Of a stretch of 64,000 nt of DNA, positions 1 to 64,000 are shown one piece after another. The stretch covers positions 146,839-210,838 of the forward strand of contig JAILGE010000031.1 of the NCBI GenBank assembly GCA_024697065.1, in the 5' to 3' direction. The translations under genes were made by a program, and so were the position numbers. The notes beneath the pieces are model-generated. The model saw only the letters and a list, made by a program, of their open reading frames with translations. It searched no databases and was not told where the DNA came from. The stretch is from Lachnospiraceae bacterium (GTDB lineage Bacteria; Bacillota; Clostridia; Lachnospirales; Lachnospiraceae). Each line of letters begins with the position of its first letter. Position 1 is the first letter of the stretch.

Positions 1-66
1 ATCACCGATCTGGAAGAACTGTTGGCTGCATACCGTGATGGTGTGCTTATCGAGAAGGGAAACTGA
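1..66 (+). CDS. C-terminal fragment of an upstream CDS (ITDLEELLAAYRDGVLIEKGN*), identity unknown
   Basis: Open frame from base 1 to TGA at 64-66, directly before the hisA start. Confidence 0.4.
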   Translation: MTDLEELLAAYRDGVLIEKGN

Positions 67-70
67 TGCC

Positions 71-886
71 ATGAGATTCAGACCCTGTATAGATATACAT
101 AACGGCAAAGTAAAGCAGATCGTGGGTGGTTCCTTAAAAGATGGCGCGAAGGAAGGAAATGAGCATTCTACTGCCAGCGAGAATTTTGTGTCGGAGTATG
201 GTGCCGATCACTTTGCGGAATTGTACAAAGACAATGGTCTTTTCGGCGGCCACGTAATATTGCTCAACAAAGCGGGAACACCGGAATATGAGGCGACTAA
301 GGCAGAAGCACTTAGTGCGCTTCGTGCATATAAGTCGGGACTAAGCGCTGGCGGCGGCATAACGGCTGAAAACGCGGCGGAGTTCCTTGATGCGGGTGCT
401 TACGCGGTTATAGTAACATCTTATGTTTTTCGGGACGGGATAATCGATTTTGACAGACTTGAGGCATTAAGAAGAGCTATAGGCAGGGAACATATCATCC
501 TGGATCTCAGCTGCAGGCGAAGAGATGATGCTTATTACATTGTCACGGACAGATGGCAGAAATTCACTGATACTGTTTTGGATCAGACGCTCTTAAAGAA
601 ACTTGAGGAATATTCCTGCGAATACCTTATTCATGCGGTGGATGTTGAGGGTCGGCAGTCCGGAATAGATGAAGATGTTGTAAAGATACTGGCACAATAC
701 AAATTAGATAAAAACTATTCTGAGAGTATACCGGTAACATACGCCGGCGGAGTTCATTCCTATAATGATATAGAACTTCTCAAGGGTATAGGGAAAGGTC
801 TTGTGGACGTGACTATCGGATCATCGCTTGATATATTCGGCGGAAATATGTCCTTTAAAAAAGTGCTGGAAAAAATTGCTGAATAA
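71..886 (+). CDS. hisA: Phosphoribosylformimino-5-aminoimidazole carboxamide ribotide isomerase, eukaryote-like HisA
   Basis: MRFRPCIDIHNGKVKQIVGG start and (beta-alpha)8 motifs (SAGGGI, YAGGVHSYNDIELL); likely ATG at 71 rather than the ORF-track start at 35. Confidence 0.85.
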   Translation: MRFRPCIDIHNGKVKQIVGGSLKDGAKEGNEHSTASENFVSEYGADHFAELYKDNGLFGGHVILLNKAGTPEYEATKAEALSALRAYKSGLSAGGGITAENAAEFLDAGAYAVIVTSYVFRDGIIDFDRLEALRRAIGREHIILDLSCRRRDDAYYIVTDRWQKFTDTVLDQTLLKKLEEYSCEYLIHAVDVEGRQSGIDEDVVKILAQYKLDKNYSESIPVTYAGGVHSYNDIELLKGIGKGLVDVTIGSSLDIFGGNMSFKKVLEKIAE

Positions 887-920
887 ATATACGAAAATTT
901 TCGGTTTTAGGCATATATTT

Positions 921-951
921 TTGACATTTTTTACAAGATTTCCTTTACAAT
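921..951 (+). promoter_or_regulatory. Candidate promoter for the cold-shock gene (TTGACA ... TACAAT)
   Basis: TTGACA 921-926 and TACAAT 946-951; the 19-nt spacer is long. Confidence 0.4.
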
Positions 952-1026
952 GTAAATCGTTTATGTTATATTTTTAATGTCATTTTTGACGCAGCAATTT
1001 ACTTTTTTTGGAGGTAACAAAAAGTT

Positions 1027-1227
1027 ATGCAGGGTACAGTTAAGTGGTTCAACGCACAGAAGGGTTATGGTTTCATCTCTACTCAGGAGGGCAAGGATGT
1101 ATTCGTACATTTCTCAGCTATCCAGAATGAGGAAGGCTATAAGACATTAAACGAAGGTCAGGCTGTAGAGTTTGATATCGTTGAAGGTGCTAAGGGACCT
1201 CAGGCCAGCAATGTAGTTAAGCTTTAA
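1027..1227 (+). CDS. Cold-shock protein (CSD fold)
   Basis: [17 protein letters not shown] and [12 protein letters not shown] motifs, 66 aa. Confidence 0.97.
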
Positions 1228-1282
1228 TCGGATTTGGTACCTATATTATATATATAGTAACACATTGATACGATTAACAAGA

Positions 1283-1308
1283 GAGTCGGGTTTAACCCGA
1301 CTCTTTTC
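1283..1308 (+). terminator. Rho-independent terminator after csp
   Basis: GAGTCGGG TTTAA CCCGACTC followed by TTTT. Confidence 0.85.
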
Positions 1309-1389
1309 GTTTGTGGCAAATTTTCTTCACATGCATTATAATAACAGTCAGTGTTTGAATAACACATCTAAGGTGACAGGTGGAAAGAT

Positions 1390-1989
1390 ATGACTCTCGA
1401 TTATGACGATCTTATAAACAGTATTATGTCCAGCTTGGACAGGATCAAATTTGTTGCGCCGGATGATATTCCGAATATCGATCTGTATATGGACCAGGTA
1501 ACGGGATTTATCGACAAAAGGCTTAAAAATACAGCACGTCATCAGGATAAGGACAGATTGCTTACCAAGACGATGATAAACAATTATGCCAAGAATGATC
1601 TGCTGCCGCCGCCGGTCCGCAAGAAGTACAGCAGACAGCATATGCTCATACTGATATTTATTTATTACTTTAAGAATATCATGTCAATGGACGATATAAA
1701 GTCCATGCTGAATCCTCTTACGGAGAAGTATTTCGGCAAGAACGGTGATCTCACCATAGAGGACATCTACAAGGAAGTCACCGAAATGGGGATGGAGCAG
1801 CAGGAACGCCTTAAGGAAGATGTCAGAGAGAAATATGAGAAGGCTCAGGCCGCATTCAAGGATAATGAGGATGACGAAGATTTCCTTCAGACTTTTGCAT
1901 TCATATGTATGCTGAGTTTTGATGTATATGTTAAGAAATTGATGATAGAAAAGATTATAGACGGTTATAATGAGAAGGATCCGGATTAA
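1390..1989 (+). CDS. DUF1836 domain-containing protein
   Basis: Resembles the DUF1836 family (TKTMINNYAKNDLLPPPVRKKYSRQHMLILIFIYYFKNIMS). Confidence 0.75.
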   Translation: MTLDYDDLINSIMSSLDRIKFVAPDDIPNIDLYMDQVTGFIDKRLKNTARHQDKDRLLTKTMINNYAKNDLLPPPVRKKYSRQHMLILIFIYYFKNIMSMDDIKSMLNPLTEKYFGKNGDLTIEDIYKEVTEMGMEQQERLKEDVREKYEKAQAAFKDNEDDEDFLQTFAFICMLSFDVYVKKLMIEKIIDGYNEKDPD

Positions 1990-2003
1990 AGCCGGATCCT
2001 TTT
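1976..2003 (+). terminator. Terminator at the convergent junction
   Basis: AAGGATCCGG ATTAAAG CCGGATCCTT followed by TTT. Confidence 0.8.
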
Positions 2004-2411
2004 TAATATTTCATCATATTGCTTATACATTTTTTGAACGCCGTTTTCAAGGAAGTAGTAATGTCTGATATATGGGATCAGTAATATCATCAATGCAATG
2101 AAGAGTACAAACAGGCCGATATTCCATACTTCCTGTGTCATCATCGTAAACAGCATCACAAAGAATACAGCAAATGCAAGGACTGCAAACAGAATGGTAA
2201 CCATAAGGTGTATCAGCCGTTCGTGCTGGAAAAAGCTGATGTGATCCAGATGATATTGAAGCAGCTTCTCGTAGTCTTTTCTGGTAGGGACGGTATCTTT
2301 TACCAACCGCTCCCCGAATTCACCATCATCGGAAAATGATGTTGTAACATCGAGATCATACGACAGTATCTGATCTATGTATTTGAGATACATAAGCATG
2401 CGTTTTCTCAT
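1986..2411 (-). CDS. Small membrane protein, unknown function
   Basis: Two hydrophobic segments; probable start at MRKRMLMYLKY rather than 2441. Confidence 0.6.
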   Translation of the reverse strand: MRKRMLMYLKYIDQILSYDLDVTTSFSDDGEFGERLVKDTVPTRKDYEKLLQYHLDHISFFQHERLIHLMVTILFAVLAFAVFFVMLFTMMTQEVWNIGLFVLFIALMILLIPYIRHYYFLENGVQKMYKQYDEILKRIRL

Positions 2412-2442
2412 AGCGAAGCTTCTCCATGTCTGTATATGCAAA

Positions 2443-2472
2443 CCCGCCCGGGAATGACGGCTCCCGGGCGGG
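2443..2472 (-). terminator. Strong GC-rich hairpin downstream of rpsT
   Basis: CCCGCCCGGGA ATGACGGC TCCCGGGCGGG inverted repeat. Confidence 0.7.
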
Positions 2473-2498
2473 TGAATGATCCAAATAAAGAGTTGCTA

Positions 2499-2765
2499 TT
2501 AGCGGCTCATCTTGTTAACAGCAAGGTTTAAACGGGAAACCTTTCTTGCAGCGTAGTTCTTGTGATATACGCCCTTACGTGTAGCCTTATCGATAGCGCT
2601 TGTTGCAGCGAGGAGAGCTTCCTTAGCAGCATCAGCATTGTTCTCGTCGATAGCAACGTAAACTTTCTTTACAGCTGTCTTAACGGAAGAACGGATTCTC
2701 TTATTCTGCTCTTCTTTTGTCTTTGTTACTAAGATTCTCTTCTTAGCGGATTTAATGTTAGCCAA
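2499..2765 (-). CDS. rpsT: 30S ribosomal protein S20
   Basis: MANIKSAKKRILVTKTKEEQNKRIRSSVKTAVKKV. Confidence 0.97.
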   Translation of the reverse strand: MANIKSAKKRILVTKTKEEQNKRIRSSVKTAVKKVYVAIDENNADAAKEALLAATSAIDKATRKGVYHKNYAARKVSRLNLAVNKMSR

Positions 2766-3041
2766 GTTCCTTTACCTCCAACTCGTTTTCAGTTTATCAT
2801 TTTATGGCGGGACGACCCCGTCTTTTATCATTTATGCTTATCGGAGCCGGACACGGACAGTCCGATGTACATACAAGGTGTATTTTAAGCAAATAAAGGC
2901 CTCTTGTCAATCACAAATGTAACACATTTTAACTCACTTTTGACCCGCTTTTGCCTCCGGTTTGGGGTTGCGAATGTGTTGTGTTATACTTTTGTGAGCC
3001 CTAAAGTATAATAACTCAAAATGCGATAAAGGAGAAGGATA

Positions 3042-3722
3042 ATGCCACAAAACAGCCTGAGATATAAATATGTTTTGTTCGATCTGGACGGAACGATAAC
3101 AAATTCGGAAGAGGGGATCACCAAAAGCGCTGCATATGCTCTTGAAAAAATGGGGATAACCGAACAGGATCAGGAAAGATTAAAACGTTTTATAGGTCCG
3201 CCTTTAACCGTGTCTTTCAGGGATTTTTACGGTATGAATGAGGAACAGGCCGAAGAAGGGATGCGTTTATATCGGGAAAGATACGGAGTGACCGGCTGGA
3301 AGGAAGCCTGTGTATACGAAGGTATTCCGGAACTTTTAAATAAACTTAAGGAAGCAGGGGCAAAGATCGCGGTTGCTACATCCAAGCCTCAACAATATAC
3401 GGATATGATCCTTGAGCATTTTGGCGTCGCAAAGTATTTTGGAGCGGTTTCCGGAGCGGATATAGCGGAAAAAGACAGCGGGAAGAGTGGACTGATAAAA
3501 AAAGCGCTGACTCTGCTCGGTAAAGATGACTGGTCTTCCTGCAGTGATGTTGTCATGATAGGAGACAGGAAATTCGATACGCTGGGTGCGGGTGAAGTCG
3601 GAACGGATTTTATCGGTGTCTCCTACGGCTTCGCTCCGAAAGGAGAATTCGAGGCCCTCGGGGTTGAAAAGATAGCCTCTTCTGCGGCGGAACTGGAAAA
3701 ATATCTTTTGGTAAATGAGTGA
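3042..3722 (+). CDS. HAD-superfamily hydrolase, phosphoglycolate phosphatase-like
   Basis: VLFDLDGTITNSEEGI, ATSKP, and MIGDRKFD motifs. Confidence 0.85.
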   Translation: MPQNSLRYKYVLFDLDGTITNSEEGITKSAAYALEKMGITEQDQERLKRFIGPPLTVSFRDFYGMNEEQAEEGMRLYRERYGVTGWKEACVYEGIPELLNKLKEAGAKIAVATSKPQQYTDMILEHFGVAKYFGAVSGADIAEKDSGKSGLIKKALTLLGKDDWSSCSDVVMIGDRKFDTLGAGEVGTDFIGVSYGFAPKGEFEALGVEKIASSAAELEKYLLVNE

Positions 3723-4900
3723 GAGTGTCCGTGTTGAAATCAAAACCACTTGCGATATATATACATATTCCTTTCTGCATAAGAAAGTGTCTCTATTGTG
3801 ACTTTCTTTCATTTGCTGTGGGCAGCTCACCGGATCGTGGATGGGAGAACAGGAAAAAGGAATATTTTAAAGCGCTGAAAAGAGAGATAGAGCATTATGC
3901 GGAAATATTACCTGAATATGAGATCGTAAGTGTTTTTTTCGGCGGAGGAACTCCTTCCGTTGTCAGTGAAAGGGATATAGCCGATATTTGCATGGCTTTA
4001 AAAACGGCATGGAAATTCAAAGAAGATGCTGAAGTAACTCTTGAAGCTAATCCCGGGACCGTGAATTCCGAAAAATTTAAAGTTTATAAAGATATTGGGA
4101 TCAACCGGATAAGTTTTGGACTTCAGTCTGCACATGATGATGAATTAAAGCGGCTTGGGAGGATCCATACTTTCAGCGCCTTTCTTGAATCATATGACAT
4201 GGCAAGACAAAGCGGTTTTGAAAATATAAATATAGATCTTATGAGCGGGCTTCCGGGACAGACTGTTAATGCATGGAAGGATACCGTAAAAAAAGTGGCC
4301 GTACTGGAACCTGAACATATCTCGGCATACGGACTTATCATAGAGGATGGGACGCCCTTCGGGAAAATGTACGGTGAAGGGGGGCAGGGTGTTACACCGC
4401 TTCCTTCCGAAGAAGATGAGAGAGAGATGTATCATATCACGAAGAGCATACTTGATCAGTATGGGTACCACAGATATGAGATATCCAATTATGCAAAAAC
4501 AGGGTATGAGTGCGGTCACAATCTGGTATATTGGCACAGAGGAGATTACCTTGGATTGGGCCTTGGAGCATCTTCGTGTGTATCGGATATAAGATGGAAT
4601 AATACCTCTGTATTTGAAAAATATATTAGCCCGGAAACAGTGGATTTCGGGGCGGAAAAAGAGACGCTTTCGGATAAGGATCAGATGTTTGAAACATTTA
4701 TGCTGGGACTCAGATTGGCTGAAGGCGTTGATCTGAAAGGGTTTGCGGAAAAGTTTGATGTAGATCCGCTTAAAAAATACGGCTCTCTTTTTAAAAAATA
4801 TGAGGGCGAGGGTCTCCTTGAATTGAAAAAAGGATGTGCTATACTGACGCCTAAAGGTTTTGACCTTGCCGATCACGTAATACTTGGATTTATGGAATAG
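3719..4900 (+). CDS. hemW: Radical SAM HemW (coproporphyrinogen III oxidase-like)
   Basis: YIHIPFCIRKCLYCDFLSF; GGGTPSV; GTG start overlaps the upstream stop. Confidence 0.92.
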   Translation: MRVSVLKSKPLAIYIHIPFCIRKCLYCDFLSFAVGSSPDRGWENRKKEYFKALKREIEHYAEILPEYEIVSVFFGGGTPSVVSERDIADICMALKTAWKFKEDAEVTLEANPGTVNSEKFKVYKDIGINRISFGLQSAHDDELKRLGRIHTFSAFLESYDMARQSGFENINIDLMSGLPGQTVNAWKDTVKKVAVLEPEHISAYGLIIEDGTPFGKMYGEGGQGVTPLPSEEDEREMYHITKSILDQYGYHRYEISNYAKTGYECGHNLVYWHRGDYLGLGLGASSCVSDIRWNNTSVFEKYISPETVDFGAEKETLSDKDQMFETFMLGLRLAEGVDLKGFAEKFDVDPLKKYGSLFKKYEGEGLLELKKGCAILTPKGFDLADHVILGFME

Positions 4901-4942
4901 GCAGACGTAATACTTAATTTTTACTAAAAGGGGAAATTGAAA

Positions 4943-5542
4943 ATGGCAAGTGAAAATGAAAAAAAGATCGATCAGACGAGTGATGCTAAGATCAGGAAAA
5001 TTGTGATGGCGGCTGTGTTTGCCGCACTTACTTTTGTGGCAACATCGGTTATAAAGATACCTACACCGACACTGGGATATATACATATAGGAGATACTTT
5101 TGTTATTCTTTCGGGAATATGTTTGCCTCCTTTTATCGGGGCTCTGGCTGCAGGATTGGGGTCGGCTCTTTCGGATCTGCTCGGTGGATATTTTATCTGG
5201 GTACCGGGAACTTTTGTTATAAAATTCCTTGCGGCGCTTGCAGCATCTTTACTCTACAGAGGGTTAAAGAAGTTATACAAAGAGGGAAAGTATGCTCCTT
5301 CAAGAGTGATATTCGCCGGAATAGCATCGGAAACGATAGTTGTGATAGGATACCTTTTGTTTAATGTTATCATATTAGCCATTACGGAAGGGGCTGTAAG
5401 TGCTGAAGGTTTGTCTGCTGCAATAGCGGCAAGCGCTGCTGAGGTGCCTTTCAATCTGTTACAGGGAACAGCGGGAATAGTGCTTTCGGTACTGGCCGGA
5501 CCGGTATTTACCAGGATTTCCGGGAAAGAGTTACAACAGTGA
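4943..5542 (+). CDS. ECF transporter S component
   Basis: Multi-TM protein with TLGYIHIGDTFVILSG...GSALSDLLGGYFIWVPGTFVIKFL, typical of S components. Confidence 0.8.
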   Translation: MASENEKKIDQTSDAKIRKIVMAAVFAALTFVATSVIKIPTPTLGYIHIGDTFVILSGICLPPFIGALAAGLGSALSDLLGGYFIWVPGTFVIKFLAALAASLLYRGLKKLYKEGKYAPSRVIFAGIASETIVVIGYLLFNVIILAITEGAVSAEGLSAAIAASAAEVPFNLLQGTAGIVLSVLAGPVFTRISGKELQQ

Positions 5543-6231
5543 TATTAATAATAACAAAAGATACAGAAATAGGCAGATCAGTAAAAGAGCATACAGAAAC
5601 GGGCAATACAGGCAAAGTAATGCTTCTTTTTGGCGAAGACATCTCATCGGAAGAAAGGTTTTTTGAAGACGGTGAGATGTCTTCTTTCATATATCTGTAT
5701 CATGAGACCGGCGGGGAAGGCGGATCTGAGAGCGGAGTCTTCCGGATAAACAGGATCCTGGACAGGTATTATCCGGATCTGTTATTAAAGAGTGACCTGC
5801 CGGAGACATCATCGGGAGATGAAAATGTGGCAGAATTTTATCTTAAAGCTGCCGCAAAGCTTCCGCCCCACAGGATACATATACTTAAGGTGAGAGGACC
5901 TGTCACGGACAGTGCAGGAAAAAGTATCACAGCTTATATCGGGAACGTGATAGCAGAAGGATCGGAAAAAGAGAAACGGGATATTGAGAGGTCAGAAAGA
6001 GATAAGAAGATCAGAGAACGTGCGGAAAAGCTGGCAGAAGAGATACATGCCTCGGAATCGATGAAGAGACAGATAGAAGAACTGGTGAGATATTCCCGGA
6101 TATCAGGGATAGATTTTGATGATATGATAAGTGAACTGGGACGCGAGGGCTTATTGCCTGTGGCAGATAAGAAGGAAGGGAAGAAAGTTCTTGGAGAATT
6201 GCAAAGAAGGATATGCGGAAGCGCCGTTTAA
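5539..6231 (+). CDS. Hypothetical protein, unknown family, overlapped by the SPL-like gene
   Basis: Long ORF with GTG start coupled to the upstream stop; no recognised domain. Confidence 0.6.
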   Translation: MILIITKDTEIGRSVKEHTETGNTGKVMLLFGEDISSEERFFEDGEMSSFIYLYHETGGEGGSESGVFRINRILDRYYPDLLLKSDLPETSSGDENVAEFYLKAAAKLPPHRIHILKVRGPVTDSAGKSITAYIGNVIAEGSEKEKRDIERSERDKKIRERAEKLAEEIHASESMKRQIEELVRYSRISGIDFDDMISELGREGLLPVADKKEGKKVLGELQRRICGSAV

Positions 6232-7195
6232 ACATATTTATATAGAAGATGATATCGATGTAGGCAATCTTAAGGCGGTTGAGCGGTTCCGTGATGCCGG
6301 GATCATCAGGATAAAGCATTACAAAGATCTGTTCAACAGACAGAGACAAAGTTTTGTCGGACAAAAAGCATCACCAAATCTGATAATAGCAAGGAAACAC
6401 GGGAAACTCATATATGAGGGCTCACCCGTATGTCAGGATTTTGGGAATAAGCATTTTTATTACACATCCTGTGTGATGAACTGTCTTTATGATTGTGAGT
6501 ATTGCTATCTGAGAGGAATGTATCCTTCCGCCAATCCGACGATATTTGTCAATCTTGAGGATATATTTGATGAGCTGGACGGATTGTTGAAAAAGCATCC
6601 GGTATATCTTTGTGTATCTTACGATACGGATCTTATGGCTTTCGAGGATCTGACGGGATATGTGGAGAAATGGTGCGATTTTACCGCATCCAGAGAAGAT
6701 CTTACTATAGAGATAAGAACCAAATGCGCAAGGAAGGATCTGTGGGACAGACTTACATCATGTGAGAGAGTCATTTTTGCATATACCATATCTCCACAGG
6801 AGATAATAACGAAATATGAAAAAGGGACTCCTTCACTTCTTATGAGAGCAGAAGCGGCATCAGTGGCAATGGAGCATTTTCCTGTCAGACTTTGCTTTGA
6901 CCCGATGATCTTTATAAAAGACTGGAAAGATATTTATGGGAAGATGTTTGATGAGATTACGGAAATCATAGATATAGACAGGATCAAAGACTTTAGCGTG
7001 GGAAGCTTTAGGATATCTTCGGGATTCCTTAAAAATATGCGAAGGATGATGCCTGATTCCGAGATAGCACAATACCCCTTTGAACTAATGGATGGATTTT
7101 ATCAATATCCGAAGGAACTTGCGGATGGAATGGAGAATTATATGTCCGGGCTTATAAGAGAGAAAAAGGTGGATTCGGAGATATTCAGACCTTAA
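6191..7195 (+). CDS. SPL (spore photoproduct lyase)-family radical SAM protein
   Basis: CxxxCxxC in CLYDCEYCYLRG and an SplB-like layout; start uncertain (ORF opens at 6131, TTG at 6191 is plausible). Confidence 0.8.
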   Translation: MENCKEGYAEAPFKHIYIEDDIDVGNLKAVERFRDAGIIRIKHYKDLFNRQRQSFVGQKASPNLIIARKHGKLIYEGSPVCQDFGNKHFYYTSCVMNCLYDCEYCYLRGMYPSANPTIFVNLEDIFDELDGLLKKHPVYLCVSYDTDLMAFEDLTGYVEKWCDFTASREDLTIEIRTKCARKDLWDRLTSCERVIFAYTISPQEIITKYEKGTPSLLMRAEAASVAMEHFPVRLCFDPMIFIKDWKDIYGKMFDEITEIIDIDRIKDFSVGSFRISSGFLKNMRRMMPDSEIAQYPFELMDGFYQYPKELADGMENYMSGLIREKKVDSEIFRP

Positions 7196-7264
7196 AGACT
7201 AAGGGCATGAATCCTGTGGACATGATCCCTTTCGGGAATATTGTTTTTTTGAGGAGGTGCGACA

Positions 7265-7984
7265 ATGTCTGAGAATGGACAAAGCATAAAAAGAAAAAGA
7301 GTACTTCTTACAGGTGCTTCATCCGGTATAGGTGCGGCTATAGCGGAAGTACTTTCGGATATGAATTGTCAGGTTTTTTGTATAGGAAGGGATTTTAAGA
7401 AAAGCGGTACGGCTGATCTCATAAATATATGCTGTGATCTCCTGGATACCGATGCGCTCATAAGGACGGTTAAGGATATCAGGAAAGAGGGCAATATAGA
7501 TATTCTTATCAATAATGCGGGATGCGCTTATTATGGTTTGCATGAAGAACTGGATGTGAAGATGATACAGGAAATGGTACGAACAGATCTGGAAGTCCCC
7601 ATGATATTGACACAATTATTATTGAGGGATCTTAAGGCAAACAGGGGCACAATAATCAATATTTCATCAGTCACGGCCCTGTCTCAGTCCAATCCTCACG
7701 GGGCGGCCTATGGGGCTTTAAAGGCAGGGCTGCGGAGTTTCTCATCCAGCATATTTGAGGAATCAAGAAAGCATGGTGTAAGAGTAAGTACCATAATGCC
7801 TGACATGACTAAAACCAAGCTGTACAGGAATGCGGACTTTGATGTGGAAGATACAGAGGGCGCATATCTTGAACCTGATGAAGTGGCAGAAGCTGTAAGA
7901 TATATTCTGGAGAGGCCTGAAGGAGTGGTTATACCGGAAATGGTGTTACGACCGCAATTGCACAGGATACGCAGAAAGAAGTAA
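7265..7984 (+). CDS. SDR-family NAD(P)-dependent oxidoreductase
   Basis: TGASSGIG, NNAG, and YGALK motifs. Confidence 0.93.
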   Translation: MSENGQSIKRKRVLLTGASSGIGAAIAEVLSDMNCQVFCIGRDFKKSGTADLINICCDLLDTDALIRTVKDIRKEGNIDILINNAGCAYYGLHEELDVKMIQEMVRTDLEVPMILTQLLLRDLKANRGTIINISSVTALSQSNPHGAAYGALKAGLRSFSSSIFEESRKHGVRVSTIMPDMTKTKLYRNADFDVEDTEGAYLEPDEVAEAVRYILERPEGVVIPEMVLRPQLHRIRRKK

Positions 7985-7985
7985 A

Positions 7986-8020
7986 AAAGAGCCTCTTTGT
8001 TTATCACAAAGAGGCTCTCT
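7986..8020 (-). terminator. Terminator between convergent SDR and thrS
   Basis: GAGCCTCTTTGT TTATC ACAAAGAGGCTC; on the minus strand followed by TTTTTT. Confidence 0.85.
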
Positions 8021-8043
8021 TCATATCATTTACTCTTGGAATA

Positions 8044-9864
8044 TTACTGCTCGAGGCTCTCGATAAGATCGAGGGAATGTGAATCATTCATCTGTGCGCA
8101 GAGCTCGATGAATTTCTCCAAAGGTACATCACGCATCTGTTTTCCACCACGGATATTGATCGAAACAGTACGGTTTTCTGCTTCTGCATTTCCAAGTACC
8201 AGAACATAGGGATCATGAGCATTTCTGTAATTCTTGATCTTATCCTTCATGTTCTTGTCACTGTAATCAACTTCAAAACGGATGCGGTTCTTTCTGCAGA
8301 TCTCGGCAACTTCTGCAGCATATTCGTTATTCTCAACTCTGATAGGAACGATACCTACCTGCATGGGGCTCATCCAGAAGGGGAAGGAACCCTTGAAGTT
8401 TTCGATGATGATACCGATGAAGCGCTCGAAGGAACCGAAGATCGCACGATGAACCATAACAGGTCTCTTCATGGATCCGTCTGCTGCAACATATTTAAGG
8501 TCGAAATTGAGCGGCAGCTGGAAGTCTAACTGGATAGTACCCATCTGCCATTCACGGCCGATGCAGTCTTTCATCTTAAGGTCGATCTTGGGACCGTAGA
8601 AAGCTCCGTCGCCTTCGTTGATCTCATATCCGCCTTCACCGTAGTGCTTATCCAGAATACCCTTGAGAGCCTTCTCGGCTTCGTTCCAGTCATTGATATC
8701 GCCCATGAAATCTTCCGGACGTGTAGAGAGCTCTGCGATATATGAGAGACCGAATGTGGAGTAGATCTCACCTGCGATCTGCATGATATCATCGATCTCG
8801 CTCTCAATCTGTTCCTGCATGATCAGGTTGTGAGAGTCATCCTGTCTGAATTCCTGAACACGGAGAAGACCGTTTAATTCACCGGATTTCTCTCTTCTGT
8901 GGATAACATCGATCTCGTTAAAACGAAGGGGGAGATCCTTATAGCTGCGCTGTTTGTTCTGGTAAACTTTAATTGCATTGGGGCAGTTCATGGGCTTGGC
9001 GGCAAACATATGATCCTCATCCGTTACATCCACGATCTGTTCAACTGTTCCGCTTCCGTCCGCGTTATCTCTTGCGGGAGGAACGATGAACATGTTCTTT
9101 CTGTAATGATCCCAATGACCTGATGTCTCCCAAAGTGACTTGTTGTTGAGTATGGGTGCTGAAATCTCTGTATAGCCGTGTCTTTCATGCACTTCACGCC
9201 AATAGTCGATAAGAGCATTGTAGAGCTTCCAGCCGCGGGGCAGCCAGTAGGGCATACCGGGAGCTGTTTCATCAAACATAAAGAGATCGAGCTGAGGTCC
9301 AAGCTTCTTGTGGTCGCGTTCCATTGCTTCTTTGATCATTGCAAGATGATCTTTAAGTGCCTTCTTGTCAGGGAAAGCATAGACATATATACGCTGAAGC
9401 TGGTCTCTCTTTTCATCGCCTCTCCAGTAGGAGCCTGACACAGACTTGATCTGGAATGCTGCATTCATAAGAAGCTGTGAATTGTCGACATGAGGTCCTC
9501 TGCAAAGGTCCACAAAGTCATCACCTGTATAATAAACCGTAAGGAGCTCATCTTCGGGCATATCATTGATAAGTTCGACTTTGAACTTCTGATCCTTGAA
9601 AAGTTCAAGAGCGTCGGGTCTGCTTATCTCTTTTCTTGTCCAGTCTTCGCGTCTCTTGATGATCTCGCGCATCTTATCCTCGATAGTCTTGAAATCCTCA
9701 TTTGTGACTGTGCGGGGAAGAGTAAAGTCGTAGTAGAATCCGTCGGCGATCTGGGGCCCGATGGCATACTGAACATTTTCTTTACCGAAGATCTCGATCA
9801 CGGCCTTGGCAAGGATATGTGCGAGAGAGTGTCGGTATACCTCCATTAATTCTTCTTTTTCCAT
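8044..9864 (-). CDS. thrS: Threonyl-tRNA synthetase lacking the N-terminal TGS domain
   Basis: HSLAHILAKA, class II motifs (MNCPNAIKVYQ, FRQDDSHN), anticodon-binding domain; start MEKEELMEVYRHSLAH at 9864. Confidence 0.96.
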   Translation of the reverse strand: MEKEELMEVYRHSLAHILAKAVIEIFGKENVQYAIGPQIADGFYYDFTLPRTVTNEDFKTIEDKMREIIKRREDWTRKEISRPDALELFKDQKFKVELINDMPEDELLTVYYTGDDFVDLCRGPHVDNSQLLMNAAFQIKSVSGSYWRGDEKRDQLQRIYVYAFPDKKALKDHLAMIKEAMERDHKKLGPQLDLFMFDETAPGMPYWLPRGWKLYNALIDYWREVHERHGYTEISAPILNNKSLWETSGHWDHYRKNMFIVPPARDNADGSGTVEQIVDVTDEDHMFAAKPMNCPNAIKVYQNKQRSYKDLPLRFNEIDVIHRREKSGELNGLLRVQEFRQDDSHNLIMQEQIESEIDDIMQIAGEIYSTFGLSYIAELSTRPEDFMGDINDWNEAEKALKGILDKHYGEGGYEINEGDGAFYGPKIDLKMKDCIGREWQMGTIQLDFQLPLNFDLKYVAADGSMKRPVMVHRAIFGSFERFIGIIIENFKGSFPFWMSPMQVGIVPIRVENNEYAAEVAEICRKNRIRFEVDYSDKNMKDKIKNYRNAHDPYVLVLGNAEAENRTVSINIRGGKQMRDVPLEKFIELCAQMNDSHSLDLIESLEQ

Positions 9865-9893
9865 TGATTTGCTCCTTTCGTTTTTGAAAATAA

Positions 9894-10140
9894 AAAATCC
9901 CCTGTATTGCATTAAAGCAATACAGGGGACGCAACTTCTTTGCGCGGTTCCACCCCGGTTGTCGTATCAAACGACCTCTTCATTCTGGCGATAACGGTGC
10001 CTGCCGGGCTTGATTGGAGCCTCTCGGAGCTGGTCTTCGGCTTTGATCCTACAGCCTGCTCTCAGCACTTGCTGCAGGCCTCTCTGAGTATTTACTAAAG
10101 CTTACTCGTCTCTTCACAGATTTATCTTCAGATTTGTTCT
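9894..10140 (-). promoter_or_regulatory. T-box leader for thrS
   Basis: Minus strand has GGTGGAACCGCG (T-box) followed by terminator CCCCTGTATTGC-TTTAAT-GCAATACAGGGG-ATTTTTT; upstream stem I-like AGAGAG/GAGAGCAGG elements and a candidate ACC specifier. Confidence 0.9.
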
Positions 10141-10268
10141 GTATTGTAACGCGGCATATTCTATTTGTAAAGGTGAAAAATAGCCAATAAAAAACCGGAT
10201 GTGATATACTTCATCTGCACATACAACAGCGGATATGTTGCATGTCATTTTAATTAAGGAGGCTTATC

Positions 10269-10502
10269 ATGAATCCAATGGACGCAATGAGAATGGCACA
10301 GGCGTGGTCCACATTCTCTCAGAATCATCCGAAATTTTTACCGTTTATAAGAGCTGTATCTCAGGGAGCTTTGCAGGAAGGATCCGTTGTGGAGCTGGCG
10401 GTAACGCAGCCTGACGGAAAGAAGCTTGAGACCAATCTGAGATTAAGTCAGTCGGATCTTGATCTGATAGCTCAGATAAAAGGGCTTATACCGCCACAGT
10501 AA
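10269..10502 (+). CDS. Small conserved-looking protein, unknown
   Basis: 77 aa ORF with RBS AAGGAGG and a downstream terminator. Confidence 0.65.
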   Translation: MNPMDAMRMAQAWSTFSQNHPKFLPFIRAVSQGALQEGSVVELAVTQPDGKKLETNLRLSQSDLDLIAQIKGLIPPQ

Positions 10503-10521
10503 AAATATCGTGCCTGAAATA

Positions 10522-10547
10522 AAAAAGCTGCACTTTGGCAGCTTTTT
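10522..10547 (+). terminator. Bidirectional terminator
   Basis: AAAAAGCTGC ACTTTG GCAGCTTTTT. Confidence 0.8.
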
Positions 10548-11619
10548 ATTTTGTGGTCATAACGGCATTTTCCGCGTCTTCAAAGGTTGTAATATTGATA
10601 TTTCCGCTTGTTGGTGTCCTGAATATCGGAACATCATTATTGAATTCTCTGAAATAAACATAATCATCGGTGATGCTTATATTCCTGTGAACTCCGAAAC
10701 GGACGACTTCTTCATCGCTTCCGTCCGTGCGTATCCGCATCAGGGCATAGCCTTCGGCATCCGAAGTATCCACAGTCTGAAAATAGATCCAGTCATCATA
10801 AACATTATATGTATCGCAGCGCCTGGATGATATCTCGCGTATGGAATCATCGGATGTATCATATACCTTTATATGATAGTCATCATTGGAATCCAGATAG
10901 TAGATCTTGTTTCCCTCTGCGATAGGAAGGAACATACGCTCAGAGGATACATCCGCTCCGTCGCCGCTTATGGGGTCTATCATCTTAAGGGTTCCTTCTT
11001 TTTGCATCTCGCTGAAGTAGAGGCAGCTCCCCTTAACGCAGCCCACATTTGGATGACCTTCGAATAAAACACTGGGTTCTCCACCGGCTATGGATACCGT
11101 ATTCAATGTGACTAAAGCATTGCCGTCATTTTTGTCCGTAGCTCCGAAGGAAGTATAGATTATGTTATTATCCGCAAGGACCATTCCGTCGCTCGTTGAC
11201 TCGGCGATCATGATATTGTCCTTTTTTTTGCTGTTGACATCCAGCCTGTAAATACCGCGGCCGCGGCGTACATATCCCAGCCCTGCCTGGTCTGATGCCG
11301 CATCGGAATAGAAATAAACATAATTTCCTGCCGCATTGATAAAAGCAGCATTGCCGTTGGCAAGCTTTACGACTTCTCCCGAGGATTTATCAAGGCAATA
11401 GAGCCTGCCTGAGTCATAAGGGTTTGAGAAATAAACACGCCCGTTTTTTTCGCAGAATAATCCGCCGTTATAGAGATTTCCCGCAGTATTTCCCACTGTT
11501 CCGGTTTCGTTTAAAGGGACTTTTTTCTCTCTTCCGCCCAGAATGCGAAGGAGAGTAAGGCCTCCGACGATAAAGACTATTACGCCGATCCCTATGATGG
11601 TTTTGACTGTTTTATTCAT
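10546..11619 (-). CDS. DUF5050-like membrane-anchored protein with repeated YxxS/YYLDS beta-propeller-like segments
   Basis: N-terminal TM (TIIGIGVIVFIVGGLTLL) and repeats such as VYFSNPYDSGRLYCLD, NKIYYLDSNDDYHIKVYD, DDYVYFREF; start MNKTVK at 11619. Confidence 0.7.
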   Translation of the reverse strand: MNKTVKTIIGIGVIVFIVGGLTLLRILGGREKKVPLNETGTVGNTAGNLYNGGLFCEKNGRVYFSNPYDSGRLYCLDKSSGEVVKLANGNAAFINAAGNYVYFYSDAASDQAGLGYVRRGRGIYRLDVNSKKKDNIMIAESTSDGMVLADNNIIYTSFGATDKNDGNALVTLNTVSIAGGEPSVLFEGHPNVGCVKGSCLYFSEMQKEGTLKMIDPISGDGADVSSERMFLPIAEGNKIYYLDSNDDYHIKVYDTSDDSIREISSRRCDTYNVYDDWIYFQTVDTSDAEGYALMRIRTDGSDEEVVRFGVHRNISITDDYVYFREFNNDVPIFRTPTSGNINITTFEDAENAVMTTK

Positions 11620-11713
11620 ACCGGATCCTCCGTTACACAAAACACACCTGTACGCTTTAGCCTACGGTGTGGATAATTCTTATAAGTAAAGTATATCATA
11701 AATTGGGGATCAC

Positions 11714-12247
11714 TCAGCGATCGCTGTATTGTGACAATACCACTTTCCCTGCCCGGAGTGTTGCGGGTACATCGATAATGCGCTGATTGGAACTGCCGCG
11801 AAAGCGCAGCCCGAGACTCTTTTTTTCTAATTCAAATTCACCGTCTACAAGGATATCGATGAGTTCCAGGATTTCGGATGTGAAAGGCGTATAAGCCCTG
11901 GTATATGAAGGATCCGTCAGCTGCTCCCAGGTGTAGCCGGAGTAGATCCAGATACTCTTTCCCGGACATTCGGATCTTATACGTTTGTAAAAGGGTAATA
12001 AAGCCTCCTGATTAAAAGGCTCCATGGGTTCACCGCCGAGCATGGTAAGCCCGCTTATGTATGCGGGCTTAAGGGAATCAATGATGGCATTCTCGACTTC
12101 TTCGTTGAATACCCTGCCGTAGGCAAAGTCCCAGGTCATGGGATTAAAACACTCTTTGCAATGATGCGTACATCCGCTTACAAAGAGGCTGGTGCGGACA
12201 CCGATGCCGTTGGCTATGTCATTGTATTTGATCTCGGCAAAATTCAT
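11714..12247 (-). CDS. nrdG: Anaerobic ribonucleoside-triphosphate reductase activating protein
   Basis: CTHHCKECFN radical SAM motif; adjacent to nrdD. Confidence 0.95.
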   Translation of the reverse strand: MNFAEIKYNDIANGIGVRTSLFVSGCTHHCKECFNPMTWDFAYGRVFNEEVENAIIDSLKPAYISGLTMLGGEPMEPFNQEALLPFYKRIRSECPGKSIWIYSGYTWEQLTDPSYTRAYTPFTSEILELIDILVDGEFELEKKSLGLRFRGSSNQRIIDVPATLRAGKVVLSQYSDR

Positions 12248-14418
12248 TACAGATGAAGTACTCTTTCGTTGATCTCCTGTGTGCGGCCCTGGTTCCAGAA
12301 CTGTGTTCCGATGTATCCGCAGGTACGTCTTGCAACATTCATTTTATCCTGATCGCGGTTGCCGCAGTTGGGGCATTCCCAGACGAGCTTGCCGTCGGAA
12401 TCCTTGACGATCTTGATCTCACCGTCGTATCCGCACTTCTGGCAGAAATCGGATTTGGTATTGAGTTCGGCATACATGATATTGTCATAGATGTATTGCA
12501 TTACCGAAAGCACCGCATCTATATTGTCCATCATATTGGGAACTTCAACATAGCTGATGGCACCGCCGGGAGAGAGAGCCTGGAATTCGGATTCGAATTT
12601 GAGTTTGGTGAAGGCATCTATCTGTTCGGTGACATGTACATGATAGCTGTTGGTAATGTAATTCTTATCGGTAACTCCTTCTATTATGCCAAAGCGCTTC
12701 TGGAGACACTTTGCGAATTTATATGTGGTTGATTCAAGCGGTGTTCCGTAAAGCGAGAAGGAGATATTGGTTTCGGCACGCCACTTCTGGCACTTATCAT
12801 TTAAGAAGTGCATAACCTTAAGGGCGAAATCCTTTCCGTCCGGATCTGTATGACTTACACCCTTCATGAATCTTGTACATTCGCACAGCCCCGCATATCC
12901 AAGGGATATGGTGGAGTAGTTATTGAAGAGGAGCTTGTCAATGGACTCGCCCTTCTTTAAACGTGCGAGAGCACCGAACTGCCAGAGGATGGGCGCAACA
13001 TCGGAAGGCGTTCCCAGCAGACGGTTGTGCCTGCACATGAGGGCGCGCTTGCAGAGTTCTGTGCGCTCCTCCATGATCTGCCAGAATTTTTCCTCATCCT
13101 TGCCGGATGAACATGCAACGTCCACAAGGTTGAGCGTTACAACGCCCTGATTGAAACGACCGTAATATTTATGCTTTCCGTTTTCACCGAGACCTTCGGT
13201 ATCGGGAGTCAGGAAACTGCGGCATCCCATACAGGGATAGACATCGCCGTTTTTATATTCACGCATTTTCTTGGCAGAGATATAATCGGGTACCATGCGC
13301 TTTGCTGTACATTTTGCGGCGAGTTTCGTGAGATACCAGTAGGGGGTTCCCTCGCGGATATTATCTTCGTCAAGAACGTAGATGAGTTTCGGAAAAGCAG
13401 GAGTGATATATACACCCTTTTCGTTTTTGACTCCGAGTATACGCTGCTTGAGCATTTCTTCGATGACCATGGCAAGGTCGTCACGCAGTCTTCCTTCGGG
13501 AACTTCATCAAGATGCATGAATACAGTGATGAAAGGTGCCTGGCCATTGGTGGTCATAAGTGTGATGACCTGATACTGAATAACCTGTACACCTCGCTCG
13601 ATCTCGGATTTAACACGCATCTCGGCGATCTCGTTTATCTGTTCATCGGAAGCGGATACTCCGGCATCTTCAAATTCCTTGCGTACTTCCTTGCGGAATT
13701 TCTGTCTGCTGATATCAACGAAAGGAACGAGGTGTGAGAGCGTGATGCTCTGACCGCCGTACTGTGAGCTTGCTATCTGGGCGATGGACTGTGTGGCAAT
13801 GTTGCAGGCCGTCGAAAAGCTCTTGGGCTTCTCGATCATGGTCTCACTGATAACGGTGCCGTTTTGCAGCATGTCTTCAAGATTTACCAGGCAGCAGTTG
13901 TGCATATGCTGTGCAAAATAATCGGCATCGTGGAAATGGATGATACCGTCTTCGTGGGCTTCCACGATCTCGGGAGGAAGGAGGAATCTTCTGGTGATAT
14001 CCTTGGAAACCTCACCCGCCATATAGTCACGCTGCACGCTGTTGACTGTGGGATTCTTATTGGAATTTTCCTGCTTGACCTCTTCGTTGCTGCATTCAAT
14101 CAGACTCATGATCTGCTGGTCAGTGGTATTTGATTGACGGACGAGAGCATGCTGATAGCGGTAGATGATATATTTTTTGGCAACTTCATTATGACCGGAA
14201 TTCATGATCCCGTTCTCTACCATATCCTGTATCTCCTCAACGCTGGCCGCTCTGGTGAGATTCTTACAGTCGTCAGCAACCTTTGTTGCGATGGCCGAGA
14301 TCTGTTCATCGCTCAGTCTCTTGTCTTCCGATACTTCCAGATTGGCTTTATGTATGGCATTGAGGATCTTGGACAGATCGAATTTTACTTCCTTACCGCT
14401 TCGCTTAATGATATTCAT
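12247..14418 (-). CDS. nrdD: Anaerobic ribonucleoside-triphosphate reductase
   Basis: ATP-cone N-terminus, C-terminal CxxC...CxxC and RTCGYIG glycyl loop; start MNIIKRSGKEVKFDL at 14418. Confidence 0.97.
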   Translation of the reverse strand: MNIIKRSGKEVKFDLSKILNAIHKANLEVSEDKRLSDEQISAIATKVADDCKNLTRAASVEEIQDMVENGIMNSGHNEVAKKYIIYRYQHALVRQSNTTDQQIMSLIECSNEEVKQENSNKNPTVNSVQRDYMAGEVSKDITRRFLLPPEIVEAHEDGIIHFHDADYFAQHMHNCCLVNLEDMLQNGTVISETMIEKPKSFSTACNIATQSIAQIASSQYGGQSITLSHLVPFVDISRQKFRKEVRKEFEDAGVSASDEQINEIAEMRVKSEIERGVQVIQYQVITLMTTNGQAPFITVFMHLDEVPEGRLRDDLAMVIEEMLKQRILGVKNEKGVYITPAFPKLIYVLDEDNIREGTPYWYLTKLAAKCTAKRMVPDYISAKKMREYKNGDVYPCMGCRSFLTPDTEGLGENGKHKYYGRFNQGVVTLNLVDVACSSGKDEEKFWQIMEERTELCKRALMCRHNRLLGTPSDVAPILWQFGALARLKKGESIDKLLFNNYSTISLGYAGLCECTRFMKGVSHTDPDGKDFALKVMHFLNDKCQKWRAETNISFSLYGTPLESTTYKFAKCLQKRFGIIEGVTDKNYITNSYHVHVTEQIDAFTKLKFESEFQALSPGGAISYVEVPNMMDNIDAVLSVMQYIYDNIMYAELNTKSDFCQKCGYDGEIKIVKDSDGKLVWECPNCGNRDQDKMNVARRTCGYIGTQFWNQGRTQEINERVLHL

Positions 14419-14440
14419 GACAAATTGCTCCCCTGATGCA

Positions 14441-14484
14441 ACAATATTATGTACTGTTATAAAAATGCGACCACAAGATATTGT
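14441..14484 (-). promoter_or_regulatory. Tandem NrdR-box-like elements upstream of nrdDG
   Basis: ACAATATTATGT (14441-14452) and ACAAGATATTGT (14473-14484) on the plus strand, 32 bp start to start. Confidence 0.65.
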
Positions 14485-14498
14485 ATGACGCATTGCTT

Positions 14499-14527
14499 AT
14501 ACTATCACTTAGGGAGCCTTTAATCAA
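14499..14527 (-). promoter_or_regulatory. Promoter of nrdDG
   Basis: Minus strand TTGATT -17 nt- TAGTAT just upstream of the NrdR-like boxes. Confidence 0.55.
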
Positions 14528-14754
14528 GGACTATATTCAGAAAGAGAAAGTGTAAGCGCTTTCTTTTTTTCTTTTCGGACAGGAACGGGACACGCAGGGG
14601 GAGGAACCGTATTTTACGGGGGGAAAAAAGATTTTTTCGCAGAAGAAAAAATTGAGACGGGGATGTCGGGGACTGATCTATTATGATATAATTTTATGAA
14701 ATGTGGGAGCATTTTACATGAGTAAAAAACTAATGGATTACGGAGGGCAAAAAA

Positions 14755-15129
14755 ATGAAGGTAATGAAATGTAAAGTATGCGGCAAGGTGGTTATTGTTC
14801 AGAATGATACTCCGAGCGGAATGGTATGCTGCGGGGAGAATATGGTTGAGCTCGTGCCCGGAGAAACGGACGGTGCGGTTGAGAAGCATGTCCCGGTCGT
14901 GAGCGTGAACGGAAACAGGATACATGCCGAAGTGGGAAGCGTAGAGCATCCCATGCTTGAGAATCACTATATAATGTTCATCCTTCTTGAGACCGCGAAA
15001 GGTTATCAGGTAAGAAATCTTAAGCCCGGCGAAAAGCCGGTGGCTGATTTCACTGTAGAAGATGATGATAAGGCTGTGGCGGTTTATGAGTATTGCAATC
15101 TTCACGGCTTTTGGAAGGCTGAAGTCTGA
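14755..15129 (+). CDS. dfx: Desulfoferrodoxin / superoxide reductase
   Basis: MKCKVCGK...GMVCCGE Dx centre; EKHVPVV, HPMLENHYI and EYCNLHGFW SOR centre ligands. Confidence 0.93.
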   Translation: MKVMKCKVCGKVVIVQNDTPSGMVCCGENMVELVPGETDGAVEKHVPVVSVNGNRIHAEVGSVEHPMLENHYIMFILLETAKGYQVRNLKPGEKPVADFTVEDDDKAVAVYEYCNLHGFWKAEV

Positions 15130-15150
15130 GATCGCTCACAGAGATGGTTT

Positions 15151-15179
15151 TTGCATTAAAAGGGGTGCTCTGTTATAAT
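15151..15179 (+). promoter_or_regulatory. Sigma-A-like promoter for the cheC-mrp operon
   Basis: TTGCAT -17 nt- TATAAT. Confidence 0.65.
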
Positions 15180-15241
15180 TTTATAAATCGGGATCCGGGG
15201 CCGGAAGGCTCCGGAAAAAGAGCTTAAGGGGAGATAACCGG

Positions 15242-15910
15242 ATGGACAACGCTGCTGTTGCTGCGAAAGCGGCCATTGAAAAAGCCGGTAAAGCCGGATT
15301 TAACGATATGGAAATGTCTGCGATCGGGGAAGTCGCAAATATAACACTGGGAAATGCCATGACGGCGCTTTCCGTGCTCATTCACGGCGATATTGATATT
15401 TCCACACCCAGAGTATTCATAAAGAATAAGGGTGAGACTGTTGAACAGCTTAAAGAAAAGGCTATCATAACAAGAGTTGATTATGTAAAAGGGCTGGACG
15501 GGTTCAGCGTGTTGTTCCTGGCCGAGGATGATGTCAAGGTCATGACCGATCTGATGATGGGAAGTGACGGACACGGTGCCTTTTTCCAACAGGATATTTC
15601 GGATCTCCATTTGAGTGCCGTGTCCGAATCCATGAACCAGATGATGGGTTCTGCGGCGACGGCAATGGGAATGATGATCAATAAGATAGTTGATATCTCA
15701 ACACCCAGCACGGTGTTTATGGAAGCGGGAGAGTTTATCACGGAAACTTTCCAGAATGACGACCGGTTTGTACAGATCGTATTTGATGTAAAAATGGGCT
15801 CGTTCATCACCACACAGATGATACAGCTCTATCCATTCAGACTGGCTAAGGCTGTTGCGGATCTCTTCATCGTCAAGAAGCAGAATAATGACGGGAAGAA
15901 TCCTTTTTGA
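15242..15910 (+). CDS. CheC/FliY-N-like CheY-P phosphatase, no FliN domain
   Basis: Two copies of SxxxExxN-x22-P: SAIGEVAN...P and SAVSESMN...P. Confidence 0.85.
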   Translation: MDNAAVAAKAAIEKAGKAGFNDMEMSAIGEVANITLGNAMTALSVLIHGDIDISTPRVFIKNKGETVEQLKEKAIITRVDYVKGLDGFSVLFLAEDDVKVMTDLMMGSDGHGAFFQQDISDLHLSAVSESMNQMMGSAATAMGMMINKIVDISTPSTVFMEAGEFITETFQNDDRFVQIVFDVKMGSFITTQMIQLYPFRLAKAVADLFIVKKQNNDGKNPF

Positions 15911-15968
15911 TAAAAAACCGGAGATATACTTTCCCGGTAGTAAATAAAGAAATGAGGATTTAACGGAA

Positions 15969-16808
15969 ATGGCAGACAATTGTAACGGAAACTGCGACGG
16001 ATGCGGAGCTGCAGGTTGTTCCGACAGAAAAGGACCGGGGGTACAGAAGGCAGAACAGAATGAAGCTTCAAATGTAAAGCATGTCATCGCTGTCATAAGC
16101 GGAAAAGGCGGCGTCGGGAAGTCAATGGTCACCGGTCTCCTTGCGGATTCCGCACAGGCAAGAGGTTTAAAGACTGCGATACTCGATGCTGATATCACGG
16201 GACCTTCGATCCCCAGAATGTTCGGCATCAAAGATAAGGCAGGATATGACGGGAAAAATGTTGTTCCTGTCAAAACATCAAACGGAATAGATACCATGAG
16301 TATCAATCTGTTGCTGGATAATGAAACGGATCCGGTATTATGGAGAGGAAGTCTTATTTCCGGCGCTGTTAAGCAGTTCTGGACGGATGTGGCATGGGGC
16401 GATGTAGACTGCATGTTCGTTGATATGCCTCCCGGAACGGGAGATGTTGCCCTTACCGTAATGCAGTCCCTGCCGGTTGAAGGCATAGTTATCGTAACAT
16501 CACCGCAGGAACTGGTGGGGATGATCGTTTCGAAAGCCGTTAAGATGGCTGAGATGATGAATATACCGGTTCTCGGTATCGTTGAAAATCTTTCCTATTT
16601 CAAATGCCCGGATTGCGGCAAGATCCATGAGATTTTCGGAAAGAGCAGTGTGGAATCCGTAGCGGCGGATTTCGGTATCCCCGTGACGGTAAGACTGCCC
16701 ATCGATCCGGAGATGGCCGCTATTTGTGATAAGGGAGAAGCTCAAAAGCTCAGAGTTCAGGATATAGAAGATAAATTTGACGCTTTAACGGAAGAGATAC
16801 TTAAGTAA
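15969..16808 (+). CDS. Mrp/NBP35-family P-loop ATPase (Fe-S carrier) with N-terminal Cys cluster
   Basis: SGKGGVGKS Walker A, FKCPDCGK CxxC, N-terminal CNGNCDGCGAAGC. Confidence 0.93.
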   Translation: MADNCNGNCDGCGAAGCSDRKGPGVQKAEQNEASNVKHVIAVISGKGGVGKSMVTGLLADSAQARGLKTAILDADITGPSIPRMFGIKDKAGYDGKNVVPVKTSNGIDTMSINLLLDNETDPVLWRGSLISGAVKQFWTDVAWGDVDCMFVDMPPGTGDVALTVMQSLPVEGIVIVTSPQELVGMIVSKAVKMAEMMNIPVLGIVENLSYFKCPDCGKIHEIFGKSSVESVAADFGIPVTVRLPIDPEMAAICDKGEAQKLRVQDIEDKFDALTEEILK

Positions 16809-16843
16809 AGAAATGCATAAAGTTGTTTAATCAGGAGGAAACT

Positions 16844-17236
16844 ATGAAGGAAGCTAAAGTAACCATCGGCGCAACAAATATCAAGACATTCAAGTATGAG
16901 AATTCATTTGCGGCAAAGTCCGGGGATCCTTTAAAGATGGCTGTTAAGACTCAGATGGCAGTACGTCTTAATCCCGAAGCACCGACAACCGCCATGGTAC
17001 TTGTGAAGTTTGAAACAAGTGATGAAGAGAAGAAGATCATGGCAATGGAGCTTGAAACGGTTACTCCCGTTTCCGTAAGCACATTTGTTGATAATCTCGA
17101 TGACGTTATCAAGAAGAAGTATTTCCCTCAGATCATGATGGCTGTAAATGAGAAGATCCGTATAGCATCAAGCATCGTGGGACTGAATATACAGACACCT
17201 CCCGTAACCTTTATGTATACGGAAGATGTGGAATAA
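16844..17236 (+). CDS. SecB-like protein (tentative)
   Basis: ~130 aa with beta strands and ...YFPQIMMAVNEKIRIASSIVGLNIQTPPVTF, a SecB-like C-terminal pattern; start MKEAKV at 16844. Confidence 0.5.
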   Translation: MKEAKVTIGATNIKTFKYENSFAAKSGDPLKMAVKTQMAVRLNPEAPTTAMVLVKFETSDEEKKIMAMELETVTPVSVSTFVDNLDDVIKKKYFPQIMMAVNEKIRIASSIVGLNIQTPPVTFMYTEDVE

Positions 17237-17246
17237 ATAATGATCT

Positions 17247-19205
17247 ATGTTATTACAGGTAAGTAATTGCGATGTTTCCTACGGCGATCGTACTCTTATT
17301 AAGGATATTTCTTTTGAAGTAAGGAATACCGAGAAAATAGCGATCGTCGGGAGAAACGGATGCGGAAAGACAACATTTTTAAAACTCTTATCCGGAGAGA
17401 TTTTGCCGGATAAGAGGGATGGAAATGAACAGCCGAATATAGCAAAAGCCCCCGGTCTTAGTATAGGATGGCTTTCACAGATGACCTTTACGGATGACAG
17501 CGCCTGCCTTGGCGATGAGATCCGTAAAGTTTTTTTGCCTGTTATAGAGCTTAAAGCGAAGCTGGATGCGCTTTTGACCGAGCTTGACAAGTCGCCAGAC
17601 GAGAAAAAAGCCCGGGAGTACGCTACCCTTGAAGAGAGGTTTAATTATCTCGGCGGATATCGTTATGAGAAGGATTACGAGCTTGTATATGAACGCTTCG
17701 GATTTTCCAGAGAAGATGAGACGCGTCCTCTTTCCGAGTTTTCGGGAGGGCAGAGGACCAAGATAGCTTTTATCAAGCTCCTTCTTTCCAAGCCGGATAT
17801 CCTGATCCTGGATGAGCCCACCAACCACCTTGATATTTCTACCATAGGATGGCTTGAGGGGTATATCAGGGAATATCCCAGAGCAGTGATCGTGGTATCC
17901 CACGACAGACTGTTTCTTGACCGGGTGGCTGATGTGGTCTATGAGATCGAACATGAGAAGATGAGCCGCTATGTTGGCAATTACTCCGGTTTCGTAAAGC
18001 GCAAAAAGGATATCTACGATCAGCAAAAGAAAGCCTATGAGGCACAGCAAAAGGAGATCGCCAGACTTCAGGCTGTGGCAGACCGATTTATCCACAAAGC
18101 CACCAAAGCAACCATGGCCAAGAGCAAATTAAAAGCCATTGAGCATATGGACAAAATAGAAGCTCCCGAAGAGTTTGAGCTGAAGGCTTTCCATGCCCTT
18201 ACGGTTCCTTCGAAGGAAAGCGGTTTTGACGTGCTTGATACGGACAATCTCGGATTCGGCTACGATACCATCATCGGAAAGATCACCTGTTCCGTTAAAA
18301 AGGGACAAAAGGTCGGGATCATCGGTGGGAACGGTCTCGGGAAATCCACATTCTTAAAAACCCTTGCGGGAAAGCTCCCTTTGAAATCAGGCAAATTCAG
18401 ATTCGGACATGGAGTGGAACCGGGATATTTTGATCAGCAGATGGCACAATACGTCAGCGACAAGACTGTGCTTAATGACTTCTGGGATATATATCCATAT
18501 CTTACGGAGACGGAAGTGAGAAATATCCTCGGAGGATTTCTTTTTACCGGAGATGACGTATTTAAGGAAGTCAGTCTTTTATCCGGAGGAGAGAAAGTAA
18601 GGCTTGCTCTTGCAAAGATCTTTGAGACAAGACCAAACCTTCTTCTTTTGGATGAGCCCACCAATCATATGGATATAGTCGGTAAGGAAGCTCTTGAGCA
18701 GATGCTTAAGGATTATGAGGGCACGCTTATTTTCGTGACCCACGACAGATATCTGGTACGTGAAGTGGCGGATGCTCTCATTGTTTTTTCCGGGAATGGC
18801 ATAAAATGGTTTCCCTGGAATTACGAGGAATATGAGAGAAGTTTCGGAAGAGAAAAGCAGGAAGCCGCAAAGGATATCTGGAATATCGATAAGATATCTT
18901 CGGATAAAGATAAAGAAAAAGAAGACGTCTCATCCAAACCTGACAGGGAACAGGCAAAGCCTGTGATTAATGTGGGCAAGGAAAGATCGAGGATGGAGCG
19001 AAGGATCGCTAAGATCGAGAGCCTCCTTGCGGAAAACGACACAAAGAGGGCAGAACTTACCGCCGGACTCTCTGACCCTTCCGTATCAAGTGATTATGTG
19101 AAGCTTGGAGAGATACAAAAGGCTCTTGATGATCTGGATAAGAATGATGAAGATCTTATGAGTGAGTGGGAAAAGCTGTCGGAAGATCTGGAGAATCTCG
19201 GATAA
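17247..19205 (+). CDS. ABC-F family ATPase
   Basis: Two ABC domains: GRNGCGKTT/LSEFSGGQRTKIA and GGNGLGKST/LSGGEKVRLALA; no TMDs; coiled C-terminal extension. Confidence 0.95.
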   Translation: MLLQVSNCDVSYGDRTLIKDISFEVRNTEKIAIVGRNGCGKTTFLKLLSGEILPDKRDGNEQPNIAKAPGLSIGWLSQMTFTDDSACLGDEIRKVFLPVIELKAKLDALLTELDKSPDEKKAREYATLEERFNYLGGYRYEKDYELVYERFGFSREDETRPLSEFSGGQRTKIAFIKLLLSKPDILILDEPTNHLDISTIGWLEGYIREYPRAVIVVSHDRLFLDRVADVVYEIEHEKMSRYVGNYSGFVKRKKDIYDQQKKAYEAQQKEIARLQAVADRFIHKATKATMAKSKLKAIEHMDKIEAPEEFELKAFHALTVPSKESGFDVLDTDNLGFGYDTIIGKITCSVKKGQKVGIIGGNGLGKSTFLKTLAGKLPLKSGKFRFGHGVEPGYFDQQMAQYVSDKTVLNDFWDIYPYLTETEVRNILGGFLFTGDDVFKEVSLLSGGEKVRLALAKIFETRPNLLLLDEPTNHMDIVGKEALEQMLKDYEGTLIFVTHDRYLVREVADALIVFSGNGIKWFPWNYEEYERSFGREKQEAAKDIWNIDKISSDKDKEKEDVSSKPDREQAKPVINVGKERSRMERRIAKIESLLAENDTKRAELTAGLSDPSVSSDYVKLGEIQKALDDLDKNDEDLMSEWEKLSEDLENLG

Positions 19206-19234
19206 ATATCCGGAATAAAGATCAAAACAGACCG

Positions 19235-19286
19235 TCAGAGACAGAAGGTCTCTGATATGCAGACCGGGATAAAAAGGAGACTGTGA
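19235..19286 (+). promoter_or_regulatory. Hairpin plus 9-codon mini-ORF (MQTGIKRRL*) leader
   Basis: CAGAGAC AGAAG GTCTCTG hairpin; ATG 19257 to TGA 19284-19286, next ATG at 19288. Confidence 0.4.
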
Positions 19287-19287
19287 T

Positions 19288-19824
19288 ATGCAGACTAAAT
19301 TGAAAAATTGTGCGATAGCAGTGCTTGTTATTGATATTATAGGCCTGTTACTGGAGCTCATGGTTGTATTTACTCCGAATGTGATATTAAGTCAGGGATG
19401 GTTCCCGGGGGGCAGAGATATTGATGTGGCGGCCTTAGGCATTCCCTACGAAGTTTTACTCAGAGCCGTATTGAGCATTATTGCTGCGATATTTGCAATA
19501 AACGGTATTTCCAAAGACAGAAAAGTGATTGAATCTCAGTATGATTATCCTGTGCCCGGGGATGAGGCCGGTGATTCCGACGGAACGGTTGCGGATATCA
19601 TAGCCATAGTCCTGGTGATGGCTGTTATCTATGTATGTAACTGGGTATTCTCTATTTTAGGTTCTGTTGAGATGAGCAGGATAGGAGCCAAGGCTGCCGG
19701 AGATATGGCATTTCTGAGAAGTGTAACAGGCTTCATATGGGTCATACCGTCATGGGTTACATCACTGCTGATACTTGTCTGCGGTATTGATCTGGGCAGA
19801 AAAAAGGATCCGGCCGTGATCTGA
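19288..19824 (+). CDS. Membrane protein, unknown function (about 4 TM)
   Basis: Hydrophobic segments; RBS AAGGAGA. Confidence 0.7.
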   Translation: MQTKLKNCAIAVLVIDIIGLLLELMVVFTPNVILSQGWFPGGRDIDVAALGIPYEVLLRAVLSIIAAIFAINGISKDRKVIESQYDYPVPGDEAGDSDGTVADIIAIVLVMAVIYVCNWVFSILGSVEMSRIGAKAAGDMAFLRSVTGFIWVIPSWVTSLLILVCGIDLGRKKDPAVI

Positions 19825-19831
19825 TAAAAAG

Positions 19832-20980
19832 ATGAAAGAAATCTCGGATATTATCCCGGAAAAATCAATAAAATGTGTTCTTGCGGGTGCGGGTGAAAAT
19901 GTCGCATCATACGGATTCCAAAACGGTATGCAGGAACTGGACGGACTTGCAAGGGCGTGTGAATATGAGCCGGCAGGTGTTTTTGTCCAGCGTATCAACA
20001 GACCTAATCCGGCCACCTTCATAGGTTCCGGTAAGGTCATAGAGATAGCGGAATTCATAAAGGATAACGGTATAGGCACGGTGATATTTAACAATGCCTT
20101 ATCGCCTCTGCAGATATCCAGACTGTCGGATCTGTTGGACTGTCAGGTGTTGGACAGGACAGGTATCATTTTAGAGATCTTTGACAGAAGAGCAAAAACA
20201 TCTGAAGCCAGGATGCAGGTAGAGTACGCAAGACTGCAATATATGCTGCCAAGGCTGGAAGGCATGAGGAAGAATCTTTCAAGACAGGGCGGAACAGGTG
20301 GCTCCATGTCCAATAAGGGAGTGGGAGAAAAGCAGATCGAGCTTGATAAGAGACGGATCGGCAAGCGGATGGCCGTATTAAGAAAACGACTGTCAGAAGT
20401 TGAGAAGAACCGTTTGGTAATGAGAGGGAGAAGGGTAAAGAACGGTATAAAAACCGTTGCTCTCGTGGGATATACCAATGCGGGGAAGTCCACTCTGCTC
20501 AATACGCTTATAACGCGCTACGGTAACGGAGATAAGGTTTATGCCGAAGATAAGCTTTTTGCCACCCTCGATACTACGGTGAGAAATCTTCGCTTCCAGG
20601 ATAAGGACGATCCGGGAAAATATGCGGAAGTGTTGGTCTCCGACACTGTAGGATTTATCAATGATATACCCCATGATCTCATCAAGGCTTTCAGATCCAC
20701 ACTGGAAGAGGCGGCTCTTGCGGATCTTATCATCAATGTGGTGGATGCTTCGGATGAACATCATGATATGCATATCGAAGTTACAAAGCAGACCCTTACC
20801 GAAATAGGTGCGGGAGCTGTTCCCGTGATAACCGTTATGAACAAATGTGATATTACGGTTTTGGATACGGACAGGGATATAGTAACGGGAGAAAAAGACA
20901 GGACCGTTTTTGTAAGTGCCCGGACAGGAGAGGGCATAGACCGACTCACGGATCTGATAAAGGCGGAAGTGTGTTCATGA
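19832..20980 (+). CDS. hflX: GTPase HflX
   Basis: GPGE-like N-domain, GGxGGSMSNKGVGEKQIELDKR, GYTNAGKSTLLN. Confidence 0.93.
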   Translation: MKEISDIIPEKSIKCVLAGAGENVASYGFQNGMQELDGLARACEYEPAGVFVQRINRPNPATFIGSGKVIEIAEFIKDNGIGTVIFNNALSPLQISRLSDLLDCQVLDRTGIILEIFDRRAKTSEARMQVEYARLQYMLPRLEGMRKNLSRQGGTGGSMSNKGVGEKQIELDKRRIGKRMAVLRKRLSEVEKNRLVMRGRRVKNGIKTVALVGYTNAGKSTLLNTLITRYGNGDKVYAEDKLFATLDTTVRNLRFQDKDDPGKYAEVLVSDTVGFINDIPHDLIKAFRSTLEEAALADLIINVVDASDEHHDMHIEVTKQTLTEIGAGAVPVITVMNKCDITVLDTDRDIVTGEKDRTVFVSARTGEGIDRLTDLIKAEVCS

Positions 20981-21666
20981 GGATCAGGAAGATAAAAACA
21001 GTAAAGGATCTTATAGGAGTTGTTAATGAGGCGGGATTTCTGCCTTTTTTCTGTTCCAGCGTCGAAGGTTTTTCACTTGAAGATCATGTATCGGATTCTG
21101 CATGGTACAGAGGAAGCGTTCACGGCAGAGTAATATGGGATGCATGGGAATGGAAGGGGGAAGTGTTAAGGAGCCGGGAACTCATTTACGGTAAGTTCTT
21201 TGGCGGGAAAGCCGGCTTTATTAGCAAAGAGTGGTTCCCCGATTTTTGCAATTACAGACGTGACGGGTATGATTTTGATGCCAGATTTGAAGACGGACTT
21301 GCTAATTACAAGGATAAGGGCGTGGCGGATTACCTGGAAGAAAACGGTGCTGCCCTCACAAGAAAGATAAAAGATGATCTGAATTACAAAAAGGGCGGAA
21401 ATAAAGGATTTGAAACAGTCATAACAAGACTTCAGATGCAGACATATGTAGTGCCTGTGAATTATGAATACAGCGTCAGAAAATCGGGACAGGAGTTCGG
21501 ATGGGGAAACTGCAGATATGATCTGGCGGAAAAGTATTGGGGGAAGAAGCTTTGTACCTCTGCTTACAAAAGAGATCCGGATGAGTCCCTTGAGCTGATG
21601 ATCCGACACCTGGGAAAAATACTGCCGAATGTCGGTGAGGAGGAGATCGGAAGATTCCTGAAATAG
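20977..21666 (+). CDS. AlkZ-related (HTH_42-like) protein
   Basis: Recalled similarity to AlkZ-related proteins (WYRGSVHGRVIWDAWEWKGEV...SKEWFPDFCNYRRDGYDFDARFEDG). Confidence 0.6.
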   Translation: MRIRKIKTVKDLIGVVNEAGFLPFFCSSVEGFSLEDHVSDSAWYRGSVHGRVIWDAWEWKGEVLRSRELIYGKFFGGKAGFISKEWFPDFCNYRRDGYDFDARFEDGLANYKDKGVADYLEENGAALTRKIKDDLNYKKGGNKGFETVITRLQMQTYVVPVNYEYSVRKSGQEFGWGNCRYDLAEKYWGKKLCTSAYKRDPDESLELMIRHLGKILPNVGEEEIGRFLK

Positions 21667-21751
21667 GATACGGCAGGCGGGACGCAGGAAATGCTGCGAT
21701 CGCAGATGCAGACCGGGGACCGGGATAAATGACAGATAAGTGATAAAAAGA

Positions 21752-21786
21752 AAACCCGCAGATCCAAAAGATCTGCGGGTTTGTGT
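21752..21786. terminator. Bidirectional terminator between AlkZ-related CDS and tRNA-Trp
   Basis: ACCCGCAGATC CAAAA GATCTGCGGGT with A/T tracts on both sides. Confidence 0.85.
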
Positions 21787-21792
21787 TTTAAG

Positions 21793-21863
21793 CAGGGGCA
21801 GAAGGAGTCGAACCCTCTTTAGCGGTTTTGGAGACCGACGTTAAACCGTTTAACTATGCCCCT
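21793..21863 (-). tRNA. tRNA-Trp (anticodon CCA)
   Basis: Minus strand AGGGGCA TA GTTAAACGGTTTAAC..CTCCAAA..GAGGGTTCGACTCCTTC TGCCCCT G; 3' CCA not encoded. Confidence 0.9.
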
Positions 21864-22028
21864 AAAAATCAGCACCGTTGTATGATATTGTATAATCCGC
21901 TTGTTGTCAAGATGGAACATTCACTTATGTCCCTGTATTTATGCATCAGTCCTCATGCGGCAGTTTTATCTGCCCCCATTATCTGATAAAATATTAATGT
22001 TTAACAGCTTTTCGGAGGCCGTGCATCC

Positions 22029-24824
22029 ATGAATGCCATTTATTCGATTATTCTTCTGATATTTGCTCTGTTCCTCATATTCTCGATGATAAAGATCAAT
22101 ACTTCCGAATCATCGGAAATAATAAGAGGGATGAATTTTGTCGGAGTGTCTGCGGCTGTGGTACTGCTTGCGGCGATAGCAGGCAGCGTGACAGGCGGAA
22201 GCGGTGTGGTGCAGGCTGTGGTTTTGATGGAAAGCGTCGGGGCTTCTTTCTTTGTTGTTACCCTAGCGTTCTTTTCCATAAGATCCTGCGGTGTCAATAT
22301 TCCGAGAGCTTTTTCGATCCCTTTGGTCATGTATATGCTCCTTCACAGCATAGGAGTTTTTCTTCCCGAAGTCTTTGGAATGCATTTCATTACTGCTGTT
22401 CCTTCGGATTCGTTTTTCGGATACAGGACGGAATTAAGTGTTTTCTATTACATCGATCTTTGTTTCTTTATACTCATAGGTTTTCTGGGATTCTACATCA
22501 CGTTTTTAAATTACAGGAATTCACTTGCGGATACGAACCCGGGAAGCGGGCTGATGGCATGGATCAATCTCCTTCCGGTGCTTGGCAGCATACCTGCGAT
22601 CCTGCCGATTAATCTTGGCTACGAAGTAATGCCTGCGGTGGTCATCTTCTGCTGGGCAGTGATGTTCATAATAGTCTATCGCTACAGGATGTTTGACTCC
22701 ATGAAGATGGCGAGGGATGACATCATAGAGACAATAGAGGATGGCTTCATCGTTATCGATGCCAATGACAGGATACTTTTCAGGAATGAGAAGGCAGGTG
22801 CTATTTTCCCGCAGCTGAATTACGAGGCAACCCAGGAAGATGTTATCAAGCGCCTTAAGAGTAATGACAAGAAGGAGCTGGAAAAGGAAGGCAGGATCTA
22901 TCAGATATCGCTTGTTCCTTTTTATGACATAAAGACCTTCAAAGGGACCACCATCTGGATCAATGATAAGACGGAAGAACATGAGTTCACACAGCGGCTT
23001 ATAGACTTAAGGGATGAGGCGCAAAAAGCCAATAAGGCAAAGTCGGTATTCCTTGCGAATATGAGTCATGAGATCCGTACTCCAATGAATGCCATCATAG
23101 GAATGACAGAGCTGATATTGAATGACAATATCAACAGCAAGGTTGAAGAAAATGCCAACAACATCAGAAATGCGGCCAATACGCTCCTGTCACTCATTAA
23201 CGGTATCCTTGACTTTTCCAAGATAGAGACGGGAAAAATGGAGAGTACCGAATCCGAATACAACCTGGGAATGGTGCTTAAGGAAATATGCAACATGACA
23301 GGACTTAAGCTGGTGGACAAAAACGTCGAGCTTATCGTTCATGTGGATGAGACCATCCCGGTTACCTTTCTCGGCGATGAGACGCATATCAGACAGATAT
23401 ATACAAATATACTTTCCAATGCCGTTAAATACACCAGGAGAGGTTATATCAGACTGAATGTATCGTGGGAAAAGCTGGATAACGAGGCACATGTAATGGT
23501 TTCCATAGAGGATACCGGATGCGGTATAAGACAGGAGAGTATACCCACTCTGTTCGAAAGCTTCCAGCGGGCGGATATGATAAAGAACAGGACAGTAGAA
23601 GGTACGGGCCTGGGACTTGCCATATGTAAGAGACTGGTGGAATCTATGGGCGGCGAGATCGGAGTGAGGAGCACCTATGGTATAGGCAGTGTTTTCTCTT
23701 TTGATTACATGCAAAAGATCGCGGATGAGACACCCCTCGGTAACTACGATTATATAGAGCTTCCCGTGGATAAGGATCATGAGAAGAAATCATTTATCGC
23801 ACCTCTTGCCCGCATACTTGTGGTAGATGATAATATCACAAATATCAAAGTGGCACAGGGAATACTCGCCATGTATCAGGTAAGAGTGGATACGGCTCTT
23901 TCGGGAAAAGAATGTCTGGAAAAAGTGGCAAGAAACAATTATCACATGATCCTCATGGACCAGATGATGCCCGAGATGGACGGTATCGAGACCACCAGGA
24001 TGATAAGGAGCGATCCCGACTCAAGGGTAAGGAACATGAATGTCATAGCGCTTACGGCCAATGCCATAAGCGGTACGCGTGAGATGTTTTTGCAAAACGG
24101 CTTTCAGGAATATATCTCCAAGCCCATAGCATTATCCGCCATGGAGGATGTGCTCAAGAAATTCCTCCCGCCCGAGATAATCCATTACGTTGATGTGGAT
24201 GTGAAGGATAACGGTTATGGGAATTTTGATATCTCTCTTCCGGGTATCGATACGGAGACGGGATTGCGCAATTATGGAAATGATACCTCAAGATATCTCC
24301 AGATACTCAGATTCATACTTGATGACGGCCCGGCTCACGTGGAGCGCATCCGTACATGCATTGAGGAAAAGAATTATAAACAATATGTTTTCGAGGTTCA
24401 TGCCCTCAAAGGTCTCATGGCAGGTATCGGAGCAAAGCAGCTTGCGGAATTTGCCAAACTTCAGGAGATGGCAGGAAGGGAAGGCAGGAAGGATGAGATC
24501 ACAAACGAAGGAAAACTTCTGGCAGATCAATACGAAGAGATACTGGCGGTGATAGATAAGGTGCTCAGCGGTGCGGGGCTTCTTCAGGAGGAAAAGGCGG
24601 AATTGAAAAAAGAGCCTTTATCCTGGGATGAATTCCTAAGCCAGCTCCGTTCCCTTCAGGGCAGCCTGGACATGTTAGAGCAGTCTGAGGCGGCAAGAAA
24701 GGTAGACAATCTTTTAACCTATCCTCTTGAAGACGGTATCAGACAACAACTCCAGGAAGTAAGAAAAGCTATAGGAAGCTTCGATTATGATGAGGCATCA
24801 GAGATGCTGAATCTTATGATGTAA
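22029..24824 (+). CDS. Hybrid sensor histidine kinase: 7TM-like N-term, HisKA/HATPase, REC, Hpt
   Basis: SHEIRTPMNAIIGMTEL; GTGLGLAICKRLVESMGG; MILMDQMMPEMDGIETT; HALKGLMAGIG Hpt. Confidence 0.95.
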   Translation: MNAIYSIILLIFALFLIFSMIKINTSESSEIIRGMNFVGVSAAVVLLAAIAGSVTGGSGVVQAVVLMESVGASFFVVTLAFFSIRSCGVNIPRAFSIPLVMYMLLHSIGVFLPEVFGMHFITAVPSDSFFGYRTELSVFYYIDLCFFILIGFLGFYITFLNYRNSLADTNPGSGLMAWINLLPVLGSIPAILPINLGYEVMPAVVIFCWAVMFIIVYRYRMFDSMKMARDDIIETIEDGFIVIDANDRILFRNEKAGAIFPQLNYEATQEDVIKRLKSNDKKELEKEGRIYQISLVPFYDIKTFKGTTIWINDKTEEHEFTQRLIDLRDEAQKANKAKSVFLANMSHEIRTPMNAIIGMTELILNDNINSKVEENANNIRNAANTLLSLINGILDFSKIETGKMESTESEYNLGMVLKEICNMTGLKLVDKNVELIVHVDETIPVTFLGDETHIRQIYTNILSNAVKYTRRGYIRLNVSWEKLDNEAHVMVSIEDTGCGIRQESIPTLFESFQRADMIKNRTVEGTGLGLAICKRLVESMGGEIGVRSTYGIGSVFSFDYMQKIADETPLGNYDYIELPVDKDHEKKSFIAPLARILVVDDNITNIKVAQGILAMYQVRVDTALSGKECLEKVARNNYHMILMDQMMPEMDGIETTRMIRSDPDSRVRNMNVIALTANAISGTREMFLQNGFQEYISKPIALSAMEDVLKKFLPPEIIHYVDVDVKDNGYGNFDISLPGIDTETGLRNYGNDTSRYLQILRFILDDGPAHVERIRTCIEEKNYKQYVFEVHALKGLMAGIGAKQLAEFAKLQEMAGREGRKDEITNEGKLLADQYEEILAVIDKVLSGAGLLQEEKAELKKEPLSWDEFLSQLRSLQGSLDMLEQSEAARKVDNLLTYPLEDGIRQQLQEVRKAIGSFDYDEASEMLNLMM

Positions 24825-24849
24825 AGGAAAGCAAAGCGGAGGTGAGAGT

Positions 24850-25326
24850 ATGGATAATATCGGCAACAAGGAAGGTATCCGTGAGATAATCGGGAAATAC
24901 AGGGCGGATGTTACTGAGATGACCAGATATCTGGGCTGGCTTGAGAGCAAGAGATCGGAGTCGCTTTCCAGTTCATATGATCCTGCGGACGGCAGGGGAG
25001 AAACCATCACATTCCCCGTATATGACGGAACGCTGATGAATTTCGTCAGGTCGGCGGAAAAAACAGGCCTTATTGACAGGAATTACGTCTATACATACAG
25101 AAAGTACCGGATACTTACGGTGGCAGATGAGCTCAGGTTCATCGAGAATGCCCAGATCACCGATATGAAGACTCTTGCCGACATTCTTTCGTCATATATC
25201 GTAAGGGGCAGGACCAAGGGCACTGTATGGCCGGAAGGAGTGAGCAACGGAGTCTATCATGCAGTGATATCGAAGATGAAGGAACTGATCGAATTCTGGA
25301 CAACTCCCTTCGGAGAAGGAAAATAG
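24850..25326 (+). CDS. Hypothetical protein (DUF6508-like, tentative)
   Basis: 158 aa with RGRTKGTVWPEGVSNGVYHAVISKMKEL near the C-terminus. Confidence 0.55.
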   Translation: MDNIGNKEGIREIIGKYRADVTEMTRYLGWLESKRSESLSSSYDPADGRGETITFPVYDGTLMNFVRSAEKTGLIDRNYVYTYRKYRILTVADELRFIENAQITDMKTLADILSSYIVRGRTKGTVWPEGVSNGVYHAVISKMKELIEFWTTPFGEGK

Positions 25327-25434
25327 GAAAAAGAAAAGGGTTTATGGTATAATATACTACGTTGTTTTCGAGAAGAAATTCAATATTATTTTTTATATGT
25401 TTAATGTCGGTAATCCGGCGGAAAGGGTTTAAAA

Positions 25435-28400
25435 GTGGGAAACGTAAGGCGTATCTATGTGGCGAAGAAACCGGAGTATGCGGTTAAGTCTTCAGAGTTA
25501 AAAGAGGAGATCACAGGTTACCTCGGTATCAACGGAGTTGAATCGTTACGGATCTACAGCCGCTATGATGTTGAAAATGTTTCGGATCAGGTATTTGAGA
25601 GAGCATGCAGAAAAGTGTTCTCCGAGCCTCCTGTTGATGAACTGTACCTTGAGAAGATCGATATACCCGAAGGCGCAAGAGTGTTCGGTGTAGAATATCT
25701 TCCCGGACAGTACGATCAGAGAGCGGACTCTGCAGAGCAGTGCATACGTTTCCTTAAAGAGGACGAGCAGCCCGTGGTCAAGACTGCAAAGACCTATGTT
25801 ATCTGCGGAAATATAACAGACGAAGAATTTGCAAGGATCAAGGCACATTGCATCAATCCCGTTGATTCAAGAGAGACCGGGATGGAGAAGCCGGATACTC
25901 TTATAAGCGAATATGATGAACCTGCGGATGTTAAGATCTTCGACGGCTTCAGAGATATGTCGGAAGACGATCTTAAGGCTCTTTACGATTCCCTCGGACT
26001 CGCGATGACTTTCAAGGATTTCCTTCACATTAGGAACTACTTTAAGGATGAAGAAAACAGGGATCCTTCCATGACGGAGATCCGCGTGCTCGATACATAC
26101 TGGTCGGATCACTGCAGACATACTACTTTTGCAACAGAGCTTAAAAATGTCCAGTTCGAGGAGGGATATTACAGAACTCCTCTTGAGACTACGTATCTCA
26201 GCTACCTTGATACCCGCAAGGATATTTACGGAGACAGAAAGGATAAATTCGTCTGCCTCATGGATCTTGCGCTTATCGCCATGAAGAAGCTTAAGAAGGA
26301 CGGCGTTCTTACGGATATGGAAGTATCCGATGAGATAAATGCATGTTCCATCATCGTGCCGGTAGAGATCGATCCGGGAGATGGCGGAGAAAAGTATACA
26401 GAAGAATGGCTTATAAATTTCAAGAATGAGACACATAACCATCCTACGGAGATAGAGCCTTTCGGTGGAGCTGCCACATGTCTTGGCGGTGCCATCAGAG
26501 ATCCTCTTTCGGGAAGAACTTATGTTTATCAGGCTATGCGTATCACGGGTGCAGCTGATCCTACGGTCCCCGTTGCGGATACATTAAAGGGTAAGCTTCC
26601 TCAGATGAAGCTGGTACGCGGTGCTGCCGGCGGATACTCATCCTACGGTAACCAGATCGGTCTTGCCACAGGTCTTGTAAAGGAGATCTATCACCCCAAT
26701 TATGTGGCAAAGAGAATGGAGATCGGTGCTGTTATGGGTGCTGCTCCCAGAAAGGACGTTAAGCGTCTTAACTCAGATCCCGGAGATATCATCATCCTTC
26801 TCGGCGGAAGAACGGGAAGAGACGGATGCGGCGGAGCTACGGGTGCTTCCAAGGCTCATACCGAGAAGTCCATTTCCGTTTGCGGAGCTGAGGTTCAGAA
26901 GGGTAATCCGCCTACAGAGAGAAAGCTTCAGAGACTTTTCAGAAGACCTGAAGTAAGCTCTCTTATCAAGAAATGCAATGACTTCGGTGCCGGCGGTGTA
27001 TCCGTTGCCATCGGTGAGCTTGCACCCGGACTGCAGGTGGATCTCGATAAAGTTACAAAGAAGTATGCCGGACTTGACGGTACAGAACTTGCAATATCCG
27101 AGTCCCAGGAACGTATGGCGGTAGTCATCGATCCCAAGGATGAAGAAGCATTCATGAAATATGCGGCTGAAGAGAATCTGGAAGCAACAAAGGTTGCGGT
27201 GGTTACCGAAGAACCCAGACTTGTTCTCAATTGGAGAGGTAAGGATATCGTAAATCTTTCACGTGCTTTCCTTGACACCAACGGTGCTCACCAGGAGACT
27301 TCGGTCAAAGTCGACATTCCTTCCAAAGAGGATAATTATCTTGAGAAGATCGCCATCAGTGAAGTTAAAGAGGATCTCGATAAGAATGATGTAAAGGCTG
27401 CATGGCTCCATACTTTATCCGATCTCAATGTCTGCTCCCAGAAGGGACTGGTTGAGATGTTTGATGCATCAATCGGATCGGCTTCGGTATATATGCCTTA
27501 CGGTGGAAAGTATCAGCTTACCGAGACACAGACCATGGCTGCCAAGCTTCCTTTGAGCGGCCTTCATACATCCGATACCGTTACTCTTATGAGTTACGGA
27601 TTTGATCCGTATCTGTCGTCCTGGAGCCCTTATCATGGCGCGATCTATTCCGTGCTTACATCGGTATCCAAGATTGTTGCAGCCGGTGGAGATTATAAGA
27701 AAGTTCACTTTACATTCCAGGAATACTTCCGCAGGATGAGTGAGGATCCGGAGAGATGGAGCGAGCCTTTTGCCGCATTGCTCGGTGCTTACGATGCACA
27801 GCTTGGCTTTGGCCTCGCATCCATAGGCGGTAAGGATTCGATGTCCGGAACATTTAATAATATAGATGTTCCTCCCACACTTGTTTCCTTTGCTGTAGAT
27901 GTGGCAAAGCAGGATGACATAATAACACCGGAATTCAAGAAGGCCGGTGATAAGCTTGTGGTATTTACCGTACCCAAGGATGAATTCGACATCCCTGTTT
28001 ACAGAGAAGTAATGGAGATGTATGACGAGGTTGCGGAGCTCATTGCTTCCGGCAAGGTGAAGGCCGCATATGTTCTTGATGCTTACGGACTTCCCGCAGC
28101 ACTTTCCAAGATGGGATTCGGTAACGGCCTTGGTGCAAAATTATATGATGAGCTTGATGCGGATGAGATATTTGCGGATCGTATCGGTGAGATCGTTCTG
28201 GAAATGGATAATGCATCCGAAGATGATTTCAGATCCGATGTGATCATAGCAGGTGAGGTTACGGACTGTGATTTCGTGATCGGTGATGTGAAGATCTCTC
28301 AGAGCGAAGCTCTTGATTCATGGAAGAAGAAGCTGGATAAAGTTTATCCTTACACAGCTGTAAAGGGTGACCGCAAGGTTGATATGCCTGTATATAATGC

Positions 28401-29232
28401 TCCTTCAGTACATGTCTGCAGAAACCGCGTGGCAAAGCCTACAGTATTCATTCCGGTCATGCCCGGTACCAACTGCGAATATGATACGGCGAGAGCTTTT
28501 GAAATGGCCGGAGCAAAGGTTGTTACAGGTATTTTCCGCAACAGGACTGCAGAGGATATCAGAGATTCCGTAGAAGAATATGTTAAGGCAATCTCACAGG
28601 CCCAGATCATAATGTTCCCCGGCGGATTTTCCGCAGGTGATGAGCCGGACGGAAGTGCAAAATTCTTCGCAACAGCATTCCAGAATGACAGATTAAAAGA
28701 TGCTGTAATGAGACTGCTAAATGAGAGGGACGGACTTGCACTCGGTATATGTAACGGATTCCAGGCTCTCATCAAATTAGGTCTTGTGCCTTTCGGAGAG
28801 ATCGTGGGACAGAAGCCCGATTCACCTACACTTACTTACAATACCATCAACCGTCATATATCCAAGATCGCTTATACGAAGGTTGTTTCCAACTTAAGTC
28901 CCTGGCTTGCAGGATGTGAGAACGGCAAGGTTTACTGTTCACCTGCATCACACGGTGAGGGACGTTTCGTAGCACCTAAGGAATGGATCGAAAAGCTCAA
29001 GGCAGCAGGACAGGTTGCTACGGTTTATTCGGATCCTGACGGTAATGTTTCAATGGATGAAGAGTGGAATGTAAACGGATCCTTTGAAGCTATCGAAGGT
29101 ATCACATCTCCTGACGGAAGAGTATTCGGTAAGATGGCTCATCCCGAGAGAAGAGGTGATCATGTTGCTATCAACATTTACGGAGAACAGGATCTTAAGA
29201 TCTTCGAATCCGGTGTAAATTACTTTAAGTAA
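25435..29232 (+). CDS. purL: Phosphoribosylformylglycinamidine synthase, single-chain (with glutaminase domain)
   Basis: FKNETHNHPTEIEPFGGAATCLGG, SDHCRHTTF, C-terminal ALGICNGFQALIKLG glutaminase; GTG start. Confidence 0.96.
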   Translation: MGNVRRIYVAKKPEYAVKSSELKEEITGYLGINGVESLRIYSRYDVENVSDQVFERACRKVFSEPPVDELYLEKIDIPEGARVFGVEYLPGQYDQRADSAEQCIRFLKEDEQPVVKTAKTYVICGNITDEEFARIKAHCINPVDSRETGMEKPDTLISEYDEPADVKIFDGFRDMSEDDLKALYDSLGLAMTFKDFLHIRNYFKDEENRDPSMTEIRVLDTYWSDHCRHTTFATELKNVQFEEGYYRTPLETTYLSYLDTRKDIYGDRKDKFVCLMDLALIAMKKLKKDGVLTDMEVSDEINACSIIVPVEIDPGDGGEKYTEEWLINFKNETHNHPTEIEPFGGAATCLGGAIRDPLSGRTYVYQAMRITGAADPTVPVADTLKGKLPQMKLVRGAAGGYSSYGNQIGLATGLVKEIYHPNYVAKRMEIGAVMGAAPRKDVKRLNSDPGDIIILLGGRTGRDGCGGATGASKAHTEKSISVCGAEVQKGNPPTERKLQRLFRRPEVSSLIKKCNDFGAGGVSVAIGELAPGLQVDLDKVTKKYAGLDGTELAISESQERMAVVIDPKDEEAFMKYAAEENLEATKVAVVTEEPRLVLNWRGKDIVNLSRAFLDTNGAHQETSVKVDIPSKEDNYLEKIAISEVKEDLDKNDVKAAWLHTLSDLNVCSQKGLVEMFDASIGSASVYMPYGGKYQLTETQTMAAKLPLSGLHTSDTVTLMSYGFDPYLSSWSPYHGAIYSVLTSVSKIVAAGGDYKKVHFTFQEYFRRMSEDPERWSEPFAALLGAYDAQLGFGLASIGGKDSMSGTFNNIDVPPTLVSFAVDVAKQDDIITPEFKKAGDKLVVFTVPKDEFDIPVYREVMEMYDEVAELIASGKVKAAYVLDAYGLPAALSKMGFGNGLGAKLYDELDADEIFADRIGEIVLEMDNASEDDFRSDVIIAGEVTDCDFVIGDVKISQSEALDSWKKKLDKVYPYTAVKGDRKVDMPVYNAPSVHVCRNRVAKPTVFIPVMPGTNCEYDTARAFEMAGAKVVTGIFRNRTAEDIRDSVEEYVKAISQAQIIMFPGGFSAGDEPDGSAKFFATAFQNDRLKDAVMRLLNERDGLALGICNGFQALIKLGLVPFGEIVGQKPDSPTLTYNTINRHISKIAYTKVVSNLSPWLAGCENGKVYCSPASHGEGRFVAPKEWIEKLKAAGQVATVYSDPDGNVSMDEEWNVNGSFEAIEGITSPDGRVFGKMAHPERRGDHVAINIYGEQDLKIFESGVNYFK

Positions 29233-29269
29233 ATCATATCGGTCAGGATCAACCCGAAGGGGGAAAGCG

Positions 29270-30298
29270 ATGCTCATAAGAGAAGAACTCGAGCAGGCAG
29301 AGAAAGAAAACTTAAGTCAGTTTGCTACTCTTTCCGTGAATACAAAAGGCCGCGTGGTTGAAGAACCGCCATGCGACATCCGACCCGTATTCCAGAGAGA
29401 CAGGGACAGGATCATCCACTCAAAGGCTTTCAGACGTCTTAAGGATAAGACCCAGGTGTTCCTTAATCCGGAAGGAGATCATTACAGGACCCGACTTACT
29501 CACACTCTGGAAGTCAGCCAGATAGCAAGGACTATAGCCAGAGCACTGCATCTTAACGAGGATCTGACGGAGGCCATCGCTCTCGGTCATGACCTGGGAC
29601 ATACACCCTTCGGACATGCCGGCGAAAGAGCACTGAATCATGTGCTGGAGAGGAAGTTCGGTAAGGACAGAAGTTTCTATTTCAGTCACAGTGAACAGGG
29701 TGTCAGGGTTGCCGAAGTTCTCGAACGCGAGGGCAGAGGCCTTAACCTGACATGGGAAGTGCGTGACGGTATTCTTAATCACCAGACCGAAAATACTCCT
29801 TCTACCCTGGAAGGAAAAGTTGTAAGACTGTCGGATAAATTTGCTTATATACATCATGATATGGATGATGCGATAAGAGCCAAGGTGCTTTCCGATACGG
29901 ATGTACCTGTGGAGATAGGAAGTGTATTGGGCTTTACCACCAAGGAAAGACTCGATCATCTTATCCATAATACCATCCGTTCAAGTATAGGCAAAAATGA
30001 TATCTGCATGGATCCGGAAGTATATCATGCAATGATGAGTATGAGACAGTTCATGTTCTACCATGTATATTCCAATCCTGTAGTAAAGGGAGAGGAATAT
30101 AAGGCTGTTGAGCTTGTGGAGACTCTCCTGGAATACTTCTGCGATCACAGCGCGGAGATGCCAAGAGAGTATCAGATGCTCATGGAGAATGGTGACCCCG
30201 CATGGAGAGTTGCATGTGATTATATCGCATCCATGACCGACAGATATGCGATACAGAAATACGAAGAATTATTTATACCTAAATCATGGCGGTATTGA
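29270..30298 (+). CDS. dGTPase-like HD-domain triphosphohydrolase
   Basis: RRLKDKTQVFLNPEGDHYRTRLTHTLEVSQIARTIAR; GHDLGHTPFGHAGE. Confidence 0.92.
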   Translation: MLIREELEQAEKENLSQFATLSVNTKGRVVEEPPCDIRPVFQRDRDRIIHSKAFRRLKDKTQVFLNPEGDHYRTRLTHTLEVSQIARTIARALHLNEDLTEAIALGHDLGHTPFGHAGERALNHVLERKFGKDRSFYFSHSEQGVRVAEVLEREGRGLNLTWEVRDGILNHQTENTPSTLEGKVVRLSDKFAYIHHDMDDAIRAKVLSDTDVPVEIGSVLGFTTKERLDHLIHNTIRSSIGKNDICMDPEVYHAMMSMRQFMFYHVYSNPVVKGEEYKAVELVETLLEYFCDHSAEMPREYQMLMENGDPAWRVACDYIASMTDRYAIQKYEELFIPKSWRY

Positions 30299-30301
30299 TC
30301 T

Positions 30302-32134
30302 ATGCCATATTATCCGCAGGAACTGATCGAAGAGATCAGAGAAAAAAATGATATCCTCGATGTGATCGGAAGCCGGGTCAAACTGAAAAAACAAGGCTCC
30401 TATTATTTCGGGCTCTGCCCTTTTCATCATGAAAAGTCGCCTTCTTTTGCCGTAACCCCTTCTAATCAGATGTTTTATTGCTTCGGTTGTCACGAATCGG
30501 GAAATGTTATCTCCTTCGTGATGAAGTATGAGAATTATACATTTACCGAAGCTGTTAAGATGCTTGCCGAACGGGCAAATATCAAACTTCCCGAGATCAG
30601 ATATACCGAAGAGATGCGAAGGGAAGCTGATAAACGCGAACGTTTGATGGAGATCGTCAATGAAGCCGAGAAATACTTTTATCATCAGCTTCGTACAAAA
30701 GACGGGGAACTTGGAAAGAAATATCTTACGGACAGAAAGCTTACCGAAGAGACAATGCAGCATTTCGGGGTGGGATATTCACTTCAGTACAGCAATGATC
30801 TTGTAAGATATTTAAAGTATAAGGGCTTTGATGATGATCTTATAAGGGACTCGGGACTGGGTATTTTCTATGAACGCGAGGGCATGACAGACAAGTTCAT
30901 CAATCGCGTGATGTTCCCTATACAGAATATCCATGACAAGGTTATCGGCTTCGGCGGAAGAGTGATGGGAGATGCCAAGCCGAAGTATCTCAACTCACCT
31001 GAAAGTGAGATCTTTGAGAAAAGAAAGAATCTCTATGGATTAAATTATGCCAGAGTATCCAGAAAGGATAATTTTATTCTTTGCGAAGGATATATGGATG
31101 TTATCGCAATGCATCAGGCCGGATTCAATCAGGCCGTAGCTTCGCTGGGAACCGCTTTTACACCCGAGCAGGCGATGCTCCTCAAACGTTTTTCCAAGAA
31201 TGTTCTGCTGGCATATGACAGTGACGGCGCCGGAGTGAATGCTGCGCTTAAGGCTCTTGCCATACTGGCTGAAATGGAGATAAACGGCCGCGTTATAGAT
31301 ATGCGCCCGTATAAAGATCCGGATGAATTTATAAAGAATCTCGGAGCTGAAGAGTTCCAAAAGAGGATAGATCATGCCGAGAACGGTTTCCTGTTTGAAA
31401 TCAGACAAAGACGTGCGGCATATGTTATAGATGCGGAACATCCGGATAACAAGACTGCCTTTGCAAAAGATGTTGCAGGCATGCTCTGCAGATTTGAAGA
31501 AGAGATCGAACGAGAAAGCTATCTGACTTCGGTGTCGGAACAGTACGGGATAGATCCGGGACAGTTGAGGAAAGCCGTGATCTCTTTGGCCGGAAGAGAT
31601 GCAGGCAATAAGAAGGCCATGACTCTCCGTACCAGGGATGATTCCGACAGAGAGATGAAAGCAAAAAAGGAAGAGGGTGCAGCTGCGGCCGCGGCAAAGG
31701 CCCAGCGTTTATTGCTTAACTGGCTGGCAAAACGTCCGGAGCTTTTTGAACAGATCGGTGAAGATATCACTGAAGAGGATTTTTCGGATCCTCTCTACAG
31801 GATAGTCGCAGGTAAGCTCTTCGACCAGATAGTTGCAGGCAAAGTCACTCCCGTGGCTATAATGGACGGCTTTGAAGATAAGGAAGAGCAAAGAAGAGTC
31901 GGAGAGATATTCTTTACGGAAATAGGCGGGCCGGAGAGGGAAGGGCTTTTACAGTCCGAAGAGATAACCTCGGAAGATAAGGCGAGAGCCTTTCATGATG
32001 TAATAGTAAATATAAAGAAGAACAGTATCGAAAAGCTGGCCGCAGAGTCGGGGAGCAGTATGGAGTCGCTGGATAAGCTCCTTAAGGCAAAAAGGTCTCT
32101 GCAGGTGCTTGAGACGAAGAAATATACGATTTGA
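30302..32134 (+). CDS. dnaG: DNA primase
   Basis: CPFHHEKSPSFAVTPSNQMFYCFGC zinc finger; EGYMDVIAMHQAG Toprim. Confidence 0.97.
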   Translation: MPYYPQELIEEIREKNDILDVIGSRVKLKKQGSYYFGLCPFHHEKSPSFAVTPSNQMFYCFGCHESGNVISFVMKYENYTFTEAVKMLAERANIKLPEIRYTEEMRREADKRERLMEIVNEAEKYFYHQLRTKDGELGKKYLTDRKLTEETMQHFGVGYSLQYSNDLVRYLKYKGFDDDLIRDSGLGIFYEREGMTDKFINRVMFPIQNIHDKVIGFGGRVMGDAKPKYLNSPESEIFEKRKNLYGLNYARVSRKDNFILCEGYMDVIAMHQAGFNQAVASLGTAFTPEQAMLLKRFSKNVLLAYDSDGAGVNAALKALAILAEMEINGRVIDMRPYKDPDEFIKNLGAEEFQKRIDHAENGFLFEIRQRRAAYVIDAEHPDNKTAFAKDVAGMLCRFEEEIERESYLTSVSEQYGIDPGQLRKAVISLAGRDAGNKKAMTLRTRDDSDREMKAKKEEGAAAAAAKAQRLLLNWLAKRPELFEQIGEDITEEDFSDPLYRIVAGKLFDQIVAGKVTPVAIMDGFEDKEEQRRVGEIFFTEIGGPEREGLLQSEEITSEDKARAFHDVIVNIKKNSIEKLAAESGSSMESLDKLLKAKRSLQVLETKKYTI

Positions 32135-32583
32135 AAAAGAAGATTTTTTTTATCCTTCTTTCAGTTCTGTGGATGGTGATCATTTTTTCATTTTCACAAG
32201 AACCGGCAGAGGAATCGGGAGAGACAAGTGGAAGACTGATAATCCTTATAGGAGAGTTATTTAATGTTTCCGATAAGGAATTATTTGCGCTCCGTTATGA
32301 AGTGATATTAAGGAAATGCGCACATGTTACCGAGTATATGATACTTGCGGCATTCCTGTGCGGAGCATCTTACAGGAAGAACAGGAGCTTAGGGATAAAT
32401 ATGGCGCTGCCTGTCCTTATATCTGCTTTATACGCATGCAGCGATGAATTTCATCAATTGTATGTTCCCGGGAGAGACGGAAATATCACAGATGTATTTA
32501 TAGATACTGCAGGCGCTGCAGTTTCAACGGCTTTGATCACATTTATCAGAGTCGGGATAAACAGGAAAAATAAGGAAAGATGA
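32131..32583 (+). CDS. VanZ-family protein
   Basis: FSFSQEPAEESG, KCAHVTEYMILAAFL, SDEFHQLYVPGRDGNITDVFIDTAGA; TTG start overlapping dnaG stop. Confidence 0.9.
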   Translation: MKKKIFFILLSVLWMVIIFSFSQEPAEESGETSGRLIILIGELFNVSDKELFALRYEVILRKCAHVTEYMILAAFLCGASYRKNRSLGINMALPVLISALYACSDEFHQLYVPGRDGNITDVFIDTAGAAVSTALITFIRVGINRKNKER

Positions 32584-33344
32584 TGGAAAACAGAAGCCTC
32601 GGGGAGAGACTTGATGCTGTGATTCGTCTCGCGGGAGAAGGCAGATGCATTGCGGATGCGGGATGTGATCACGGATATGTATGTATAAATCTGATAAAGG
32701 GAGGTTTCTTTGAAAGAGCCATTGCAATGGATCTTAGGGAAGGACCTCTTGCACGTGCAGGGATGAATGTCGCCGCAAACGGATTATCTGCAAAGATAGA
32801 CTGCCGGATCTCGGACGGCCTTGCCGCGTTGGATAAAGACGAAGCCGATACGGTTGTTGTTGCGGGAATGGGTGGAGCACTTATCTGCGAGATAATGGAC
32901 AGAGAGCCGGATAAGTTTAAAGCGCTGGATCATTTTGTCCTTCAGCCTCAGTCTGAGATAGGGGAAGTACGAAAGCATTTAAGAGAGACGGGCTTTGTTA
33001 TCACGGATGAGGATGCAGTGAAGGATGAAGGGAAATATTATTTTATGTTTCGCGTAAGTCCTGTATCGGAGACGGAAGCAGTATCAGAGGATCCGGATGA
33101 ACAGGGGATGTATGATTCTTTCGGACGTATTTTGATCGAAAGGAAAAATGCTGTACTGAAGGAATGGCTGCTCCGTGAGAAGTGCGTCAAAGAAAGCATC
33201 TTAAAAGGTTTGAGCTCGGGGGAAGCAAAGAGTGAGACCGGTGCACCGGATGAGAGTGAGATACCCGAACGGATATTAAAACGCAGGATTGAAGTGAATG
33301 AGGATATCAGACTTATAGATCTTGCGCTTGAGAGAATGGAATGA
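32580..33344 (+). CDS. trmK: tRNA (adenine22-N1)-methyltransferase TrmK family
   Basis: IADAGCDHGYVCINLI, VVAGMGGALICEIM, LQPQSEIGEVRKHL. Confidence 0.9.
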   Translation: MMENRSLGERLDAVIRLAGEGRCIADAGCDHGYVCINLIKGGFFERAIAMDLREGPLARAGMNVAANGLSAKIDCRISDGLAALDKDEADTVVVAGMGGALICEIMDREPDKFKALDHFVLQPQSEIGEVRKHLRETGFVITDEDAVKDEGKYYFMFRVSPVSETEAVSEDPDEQGMYDSFGRILIERKNAVLKEWLLREKCVKESILKGLSSGEAKSETGAPDESEIPERILKRRIEVNEDIRLIDLALERME

Positions 33345-33369
33345 ATAGAGAAGTCGAAAGGAGAAGTTT

Positions 33370-34152
33370 ATGTTTCTCGAAGATGTGATCTCTAAGCTGG
33401 AGGAATTATCTCCGCCTTCGTTTGCGGAAAGCTGGGATAACTCCGGACTGATGTGCGGAAGGAACAGGAAGGAAGTAAAGAACATCCTGTTGTCGGTTGA
33501 TGCAACGGATTCCGTTGTTGAAGAGGCTGTGCTTACAGGAGCGGATCTTCTTCTTACACATCACCCTTTGATATTTACTTCCATATCTCACATTTCAGAA
33601 AATGATATAACCGGGAGAAGACTTCTGAAACTTATCTCATCGGATATTGCCTGCTATGCGATGCATACCAATTTCGATGTGGTGGGCATGGCGGATGAAG
33701 CCGCTGACAGACTGGACTTAAAAGACAGAGCGGTTTTGATGGTAACTAGCGAAGATTCCCTGTCGAAGGAAGGTATAGGCAGAGTCGGTGATCTGGGTCA
33801 GGAGATGACACTGGCGGACTGCGCTGAAATGGTAAAGGACGTTTTTCTGGTGGACAGTGTGAGAGTATACGGTGACACGGCAAAGAAAGTTAAACGTGCG
33901 GCCATCTCTCCGGGCTCCGGCAAGAAGATGAGTAAATATGCCATAGCCGCATCTGCGGACGTACTGATCACAGGAGATATGGATCATCATGAAGGAATAG
34001 ATGCTGTGGCCTGCGGACTTGCAGTTATCGATGCGGGACACTGGGGGATCGAAAAGATCTTTTGCACATATATGAGGGATTTTATCATTAAGGAAATGCC
34101 GGGAATAAATGTAAGTATTGCTTCACAGGCATCACCCTTTACAGTTATATGA
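33370..34152 (+). CDS. Nif3-like dinuclear metal-centre protein
   Basis: SWDNSGLMCG, LLLTHHPLIF, TGDMDHHEGIDAVACGLAVIDAGHWGIEK. Confidence 0.92.
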   Translation: MFLEDVISKLEELSPPSFAESWDNSGLMCGRNRKEVKNILLSVDATDSVVEEAVLTGADLLLTHHPLIFTSISHISENDITGRRLLKLISSDIACYAMHTNFDVVGMADEAADRLDLKDRAVLMVTSEDSLSKEGIGRVGDLGQEMTLADCAEMVKDVFLVDSVRVYGDTAKKVKRAAISPGSGKKMSKYAIAASADVLITGDMDHHEGIDAVACGLAVIDAGHWGIEKIFCTYMRDFIIKEMPGINVSIASQASPFTVI

Positions 34153-34174
34153 TTACAAATGAGGAGGAAATAAT

Positions 34175-35836
34175 ATGAGTGATATCACATTGACTATCGA
34201 CGGAGAAAAGAAAAAATACCCCGCAGGCACAACCTTCGAACAGATCGCTGATGAATACCAGAGCAGATATGACGGACAGATAGCGCTGGTTTCGGAGGAC
34301 GGTACATACAGGGAATTACATAAGAAGATAAAGAAAGATGCTTCTGTGGAATTCATAACCTTCAAGGATATGAGCGGACATAAGACATATGTAAGGACGG
34401 CTATCCTTATCCTTATGAAAGCGCTTGATGATGAGCTTAAGAACGACAAGTCAAAGCAGTTTAAAGTGGAATTTGTAGTAGGGAACGGATACTACGTTAA
34501 TCCTCTTTTTGATATCGAGATCACTGAAGAATTTGCGCAGAATGTTAAGAAGCGCATGATGAAAATGGTTGAGGATAAGCTTCCGATCGTGAAGTCTTCT
34601 CTTCCTACCGCAGAGGCCAGAGCCATCTTTGCTGAAGCAGGTATGCATGATAAAGACAGGCTTTTCAGATTCAGAAGAGGCTCCAGCGTAAATATTTACG
34701 ATCTTGACGGATACAAAGATTATTATTACGGATATATGATGCCCAATGCAGGCTATATCAAATACTTTGACCTAAAACCTTACAAGATGGGACTGGTACT
34801 GCTCCTGCCGGAAGTATCGGAGCCTACCACTGTAAAGCCTTTCGTGCCCAGAGAAAAACTCTTTAATGCATTATGGACAGGTGAAGAGTGGGGACAGAAA
34901 CTTCGTATCAGTACCGTAGGAGATCTCAATGAGAGGATCTGCTCTGGCGGTATGGGAGATGTTATCCTTGTTCAGGAAGCGCTTCAGGAAAGAAGGATCG
35001 CAGAGATTGCTTCCGATATAGTAAAGCGCGGCGGCATTAAGTTTGTTATGATCGCAGGTCCTTCTTCATCCGGTAAGACAACTTTTTCGCACAGACTTTC
35101 GATCCAGCTTGCAAGCTTCGGTCTGTCACCCCATCCCATCGGAGTAGATGATTATTTCAAGAACAGAAAAGATACACCGAAGGATGAGGATGGAAATTAT
35201 AATTTTGAGTGCCTTGAAGCCATCGATGTGGAACTCTTCAATTCCGATATGTTAAAACTCCTTAAGGGAGAGCGGGTTGAGCTTCCTACTTTTAATTTCG
35301 TGACGGGAACAAGGGAATATAAAGGAAATTATAAGCAGCTGGGGCCAGATGATATCCTTGTTATTGAAGGTATCCACGGATTAAATGACAAGATGAGCTA
35401 TGCACTGCCCGTAGAGAGTAAATACAAGATCTATATCAGTGCTCTTACATCACTCAATATAGATGAGCACAACAGGATACCCACGACGGACAACAGACTC
35501 TTACGACGCATGGTCAGAGATGCAAGAACAAGAGGCGCGAGCGCAGAGAGAACCATCGGAATGTGGCCTTCGGTAAGACGCGGTGAAGAGGAGAATATCT
35601 TCCCCTTCCAGGAAAATGTTGATGCAACATTTAATTCCGCATCCATATTCGAACTGGCTGCATTAAAGCCTATTGCGGAACCGCTGCTTTATTCGGTGAC
35701 TCCCGACAAGCCGGAATATTATGAAGCTAAAAGGCTTCTTAAATTCCTGGATTATTTCCTCGCGATCGATTCGGAACACCTTCCGTTCAATTCGATTGTG
35801 CGCGAGTTTGTTGGTGGCAGCTGCTTTAAAGTGTGA
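34175..35836 (+). CDS. Nucleoside (uridine-like) kinase with N-terminal TGS/ThrRS-like module
   Basis: TGS-like N-terminus ITLTIDGEKKKYPAGTTFEQIADEY; GPSSSGKTTFSHRL Walker A. Confidence 0.9.
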   Translation: MSDITLTIDGEKKKYPAGTTFEQIADEYQSRYDGQIALVSEDGTYRELHKKIKKDASVEFITFKDMSGHKTYVRTAILILMKALDDELKNDKSKQFKVEFVVGNGYYVNPLFDIEITEEFAQNVKKRMMKMVEDKLPIVKSSLPTAEARAIFAEAGMHDKDRLFRFRRGSSVNIYDLDGYKDYYYGYMMPNAGYIKYFDLKPYKMGLVLLLPEVSEPTTVKPFVPREKLFNALWTGEEWGQKLRISTVGDLNERICSGGMGDVILVQEALQERRIAEIASDIVKRGGIKFVMIAGPSSSGKTTFSHRLSIQLASFGLSPHPIGVDDYFKNRKDTPKDEDGNYNFECLEAIDVELFNSDMLKLLKGERVELPTFNFVTGTREYKGNYKQLGPDDILVIEGIHGLNDKMSYALPVESKYKIYISALTSLNIDEHNRIPTTDNRLLRRMVRDARTRGASAERTIGMWPSVRRGEEENIFPFQENVDATFNSASIFELAALKPIAEPLLYSVTPDKPEYYEAKRLLKFLDYFLAIDSEHLPFNSIVREFVGGSCFKV

Positions 35837-35902
35837 CTTTGATTTGGCAAAATTTAGTTTGAGCAATTTGTAAAAAAATGCGTGAACAATAAGCTAAATA
35901 TT

Positions 35903-35930
35903 TTGACAGACTTTTCGCAGTCGGTATGAT
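35903..35930 (+). promoter_or_regulatory. Promoter of rnpB
   Basis: TTGACA -16 nt- TATGAT ending ~12 nt before the RNA 5' end. Confidence 0.7.
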
Positions 35931-35942
35931 ACAATCTTGATG

Positions 35943-36285
35943 AAGCGGAACGGATGATCGCATGCGTTAAGCGTGAGGAAAGTCCGGGCTTCGCAGGGCA
36001 GGATGCCGGATAACGTCCGGCGGAGGTGACTCCCGGGAAAGTGCAACAGAAAACAAACAGCCGCGCAAGCGGTAATGGTGAAAAGGCAGTGTAAGAGACT
36101 ACCGGTCTGACGGTAACGGCAGACGCATTGTAAACCCCATCCGAAGCAAGACCAAACAGAGGACTATGGGCCGGCCCGGTCCGTCTTCAGGTAGGTCGCT
36201 TAAGCCTGGTGGTAACATCAGGATCAGACAGATGATCATCCCGGCGCGAAAGCGCTATGACAGAACCCGGCTTACAGTTCCGCTT
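35943..36285 (+). ncRNA. rnpB: RNase P RNA
   Basis: GAGGAAAGTCCGGGCT, CAGAAAACAAACAGCCGC, ACAGAACCCGGCTTACAG, closing AAGCGGAAC/GTTCCGCTT. Confidence 0.96.
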
Positions 36286-36398
36286 TTAATTGATAAAGTA
36301 TCAGGGGAACGCTCCTGATATCAGAATAATGATAAGCCTTATATTCCGTACCGGAGTTCCGGCGCGGGATATGATCCTCAGGTCCTAAGGGAAAAACT

Positions 36399-37778
36399 AT
36401 GTCAGGCAGGAATGACGGAAGTATAGATATTTTTTCATACATGCAGACCCTTGGTGAAAAAGATGCTGAAAAAGAGTCACCTTTGGCAGCAAGGATGCGA
36501 CCTGAGACCCTGGATGAGATCGTGGGACAATCTCATATCATAGGTAAGGATAAACTTCTTTACAGAGCAGTCAAGGCAGACAGGATCAGTTCTTTGATCT
36601 TCTATGGTCCGCCCGGAACGGGCAAGACAACTCTTGCAAAAGTTATTGCAAATACTACCAGCGCTGTATTTGAGCAGATCAATGCAACGACTTCCGGTAA
36701 AAAGGATATGGGGGAGGTAGTAGAAAAAGCAAAGCAGGAGAGGGTTCTTAAGGGAAAAAGGACCATTCTTTTTATCGACGAGATACACAGATTCAACAAG
36801 GCGCAGCAGGATTTTCTTCTTCCTTATGTTGAGGACGGAACGATCATCCTTATCGGTGCCACAACAGAAAATCCATATTTTGAAGTGAACGGAGCTTTGA
36901 TCTCCCGTTCAAGTATATTTGAACTCTATCCTCTTTCCGCAGAGGATCTTGAGATACTTATAAGGCGTGCCGTTTATGATGAGAAAAAGGGCATGGGAGC
37001 ATACGATGCGGTTATCGACGATGATGCGGTCGCTTTCCTTGCCGAACAGGCAGGAGGAGATGCCAGGAGCGCTCTCAATGCGGTTGAACTCGGCATACTT
37101 ACTACGGAACGCTCGGAAGACAAAAAGATACATCTGACAGTCGATGTGATCCAGGAGTGTGTTCAGAAACGTCGGATCAAATTCGATAAGACAGGTGATA
37201 ATCATTACGATACTATTTCAGCTTTTATAAAGAGTATGAGAGGGTCCGATCCGGATGCGGCGGTTTATTACCTTGCAAAGATGCTTTATGCCGGTGAGGA
37301 TATCAAATTTATCGCCCGCAGGATAATGATATGTGCTGCAGAGGATGTGGGACTTGCGGATCCTCAGGCACTTACCGTTGCAACATCCGCCGCGCTTGCG
37401 GTTGAAAGGATCGGTATGCCGGAAAGTCAGATAATACTAGCAGAAGCCGTTAATTATGTAGCTTCGGCGCCTAAAAGCAACGCGTCGAACAATTCGATAG
37501 AGAAAGCTCTTAATTGTGTGGAGGAAAAAGGAGACCTGCCTGTTCCGAATCACTTAAGGGATGCCCATTACAAGGGGGCGGCAAAGCTTGGCCGCGGAGA
37601 GGGATACAAATATGCGCATGACTATCCCGGGCATTATGTTGAACAACAGTATCTGCCTTATGAACTGACAGGTGAGAAATTCTATGAGCCGTCGGAACAG
37701 GGGTATGAGAAGAAAGTGCGTGACCACCTTGCACGACTTAGGAACCGTGCGGAGAAGCCGCAGGGAAAGGAGGATTAG
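36399..37778 (+). CDS. rarA: Replication-associated recombination protein RarA/MgsA (AAA+)
   Basis: RMRPETLDEIVGQSHI, YGPPGTGKTTLAKVIA, FIDEIHRFNKAQQDFLLPYVE. Confidence 0.95.
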   Translation: MSGRNDGSIDIFSYMQTLGEKDAEKESPLAARMRPETLDEIVGQSHIIGKDKLLYRAVKADRISSLIFYGPPGTGKTTLAKVIANTTSAVFEQINATTSGKKDMGEVVEKAKQERVLKGKRTILFIDEIHRFNKAQQDFLLPYVEDGTIILIGATTENPYFEVNGALISRSSIFELYPLSAEDLEILIRRAVYDEKKGMGAYDAVIDDDAVAFLAEQAGGDARSALNAVELGILTTERSEDKKIHLTVDVIQECVQKRRIKFDKTGDNHYDTISAFIKSMRGSDPDAAVYYLAKMLYAGEDIKFIARRIMICAAEDVGLADPQALTVATSAALAVERIGMPESQIILAEAVNYVASAPKSNASNNSIEKALNCVEEKGDLPVPNHLRDAHYKGAAKLGRGEGYKYAHDYPGHYVEQQYLPYELTGEKFYEPSEQGYEKKVRDHLARLRNRAEKPQGKED

Positions 37779-37840
37779 AAAACTGTAGCTTCCAGACCGC
37801 AAAAAGAAATTTAATTATGAGTTGTGGGAGTTTAAATAAA

Positions 37841-38434
37841 ATGAGAGTTGAATTATATACAGATCCCGGAGAGGATAAGGAAAGCATTATTTCGGGATTT
37901 GCAAAGTGGCTTGAGAGTCTTCCGGAAGTAAGAAAGAGTCTGCCCGGTCAGATAGTCGGCGCGGATAACAGAAGATGGAAAATACCATCAGTCAGCGAAG
38001 TAGTTTTTCTGTGTTTTGATGATGAGGAACCGTGCCTAAGCTTACCTATTAAAGGCGGGTTTACGTTTGTTAGTGTTAACAGCATTGTCAGGGCATTACA
38101 TTTCGGGCGAAAGGCTGTTTTTTATTTCAAAGATGGAACGAGTCATGAATTCAACGCTTCACTGAAGGATCTGAATGAAGTGTTCTCAAAATACGGATAT
38201 ATTTTCAGCCGTGTGAACCGAACCGAATTTATCAACTTGACATTTACTTACAGGATCTGCGGAAGAGAGTGTATTCTGAAGGACGGATATAGGACGACGC
38301 TCAGTAAAGCGTATATTCCGACCGTGAGAAAAAAATGCTGCGAGCTTTGCGTTTCCGGAAAGATGAAAGAGACGGGAAAAGCAAAGAAAGGCAGTCGCGG
38401 GAGAAGAACAAAGGAATTTCAATCCCGTTTCTGA
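37841..38434 (+). CDS. LytTR-domain DNA-binding protein without receiver domain
   Basis: VNSIVRALHFGRKAVFYFKDGTSHEFNASLKDLNEVFSKYGYIFSRVNRTEFINLTFTYRI matches LytTR pattern; RBS GGGAG before ATG 37841. Confidence 0.75.
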   Translation: MRVELYTDPGEDKESIISGFAKWLESLPEVRKSLPGQIVGADNRRWKIPSVSEVVFLCFDDEEPCLSLPIKGGFTFVSVNSIVRALHFGRKAVFYFKDGTSHEFNASLKDLNEVFSKYGYIFSRVNRTEFINLTFTYRICGRECILKDGYRTTLSKAYIPTVRKKCCELCVSGKMKETGKAKKGSRGRRTKEFQSRF

Positions 38435-38489
38435 CGCAGAAAACGCAATAAGTTAACATAAATTATTTCTGCACGATAAATTGTGTTAG

Positions 38490-38600
38490 TATGTGGACAG
38501 TCAGGCCGCTGAAGTTTCGGACTTACAGTTCTTAAAAGTCCAGGGCTCCTGTCGGATCAGTCTTTATCCCTGCCATGTTCAACGTGCTTGCAATAAAAAA
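38490..38600 (+). ncRNA. Candidate structured RNA (unassigned)
   Basis: Intergenic, -10-like TAGTAT at ~38487, hairpin GGACTT..AAGTCC, GACAG..CTGTC pairing, followed by a strong terminator. Confidence 0.35.
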
Positions 38601-38641
38601 AGCGCAATCAGAATACAGGTCGTCTGATTGCACTTTTTTTA
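38600..38641. terminator. Bidirectional terminator
   Basis: AAAAAAAGCGCAATCAG ... CTGATTGCACTTTTTTT. Confidence 0.88.
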
Positions 38642-38642
38642 T

Positions 38643-39626
38643 TTAAAGACTTTTTCCCTGATAACTGCCTCTGGCTTTCATTTCCTTGAGAATGCCGTTC
38701 AGGACTCCTTTTTTATCCGTGCTCCATCCCGGAGCGATGAGTATATCGCGCGGACCGTCACCTGTAAGTCTGTGGATCACTATTTCCGGTGAGAGATGTT
38801 CTATACATGATATCAATATATCTATATATTCACTCTTCGAGAGGACATCGAACTTTCTTGCTGAAAAATCTTCCGCAAGATCAGTACCGGCAAGCACATG
38901 CAGAAGCTGAAGCTTAATACCGAACACGGGAAAGGTGTTGAGATATTCTATTGTCTGGAGCATCTGCTCCTTGCTTTCACCGGGAAGTCCGAGTATCACG
39001 TGGACTATAACAGGTATACCGGCCTCGTGAAGCTTCATGACAGCAGTTTCGAATACGGAATTATCATATCCTCTTCTGATATATCGTATGCTTTCTCTGT
39101 GTATGGTCTGAAGCCCCAGCTCTATCCATATGAATTTATCCGGATAGGCACTCTTAAGTTCGGTTAATAATGCTGTGACATCATCCGGCAGACAATCAGG
39201 TCTCGTCCCTATGGAGATGCCTGCAGTCTCGGGATCTTCGAGCGCTGCCAAATAGAGTGCACGAAGCTTTTCCACCGGGGCGTAGGTATTGGTGTAGGGC
39301 TGGAAGTATGCCAGATATCTGCCACCGTTATATTTGCTCCTGATGAATGCCTTGCCTTCCGCAAGCTGTGATGAGATTTCGGGAGTGCCTTCTCCGTTAC
39401 CGTAAACGGGAACGGCAAATTCACCGGATCCGCCCTGAGAGCAGAAAATGCATCCTCTTGTACCGATAGTCCCGTCACGTACAGGGCAGGTCATCCCACC
39501 GTCTATAGCTATCTTGTATATCTTCTCTCCGTATACCTTTTGAAAATAATGATTCAGAGAGTAGTAGGGTTTGTCGCCCCACATCGGTGTCTGGGTTTGT
39601 ATTTTTGTTTCTTCGGACTTGATCAC
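38643..39626 (-). CDS. TIGR01212-family (YhcC-like) radical SAM protein
   Basis: CPVRDGTIGTRGCIFCSQGGSGEF; WIELGLQTIH; adjacent 4-nt overlap with malic enzyme. Confidence 0.88.
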   Translation of the reverse strand: MIKSEETKIQTQTPMWGDKPYYSLNHYFQKVYGEKIYKIAIDGGMTCPVRDGTIGTRGCIFCSQGGSGEFAVPVYGNGEGTPEISSQLAEGKAFIRSKYNGGRYLAYFQPYTNTYAPVEKLRALYLAALEDPETAGISIGTRPDCLPDDVTALLTELKSAYPDKFIWIELGLQTIHRESIRYIRRGYDNSVFETAVMKLHEAGIPVIVHVILGLPGESKEQMLQTIEYLNTFPVFGIKLQLLHVLAGTDLAEDFSARKFDVLSKSEYIDILISCIEHLSPEIVIHRLTGDGPRDILIAPGWSTDKKGVLNGILKEMKARGSYQGKSL

Positions 39627-40789
39627 TGGCGATTGGTTTCCCTGATACAGTTCTTTACCGCTTCCGCAACTTTATCTGCAACAGTAGGATGGAATGCTTC
39701 GGGGATGATGTTGTCCTCGGACAATTCATTCTCGGGGATGATCGAAGCGATAGCCTTGGCTGCGGCCATCTTCATCTCTTCTGTTATCTGGCGTGCACGT
39801 CCCTCAAGAGCACCTCTGAAAATGCCGGGGAAAGCTATTACGTTATTTACCTGATTGGGGAAATCGGAGCGCCCTGTTCCGACTATCCTTGCACCTGCTG
39901 CCTTTGCGATATCCGGCATGATCTCGGGTACGGGATTGGCCATGGCAAGGATGATCGCATCTTTATTCATACTGCGTACCATCTCCTCTGTCACGATACC
40001 CGGTGCGGAAACACCGATGAAGATATCGGCACCATTCAATGCATCTGCCATGGTACCGCTTATATTCTCGGGATTGGTGATGCTTACCATTTTCTGCTGC
40101 ATCCAGTTGAGACGGGGAGCATCCTTGGAGATAACGCCCTTGCTGTTGCAAAGGATGATATTCTTGAAACCGTAATTTAACAGGAGCTTGCAGATAGCGA
40201 TACCTGCGGAGCCTGCTCCGCTTATTACTACCTTGCAGTCTGCCGGATTTTTGGAAACTACCTTGGTAGCGTTGATGAGCGCGGCAAGTACTACTATGGC
40301 TGTTCCGTGCTGATCATCGTGGAATACGGGGATATCAAGTGTCTCTTTGAGACGTTCTTCTATTTCAAAGCAACGGGGAGCGCTGATGTCTTCCAGGTTG
40401 ACTCCGCCGTATCCGGGAGCAAGCCATGTTACGGCCTTTATGATCTCTTCCGTGTCCTGAGTGTCAAGACAGATGGGTACTGCGTTAACTCCGCCGAACT
40501 CTTTAAAGAGGATGGCTTTTCCTTCCATAACAGGCATGGCCGCCTTGGGGCCGATATTACCCAGACCTAAAACAGCGCTTCCGTCTGAAACCACAAGGAT
40601 GGTATTTGATTTAATGGTGTACTTGTATGCAGCTTCGGGATTTTCTGCGATCACCTTGCAGGGCTCTGCAACACCGGGAGTATAGGCGAGGGCAAGAGCC
40701 TCTCTCGAATCAACGGGTGTCTTGGATACTGTTTCTACCTTTCCTTTCCACTCTTCGTGGAGACTGAGTGCTTTTTCAGCGTTTGTCAT
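39623..40789 (-). CDS. NAD(P)-dependent malic enzyme
   Basis: LALAYTPGVAEPCKVI, SDGSAVLGLGNIGPKAAMPVMEGKA, FHDDQHGTAIV. Confidence 0.96.
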   Translation of the reverse strand: MTNAEKALSLHEEWKGKVETVSKTPVDSREALALAYTPGVAEPCKVIAENPEAAYKYTIKSNTILVVSDGSAVLGLGNIGPKAAMPVMEGKAILFKEFGGVNAVPICLDTQDTEEIIKAVTWLAPGYGGVNLEDISAPRCFEIEERLKETLDIPVFHDDQHGTAIVVLAALINATKVVSKNPADCKVVISGAGSAGIAICKLLLNYGFKNIILCNSKGVISKDAPRLNWMQQKMVSITNPENISGTMADALNGADIFIGVSAPGIVTEEMVRSMNKDAIILAMANPVPEIMPDIAKAAGARIVGTGRSDFPNQVNNVIAFPGIFRGALEGRARQITEEMKMAAAKAIASIIPENELSEDNIIPEAFHPTVADKVAEAVKNCIRETNRQ

Positions 40790-41037
40790 GATAAACCTCC
40801 GTAAATAAAATTTATAAGCGCAAAAAAAATGCGTCGTATTTATATGGCTTTTTGACCACTTGCATTATAGCGGAAAACGTGTTAGGATAACAGCGATTTC
40901 GACGACACAATTCGTAAAATATTTCCCAAGACTATTTTACAAGAACTAATACTGAAGAATATCGAAGAACAAATTTTCCTTTTTGTAATTGAATAATTAT
41001 TGATTCAGCCGGGAGAGCTTCGGCAGGAGGATTTTAT

Positions 41038-42513
41038 ATGGTTAATATGAGAGACAGGTACGAGTCTATCGCGCTTACGGATCTTCGTGAAATGGCAAAG
41101 AATCGTAAGATAAAAGGCGCTTCTTCCATGAAGAAGGCTGATCTCGTGGAAGCAATGCTCATTAAGGACAGAGAAGATGAGCGCAATGAGGTGGAGGCGG
41201 CAAAGGCGGCTGCTGCTGCGGCAAGAGCAGAGGCTGCAAAGGACGACGCCGGAAAAAACGATATAAATAAGGATGATCAGAAAAAAGAAGAAACCAAAAA
41301 ACCCGAGGCCGGGAAGCAAGGCGCAGGGAAGCCTTCTGCAAAAGCTTCTGCAGAGGATCTTTCCGAAGAGGCTTCTAAGGAGCTGGACAGTGGCATTACG
41401 GTAAACGGTATACTTGAAGTTATGCCTGACGGATTCGGCTTCATAAGAAGTGATAATTATCTCCCCGGAGATTCCGATGTATATGTTGCACCCAGTCAGA
41501 TAAGGAGATTCGCTTTAAAGACCGGAGATATCATTACGGGTAATACAAGAGTAAAAACCCAGAATGAGAAATTCCAGGCGCTTTTATTTGTGAAGAGCGT
41601 TAACGATCTTCCGCCGGAGACGACGGCTGCGAGATACAACTTCGAAAATATGACGCCTATCTTCCCTGATGAGAAGATAAAGCTTGAGTATCCGGGAGCA
41701 CCCGTATCAATGAGGATCATGGATCTCATAAGTCCTATCGGAAAGGGACAGAGAGGTCTTATAGTATCCCAGCCCAAGGCCGGTAAGACCACACTCCTTA
41801 AGGACGTGGCAAAGTCCATAAAAAGGAATAATCCTGAGATCCATATGATAATCCTTCTCATAGACGAACGTCCGGAGGAAGTTACGGATATGAGAGAGAC
41901 TGTCGGAGGCCCCGGAGTGGAGGTTATCTATTCAACCTTTGATGAGACAGCGGATCATCATAAGAGGGTTGCGGAGATGGTCATCGAGAGAGCAAGACGT
42001 CTCGTGGAATATAAGAAGGATGTTGTGATACTCCTTGATTCCATCACAAGGCTTACCAGAGCTTACAATCAGGTGGTTCCGCCCAGCGGAAGGACACTTT
42101 CGGGCGGCCTTGATCCTGCGGCACTTCATCCGCCCAAGCGCTTCTTCGGTGCGGCAAGAAATATGAGAGAGGGCGGAAGCCTTACGATCCTTGCAACAGC
42201 TCTTGTTGAAACCGGAAGCAAGATGGATGATGTGGTATATGAGGAATTCAAGGGAACCGGTAATATGGAGATAGTCCTTAACAGGAAACTTTCCGAGAGA
42301 AGGATATTCCCGGCTATCGATATCCCGAAATCCAGCACCAGAAGAGAAGATCTTCTTCTTTCCGGCGAGGAGCTTGAAGCTATCAGCAATATCAGGAGAG
42401 CGGTTAACGGATTGCATCCCGACGAAACTGTGGATAAAGTCATCGACATGTTCGCAAAGACGGCAAATAACCGCGATCTGGTAGGCCAGATACTCAAAAC
42501 CAGATTTTATTAA
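41038..42513 (+). CDS. rho: Transcription termination factor Rho with low-complexity N-terminal insertion
   Basis: [45 protein letters not shown]. Confidence 0.97.
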
Positions 42514-42629
42514 TTGTTGCTTGCATTAGAAAAAAGTATGTGATACAATAAACGAGCTGTCCTGAGAAAAGGGACTAAATCGTTAAAAATAATTATTTTT
42601 TAAGATAAGTTTTAGAGAGGAAGAGAACC

Positions 42630-42839
42630 ATGAGAGAAGGAATCCATCCTGAGTATTATCAGGCAACCGTTACATGCAACTGCGGTAATACATTTGTTAC
42701 CGGATCAACAAAGCAGGATATTCACGTAGAAATCTGCTCAAAGTGCCATCCTTTTTACACCGGCCAGCAGAAGGCTACAAGCGCTCGCGGTCGTGTTGAT
42801 AAGTTCAACAAGAAGTACGGCATCAGCGAGAATAACTAG
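42630..42839 (+). CDS. rpmE: 50S ribosomal protein L31 (Zn-binding form)
   Basis: [27 protein letters not shown]...[10 protein letters not shown]. Confidence 0.97.
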
Positions 42840-42858
42840 GTCTTATTTAAACAGTTTG

Positions 42859-42904
42859 CAAGGTTGAGACAGTGTGTGATTATACTGTCTCAACCTTGTT
42901 TTAT
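42859..42904 (+). terminator. Terminator after rpmE
   Basis: CAAGGTTGAGACAGT ... ACTGTCTCAACCTTG perfect 15-bp stem then TTTTAT. Confidence 0.88.
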
Positions 42905-42921
42905 ATTTGCGAGGTAGAAGA

Positions 42922-44082
42922 GTGGGCAAGAAGAACAAAAAGTGCGTATATAGCGGTATAGGCGGGCAGGCCGTACTGGAAGGCGTTATGATGCGCAATA
43001 AGAACAAGTATGCCGTTGCGGTACGCAGGCCTGACGGCAAGATAGACGTTGATACCCGTGAATTAAATTATGATCCCAAAAGCCTCCTCAGAAGGATACC
43101 TTTTATAAGAGGCATCATAGTTTTTGCCGATTCTCTTTCCCTTGGAATGAATATCATTTCATACTCAGCATCATTCTATGAAGAAGAGGAAGAAGAGACC
43201 GGGTTTGACAGAGCATTAAAAAAGATATTCGGAAAAAGAGCCGATGATGTGGTTATGGGATTTACTATCCTCTGTTCAGTGATAATGGCCATAGCGCTGT
43301 TTATGCTGCTTCCCTACGGTGTATCCGAATTTATGAAAAGATATGTGGTAAGCGAAGGACTGGTGCTTTTGATAGAAGGCATATTGAGGATGCTGGTATT
43401 TATCTTATATGTGGCGGCCATAGCTCTCATGAAGGATATAAAGAGGCTTTACCAGTATCACGGAGCGGAACATAAATGCATAAACTGCATTGAGAGCGGA
43501 AGGCCCCTTACCGTAAAGAATGTAAGACGTACCTCAAGATTTCATAAAAGATGCGGGACGAGCTTTTTACTCTTAGTGGTGATCATAGGTATCGTGCTCT
43601 GCTTCTTTATCAGGACTGACCAGATACTTTTCCGTATCCTCTACAGACTGCTTATGATACCTGTAGTTGCGGGGATCGCATATGAGCTCCTCAGAGCATC
43701 GGGCAGAAAGGATAACATATTCTTAAGTATTGTATCGGCTCCGGGACTCTGGCTCCAGAGGATCACAACCAAAGAACCGGATGATGAGATGATAGAAGTC
43801 GCCATAGCCTCGGTTGAAGCGGTATTTGACTGGAGAAAGTTTGAGAAAAAGCATTTTAAACGCCGTATAGTAAAAAAGAACGGTGAAGAAGCGATAAACG
43901 GAACAGAAGATGGACTGATGTCCGCAAATGATGAGCAGGATGATATCACGGGAGATATCCCCATGGATGCTTATGATGATATCCCTGATGATATCGCTGA
44001 GGACGAGACCATGGTGATCTCCGTTATCGATCCTTCGGAAGATGCTTCTTCGGACGGAGAAGATGCAGAGGATAAGATCTGA
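42922..44082 (+). CDS. DUF1385 domain-containing membrane protein
   Basis: GGQAVLEGVMMRNKNKYAVAVR, YHGAEHKCINCIE, SRFHKRCGTSFLL; likely GTG start at 42922. Confidence 0.9.
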   Translation: MGKKNKKCVYSGIGGQAVLEGVMMRNKNKYAVAVRRPDGKIDVDTRELNYDPKSLLRRIPFIRGIIVFADSLSLGMNIISYSASFYEEEEEETGFDRALKKIFGKRADDVVMGFTILCSVIMAIALFMLLPYGVSEFMKRYVVSEGLVLLIEGILRMLVFILYVAAIALMKDIKRLYQYHGAEHKCINCIESGRPLTVKNVRRTSRFHKRCGTSFLLLVVIIGIVLCFFIRTDQILFRILYRLLMIPVVAGIAYELLRASGRKDNIFLSIVSAPGLWLQRITTKEPDDEMIEVAIASVEAVFDWRKFEKKHFKRRIVKKNGEEAINGTEDGLMSANDEQDDITGDIPMDAYDDIPDDIAEDETMVISVIDPSEDASSDGEDAEDKI

Positions 44083-44134
44083 CGCAGAAAGACGGACGGT
44101 AAGCGAGTAAGAGCCGGAAAAGAAGAGGATGTAA

Positions 44135-44962
44135 ATGACATACCGTGAAGCTCTTGAAAAGGGAAGAGAGCAGTTAACAGAAGCGGGAATACCTGATCCC
44201 CATATCGATGCGGAACTGCTCCTGATGCATGTATGCGGGTGCGGAAAAAGTGAGAAGTTCATGAACCCGGGACGTGTTTTAAGCAGTGATGAGGAAGCTC
44301 GTTTGTCAGAACTTTTGGACAGACGATGTGAACATATACCGCTTCAGCATCTGACGGGTGTGCAGAATTTCATGGGGATGGATTTTAAAGTAAGTTCTGG
44401 TGTACTCATTCCGAGAGCGGATACGGAAATCCTTGTGGAGGAAGTGATGAGGGATGGCGCCAACGGAGCTTCCATCCTTGATATGTGCACAGGATCGGGA
44501 TGCATCATCCTAAGCCTCATAAAATATGTTTCCGAGGTCCGTGGGACCGGTGCGGATATATCGACGGAAGCCCTTGCCATAGCAAGAGAAAACGGAAAGA
44601 CTCTTGGCCTGGCCGCTGAATTCATTCAGTCCGATCTGTATGAGAATATCGACGGATGCTTTGATATCATAGTCAGTAATCCACCGTATATAAAAACAGA
44701 TGTTATCGCTACGCTGATGCCCGAGGTGCGGGATCATGATCCTTATATAGCATTGGATGGCGGAGAGGACGGTTTGGATTTTTACAGGAAGATAATTGCC
44801 GGAGCGGTCAGTCATCTGAACAGAAACGGAAAGGTATATCTGGAGATCGGATACGACGAGCAGGATGCCGTGGAAGAGATCCTGAGAAATAACAGTTTTA
44901 AGAATATCACGACCATAAAGGATTATTCAGATCTTCCAAGGGTCGTGAAAGCGGAGATTTGA
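44135..44962 (+). CDS. prmC: Peptide chain release factor N5-glutamine methyltransferase
   Basis: [34 protein letters not shown]. Confidence 0.95.
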
Positions 44963-44964
44963 TT

Positions 44965-46041
44965 ATGTTTGATAAACTTGAGGATCTGCTTCGCAGATCG
45001 GAAGAGATCATGAATGAGCTTTCGGAGCCGGGGGCTGCAGATGATACCGTAAGATTCAGAAAGCTCATGAAGGAAAGCAGCGACCTTGCGCCTATCGTTG
45101 AGGCATATAAGGAATATAAAAAATGCGGAAGTGATATGGAAGATGCGATCATGCTCTTAGAAGAAGAGAAGGATCCGGATATGCGCGCCATGCTCAAGGA
45201 AGAGCATGCGGAGGCAAAGAAGAAGAAGGAAGAGCTGGAAGAGCGCTTGAAGATATTACTGCTCCCCAAGGATCCGAATGATGATAAGAATGTAGTGGTT
45301 GAGATCCGTGCCGGTGCGGGCGGAGATGAGGCTGCGCTTTTTGCCGCAGAGCTCTATAGAATGTATGTGCATTATGCGGAGAGCAGACACTGGAAGGTGG
45401 AACTCGTAAATGCCGATGAAACCGGTATCGGAGGAATGAAGGAAGCTGAATTCATGGTATCCGGAAGCGGTGCTTATTCGGTACTTAAGTATGAAAGCGG
45501 AGTGCACAGGGTGCAGCGTGTCCCCGAGACGGAATCCGGAGGCAGGATACACACTTCCACCGCAACGGTAGCAGTAATGCCGGAAGCTGAGGAAGTTGAT
45601 GTTCAGATCGATGAAAAGGATATAAGGATCGATGTAATGCGAGCATCCGGAAACGGAGGACAGTGTGTAAACACCACAGACTCCGCTGTCCGTCTTACTC
45701 ACTACCCTACAGGTATAGTTATATATTCTCAGACAGAGAAGTCACAGATACAAAACAGAGATAAGGCATTTGCACTTCTTCGTGCAAAGCTCTATGATCT
45801 TGAATGCCAAAAGGCTCACGCAGCAGAGGCTGACCTTCGAAGAAGTCAGATCGGTACAGGGGACAGATCCGAGAAGATCAGAACATACAATTTCCCGCAG
45901 GGAAGGGTGACCGATCACAGGATAAAGCTCACACTATATCGTATCGATTCCGTAATGAACGGAGATCTGCAGGAATTAATAGATCATCTGGTGGCAGCTG
46001 ACCAGGCTGCAAAGCTTGTTAAGATGAATGAGAACGGATAA
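44965..46041 (+). CDS. prfA: Peptide chain release factor 1
   Basis: [50 protein letters not shown]. Confidence 0.97.
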
Positions 46042-46991
46042 TGAGAAGGGATAATTCGGATTACTTAACTGAAGCTGATAAAAGACGCAAAGGATTTCAT
46101 CTGGATATAATCAGGGATATTCTTACTGTTATAACAGGTGTATGTCTTTTTGTGGGCTCTCTCATAATCGGCAAGCATATCTACGACGGACGTGTGACAA
46201 ATGATCAGATGGAAGATCTGAGAGCTTTGATAGCTGAGGATGAAGCGAAGAGCAAGATCGAAGCCACCGATGCAGCTGTCGTTAACGGAAATGGTCAGGA
46301 TGAGGATAAAAGGCCGGATGAGACAGGAGGTGTTGCTGCTTCTCCTGCGGTTGAGGAAGAAGGGGACGGACTGAGCATACTTTCAAAATACCGTGGCGTG
46401 TATGAAAAGAATTCGGATGTATGCGGCTGGCTGTATATAGAAGGGACAGTGATCAACTATCCTGTAATGCAGACACCCTCTGATGAAGAGTATTATATGC
46501 ACAGAGATTTCTACGGCCGTAATAATGCTGACGGATGTCTTGTCATGGATACGGATTCCGTGGTTGGCGTGGGTAACAGGTCTCATAATTATGAAGGCGG
46601 GACAGCGCCCTCCACAAACCTGATAATACACGGACATCATCTTATAAAAAGCGCCATGTTCGGAGATCTGGTGGATTACAGATCAGAGGAGTACGGCAAG
46701 GCGCATTCAAAGATCTGTTTCGATTCGCTTTATGAAAAGCGTGAATATGAGCTGATCGCTGCATTTGATACAAGAGTATACAATAAGGACGATCAGGTAT
46801 TTAAATACTATAATTTCTTTAATGCGGAAAATGAAGAGGAATTTAATTACTTCTACAATAACATCAAGAAGATGTCTGCGTATGATACGGGAGTGACAGC
46901 GGAATTCGGAGATGAGTTCCTTACTCTTTCAACATGTGCTTATCAGGCCGCAAACGGAAGATTTGTTGTTGTCGCCAAAAGAGTAAAGTAA
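46041..46991 (+). CDS. Class B sortase
   Basis: N-terminal TM, LIIHGHHL catalytic His, LTLSTC catalytic Cys, RFVVVAKR Arg. Confidence 0.92.
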   Translation: MRRDNSDYLTEADKRRKGFHLDIIRDILTVITGVCLFVGSLIIGKHIYDGRVTNDQMEDLRALIAEDEAKSKIEATDAAVVNGNGQDEDKRPDETGGVAASPAVEEEGDGLSILSKYRGVYEKNSDVCGWLYIEGTVINYPVMQTPSDEEYYMHRDFYGRNNADGCLVMDTDSVVGVGNRSHNYEGGTAPSTNLIIHGHHLIKSAMFGDLVDYRSEEYGKAHSKICFDSLYEKREYELIAAFDTRVYNKDDQVFKYYNFFNAENEEEFNYFYNNIKKMSAYDTGVTAEFGDEFLTLSTCAYQAANGRFVVVAKRVK

Positions 46992-47008
46992 AATTTACTG
47001 ACCGGTGA

Positions 47009-47956
47009 TCATAATCGTGTAAGAGGAATGCCATAGGGATTGAGAGCGTCCCTGTGGCTTTTTTTGATATATTCCCTGTATTCTCTCGGAGTACAGGAAA
47101 GAAACTTTTTGAAGATCCTGTTGAAGTAGCTGGGATTGGGGAATCCTGTAGCAAGAGCCAGATCCTGCATGCTTTCGGTTTTTTTCTCGGAACGCTGAAG
47201 ACGTCTTGCGGCTTCGTATATCCTCAGTTCCAGCAGCAGATCGAAGGGCGTCATACCGAGAGAACGCTTAAAACAGCGGCAGCATTCGCTTTTGCTGACG
47301 TGTATGCTGTCGGAGATCATATCGAGAGTTACCTTGGAACTGAAGGCAGAGTGCATATATAACATTGCTTCCTTCACTCTGGTTTCATCGATGGTTGCCT
47401 GAGAGACTCTGTCGGGATCGAAATCGATACGGCTGCTTTTTTCGAGAAGTTGAAGCCACAGTGCGCAGAGTCTGCTTTTTGTCTCAAGTTCATATCCGAA
47501 GGAGAGCTTGAGATTCGTCTCAAGTATTGCATTGATATTTTCCAGTGCACGGATACCATATTCGTCATCACGGGACAGGATAAGATGTGAAAGTCCCTCG
47601 TTGTTTTTTAGAGGATCGCAGTATTTGGCTGCAAGAAACGAATCATTCTGTTCAAAGAGATACGCCGGATGGAAGAGTATGGAGATAATGATGGGCGGGA
47701 TATTGGAGTCTGCAGGACGTATCATGTGGAGACGATCCTGATTGATCCATACCGCATTACCGGATCTGACAGTGAAGGTCTCTCCGCCTACGGAAAAGAC
47801 AGCACTTCCTTCGCGGACCAGGTCTATCTCCATTTCCGCATGCCAGTGCGCACGTACACGTTGCATATACATCCCGTCAAGATCCATATAATAAACTCCC
47901 ACGGGATAGTCCATATTCGTATGTTCAAAATAGTCTTCGAAGCTCTCTTTGTTCAT
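47009..47956 (-). CDS. AraC-family transcriptional regulator (cupin + HTH)
   Basis: HVSKSECCRCFKRSLGMTPFDLLLELRIYEAARRL...DLALATGFPNPSYFNRIFKKFLSCTPREYRE. Confidence 0.94.
   Translation of the reverse strand: MNKESFEDYFEHTNMDYPVGVYYMDLDGMYMQRVRAHWHAEMEIDLVREGSAVFSVGGETFTVRSGNAVWINQDRLHMIRPADSNIPPIIISILFHPAYLFEQNDSFLAAKYCDPLKNNEGLSHLILSRDDEYGIRALENINAILETNLKLSFGYELETKSRLCALWLQLLEKSSRIDFDPDRVSQATIDETRVKEAMLYMHSAFSSKVTLDMISDSIHVSKSECCRCFKRSLGMTPFDLLLELRIYEAARRLQRSEKKTESMQDLALATGFPNPSYFNRIFKKFLSCTPREYREYIKKSHRDALNPYGIPLTRL
47030..47066 (+). terminator. Plus-strand terminator of the prfA-sortase operon inside the AraC gene 3' end
   Basis: GCCATAGGG ... CCCTGTGGC followed by T8. Confidence 0.75.
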
Positions 47957-48079
47957 GGGGGTTATTATAGCATAATAGCGTATATGTAAACAAAAAGTGG
48001 TGGAATTGCTACCGGTGGAAGGGTAAAATAAATAAGTGTTTTATGAGGCTGAGACATTAAATGAGGGAGGGAAGAACTG

Positions 48080-48628
48080 ATGTCCGGTAAAGTTAGAACA
48101 GTTTCTTATGTCAGGTCAACAAATGCAAATCTGTATTTTTTGTTTGTCGGCTTTGCATTATTGGCCATGGGTGTCATCGTCAATCATTCCGATTCGGTTA
48201 ACACAGGTACGGGAAAGGAGGTCAGCCCTGCATACGGTCTGATCTTTGCTCTGTTAGGGCTCTGGATGCTGAGTATGGGTATTATCGCTTTGTTTATTGA
48301 ACCGGCGAGGAAAAGAGCGATGATAGATGAACTTAAGAAAAAAAATGATACGGTTGTGGCAACAATAGTCGGATTTCCGAGAAATCCGGGTAACAGGGTT
48401 GATAGAATGGCACCATATCTTTTGGAGTGCCGTTATCGGGATGATGTTACGGGACTTGTATATATATATTACGGAAATGCTTTCCGTATGCCGGATAACA
48501 GGCTTTTGGGATGCAGAGTGACAGTTTATACGGACAAGACCGATCCTTCAAGATATTACGTTGATATGAGCCGGATCGAGAATCCTGCTATGACTCAGGG
48601 AACATACATGGGAGGTGTAGCAAGATGA
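48080..48628 (+). CDS. DUF3592-like membrane protein (tentative)
   Basis: Two TM segments followed by a beta-rich domain (TVVATIVGFPRNPG...YLLECRYRDDVTG...VTVYTDKTDPSRYYVD). Confidence 0.6.
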   Translation: MSGKVRTVSYVRSTNANLYFLFVGFALLAMGVIVNHSDSVNTGTGKEVSPAYGLIFALLGLWMLSMGIIALFIEPARKRAMIDELKKKNDTVVATIVGFPRNPGNRVDRMAPYLLECRYRDDVTGLVYIYYGNAFRMPDNRLLGCRVTVYTDKTDPSRYYVDMSRIENPAMTQGTYMGGVAR

Positions 48629-50181
48629 AATGTCCTTCCTGCGGCGGAGAACTCCGTTTTGATATATCGCTTCAAAGATCAGTATGCGATTCCTGCGGAA
48701 ATACATATGATCCCTCGGCACTTAACAGCAATGATACTTCGGCAGAAGTAAACCGTGTTGCAGATGATGCTTCGGGACAGATAGATGTCATCGAATATAC
48801 ATGCCCGCAGTGCGGCGGAGTCCTGTATTCTGCTGATGAGACGGTGACGAGTTACTGTTCTTTCTGCGGATCGCAGGTGTTATTGTCATCCAAGATGGTG
48901 AAGATGGCAAAACCTCAGGGAGTTATCCCTTTTATAAAGACCAAGGAACAGTGTAAAGAAGCTTTCGTCAATAAGCTAAAAAGAACAAGATTCCTGCCTA
49001 AAGAGTATCTGTCATCCGGAAGCTCTGAGAATTTCAGAGGGATCTATATGCCATACTGGGTATATGATGCCTCGGCCCACGGGGATTTCAGCGTACCTTT
49101 TACAAGAGAGATCCGCCGCGGCAGTCACAGTTACAGGCAGGTATATAATTGTACAGGACATGTGGAAGCCGATATTTCGGGCATATCTTTTGATGCCTCA
49201 TCTGCATTCTCGGATAATGTAAGTGAAACAATAGCACCTTACGGTATCAGAAAGATGCAGGATTACGATCCGGCGTTCTTCTCCGGCTTTTATGCGGATT
49301 ATGCTGACGTACCTTCGGAAATATATGCGGATGATGCGCGCAGCTGCGCAAAGGAAAGAGTTATAGATAAGATCGCGGAAGATCCGGCGCTGGCCGGCCT
49401 GGACAGACCGGATGTTGCTGATATTCCCACATTGCCTGTAGTACTTCCAAGGAGAGCAAAGCTTGCATATTTCCCTGTATGGTTTATGGCATGGCGAAAG
49501 AAGGACCGTGTCGCTTATGCAGTTGTTAACGGACAGACAGGTAAAGTGAGCTGTGATCTTCCTGTAGATAAAAGCAGATTCTTCCTGTTAACTCTGGCTT
49601 TGCTGATACCTGTATATCTGTTCCTCTTACTGATGTTTCCGTCAATGACCGGAGGAGACGTGATGAAGTTCATGCAGTTTATGGAGATGATCTGTTCATT
49701 GATGCTCTTTTTAAACTGCGGTACATTGATAAAAAAAGAAGAACACACAGGCGATAAAGGTCTGAACAGAAAAGATCCGGAAAAAGAAGCGGCGAGAAAG
49801 AAGAGAAAAACCGTAATAGCGGTAACGGTATTGTTGATAGCACTGTTTTCATGGCTGCTTACTTTTATATTGATCTATGTTTTTGCTTTTTTGATCAATA
49901 CGGGAATACTGGCGCCGCTGTTCATCTTTTTTATGACGGTACTGACTTTCCCGCGCCTCACAAGGATAAGGCATGGTGGAGGTATCGCGGTAAGTACGAT
50001 AATTTTATTGATAACTTCTTTTATCGCGGAAGTTATCTATGTCATGGAACCTACAGAGGCGGTCTGGTATTTTGTTATATCAGCCATTATGACTGCGGGA
50101 ATAATGTTTGCATTAATGTCATTACTGACTATCCTTAACCGTATGACAACAAGACCGCTTCCGCAGTTTGCAAAAAGATGA
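48625..50181 (+). CDS. Zinc-ribbon (TFIIB-type) membrane protein
   Basis: CPSCGGELRFD...CDSCG and CPQCGGVLYS...CSFCG; C-terminal TM segments. Confidence 0.8.
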   Translation: MKCPSCGGELRFDISLQRSVCDSCGNTYDPSALNSNDTSAEVNRVADDASGQIDVIEYTCPQCGGVLYSADETVTSYCSFCGSQVLLSSKMVKMAKPQGVIPFIKTKEQCKEAFVNKLKRTRFLPKEYLSSGSSENFRGIYMPYWVYDASAHGDFSVPFTREIRRGSHSYRQVYNCTGHVEADISGISFDASSAFSDNVSETIAPYGIRKMQDYDPAFFSGFYADYADVPSEIYADDARSCAKERVIDKIAEDPALAGLDRPDVADIPTLPVVLPRRAKLAYFPVWFMAWRKKDRVAYAVVNGQTGKVSCDLPVDKSRFFLLTLALLIPVYLFLLLMFPSMTGGDVMKFMQFMEMICSLMLFLNCGTLIKKEEHTGDKGLNRKDPEKEAARKKRKTVIAVTVLLIALFSWLLTFILIYVFAFLINTGILAPLFIFFMTVLTFPRLTRIRHGGGIAVSTIILLITSFIAEVIYVMEPTEAVWYFVISAIMTAGIMFALMSLLTILNRMTTRPLPQFAKR

Positions 50182-50194
50182 CAGGAGGGTGAAA

Positions 50195-50593
50195 ATGAAC
50201 AGTATCACATATGTACATTTTTCATTGGACGAACTTCTTTCCGTAGGTGAGAATGCGGATATGGCTCAGGACAGCGCATTTTTATATATTTCTCTTATTT
50301 TTATGTCAGTAGTGATATCGATGTTCGCAAGCTTTCTGATCCTTAGGAATTCAAGGAAAGAAAAGAGTGCCGGTATCGCGGAAATAAGCGGAGGACTTTT
50401 AGAGTCGGTAAAAGTGAGCGGAGTCAGCACCACAGACGCTGTACCGAATATATCCGTAAATGAACTGATTGGATATTTTAATGGAAATGCGGATCACAGA
50501 AATGTGAACCGGATGAACCCGAACCAAAATATCCCTGATCAAACGTTCTATAACCAAAGAAACAACGGTCAGGGGAACATAAGGAATAATTGA
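50195..50593 (+). CDS. Small membrane protein, unknown
   Basis: One TM segment (FLYISLIFMSVVISMFASFLIL); RBS AGGAGGG before ATG 50195. Confidence 0.65.
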   Translation: MNSITYVHFSLDELLSVGENADMAQDSAFLYISLIFMSVVISMFASFLILRNSRKEKSAGIAEISGGLLESVKVSGVSTTDAVPNISVNELIGYFNGNADHRNVNRMNPNQNIPDQTFYNQRNNGQGNIRNN

Positions 50594-50594
50594 A

Positions 50595-51638
50595 ATGCGT
50601 AATAAGAGCCTCGATAAGATCAGGATCATTGCCATAACGCTGGTGGTACTTGTGCATACATCTGCGCAGTGGGTATCTGCAGGCGACCTGCATCATGTAT
50701 ATGCAACGGAATTCTCAAATATCATTTCCTTTGTGGGCGTGGGTATTTTTGCAATGTTAAGCGGAGCGCTGATGCTTTCTCCCGCAAAAAAGATGACTGC
50801 AGGAAGAGCGTGCAAAAAAGCTTTTCATTTTCTGTTTTTATATTTTTTTTGGAAAGGCTTTTATCTTTGCTTTGACAGGTTAATGGCAGGAGGTCTTAAT
50901 GCATCTGACATAAAGCCGTTGATGCTCTCGCTTATCAGAGAGCGTGGATATTATCATCTCTGGTACCTTGCAATGTTATTCTGGATAATACTGCTTGTCC
51001 CGCTGATCAGGCAGGGGTGCGAAGACAAAAAGACATGTATGATGTATCTGATACCGTTTGCACTGCTTAGTGTGATACTGCCCGCAGCTGCATATTTTGA
51101 TTATCCTTTCAGATATACCGTTTCCGACTTTGTTAATACCCTTGACCCCTTATACTACGTGGGCTATCTTGGATTTTTTATTCTCGGTCATTATCTGTAT
51201 GAATGGAATACGGGGTGGAACAGGTCTAAGAAGTTTACGGTGGCGGCTGCCGCTGCTGTCACATTTGCCGCTTTCTGGCTGAATGCTGTTAAAAGATCCA
51301 TTGGACAGGGAAAGTTTTTTACGGATTTTTCAACCCCCTTTAATCCGGGTTGCGTTTTGATATGCATTGCTGTTTTTATATGTATTGCGGATAAAGCAGG
51401 GAAGGCAGGCGCAGCCTCAAAAGAGATATCACTGTCGGAACGGCTCTCCCGCGGCGCTTTTGGTGTATATATGTTACATCCCCTGGTGCTGGTATTCCTT
51501 ACAAGACGGAATGTGGTTGATACACTTCTTCCGAATGCGTGGGGGATACCGGTATTACTGTTGATGATACTTATCATATCTTATGTGATATCAATGATCC
51601 TTAATCTGATACCGGGGATAAAAAAATTGTTGGGATGA
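50595..51638 (+). CDS. Acyltransferase 3 (OafA/YrhL-like) family membrane protein
   Basis: RNKSLDKIRIIAITLVVLVHTSAQW and ~10 TM; ...RLSRGAFGVYMLHPLVL. Confidence 0.9.
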   Translation: MRNKSLDKIRIIAITLVVLVHTSAQWVSAGDLHHVYATEFSNIISFVGVGIFAMLSGALMLSPAKKMTAGRACKKAFHFLFLYFFWKGFYLCFDRLMAGGLNASDIKPLMLSLIRERGYYHLWYLAMLFWIILLVPLIRQGCEDKKTCMMYLIPFALLSVILPAAAYFDYPFRYTVSDFVNTLDPLYYVGYLGFFILGHYLYEWNTGWNRSKKFTVAAAAAVTFAAFWLNAVKRSIGQGKFFTDFSTPFNPGCVLICIAVFICIADKAGKAGAASKEISLSERLSRGAFGVYMLHPLVLVFLTRRNVVDTLLPNAWGIPVLLLMILIISYVISMILNLIPGIKKLLG

Positions 51639-51647
51639 GTGTTTGTT

Positions 51648-51765
51648 AAATGATTATCATCAAATGATTTTCTTAAAATGATTTTTTAAAATGATTTTTT
51701 AAAATGATTTCTTTAAATGATTTCTTTAAATGATTTCTTTAAATGTTTTTTTAATTGATTTTTTC
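51648..51765 (+). repeat. AT-rich tandem repeat, unit ~13 bp (AAATGATTTCTTT / AAATGATTTTTTA)
   Basis: 7 consecutive units beginning AAATGATT (51648, 51662, 51676, 51689, 51702, 51715, 51728) plus degenerate copies. Confidence 0.93.
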
Positions 51766-51778
51766 CGGAGGTATAAAT

Positions 51779-52861
51779 ATGAATCAATTTAAATTACCGT
51801 ATCATCTTATCGTTGAAGCAGGAGCTTTTGATCATATCCCGGAAAAGATGTGTGACGCGATACCGGGAATAGAAAAGAAAAAAGTGATCTTCGTAACGGA
51901 AGAAAATCTGAAAAGCATATTTGAAGATCGTATCAAAGGGATATGTGACCAGTTTGAAAACAGCGAAGAATATCTTATACAGAGAGCTGATTATGACAGC
52001 GCTGTCGCTCTGGCAAAATATATAACTATGAATGATATAAATATGGTTATAGGATTCGGCGGCGGAACGGTACTGGATCTTGCAAAGTTTGCCGCTTTTG
52101 TGAGCAAGACAGTATATATATCCCTTCCGACGACATTATCCAATGATTCGCTGGCTTCTCCGGTGGCTGTGCTTGGAACTACCGGTAAGGCGAGAAAGAG
52201 TTTTAAGTGTACGATCCCCCATGCCATAATGGTAGATGCGGATATCATAAAGTCCGCGCCCTCAAGACAGCTCCTTTCCGGAATAGGAGATACGATATCA
52301 AAATATACAGCGCTGTATGACTGGAAACTTGCTTCGGAGAAAGATACGGAGCGGGTGGATGATTTTGCGTATATGCTCTCAAGAATGGCTTTTGACTCCA
52401 TATGTTTCTTTGAAGGCGGACATTCTGAAATGACTGAAAATGAACTGAAAACAAACTCCTTTATCCGTCGCCTGACACAGGCTCTTGTGATGGGAGGACT
52501 GGCCATGGAGATAGCAGGGAGCTCGAGACCCAGTTCCGGATCGGAACATCTTTTCTGTCATGCTCTTGAAGAGAATTTCAGTGAGGAAGTGAATATCCCT
52601 CACGGAATCGCTGTGGCAATGGGAAGCTATCCAGCAGCAATATTCCAGGGACGTAATCATGAAAAGATAAAGAATGTCATAAAGCAATATCATATTCCCG
52701 TAAAGCCTTCGGATAACAAACTGGAACGCGATATCTTTATTGAGGCATGGCAGAAGGCGTCGGCATCAAGGGCTGACAGATATACGATCCTGAGAGAGAC
52801 CGATCTTTCGAAGGACAGGCTTGGAAGATTATATGACGAGATGGAAGAAATCTTTTCATGA
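51779..52861 (+). CDS. Glycerol-1-phosphate dehydrogenase-like (EgsA/AraM family) iron-containing alcohol dehydrogenase
   Basis: GFGGGTVLDLAKFAA, SLPTTLSNDSLASPVAV, GSSRPSSGSEHLFCHALE; RBS GGAGG before ATG 51779. Confidence 0.82.
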   Translation: MNQFKLPYHLIVEAGAFDHIPEKMCDAIPGIEKKKVIFVTEENLKSIFEDRIKGICDQFENSEEYLIQRADYDSAVALAKYITMNDINMVIGFGGGTVLDLAKFAAFVSKTVYISLPTTLSNDSLASPVAVLGTTGKARKSFKCTIPHAIMVDADIIKSAPSRQLLSGIGDTISKYTALYDWKLASEKDTERVDDFAYMLSRMAFDSICFFEGGHSEMTENELKTNSFIRRLTQALVMGGLAMEIAGSSRPSSGSEHLFCHALEENFSEEVNIPHGIAVAMGSYPAAIFQGRNHEKIKNVIKQYHIPVKPSDNKLERDIFIEAWQKASASRADRYTILRETDLSKDRLGRLYDEMEEIFS

Positions 52862-52894
52862 GAGAGCTTTTGTTTGGATTATATAGCTTATGAT

Positions 52895-52938
52895 AAAAAA
52901 CTCCGTGTGATGTCTTAAACATACACACGGAGTTTTTT
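52895..52938. terminator. Bidirectional terminator
   Basis: AAAAAACTCCGTGTG ... CACACGGAGTTTTTT. Confidence 0.88.
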
Positions 52939-52943
52939 GAATA

Positions 52944-53234
52944 TTACATTATCACGATCATATCCGATGAAATGAGCCATGCAGCAAGGATTATCTGGAT
53001 GGCCATGATGGCAGGCAGTCCGTAAACGAAATACCAGTGCCTTGTCTTATGACGGAATATATACATTCCTATGATCGAACCTATCGACCCTCCGAATATC
53101 GCAAAGAGGAACAGCGCCAGCTCGGATATCCTGTATTCGTGGCGTTTAGCCTTCCACTTGTCGATACCCATTGATGCGAATCCGGCGATATTCATAAGGA
53201 CCAGATAAGCAATGATTATAATGATAACTTTCAT
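52944..53234 (-). CDS. DUF1294 domain-containing membrane protein
   Basis: GIDKWKAKRHEYRISELALFLFAIFGGSIGSIIGMYIFRHKTRHWYF. Confidence 0.9.
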   Translation of the reverse strand: MKVIIIIIAYLVLMNIAGFASMGIDKWKAKRHEYRISELALFLFAIFGGSIGSIIGMYIFRHKTRHWYFVYGLPAIMAIQIILAAWLISSDMIVIM

Positions 53235-53240
53235 CGGGAC

Positions 53241-54464
53241 TTAGTTTTTCTTTCCTTCGAGTTCCTGATGCTTCATGCCGCGAACCTTGCTTGCAAGACC
53301 GAAGAGATTGATGAATCCTTCTGCATCATGATGGTCATAGAGATCACCTGTTGTGAAGGAAGCGATACTCTCATTGTAGAGTGAGTAAGGAGAGGTCTCG
53401 CCGGCCTTAATGATGTTGCCCTTGTAAAGCTTGAACTTAACATCACCGGTAACATACTGCTGTGTTGACTCGATGAATGCCTGTACAGCTTCACGTAAAG
53501 GTGTGAACCACTTTCCTTCGTAAACGATCTGAGCGAAGAGATTGCCCATGTCAAGCTTGGTCTTGGTGGTCTCTCTGTCGAGGATGAGCTCTTCAAGCTG
53601 CTGATGAGCCTCGTAAAGGATAGTTCCGCCCGGTGTCTCATATACGCCGCGGCTCTTCATTCCTACTACACGGTTCTCAACGATATCGATGATGCCTATA
53701 CCATGCTTTCCGCCGAGCTTGTTAAGTGTGCGGATGATATCGGAAACCTTCATTTCCTTGCCGTTTACGGATGTGGGAACACCCTTTTCAAAGTGCATTG
53801 TTACATATTCGCCTTCATCCGGTGCCTTCTCGGGAGTTGTACCGAGAACAAGGAGGTGCTCGAAGTTAGGCTCGTTGGCGGGATCTTCAAGCTCAAGACC
53901 TTCATGGCTTATATGCCATAAGTTACGGTCACGGCTGTAAGAATTGTCTGCGGAGAAGGGAAGTGTGATACCCTTTTCACGGCAGTATGCGATCTCTTCC
54001 TCTCTGCTCTGGAGAGTCCACTTGTCACTTCTCCATGCAGCGATGATCTTGATGTCGGGAGCAAGAGCCTTGATACCGAGCTCAAATCTGATCTGGTCAT
54101 TTCCTTTTCCTGTTGCACCATGGCAGATGGCTACAGCGCCTTCCTTACGTGCGATCTCAACCAGTTTCTTGGCGATGAGAGGTCGTGCCATTGATGTTCC
54201 CAGCAGATACTTGTTCTCATAGATCGCATGAGCCTGTACACAGGGAACGATGTATTTATCGGCGAATTCGTCGGTAACATCGAGGATATAGAGCTTTTCC
54301 GCACCGCAGGATTTTGCTCTTTCCTCAAGCCCGTCAAGCTCTGACTCCTGACCGCAGTCTATGCAGACACAGACTACTTCATAATTGAAGTTTTCTTTGA
54401 GCCAGGGAATGATGGCTGTGGTGTCAAGCCCGCCTGAATATGCGAGAATAACTTTTTCTTTCAT
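53241..54464 (-). CDS. argG: Argininosuccinate synthase
   Basis: LAYSGGLDTTAIIPWLKE, GATGKGNDQIRFE. Confidence 0.97.
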   Translation of the reverse strand: MKEKVILAYSGGLDTTAIIPWLKENFNYEVVCVCIDCGQESELDGLEERAKSCGAEKLYILDVTDEFADKYIVPCVQAHAIYENKYLLGTSMARPLIAKKLVEIARKEGAVAICHGATGKGNDQIRFELGIKALAPDIKIIAAWRSDKWTLQSREEEIAYCREKGITLPFSADNSYSRDRNLWHISHEGLELEDPANEPNFEHLLVLGTTPEKAPDEGEYVTMHFEKGVPTSVNGKEMKVSDIIRTLNKLGGKHGIGIIDIVENRVVGMKSRGVYETPGGTILYEAHQQLEELILDRETTKTKLDMGNLFAQIVYEGKWFTPLREAVQAFIESTQQYVTGDVKFKLYKGNIIKAGETSPYSLYNESIASFTTGDLYDHHDAEGFINLFGLASKVRGMKHQELEGKKN

Positions 54465-54515
54465 GATAATGTTTACCTCCGTTTGTTTGTTAATGATGCC
54501 CCCATATTACAACAA

Positions 54516-54543
54516 TTGTTTTTTCTTTGCAATGTGCTATAAT
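54516..54543 (+). promoter_or_regulatory. Promoter for GNAT-argJBD
   Basis: TTGTTT -16 nt- TATAAT. Confidence 0.5.
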
Positions 54544-54563
54544 TTAACGATTATTTAATGTGG

Positions 54564-54600
54564 AAAATTGCCACCGGATCCCGGAGGCGGTATTTTTCTT
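54564..54600 (+). terminator. Intrinsic terminator/attenuator-like hairpin in the GNAT-arg leader
   Basis: ATTGCC A CCGG ATC CCGG A GGCGGT followed by ATTTTTCTT, between the promoter and the start codon. Confidence 0.6.
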
Positions 54601-54616
54601 AAATTGAGGTAATGAA

Positions 54617-55060
54617 ATGATAAGAGCAATGACGATAGACGATTACGATCAGGTGAAGGCACTCTGGATGACCATACACGGCTTCGGTATCAGAAGCGTG
54701 GATGATTCAAGGGAAGGTATAGATATGTTCCTTAAGCGCAATCCGGGAATGAGTGTGGTCGCCATTGAGGATGATCATGTGGTAGGCGCCATACTCTGCG
54801 GACATGACGGAAGGAGAGGCTGCCTTTATCATGTATGCGTGGATGAGAAATACAGAAGAAACGGCATAGGCAAAGATATGGTTGTTTTTTGCATGAATGC
54901 CTTAAAGGCCGAGCATATAAACAAAGTGTCACTCATTGCTTTTACCAGAAATGATATAGGAAATGCTTTCTGGCATTGCATAGGATGGAATGAAAGAGAA
55001 GATCTGAATTATTATGATTTTACTCTTAATGAAGCAAATATAACGGCATTCAACAGTTAA
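54617..55060 (+). CDS. GNAT-family N-acetyltransferase
   Basis: LYHVCVDEKYRRNGIGKDMVVFCMNAL; 147 aa. Confidence 0.9.
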   Translation: MIRAMTIDDYDQVKALWMTIHGFGIRSVDDSREGIDMFLKRNPGMSVVAIEDDHVVGAILCGHDGRRGCLYHVCVDEKYRRNGIGKDMVVFCMNALKAEHINKVSLIAFTRNDIGNAFWHCIGWNEREDLNYYDFTLNEANITAFNS

Positions 55061-55075
55061 AAGCGAGGTTTGGAT

Positions 55076-56308
55076 ATGGGAAAGATTACTTTGACGGATG
55101 GTGGTATCACTTCAGCTGCCGGTTTTAAGGCTGCAAGCTGTGAAGCCGGGATAAAATATGAAAACAGGCGTGATATGGCGCTTGTGTATTCAACTGTACC
55201 CTGCGAATGTGCGGGAGCATTTACCAGTAATAAGGTTAAGGCTGCCTGTGTTCAGTGGGATAAAAGAATAGTCGAATCCGGAGCAAAGCTTCAGGCAGTG
55301 GTGGTTAATACCGGTATCGCCAATGCCTGCACCGGAAAGGAAGGCTTTGATGCCTGCGAAGCGACTGCCGCTGCGGTAAACGAGTGCCTGGGCGTAGACA
55401 AGGGAAGTGTTGCCGTGGGATCTACCGGTGTTATAGGAATGCAGCTGTCGGTTGACAGACTGGTGGCCGGAGTAAAGAAGATGAGCACATCTCTGGATGA
55501 TTCAAGAGAGGCCGCTACACTGGCATCCAAGGCCATCATGACAACGGATACCGTTAATAAGGAGATCGCTGTTACTTTTGAAGTAAAGGGTAAGAAGATA
55601 ACCATAGGCGGCATGAGCAAGGGATCGGGAATGATCCATCCCAATATGTGCACAATGCTGGGATTTCTGGCGACAGATCTTTCCATAGACCGTGCGCTCA
55701 TGCAGGAAGCTCTGCTTAGCGTTGTCAAAGATACTTTCAATATGATAACCGTTGACGGAGATACATCTACCAATGATACTGTCTTACTGATGGCCAACGG
55801 ACTTGCGGGAAATGATAAGATCACCGAAAAGGATGATGATTATGATACTTTCTGCGAGGCTCTTTTCCTTATCTGCAGATATCTTGCAAGAAAGATGGCT
55901 GCTGACGGAGAAGGGGCCAGCAAGCTTTTCGAGGCCCATGTAGTTAATGCAAAGAGCAAGGAAGATGCCAAAACCCTCTCCCGTGCCATTGTCGGATCGA
56001 ATCTTTCAAAAGCTGCGATCTTCGGATGTGACGCAAACTTCGGAAGGTTCCTTTGTGCTATGGGTTATTCCGGTGCGGATTTCGATCAGGAAGATGTGGA
56101 GCTTTTCTTTGAAAGCGCTGCAGGCAGACTGAAAGTATTCGAAAAGGGAACCCCCATTGTTTTCGATGAGGAAACTGCCGTTAAGATAATGAAGGAAGAC
56201 GAAGTGACTGTATTCGTTGATATGCATGAAGGAAGCGAAGAAGCCACTGCATGGGGATGTGATCTGACATATGATTATGTTAAGATCAATGCTGACTACC
56301 GGTCATGA
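55076..56308 (+). CDS. argJ: Glutamate N-acetyltransferase / amino-acid acetyltransferase
   Basis: [26 protein letters not shown] autoproteolysis region; [16 protein letters not shown]. Confidence 0.96.
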   Translation: [410 protein letters not shown]

Positions 56309-56359
56309 TGCCGGATCAGATATATTTAAGAAATAATAGTTAAAGGAGAAGAAACATCG

Positions 56360-57247
56360 ATGAAAAAAGAAGAGATGGAACAGGTTGCAAAAAAAGCCGA
56401 GGTGTTGATAGAAGCACTTCCTTATATTCAGGCTTTTAACCGACGAATAATCGTTGTTAAGTACGGCGGTTCCGCAATGGCTGATCCTGAACTTCAGCGT
56501 AATGTCATCAAGGATGTTACACTTCTTAAGTTAGTAGGTTTTAAGCCCATCATCGTTCACGGAGGCGGCAAGGAAATAAGCGGATGGTTAGGCAAGATCG
56601 GTAAGGAATCTCAGTTCGTAAACGGTCTTCGTGTAACGGACTCCGATACGATGGAAGTGGCCGAGATGGTCCTTAACAAGGTAAACAAGCGCCTTGTGAC
56701 AATGGTCGAGGAGCTGGGAGTACGTGCAGTCGGTATAAGCGGCAAGGACGGCGGACTTCTTAAGGTCGAGAAAAAATATTCGGACGGTAAGGACATAGGA
56801 TTTGTGGGACAGATCAAATCCGTGGATCCCAAGATCCTCTTCGATATGATCGAGAAGGATTTCCTTCCCATAGTATGTCCCATAGGAATGGATGATGATT
56901 TTGAGACCTATAACATAAATGCGGATGATGCGGCATGTGCGGTAGCCAAGGCTGTAGGTGCGGAGAAGCTTGCATTCCTTACGGATATCGAGGGCCTTTA
57001 CAGAGATATCAAAGATCCGTCTTCCTTTATTTCGCATATTCGTGTATCACAGGCAAAGGAACTGATCGACAGTGGTATCATCGGCGGAGGCATGCTGCCT
57101 AAGCTGGGCAATTGCATCGACGCTATGGAGAACGGCGTACAGAAAGTTCATATCCTGGATGGCAGACTTGCACACAGTCTTTTGCTTGAGATCTTTACCA
57201 AGGAAGGTATCGGAACGATGATCTTCCCGGATGACGCGGATATTTAA
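56360..57247 (+). CDS. argB: Acetylglutamate kinase
   Basis: [34 protein letters not shown]. Confidence 0.97.
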
Positions 57248-57272
57248 CCAGCATTAACAGGAGAAAAAAACA

Positions 57273-58463
57273 ATGAATACAATGAAAGAATATATAGATG
57301 AAGCGGAGAGGGATCTTCTCCATACATATAACAGGTATCAGGTCGTATTTGATCACGGCGAAGGCGTCAGACTTTTTGATCTTGAAGGAAAAAGCTATCT
57401 CGACTTCGTATGCGGTATAGGCGTGTTTGCTCTTGGTTATGGCAACAAAGAGTACAATGATTCGCTTAAGGCGCAGATCGACAAGATAATACATACATCA
57501 AATTATTATTATAACGTTCCGGCTATCGAAGCTGCCAAAGCCATGAAGAAGGTCTCCGGAATGGACAGGGTATTTTTTACCAACAGCGGAGCAGAGGCTA
57601 TCGAAGGAGCTATCAAGACAGCAAGAAAGTATGCTTTCTTAAAAGACGGAAAGACCGATCATGAGATCATAGCAATGAATCATTCATTTCACGGCAGGAC
57701 CATGGGTGCTTTATCCGTTACGGGTACAAAGAAGTATCGGGATCCCTTTGAACCTATGATCGGAAATATCAGATTTGCAGAGATGAATGATATAGAAAGC
57801 GTTAAAGCACTTATCAATGATAAGACCTGCGCTATCCTTTTTGAAACGGTTCAGGGAGAAGGAGGAGTTCATCCCGCAGAGGAAGCATTCCTTAAGGAGA
57901 TCAGAAAGATCTGTGATGAAAAAGATATCCTTCTTATGCTGGATGAGATACAGTGCGGTATGGGAAGATGCGGAGAGTATTTCGCATGGCAGAAGTACAG
58001 TGTGAAGCCCGATGTGCTTACCAGTGCAAAGGCTCTGACATGCGGTGTTCCCGCAGGTGCATTCATGATGACGGAAAAAGTGGGGACGCATTCCCTCGTT
58101 GCCGGAGATCATGGTACCACTTACGGCGGAAATCCTCTTGCGGGTGCAGCTGTTGTGGAAGTGATCAGGCAGTATGAGGAAAGAAATATAAACGGGCATG
58201 TAAAGGAAGTCGGAGCATATCTTTGGGATAAGCTTGAAGAAGTAAAGAATGCCCATTCCGATATAGTTGATCACCGCGGTGCAGGTTTATTACAGGGACT
58301 TGAGTTTGACCATCCCGTGGCTGATATCATCAATAAAGCGCTTGATAAGGGGCTTGTACTTATAAATGCCGGAACCAATATCATCAGGTTCCTTCCTCCT
58401 CTTGTCATTGAAAAGAGCGACGTTGATGAAATGATAGATATTTTAAATACCTGCTTTGAGTAA
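57273..58463 (+). CDS. argD: Acetylornithine aminotransferase
   Basis: FTNSGAEAIEGAIKTARKYA, FHGRTMGALS, LDEIQCGMGRCGEYFAWQ. Confidence 0.95.
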   Translation: MNTMKEYIDEAERDLLHTYNRYQVVFDHGEGVRLFDLEGKSYLDFVCGIGVFALGYGNKEYNDSLKAQIDKIIHTSNYYYNVPAIEAAKAMKKVSGMDRVFFTNSGAEAIEGAIKTARKYAFLKDGKTDHEIIAMNHSFHGRTMGALSVTGTKKYRDPFEPMIGNIRFAEMNDIESVKALINDKTCAILFETVQGEGGVHPAEEAFLKEIRKICDEKDILLMLDEIQCGMGRCGEYFAWQKYSVKPDVLTSAKALTCGVPAGAFMMTEKVGTHSLVAGDHGTTYGGNPLAGAAVVEVIRQYEERNINGHVKEVGAYLWDKLEEVKNAHSDIVDHRGAGLLQGLEFDHPVADIINKALDKGLVLINAGTNIIRFLPPLVIEKSDVDEMIDILNTCFE

Positions 58464-60006
58464 GAAACATTATAAGAAATACAATAAGAATAAATACGGA
58501 TTTGTAAAGGGAAGGGCGATCAATATAAAGATCACCCTTTTTCTACTGCTTATTTCGGGGTGTTTTTGGGCGGTATGGTTCTTCTTTTTTAATTCTCCGC
58601 AAGGGACATCGGAAGGAGTAGTGTCCGGAAACGGAGTCATCAGACTGTGGTATACGGATGAGGAACTGAAGAATTATATAGACAGTGCCGCACTTGAATA
58701 TCTTGAAAGGGAAGGCGTTCATGTGGAACCGGTGCTGGTATCGGGAGTGGAGTTTGTTGAGCAGATAGGTAAGGCATCCGCAGGTACGGATAATGCTCCT
58801 GATATATATATAACCGGATCGGATGTGCTGGGAAAAGCTTCCATGGCAGGACTGACGTCTGTGATAAGCGATCCCTATAAGATCATGGATCATGAAAAAT
58901 TTACCGAAGCATCTTTTAATGCAGTGACTTACAAGGGACAGATGATCGCGTATCCGTTTTATTATGAGACTGCTTTTCTTATCTACAATCGTGATTATCT
59001 TGAAGAGATAGCAGTAAATGATATCAAAAGAGGTATGCTCGAAGCTAACAGCGGGGAAGAAGGGGAAGACAGTGAAAATGATTTGGCAGAGTTAAGTGAT
59101 GAAAACATTTCTAAAGAAGCTGTCAGATCCAGAACCGAGGAGCTGATCCCCGATTCCATAGTGGATATTCTTTCTCTGGCTGCGGTGTCGGATGCACCGG
59201 GAGAGATGGAAAATTTCTTTGCATGGGATGTTTCGGATGTTTTTTATAATTATTTCTTTGCCGGAGCTTATATGGATGCAGGCGGCCCCTGCGGCGATGA
59301 TCCGACATGCATAGATGTCTATAATGAAGAAAGCATACGATGCATGTGCATATATCAGAGTCTTAATGAATTCTTCTCTGTGGATTCAAAGGAAAGTGAT
59401 TACGAGCGGGTGCTCAATGATTTTCTTGAGGGCAAGACACTGTTTGCTGTGGTGACTACGGATGCGGTTTTACGCCTTGAGGAAGCAAAAGAGGCGGGAA
59501 CATTCGTGTATGAATACGGTGTCGCGCCGCTTCCCGGGATTGATGATGACCACAGCGCGGCAGGTCTTTCGACGACGGAATGCGTGGTGGTTAACGGCTA
59601 TAGCGACAATAAGGAAGCGGCCAACAGATTTGCGGAATATCTGGCTTATTATGAGGCCGATACATTGTATGACAGAACCGGCAAGATGCCCTGCGCCGCG
59701 AAAGGAGATCCTTCGGATATCATTTTAGGTACGGGGACAGAGGGGGCAGATCATAAGTCTGTTAATGCCACCATCAGGGAAATGTATGCTGTAAGTGAAG
59801 AACTTCCGAAAGTGCCCGAATTCGCGGATTTCTGGCTCAGACTTGAACTTGCTTATACCCTGGTTTGGGACGGGGAAGATCCCAATGAGATATTAAAGAG
59901 TCTGTCGGAATGTTTGAGATCCGAGGCAACCGGTGGTGAGGTCACCGAAACAAAAATAGAGACTCCCGAGATCACGGATCTGGCGGATATGCTGCCCTCC
60001 GATTAG
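58456..60006 (+). CDS. Membrane-anchored extracellular solute-binding protein (ABC type), orphan
   Basis: N-terminal TM; SBP-like VIRLWYTDEEL...APDIYITGSDVLGKASMAG...YPFYYETAFLIYNRDYLEE; TTG start overlapping argD. Confidence 0.75.
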   Translation: MSKKHYKKYNKNKYGFVKGRAINIKITLFLLLISGCFWAVWFFFFNSPQGTSEGVVSGNGVIRLWYTDEELKNYIDSAALEYLEREGVHVEPVLVSGVEFVEQIGKASAGTDNAPDIYITGSDVLGKASMAGLTSVISDPYKIMDHEKFTEASFNAVTYKGQMIAYPFYYETAFLIYNRDYLEEIAVNDIKRGMLEANSGEEGEDSENDLAELSDENISKEAVRSRTEELIPDSIVDILSLAAVSDAPGEMENFFAWDVSDVFYNYFFAGAYMDAGGPCGDDPTCIDVYNEESIRCMCIYQSLNEFFSVDSKESDYERVLNDFLEGKTLFAVVTTDAVLRLEEAKEAGTFVYEYGVAPLPGIDDDHSAAGLSTTECVVVNGYSDNKEAANRFAEYLAYYEADTLYDRTGKMPCAAKGDPSDIILGTGTEGADHKSVNATIREMYAVSEELPKVPEFADFWLRLELAYTLVWDGEDPNEILKSLSECLRSEATGGEVTETKIETPEITDLADMLPSD

Positions 60007-60121
60007 AGCATCCAAATAAGGGCAGTGTGGTTGTGAAAAAAATAAAAAAGTTATAGAATGAATCTGTGGTGTCTGAGAAGGCCTTTTGACCGTTTGTAAT
60101 AAGGGAAAAAGGTGACAACAC

Positions 60122-60745
60122 ATGAACAATGATTATTATGATTATTTATCTGACGGATCTAAGTCTTTCGTAAGACCGACAGTCTCATGCTTTATTCTTC
60201 TGATGATGCTTTTTTTCACGGCATGCGGGAGAGCAGAAGTGATCGTAACGGAGAAACAGCAGGCCGTAAGTGAAGATATTGCCTGTGAAAGCGAAAACAG
60301 CGTTTCCGGTAACGAAGAGACCGCCCGTGCTTATGTTTATATCTGCGGAGCAGTAGAGGCTCCCGGAGTATATGAAGTAGGGCCGGAGTGCAGACTGTTT
60401 GAAGCGGTTGAGATGGCCGGTGGCCTATTGGAAGAAGCTGATATCAATGCCTGTAATCTTGCACAGATCGTTGAGGACGGTAAACAGTACCGCATCCCTG
60501 CTGTCGGCGAGGTGACAGCCGATGAAGAGGATGGAAGCTATACATCAGACGGCCTTTTAAACATAAATAAGGCAACGGCGGAAGAACTGGCTGATTTGCC
60601 GGGGATAGGAGCGACAAGAGCGGAAGCGGTTGTTTCCTACAGAGAAGAGAATGGCGATTTTGCATCGCCGGAAGATATTAAGAAAGTCCGCGGGATCGGA
60701 GATGCGACCTATAACGGATTTAAGGGATCCATTACAGTCAGATAG
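60122..60745 (+). CDS. ComEA-like protein (SLBB + helix-hairpin-helix), probable lipoprotein
   Basis: VYICGAVEAPGVYEVGPECRLFEAVEMAGG SLBB; LLNINKATAEELADLPGIGATRAEAVVSYREENGDF HhH; FFTACG lipobox-like. Confidence 0.88.
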   Translation: MNNDYYDYLSDGSKSFVRPTVSCFILLMMLFFTACGRAEVIVTEKQQAVSEDIACESENSVSGNEETARAYVYICGAVEAPGVYEVGPECRLFEAVEMAGGLLEEADINACNLAQIVEDGKQYRIPAVGEVTADEEDGSYTSDGLLNINKATAEELADLPGIGATRAEAVVSYREENGDFASPEDIKKVRGIGDATYNGFKGSITVR

Positions 60746-60776
60746 ATTATCATCTGAACCTATATGAGGTTAAGAT

Positions 60777-61466
60777 ATGCCGGGAAATATATTGATAGTT
60801 GATGATGAAAAAGCGATAGTCAAGGGATTAAAGTATGGCCTTGAGTCCGACGGAATGTCGGTTGATGCAGCTTATGACGGAGAGGAAGCTCTCGATAAGA
60901 TACAAAACGGTAATTATGACATCATTCTTTTGGATGTGATGCTTCCTAAGGTTGACGGAATGGAAGTCTGCAGACAGGTGAGAACTTTTTCTGAGGTTCC
61001 CATTGTCTTTCTGACAGCCAGAGGCGATGATATGGAGAAGATCCTTGGTCTTGAAGCGGGTGCGGATGATTATATCACGAAACCCTTTAATGTCCTTGAG
61101 GTAAGAGCAAGGATCAGGGGAATCATGCGCCGTTCGAGAAGAGCAGCCATACCCGTAGTCAAGGACAGGACCATCCGCAACGGAGAATTCTGTTTTGATC
61201 CGGAAAACAGAAGGCTTACCATAGCTGACAGGGAGATCAGTCTGACATCCAAGGAATATGAGATACTTGAGATCCTGGTTACTCACCCCCGCAAGATCTA
61301 CAGCAGGGATGATCTCTTAAAGCTTGTATGGGGAGAAAACTTCTCCGGTGATGCAAGGACCGTGGATGTTCATGTCAGACGACTTCGTGAGAAGATCGAG
61401 AAGACACCCGGCGAGCCGAAATACGTGCAGACCAAGTGGGGCGCAGGTTATTTCTACAGAGGCTGA
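60777..61466 (+). CDS. OmpR-family response regulator
   Basis: ILIVDDEKAIVKGL, IILLDVMLPKVDGME, winged-helix C-terminus GDARTVDVHVRRLREKIE. Confidence 0.96.
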   Translation: MPGNILIVDDEKAIVKGLKYGLESDGMSVDAAYDGEEALDKIQNGNYDIILLDVMLPKVDGMEVCRQVRTFSEVPIVFLTARGDDMEKILGLEAGADDYITKPFNVLEVRARIRGIMRRSRRAAIPVVKDRTIRNGEFCFDPENRRLTIADREISLTSKEYEILEILVTHPRKIYSRDDLLKLVWGENFSGDARTVDVHVRRLREKIEKTPGEPKYVQTKWGAGYFYRG

Positions 61467-61482
61467 TGCAGGGGATGGATGA

Positions 61483-62928
61483 TTGCATTTATTAAAGTTT
61501 ATAAAAGAACATAAAATTCTCCGGAGCTTCAGACTCCGGATATTTCTTATCATTCTGATTACGGGACTTTGTGCTTTGGGTTTCATGCGCAGAGTGCTCA
61601 CTGCAGATGCGGTAAATATGGCTATAGAGAGCCGTGAGGCTGATATGACGGCCAGACTGCGCATCATGGCAGACCGTATCGGGAACAGTATTTTCATGCA
61701 GGATACAACTGAAGGGACATATGCGGCGGATCTGATGCTGCTTTCAAGTGTATTTGACAGCAGGATCATAGCTGCAGATTCGGAACTAAAGATCGTTTAT
61801 GATTCCTACGATAATGACACCGGTCATTACCTTATATCCGATGCTGCGGTTAAAGCAATTAAAGACGGCGCGGTATCGGGCTATGACGAGGAACTGGGAC
61901 TTATAGAGATCGCGATCCCGGTGACTGCATACGATTCGGATCTGGAAGCTGAGATCACCGAAGGAGTGCTGTTGGCTGCTGCGTCTCCAGAAAAGGTATT
62001 ACGCGAGGTGGATGAAAAGGAGCGCCGTGCGCTTATCATAGAGATACTTGCTATCGTTATCCTGACAGGTGTGGCGGCAGCAGTAGCAGCGGTGGTAGTG
62101 CGACCTTTTGATAAAGTTACGGGCGCCATAAGGAGTGCGGCATCCTTTGATGACTCTACGCCTGCGGTTTCGGATTATAAGGAGACCGAGGAGATAGTTG
62201 ATGCATTCAATGAGATGCGTACGCAGATGAAGGCTCTGGATCAGTCCAGACAGGAATTTGTTGGCAATGTCTCACATGAATTAAAAACACCCATGGCTTC
62301 GATAAAAGTGCTCGCGGACTCCATAAATATGCAGCCGGATGCACCTGTTGAAGTTTACAGGGATTTCATGAAAGATATCTCCGAAGAGATAGACAGAGAG
62401 AATAATATAATCTCCGATCTTTTGGCTCTTGTGAAGATGGATAAAGGTGTGGGAGCACTTAATATCGAGAACAGGAACATCAATATGCTTCTGGAAAATA
62501 TCATAAGAAGACTCGGCCCCCTCGCAAAAAAGAACGAAGTCGATATCGTATTTGAAAGTATAAGACAGGTGGATGCGGACGTAGATGAGACCAAGATTTC
62601 TTCCGCATTTATGAATCTTATCGAAAACGGTATAAAGTACAATAAGAAGCCGGGATGGGTAAGAGTAAAGCTGGATGCGGATCACAGGTTCTTTACCGTG
62701 ACGGTTTCCGATTCGGGTATGGGTATTCCCGAAGAAGCGCTTCCGCATATCTTTGAAAGATTCTATCGTGTAGACAAGTCGCATTCCAGAGAGATCGGAG
62801 GAACGGGACTTGGTCTTGCGATCACAAGAAGGACGATCCTCCTTCACAGGGGATCAGTAAAGGCTGAAAGTGTTTTGGGAGAAGGTACGGTTTTCACGGT
62901 AAGGATCCCTGTGGGGTATATAGCATGA
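61483..62928 (+). CDS. HAMP-domain sensor histidine kinase
   Basis: FVGNVSHELKTPMASIKVLAD; HIFERFYRVDKSHSREIGGTGLGLAI; two TM. Confidence 0.95.
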   Translation: MHLLKFIKEHKILRSFRLRIFLIILITGLCALGFMRRVLTADAVNMAIESREADMTARLRIMADRIGNSIFMQDTTEGTYAADLMLLSSVFDSRIIAADSELKIVYDSYDNDTGHYLISDAAVKAIKDGAVSGYDEELGLIEIAIPVTAYDSDLEAEITEGVLLAAASPEKVLREVDEKERRALIIEILAIVILTGVAAAVAAVVVRPFDKVTGAIRSAASFDDSTPAVSDYKETEEIVDAFNEMRTQMKALDQSRQEFVGNVSHELKTPMASIKVLADSINMQPDAPVEVYRDFMKDISEEIDRENNIISDLLALVKMDKGVGALNIENRNINMLLENIIRRLGPLAKKNEVDIVFESIRQVDADVDETKISSAFMNLIENGIKYNKKPGWVRVKLDADHRFFTVTVSDSGMGIPEEALPHIFERFYRVDKSHSREIGGTGLGLAITRRTILLHRGSVKAESVLGEGTVFTVRIPVGYIA

Positions 62929-63863
62929 GGCAGATCTGTATTAAAAGTACAATATTGCTATTACTGGCAGCGGCTTTGGCCGTTATGGCAGCAGGCTGCG
63001 GGAAGAAAGATGCAGTAAAGGGGAAAGAAAAGAAGGACTTTCTCATCTACTTTGTCAATGAGGATAAAACAGAACTCGTTGCTGAAAAATATATTTATAA
63101 AGGTTCGGACAGCGAGGATGAGCTGAAGGAACTGACCGATGCTCTTATGGAAGGACCTAAGGATAACAGCTTAAAGAGTCCGGCGGATATGGGAGTGGAG
63201 ATACAGGGGGTTACCGTTGAAGGAACTCTGGTAACAGTTTCGTTTTCAAAAGCATTTTCATCTCTCGATCCTGCAGACAGGATACTGGTATGTGCCAGCG
63301 TAGTAAAGACTCTTATTCAGGCAGAAGGTGCCGAGGGCGTGAGTATCACGATCGAAGGATCAGCTCTTGTGGATCGCTTTGGCAATCCCGTCGGAGTCTT
63401 TGGAAAGGATTCCTTCCTGACACAGTCGGGAATGCTGGGAAACGGTGAAGGCAGTATCTCTGTTCGCCTGTATTTTGCGGATGAAAGCGGCAGGAAGCTT
63501 GAAAGTCTTATGCAGAAGGTTGAATATTCGGCAAATGAAACAAAGGAAAGAATGATCGTGGGAAGGCTTATAGCCGGCCCGGACACAATGGGATACTATC
63601 CTACCGTTCCTCAGGGGACAAAAGTTAATTCGATCAATGTTACGGACGGAGTCTGTTATCTGGATCTGAGTAAAGAATTCTTAAGCGGTGAAGTGAGTGT
63701 TTCACCTGAAGTGACCGTATATTCCATTGTAAATTCCCTGGCTGAAGTAAGTGGGGTAAGAAAAGTAAAGATACTCGTTGACGGAAAAGATGTAGGTGCA
63801 TATCGTGACAGCGTTGATCTGTCAGGAATGCTCTCAAGAGATCTGAGCCTGTTGGAAGATTAA
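62925..63863 (+). CDS. GerMN-domain lipoprotein (two GerMN-like repeats)
   Basis: AVMAAGCGKK lipobox; FLIYFVNEDKTELVAE... and VRLYFADESGRKLESLMQKVEYSANETKERMIVGRLIAGP. Confidence 0.85.
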   Translation: MRQICIKSTILLLLAAALAVMAAGCGKKDAVKGKEKKDFLIYFVNEDKTELVAEKYIYKGSDSEDELKELTDALMEGPKDNSLKSPADMGVEIQGVTVEGTLVTVSFSKAFSSLDPADRILVCASVVKTLIQAEGAEGVSITIEGSALVDRFGNPVGVFGKDSFLTQSGMLGNGEGSISVRLYFADESGRKLESLMQKVEYSANETKERMIVGRLIAGPDTMGYYPTVPQGTKVNSINVTDGVCYLDLSKEFLSGEVSVSPEVTVYSIVNSLAEVSGVRKVKILVDGKDVGAYRDSVDLSGMLSRDLSLLED

Positions 63864-64000
63864 GACTAACTATTAGAAATAGTCAATAAAAAGTATTTAA
63901 AACAGAAATGTTTTGAATATAGTGGCGATGACCATATCATCGCAATCAGTACATTGAAAATTGCATGACAAATAGAGCATCAGATATGGTGCTCTGACAA

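Follow-up and report, generated by a model that had tools for sequence, protein, structure and literature searches.

A 13-bp AT-rich tandem array separating an acyltransferase gene from a G1PDH-like gene in a Lachnospiraceae bacterium, probably an ordinary lineage-specific minisatellite

Tandem repeats that lie upstream of bacterial genes, or between them, are known from several systems, and these provide the frame for the locus considered here. The first are the bacterial intergenic minisatellites and VNTRs, i.e., non-coding tandem units longer than 10 bp with a homogeneous interior and degraded ends, the VNTRs being defined by their variability from strain to strain. Then come the MIRU repeats of Mycobacterium tuberculosis, a dispersed family with units of 53–77 bp that lengthens the gap between the co-directional genes senX3 and regX3, and for which promoter activity has been reported, driving the independent expression of regX3 (PMC4213456). 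Finally, phase-variable promoter repeats, such as the AT-rich TAAA repeat of nadA in Neisseria (PMC2791445) and the tandem repeats found in M. tuberculosis promoters (PMC12817950), are placed upstream of the gene that they control.

The array described here lies in a window of 64,000 nucleotides, which is the whole stretch of DNA that was analyzed and to which all coordinates refer, and it shares some features with each of these systems. It has the unit length, the interior, and the ends of a minisatellite, although the only variation seen for it is a difference in presence between species. Like the MIRU repeats, it extends the distance between two co-directional genes, but its units measure 13–14 bp, are unique in the genome, and gave no promoter in a strict scan. 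With the nadA repeat it has AT-richness in common, whereas it has no mapped promoter or repressor operators, and the gene that follows it encodes a conserved enzyme in a presumed operon. Its position resembles that of the senX3-regX3 repeats more than that of the nadA or M. tuberculosis promoter repeats.

The array, read directly and with a script on the forward strand, occupies positions 51648–51753 with eight full head-to-tail units, two of 14 bp and six of 13 bp, and continues into a degraded ninth that ends at 51764. Units 1 and 2 (51648–51675) are AAATGATTATCATC and AAATGATTTTCTTA, units 3 and 4 (51676–51701) are two identical copies of the 13-mer AAATGATTTTTTA, and units 5–7 (51702–51740) are three identical copies of the 13-mer AAATGATTTCTTT, the exact number of identical units being one that short-read assembly could affect in this draft genome of 44 contigs. 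These are followed by the diverged and degraded unit 8, AAATGTTTTTTTA (51741–51753), and by the partial, degraded unit 9, ATTGATTTTTT (51754–51764). Tandem Repeats Finder (TRF) delimits the array as 51642–51764, with a period of 13, 9.4 copies, and a score of 144, where 200 shuffles never scored above 68; likewise, its lag-13 match is 0.69, while 2000 dinucleotide shuffles reached at most 0.58 whatever the lag. The array is real and far above shuffled controls and, as an earlier sequence-only reading had proposed, its unit length is not divisible by 3 and it stands directly upstream of the RBS. Some details of that reading need correction: the run of at least seven near-perfect units up to the RBS stands, while CCGGAGG starts at 51765 and it is GGAGG that starts at 51767; the identical trio (units 5–7) is not the most 3′ one, as the diverged unit 8 comes after it; and the units, said to contain no ORF, do contain short ATG-initiated frames of 3–20 amino acids, none preceded by a Shine-Dalgarno (SD) sequence or in frame with the gene.

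Since it lies outside coding sequence, has a unit longer than 10 bp, and exceeds chance expectation, the array is structurally an ordinary intergenic minisatellite. On the 211-kb contig that was sampled, the remaining arrays with a TRF score of at least 60 sit inside long open frames, which leaves this one as the prominent non-coding array of the contig. Searched with up to 3 mismatches, its own genome matched the pattern at the array locus only, and a comparable array was found in none of 34 congeners or 397 genomes of the family, which gave isolated weak matches only. The several genomic copies expected of a dispersed, MIRU- or REP-like family are therefore missing, and a dispersed or mobile repeat was rejected because there is no second genomic copy, no copy in viral contigs, and the congeneric matches come from a palindromic element that has no relation to the array. 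This element is an imperfect palindrome of ∼100 bp, REP- or MITE-like and dispersed, with ends GTTTACATAACTC / GAGTTATGTAAAC and core GTTCCAAAAATGATTTCATTATATGATGTTTTTGGAAC, which three genomes of the genus carry at several sites (G007, G008, and G034; L038, L039, L041, L042, L043, and L045 around position 1500).

Regarding its setting, the array lies in the 140-nt gap that separates an acyltransferase 3 gene from the G1PDH-like gene closing a tight run of co-directional genes, so that the earlier placement immediately upstream of the G1PDH-like gene holds, but the gene is not free-standing and the array is intercistronic. The run, all on the forward strand, includes genes for a 182-aa membrane protein (48080–48628), a 518-aa zinc-ribbon membrane protein (48625–50181), a 141-aa protein (about 50168–50593), and the acyltransferase 3 family protein (PF01757; 50595–51638), which is 79% identical to its orthologue in Lachnospiraceae bacterium XPB1003 and is the last before the array. 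The 518-aa protein matched no Pfam family above the cut-off, and it has several relatives per genome across the genus, with eight matches in its own genome. The XPB1003 orthologue of the 141-aa protein (L035:1801–1925) carries a terminal Asn/Met-rich coding repeat, with NMN.MN units of 15 bp, which is much less regular in the window version. Downstream, a symmetric hairpin, ACTCCGTGTG...CACACGGAGT, followed by a T tract (52893–52936, read directly), separates the convergent G1PDH-like and DUF1294 genes and is kept in XPB1003; it is absent from the output of the consensus scan, which allows loops of 3–8 only, and it is probably a two-way terminator of the operon. As the upstream genes overlap or stand 1 nt apart, the set resembles a single operon that ends at this conserved hairpin, and its genes are probably co-transcribed.

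The gene that follows the array (51779–52861) encodes a Fe-ADH_2 family dehydrogenase of 360 aa. Its best PDB match is a G1PDH (5fb3, E 2.9e-46), whereas it scores 244 bits against NF002022, the equivalog for NAD(P)-dependent glycerol-1-phosphate dehydrogenase, for which the cut-off is 413; “G1PDH-like” is thus the right name. Its start is the SD-supported ATG at 51779, which aligns with the starts of relatives, and for this reason a coding extension from the in-frame TTG at 51755, inside the ninth unit, was rejected. Compared with XPB1003, the gene has a dN/dS of about 0.03, with dS near saturation, and the sequences indicate that it is under strong purifying selection between both species. 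What a switch here would act on is thus a conserved enzyme and no surface antigen.

XPB1003 is the closest sequenced species, with a G1PDH-like protein 91% identical, and it shares gene content and gene order at this locus, but its gap between the acyltransferase and G1PDH-like genes is 25 nt (AGCAAAGAAAATCGGAGGTAGATAT) instead of 140 nt, with no array units at all. The other spacers of the operon differ by 0 nt between the two species. Of the 43 conserved, co-directional, short-spaced gene pairs that were compared, this one shows the greatest change in spacer length, +115 nt against a median of 0. The comparisons with other species drew on pattern searches and on portions of a single contig from each. 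The SD sequence GGAGG (51767–51771), 7 nt before the start codon, has identical motif and spacing in XPB1003, so that both the RBS and the stretch from it to the start codon are conserved, and neither is part of the array. Among the 35 genomes of the genus that were searched, the gene order appears to be kept only in the window's own and in XPB1003; as no third species appears to keep it, the polarity rests on XPB1003, which could have lost the array. XPB1003 also has tandem repeats outside frames of at least 100 aa at unrelated sites, namely 72 bp × 2.2 (L061:16253–16410, i.e., G027:C20:56253–56410) and 15 bp × 3.5 (L061:12614–12666, i.e., G027:C20:52614–52666), which indicates that intergenic repeats confined to one lineage are no rarity among these genomes.

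Because the closest sequenced relative lacks the repeat in the same gap, the array is most likely ordinary lineage-specific repeated DNA. We consider it likely, with a probability of roughly 0.7, that it is an intercistronic minisatellite of one operon, made by slippage or recombination and neutral or nearly so, whose main predicted effect is to uncouple the translation of the two genes. In this scheme, replication slippage or recombination would have amplified an AT-rich unit of 13–14 bp in the acyltransferase/G1PDH-like gap, stretching the gap from about 25 to 140 nt and leaving the RBS untouched. The identical neighboring units (3 and 4; 5, 6, and 7) and the degraded ends are what internal duplication, by either process, would be expected to leave, and the identical units suggest a past change in copy number. 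The origin would be neutral or nearly neutral. As to the consequences, translational coupling is reported to fall with small increases in the stop-to-start distance, even under 20 nt (PMC12548453); given this sensitivity, the most likely outcome is that both genes are translated independently in the window species, coupling being lost with the longer distance and the second gene presumably initiating from its own SD. Expression would then hardly respond to changes in copy number. The two genes are possibly coupled in XPB1003, as single folds predict a paired SD there.

Among the other explanations, an internal weak promoter or an AT-rich UP-like element, which would express the G1PDH-like gene independently of the upstream genes and without switching, is unlikely, though it fares best. 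Its precedent is the regX3 case described above, and a relaxed search found several TAAAAT hexamers (5/6 to TATAAT) in units 2–4. These hexamers, however, have poor −35 partners, with 8/12 matches in all, the relaxed search as a whole returned only weak matches (8–9/12), and the 13-bp period is out of phase with the DNA helix. The strict consensus scan, which can miss weak promoter activity in AT-rich DNA of more than 100 bp, detected no sigma-70-like promoter in or near the array.

Much the same evidence bears on the switch that had been proposed for this locus, in which slippage changes the copy number, and with it promoter spacing or leader length, turning the G1PDH-like gene up or down. 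The array is near the RBS, its internal units are identical, its unit length is not divisible by 3, and variable-copy promoter tandem repeats are documented in other bacteria (PMC12817950; PMC2791445). Still, consensus scans place the array neither within nor next to a promoter, as phase-variable promoter repeats would be, and the 25-nt gap of XPB1003 leaves no room for one. Gene order and the termination hairpin are common to both species, and the gene of the sister species apparently relies on the operon promoter upstream, so that a promoter-spacing switch has no supporting anatomy. The SD-to-start distance is outside the array, and the modeled probability of RBS opening, about 0.2–0.4, shows no trend between 0 and 13 central units; a copy-dependent pairing that hides the RBS was rejected on the same models. 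Moreover, slippage is expected to be less frequent in an array in which most units have diverged. We therefore regard the switch as very improbable, and nothing in this sequence-based analysis shows such a role for the array.

A candidate of similarly low probability is an element of the mRNA, i.e., a U/A-rich, weakly structured segment that would set differing cistron levels as an endoribonuclease cut or a ribosome standby site. In agreement with it, the array leader folds no better than shuffles (z +0.95) and the SD is predicted to be more accessible than the paired SD of XPB1003 (P open about 0.35 vs about 0.00), but this comparison is between single predictions, one for either sequence, and opening costs are similar for shuffled arrays of equal length. 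A structured RNA or riboswitch was rejected on the shuffle-level fold and on the lack of any Rfam family match for the array, as was a chain of coupled mini-ORFs through the ATGA of each unit, whose frames of 3–20 aa vary from unit to unit, have no SD, and never enter the gene in frame. Least probable of all is a role as a rheostat, in which the young minisatellite would disrupt the translational coupling of the operon and give the G1PDH-like enzyme an independent, copy-number-tuned expression.

Should the array have no effect, it neatly illustrates how a minisatellite may grow inside an operon with the downstream RBS left intact, and it can be compared with a syntenic, repeat-free relative. 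Should it tune expression, it would represent a site at which control can evolve in a gut-type anaerobe, and one away from the surface-antigen genes for which switches of this sort are mostly reported.
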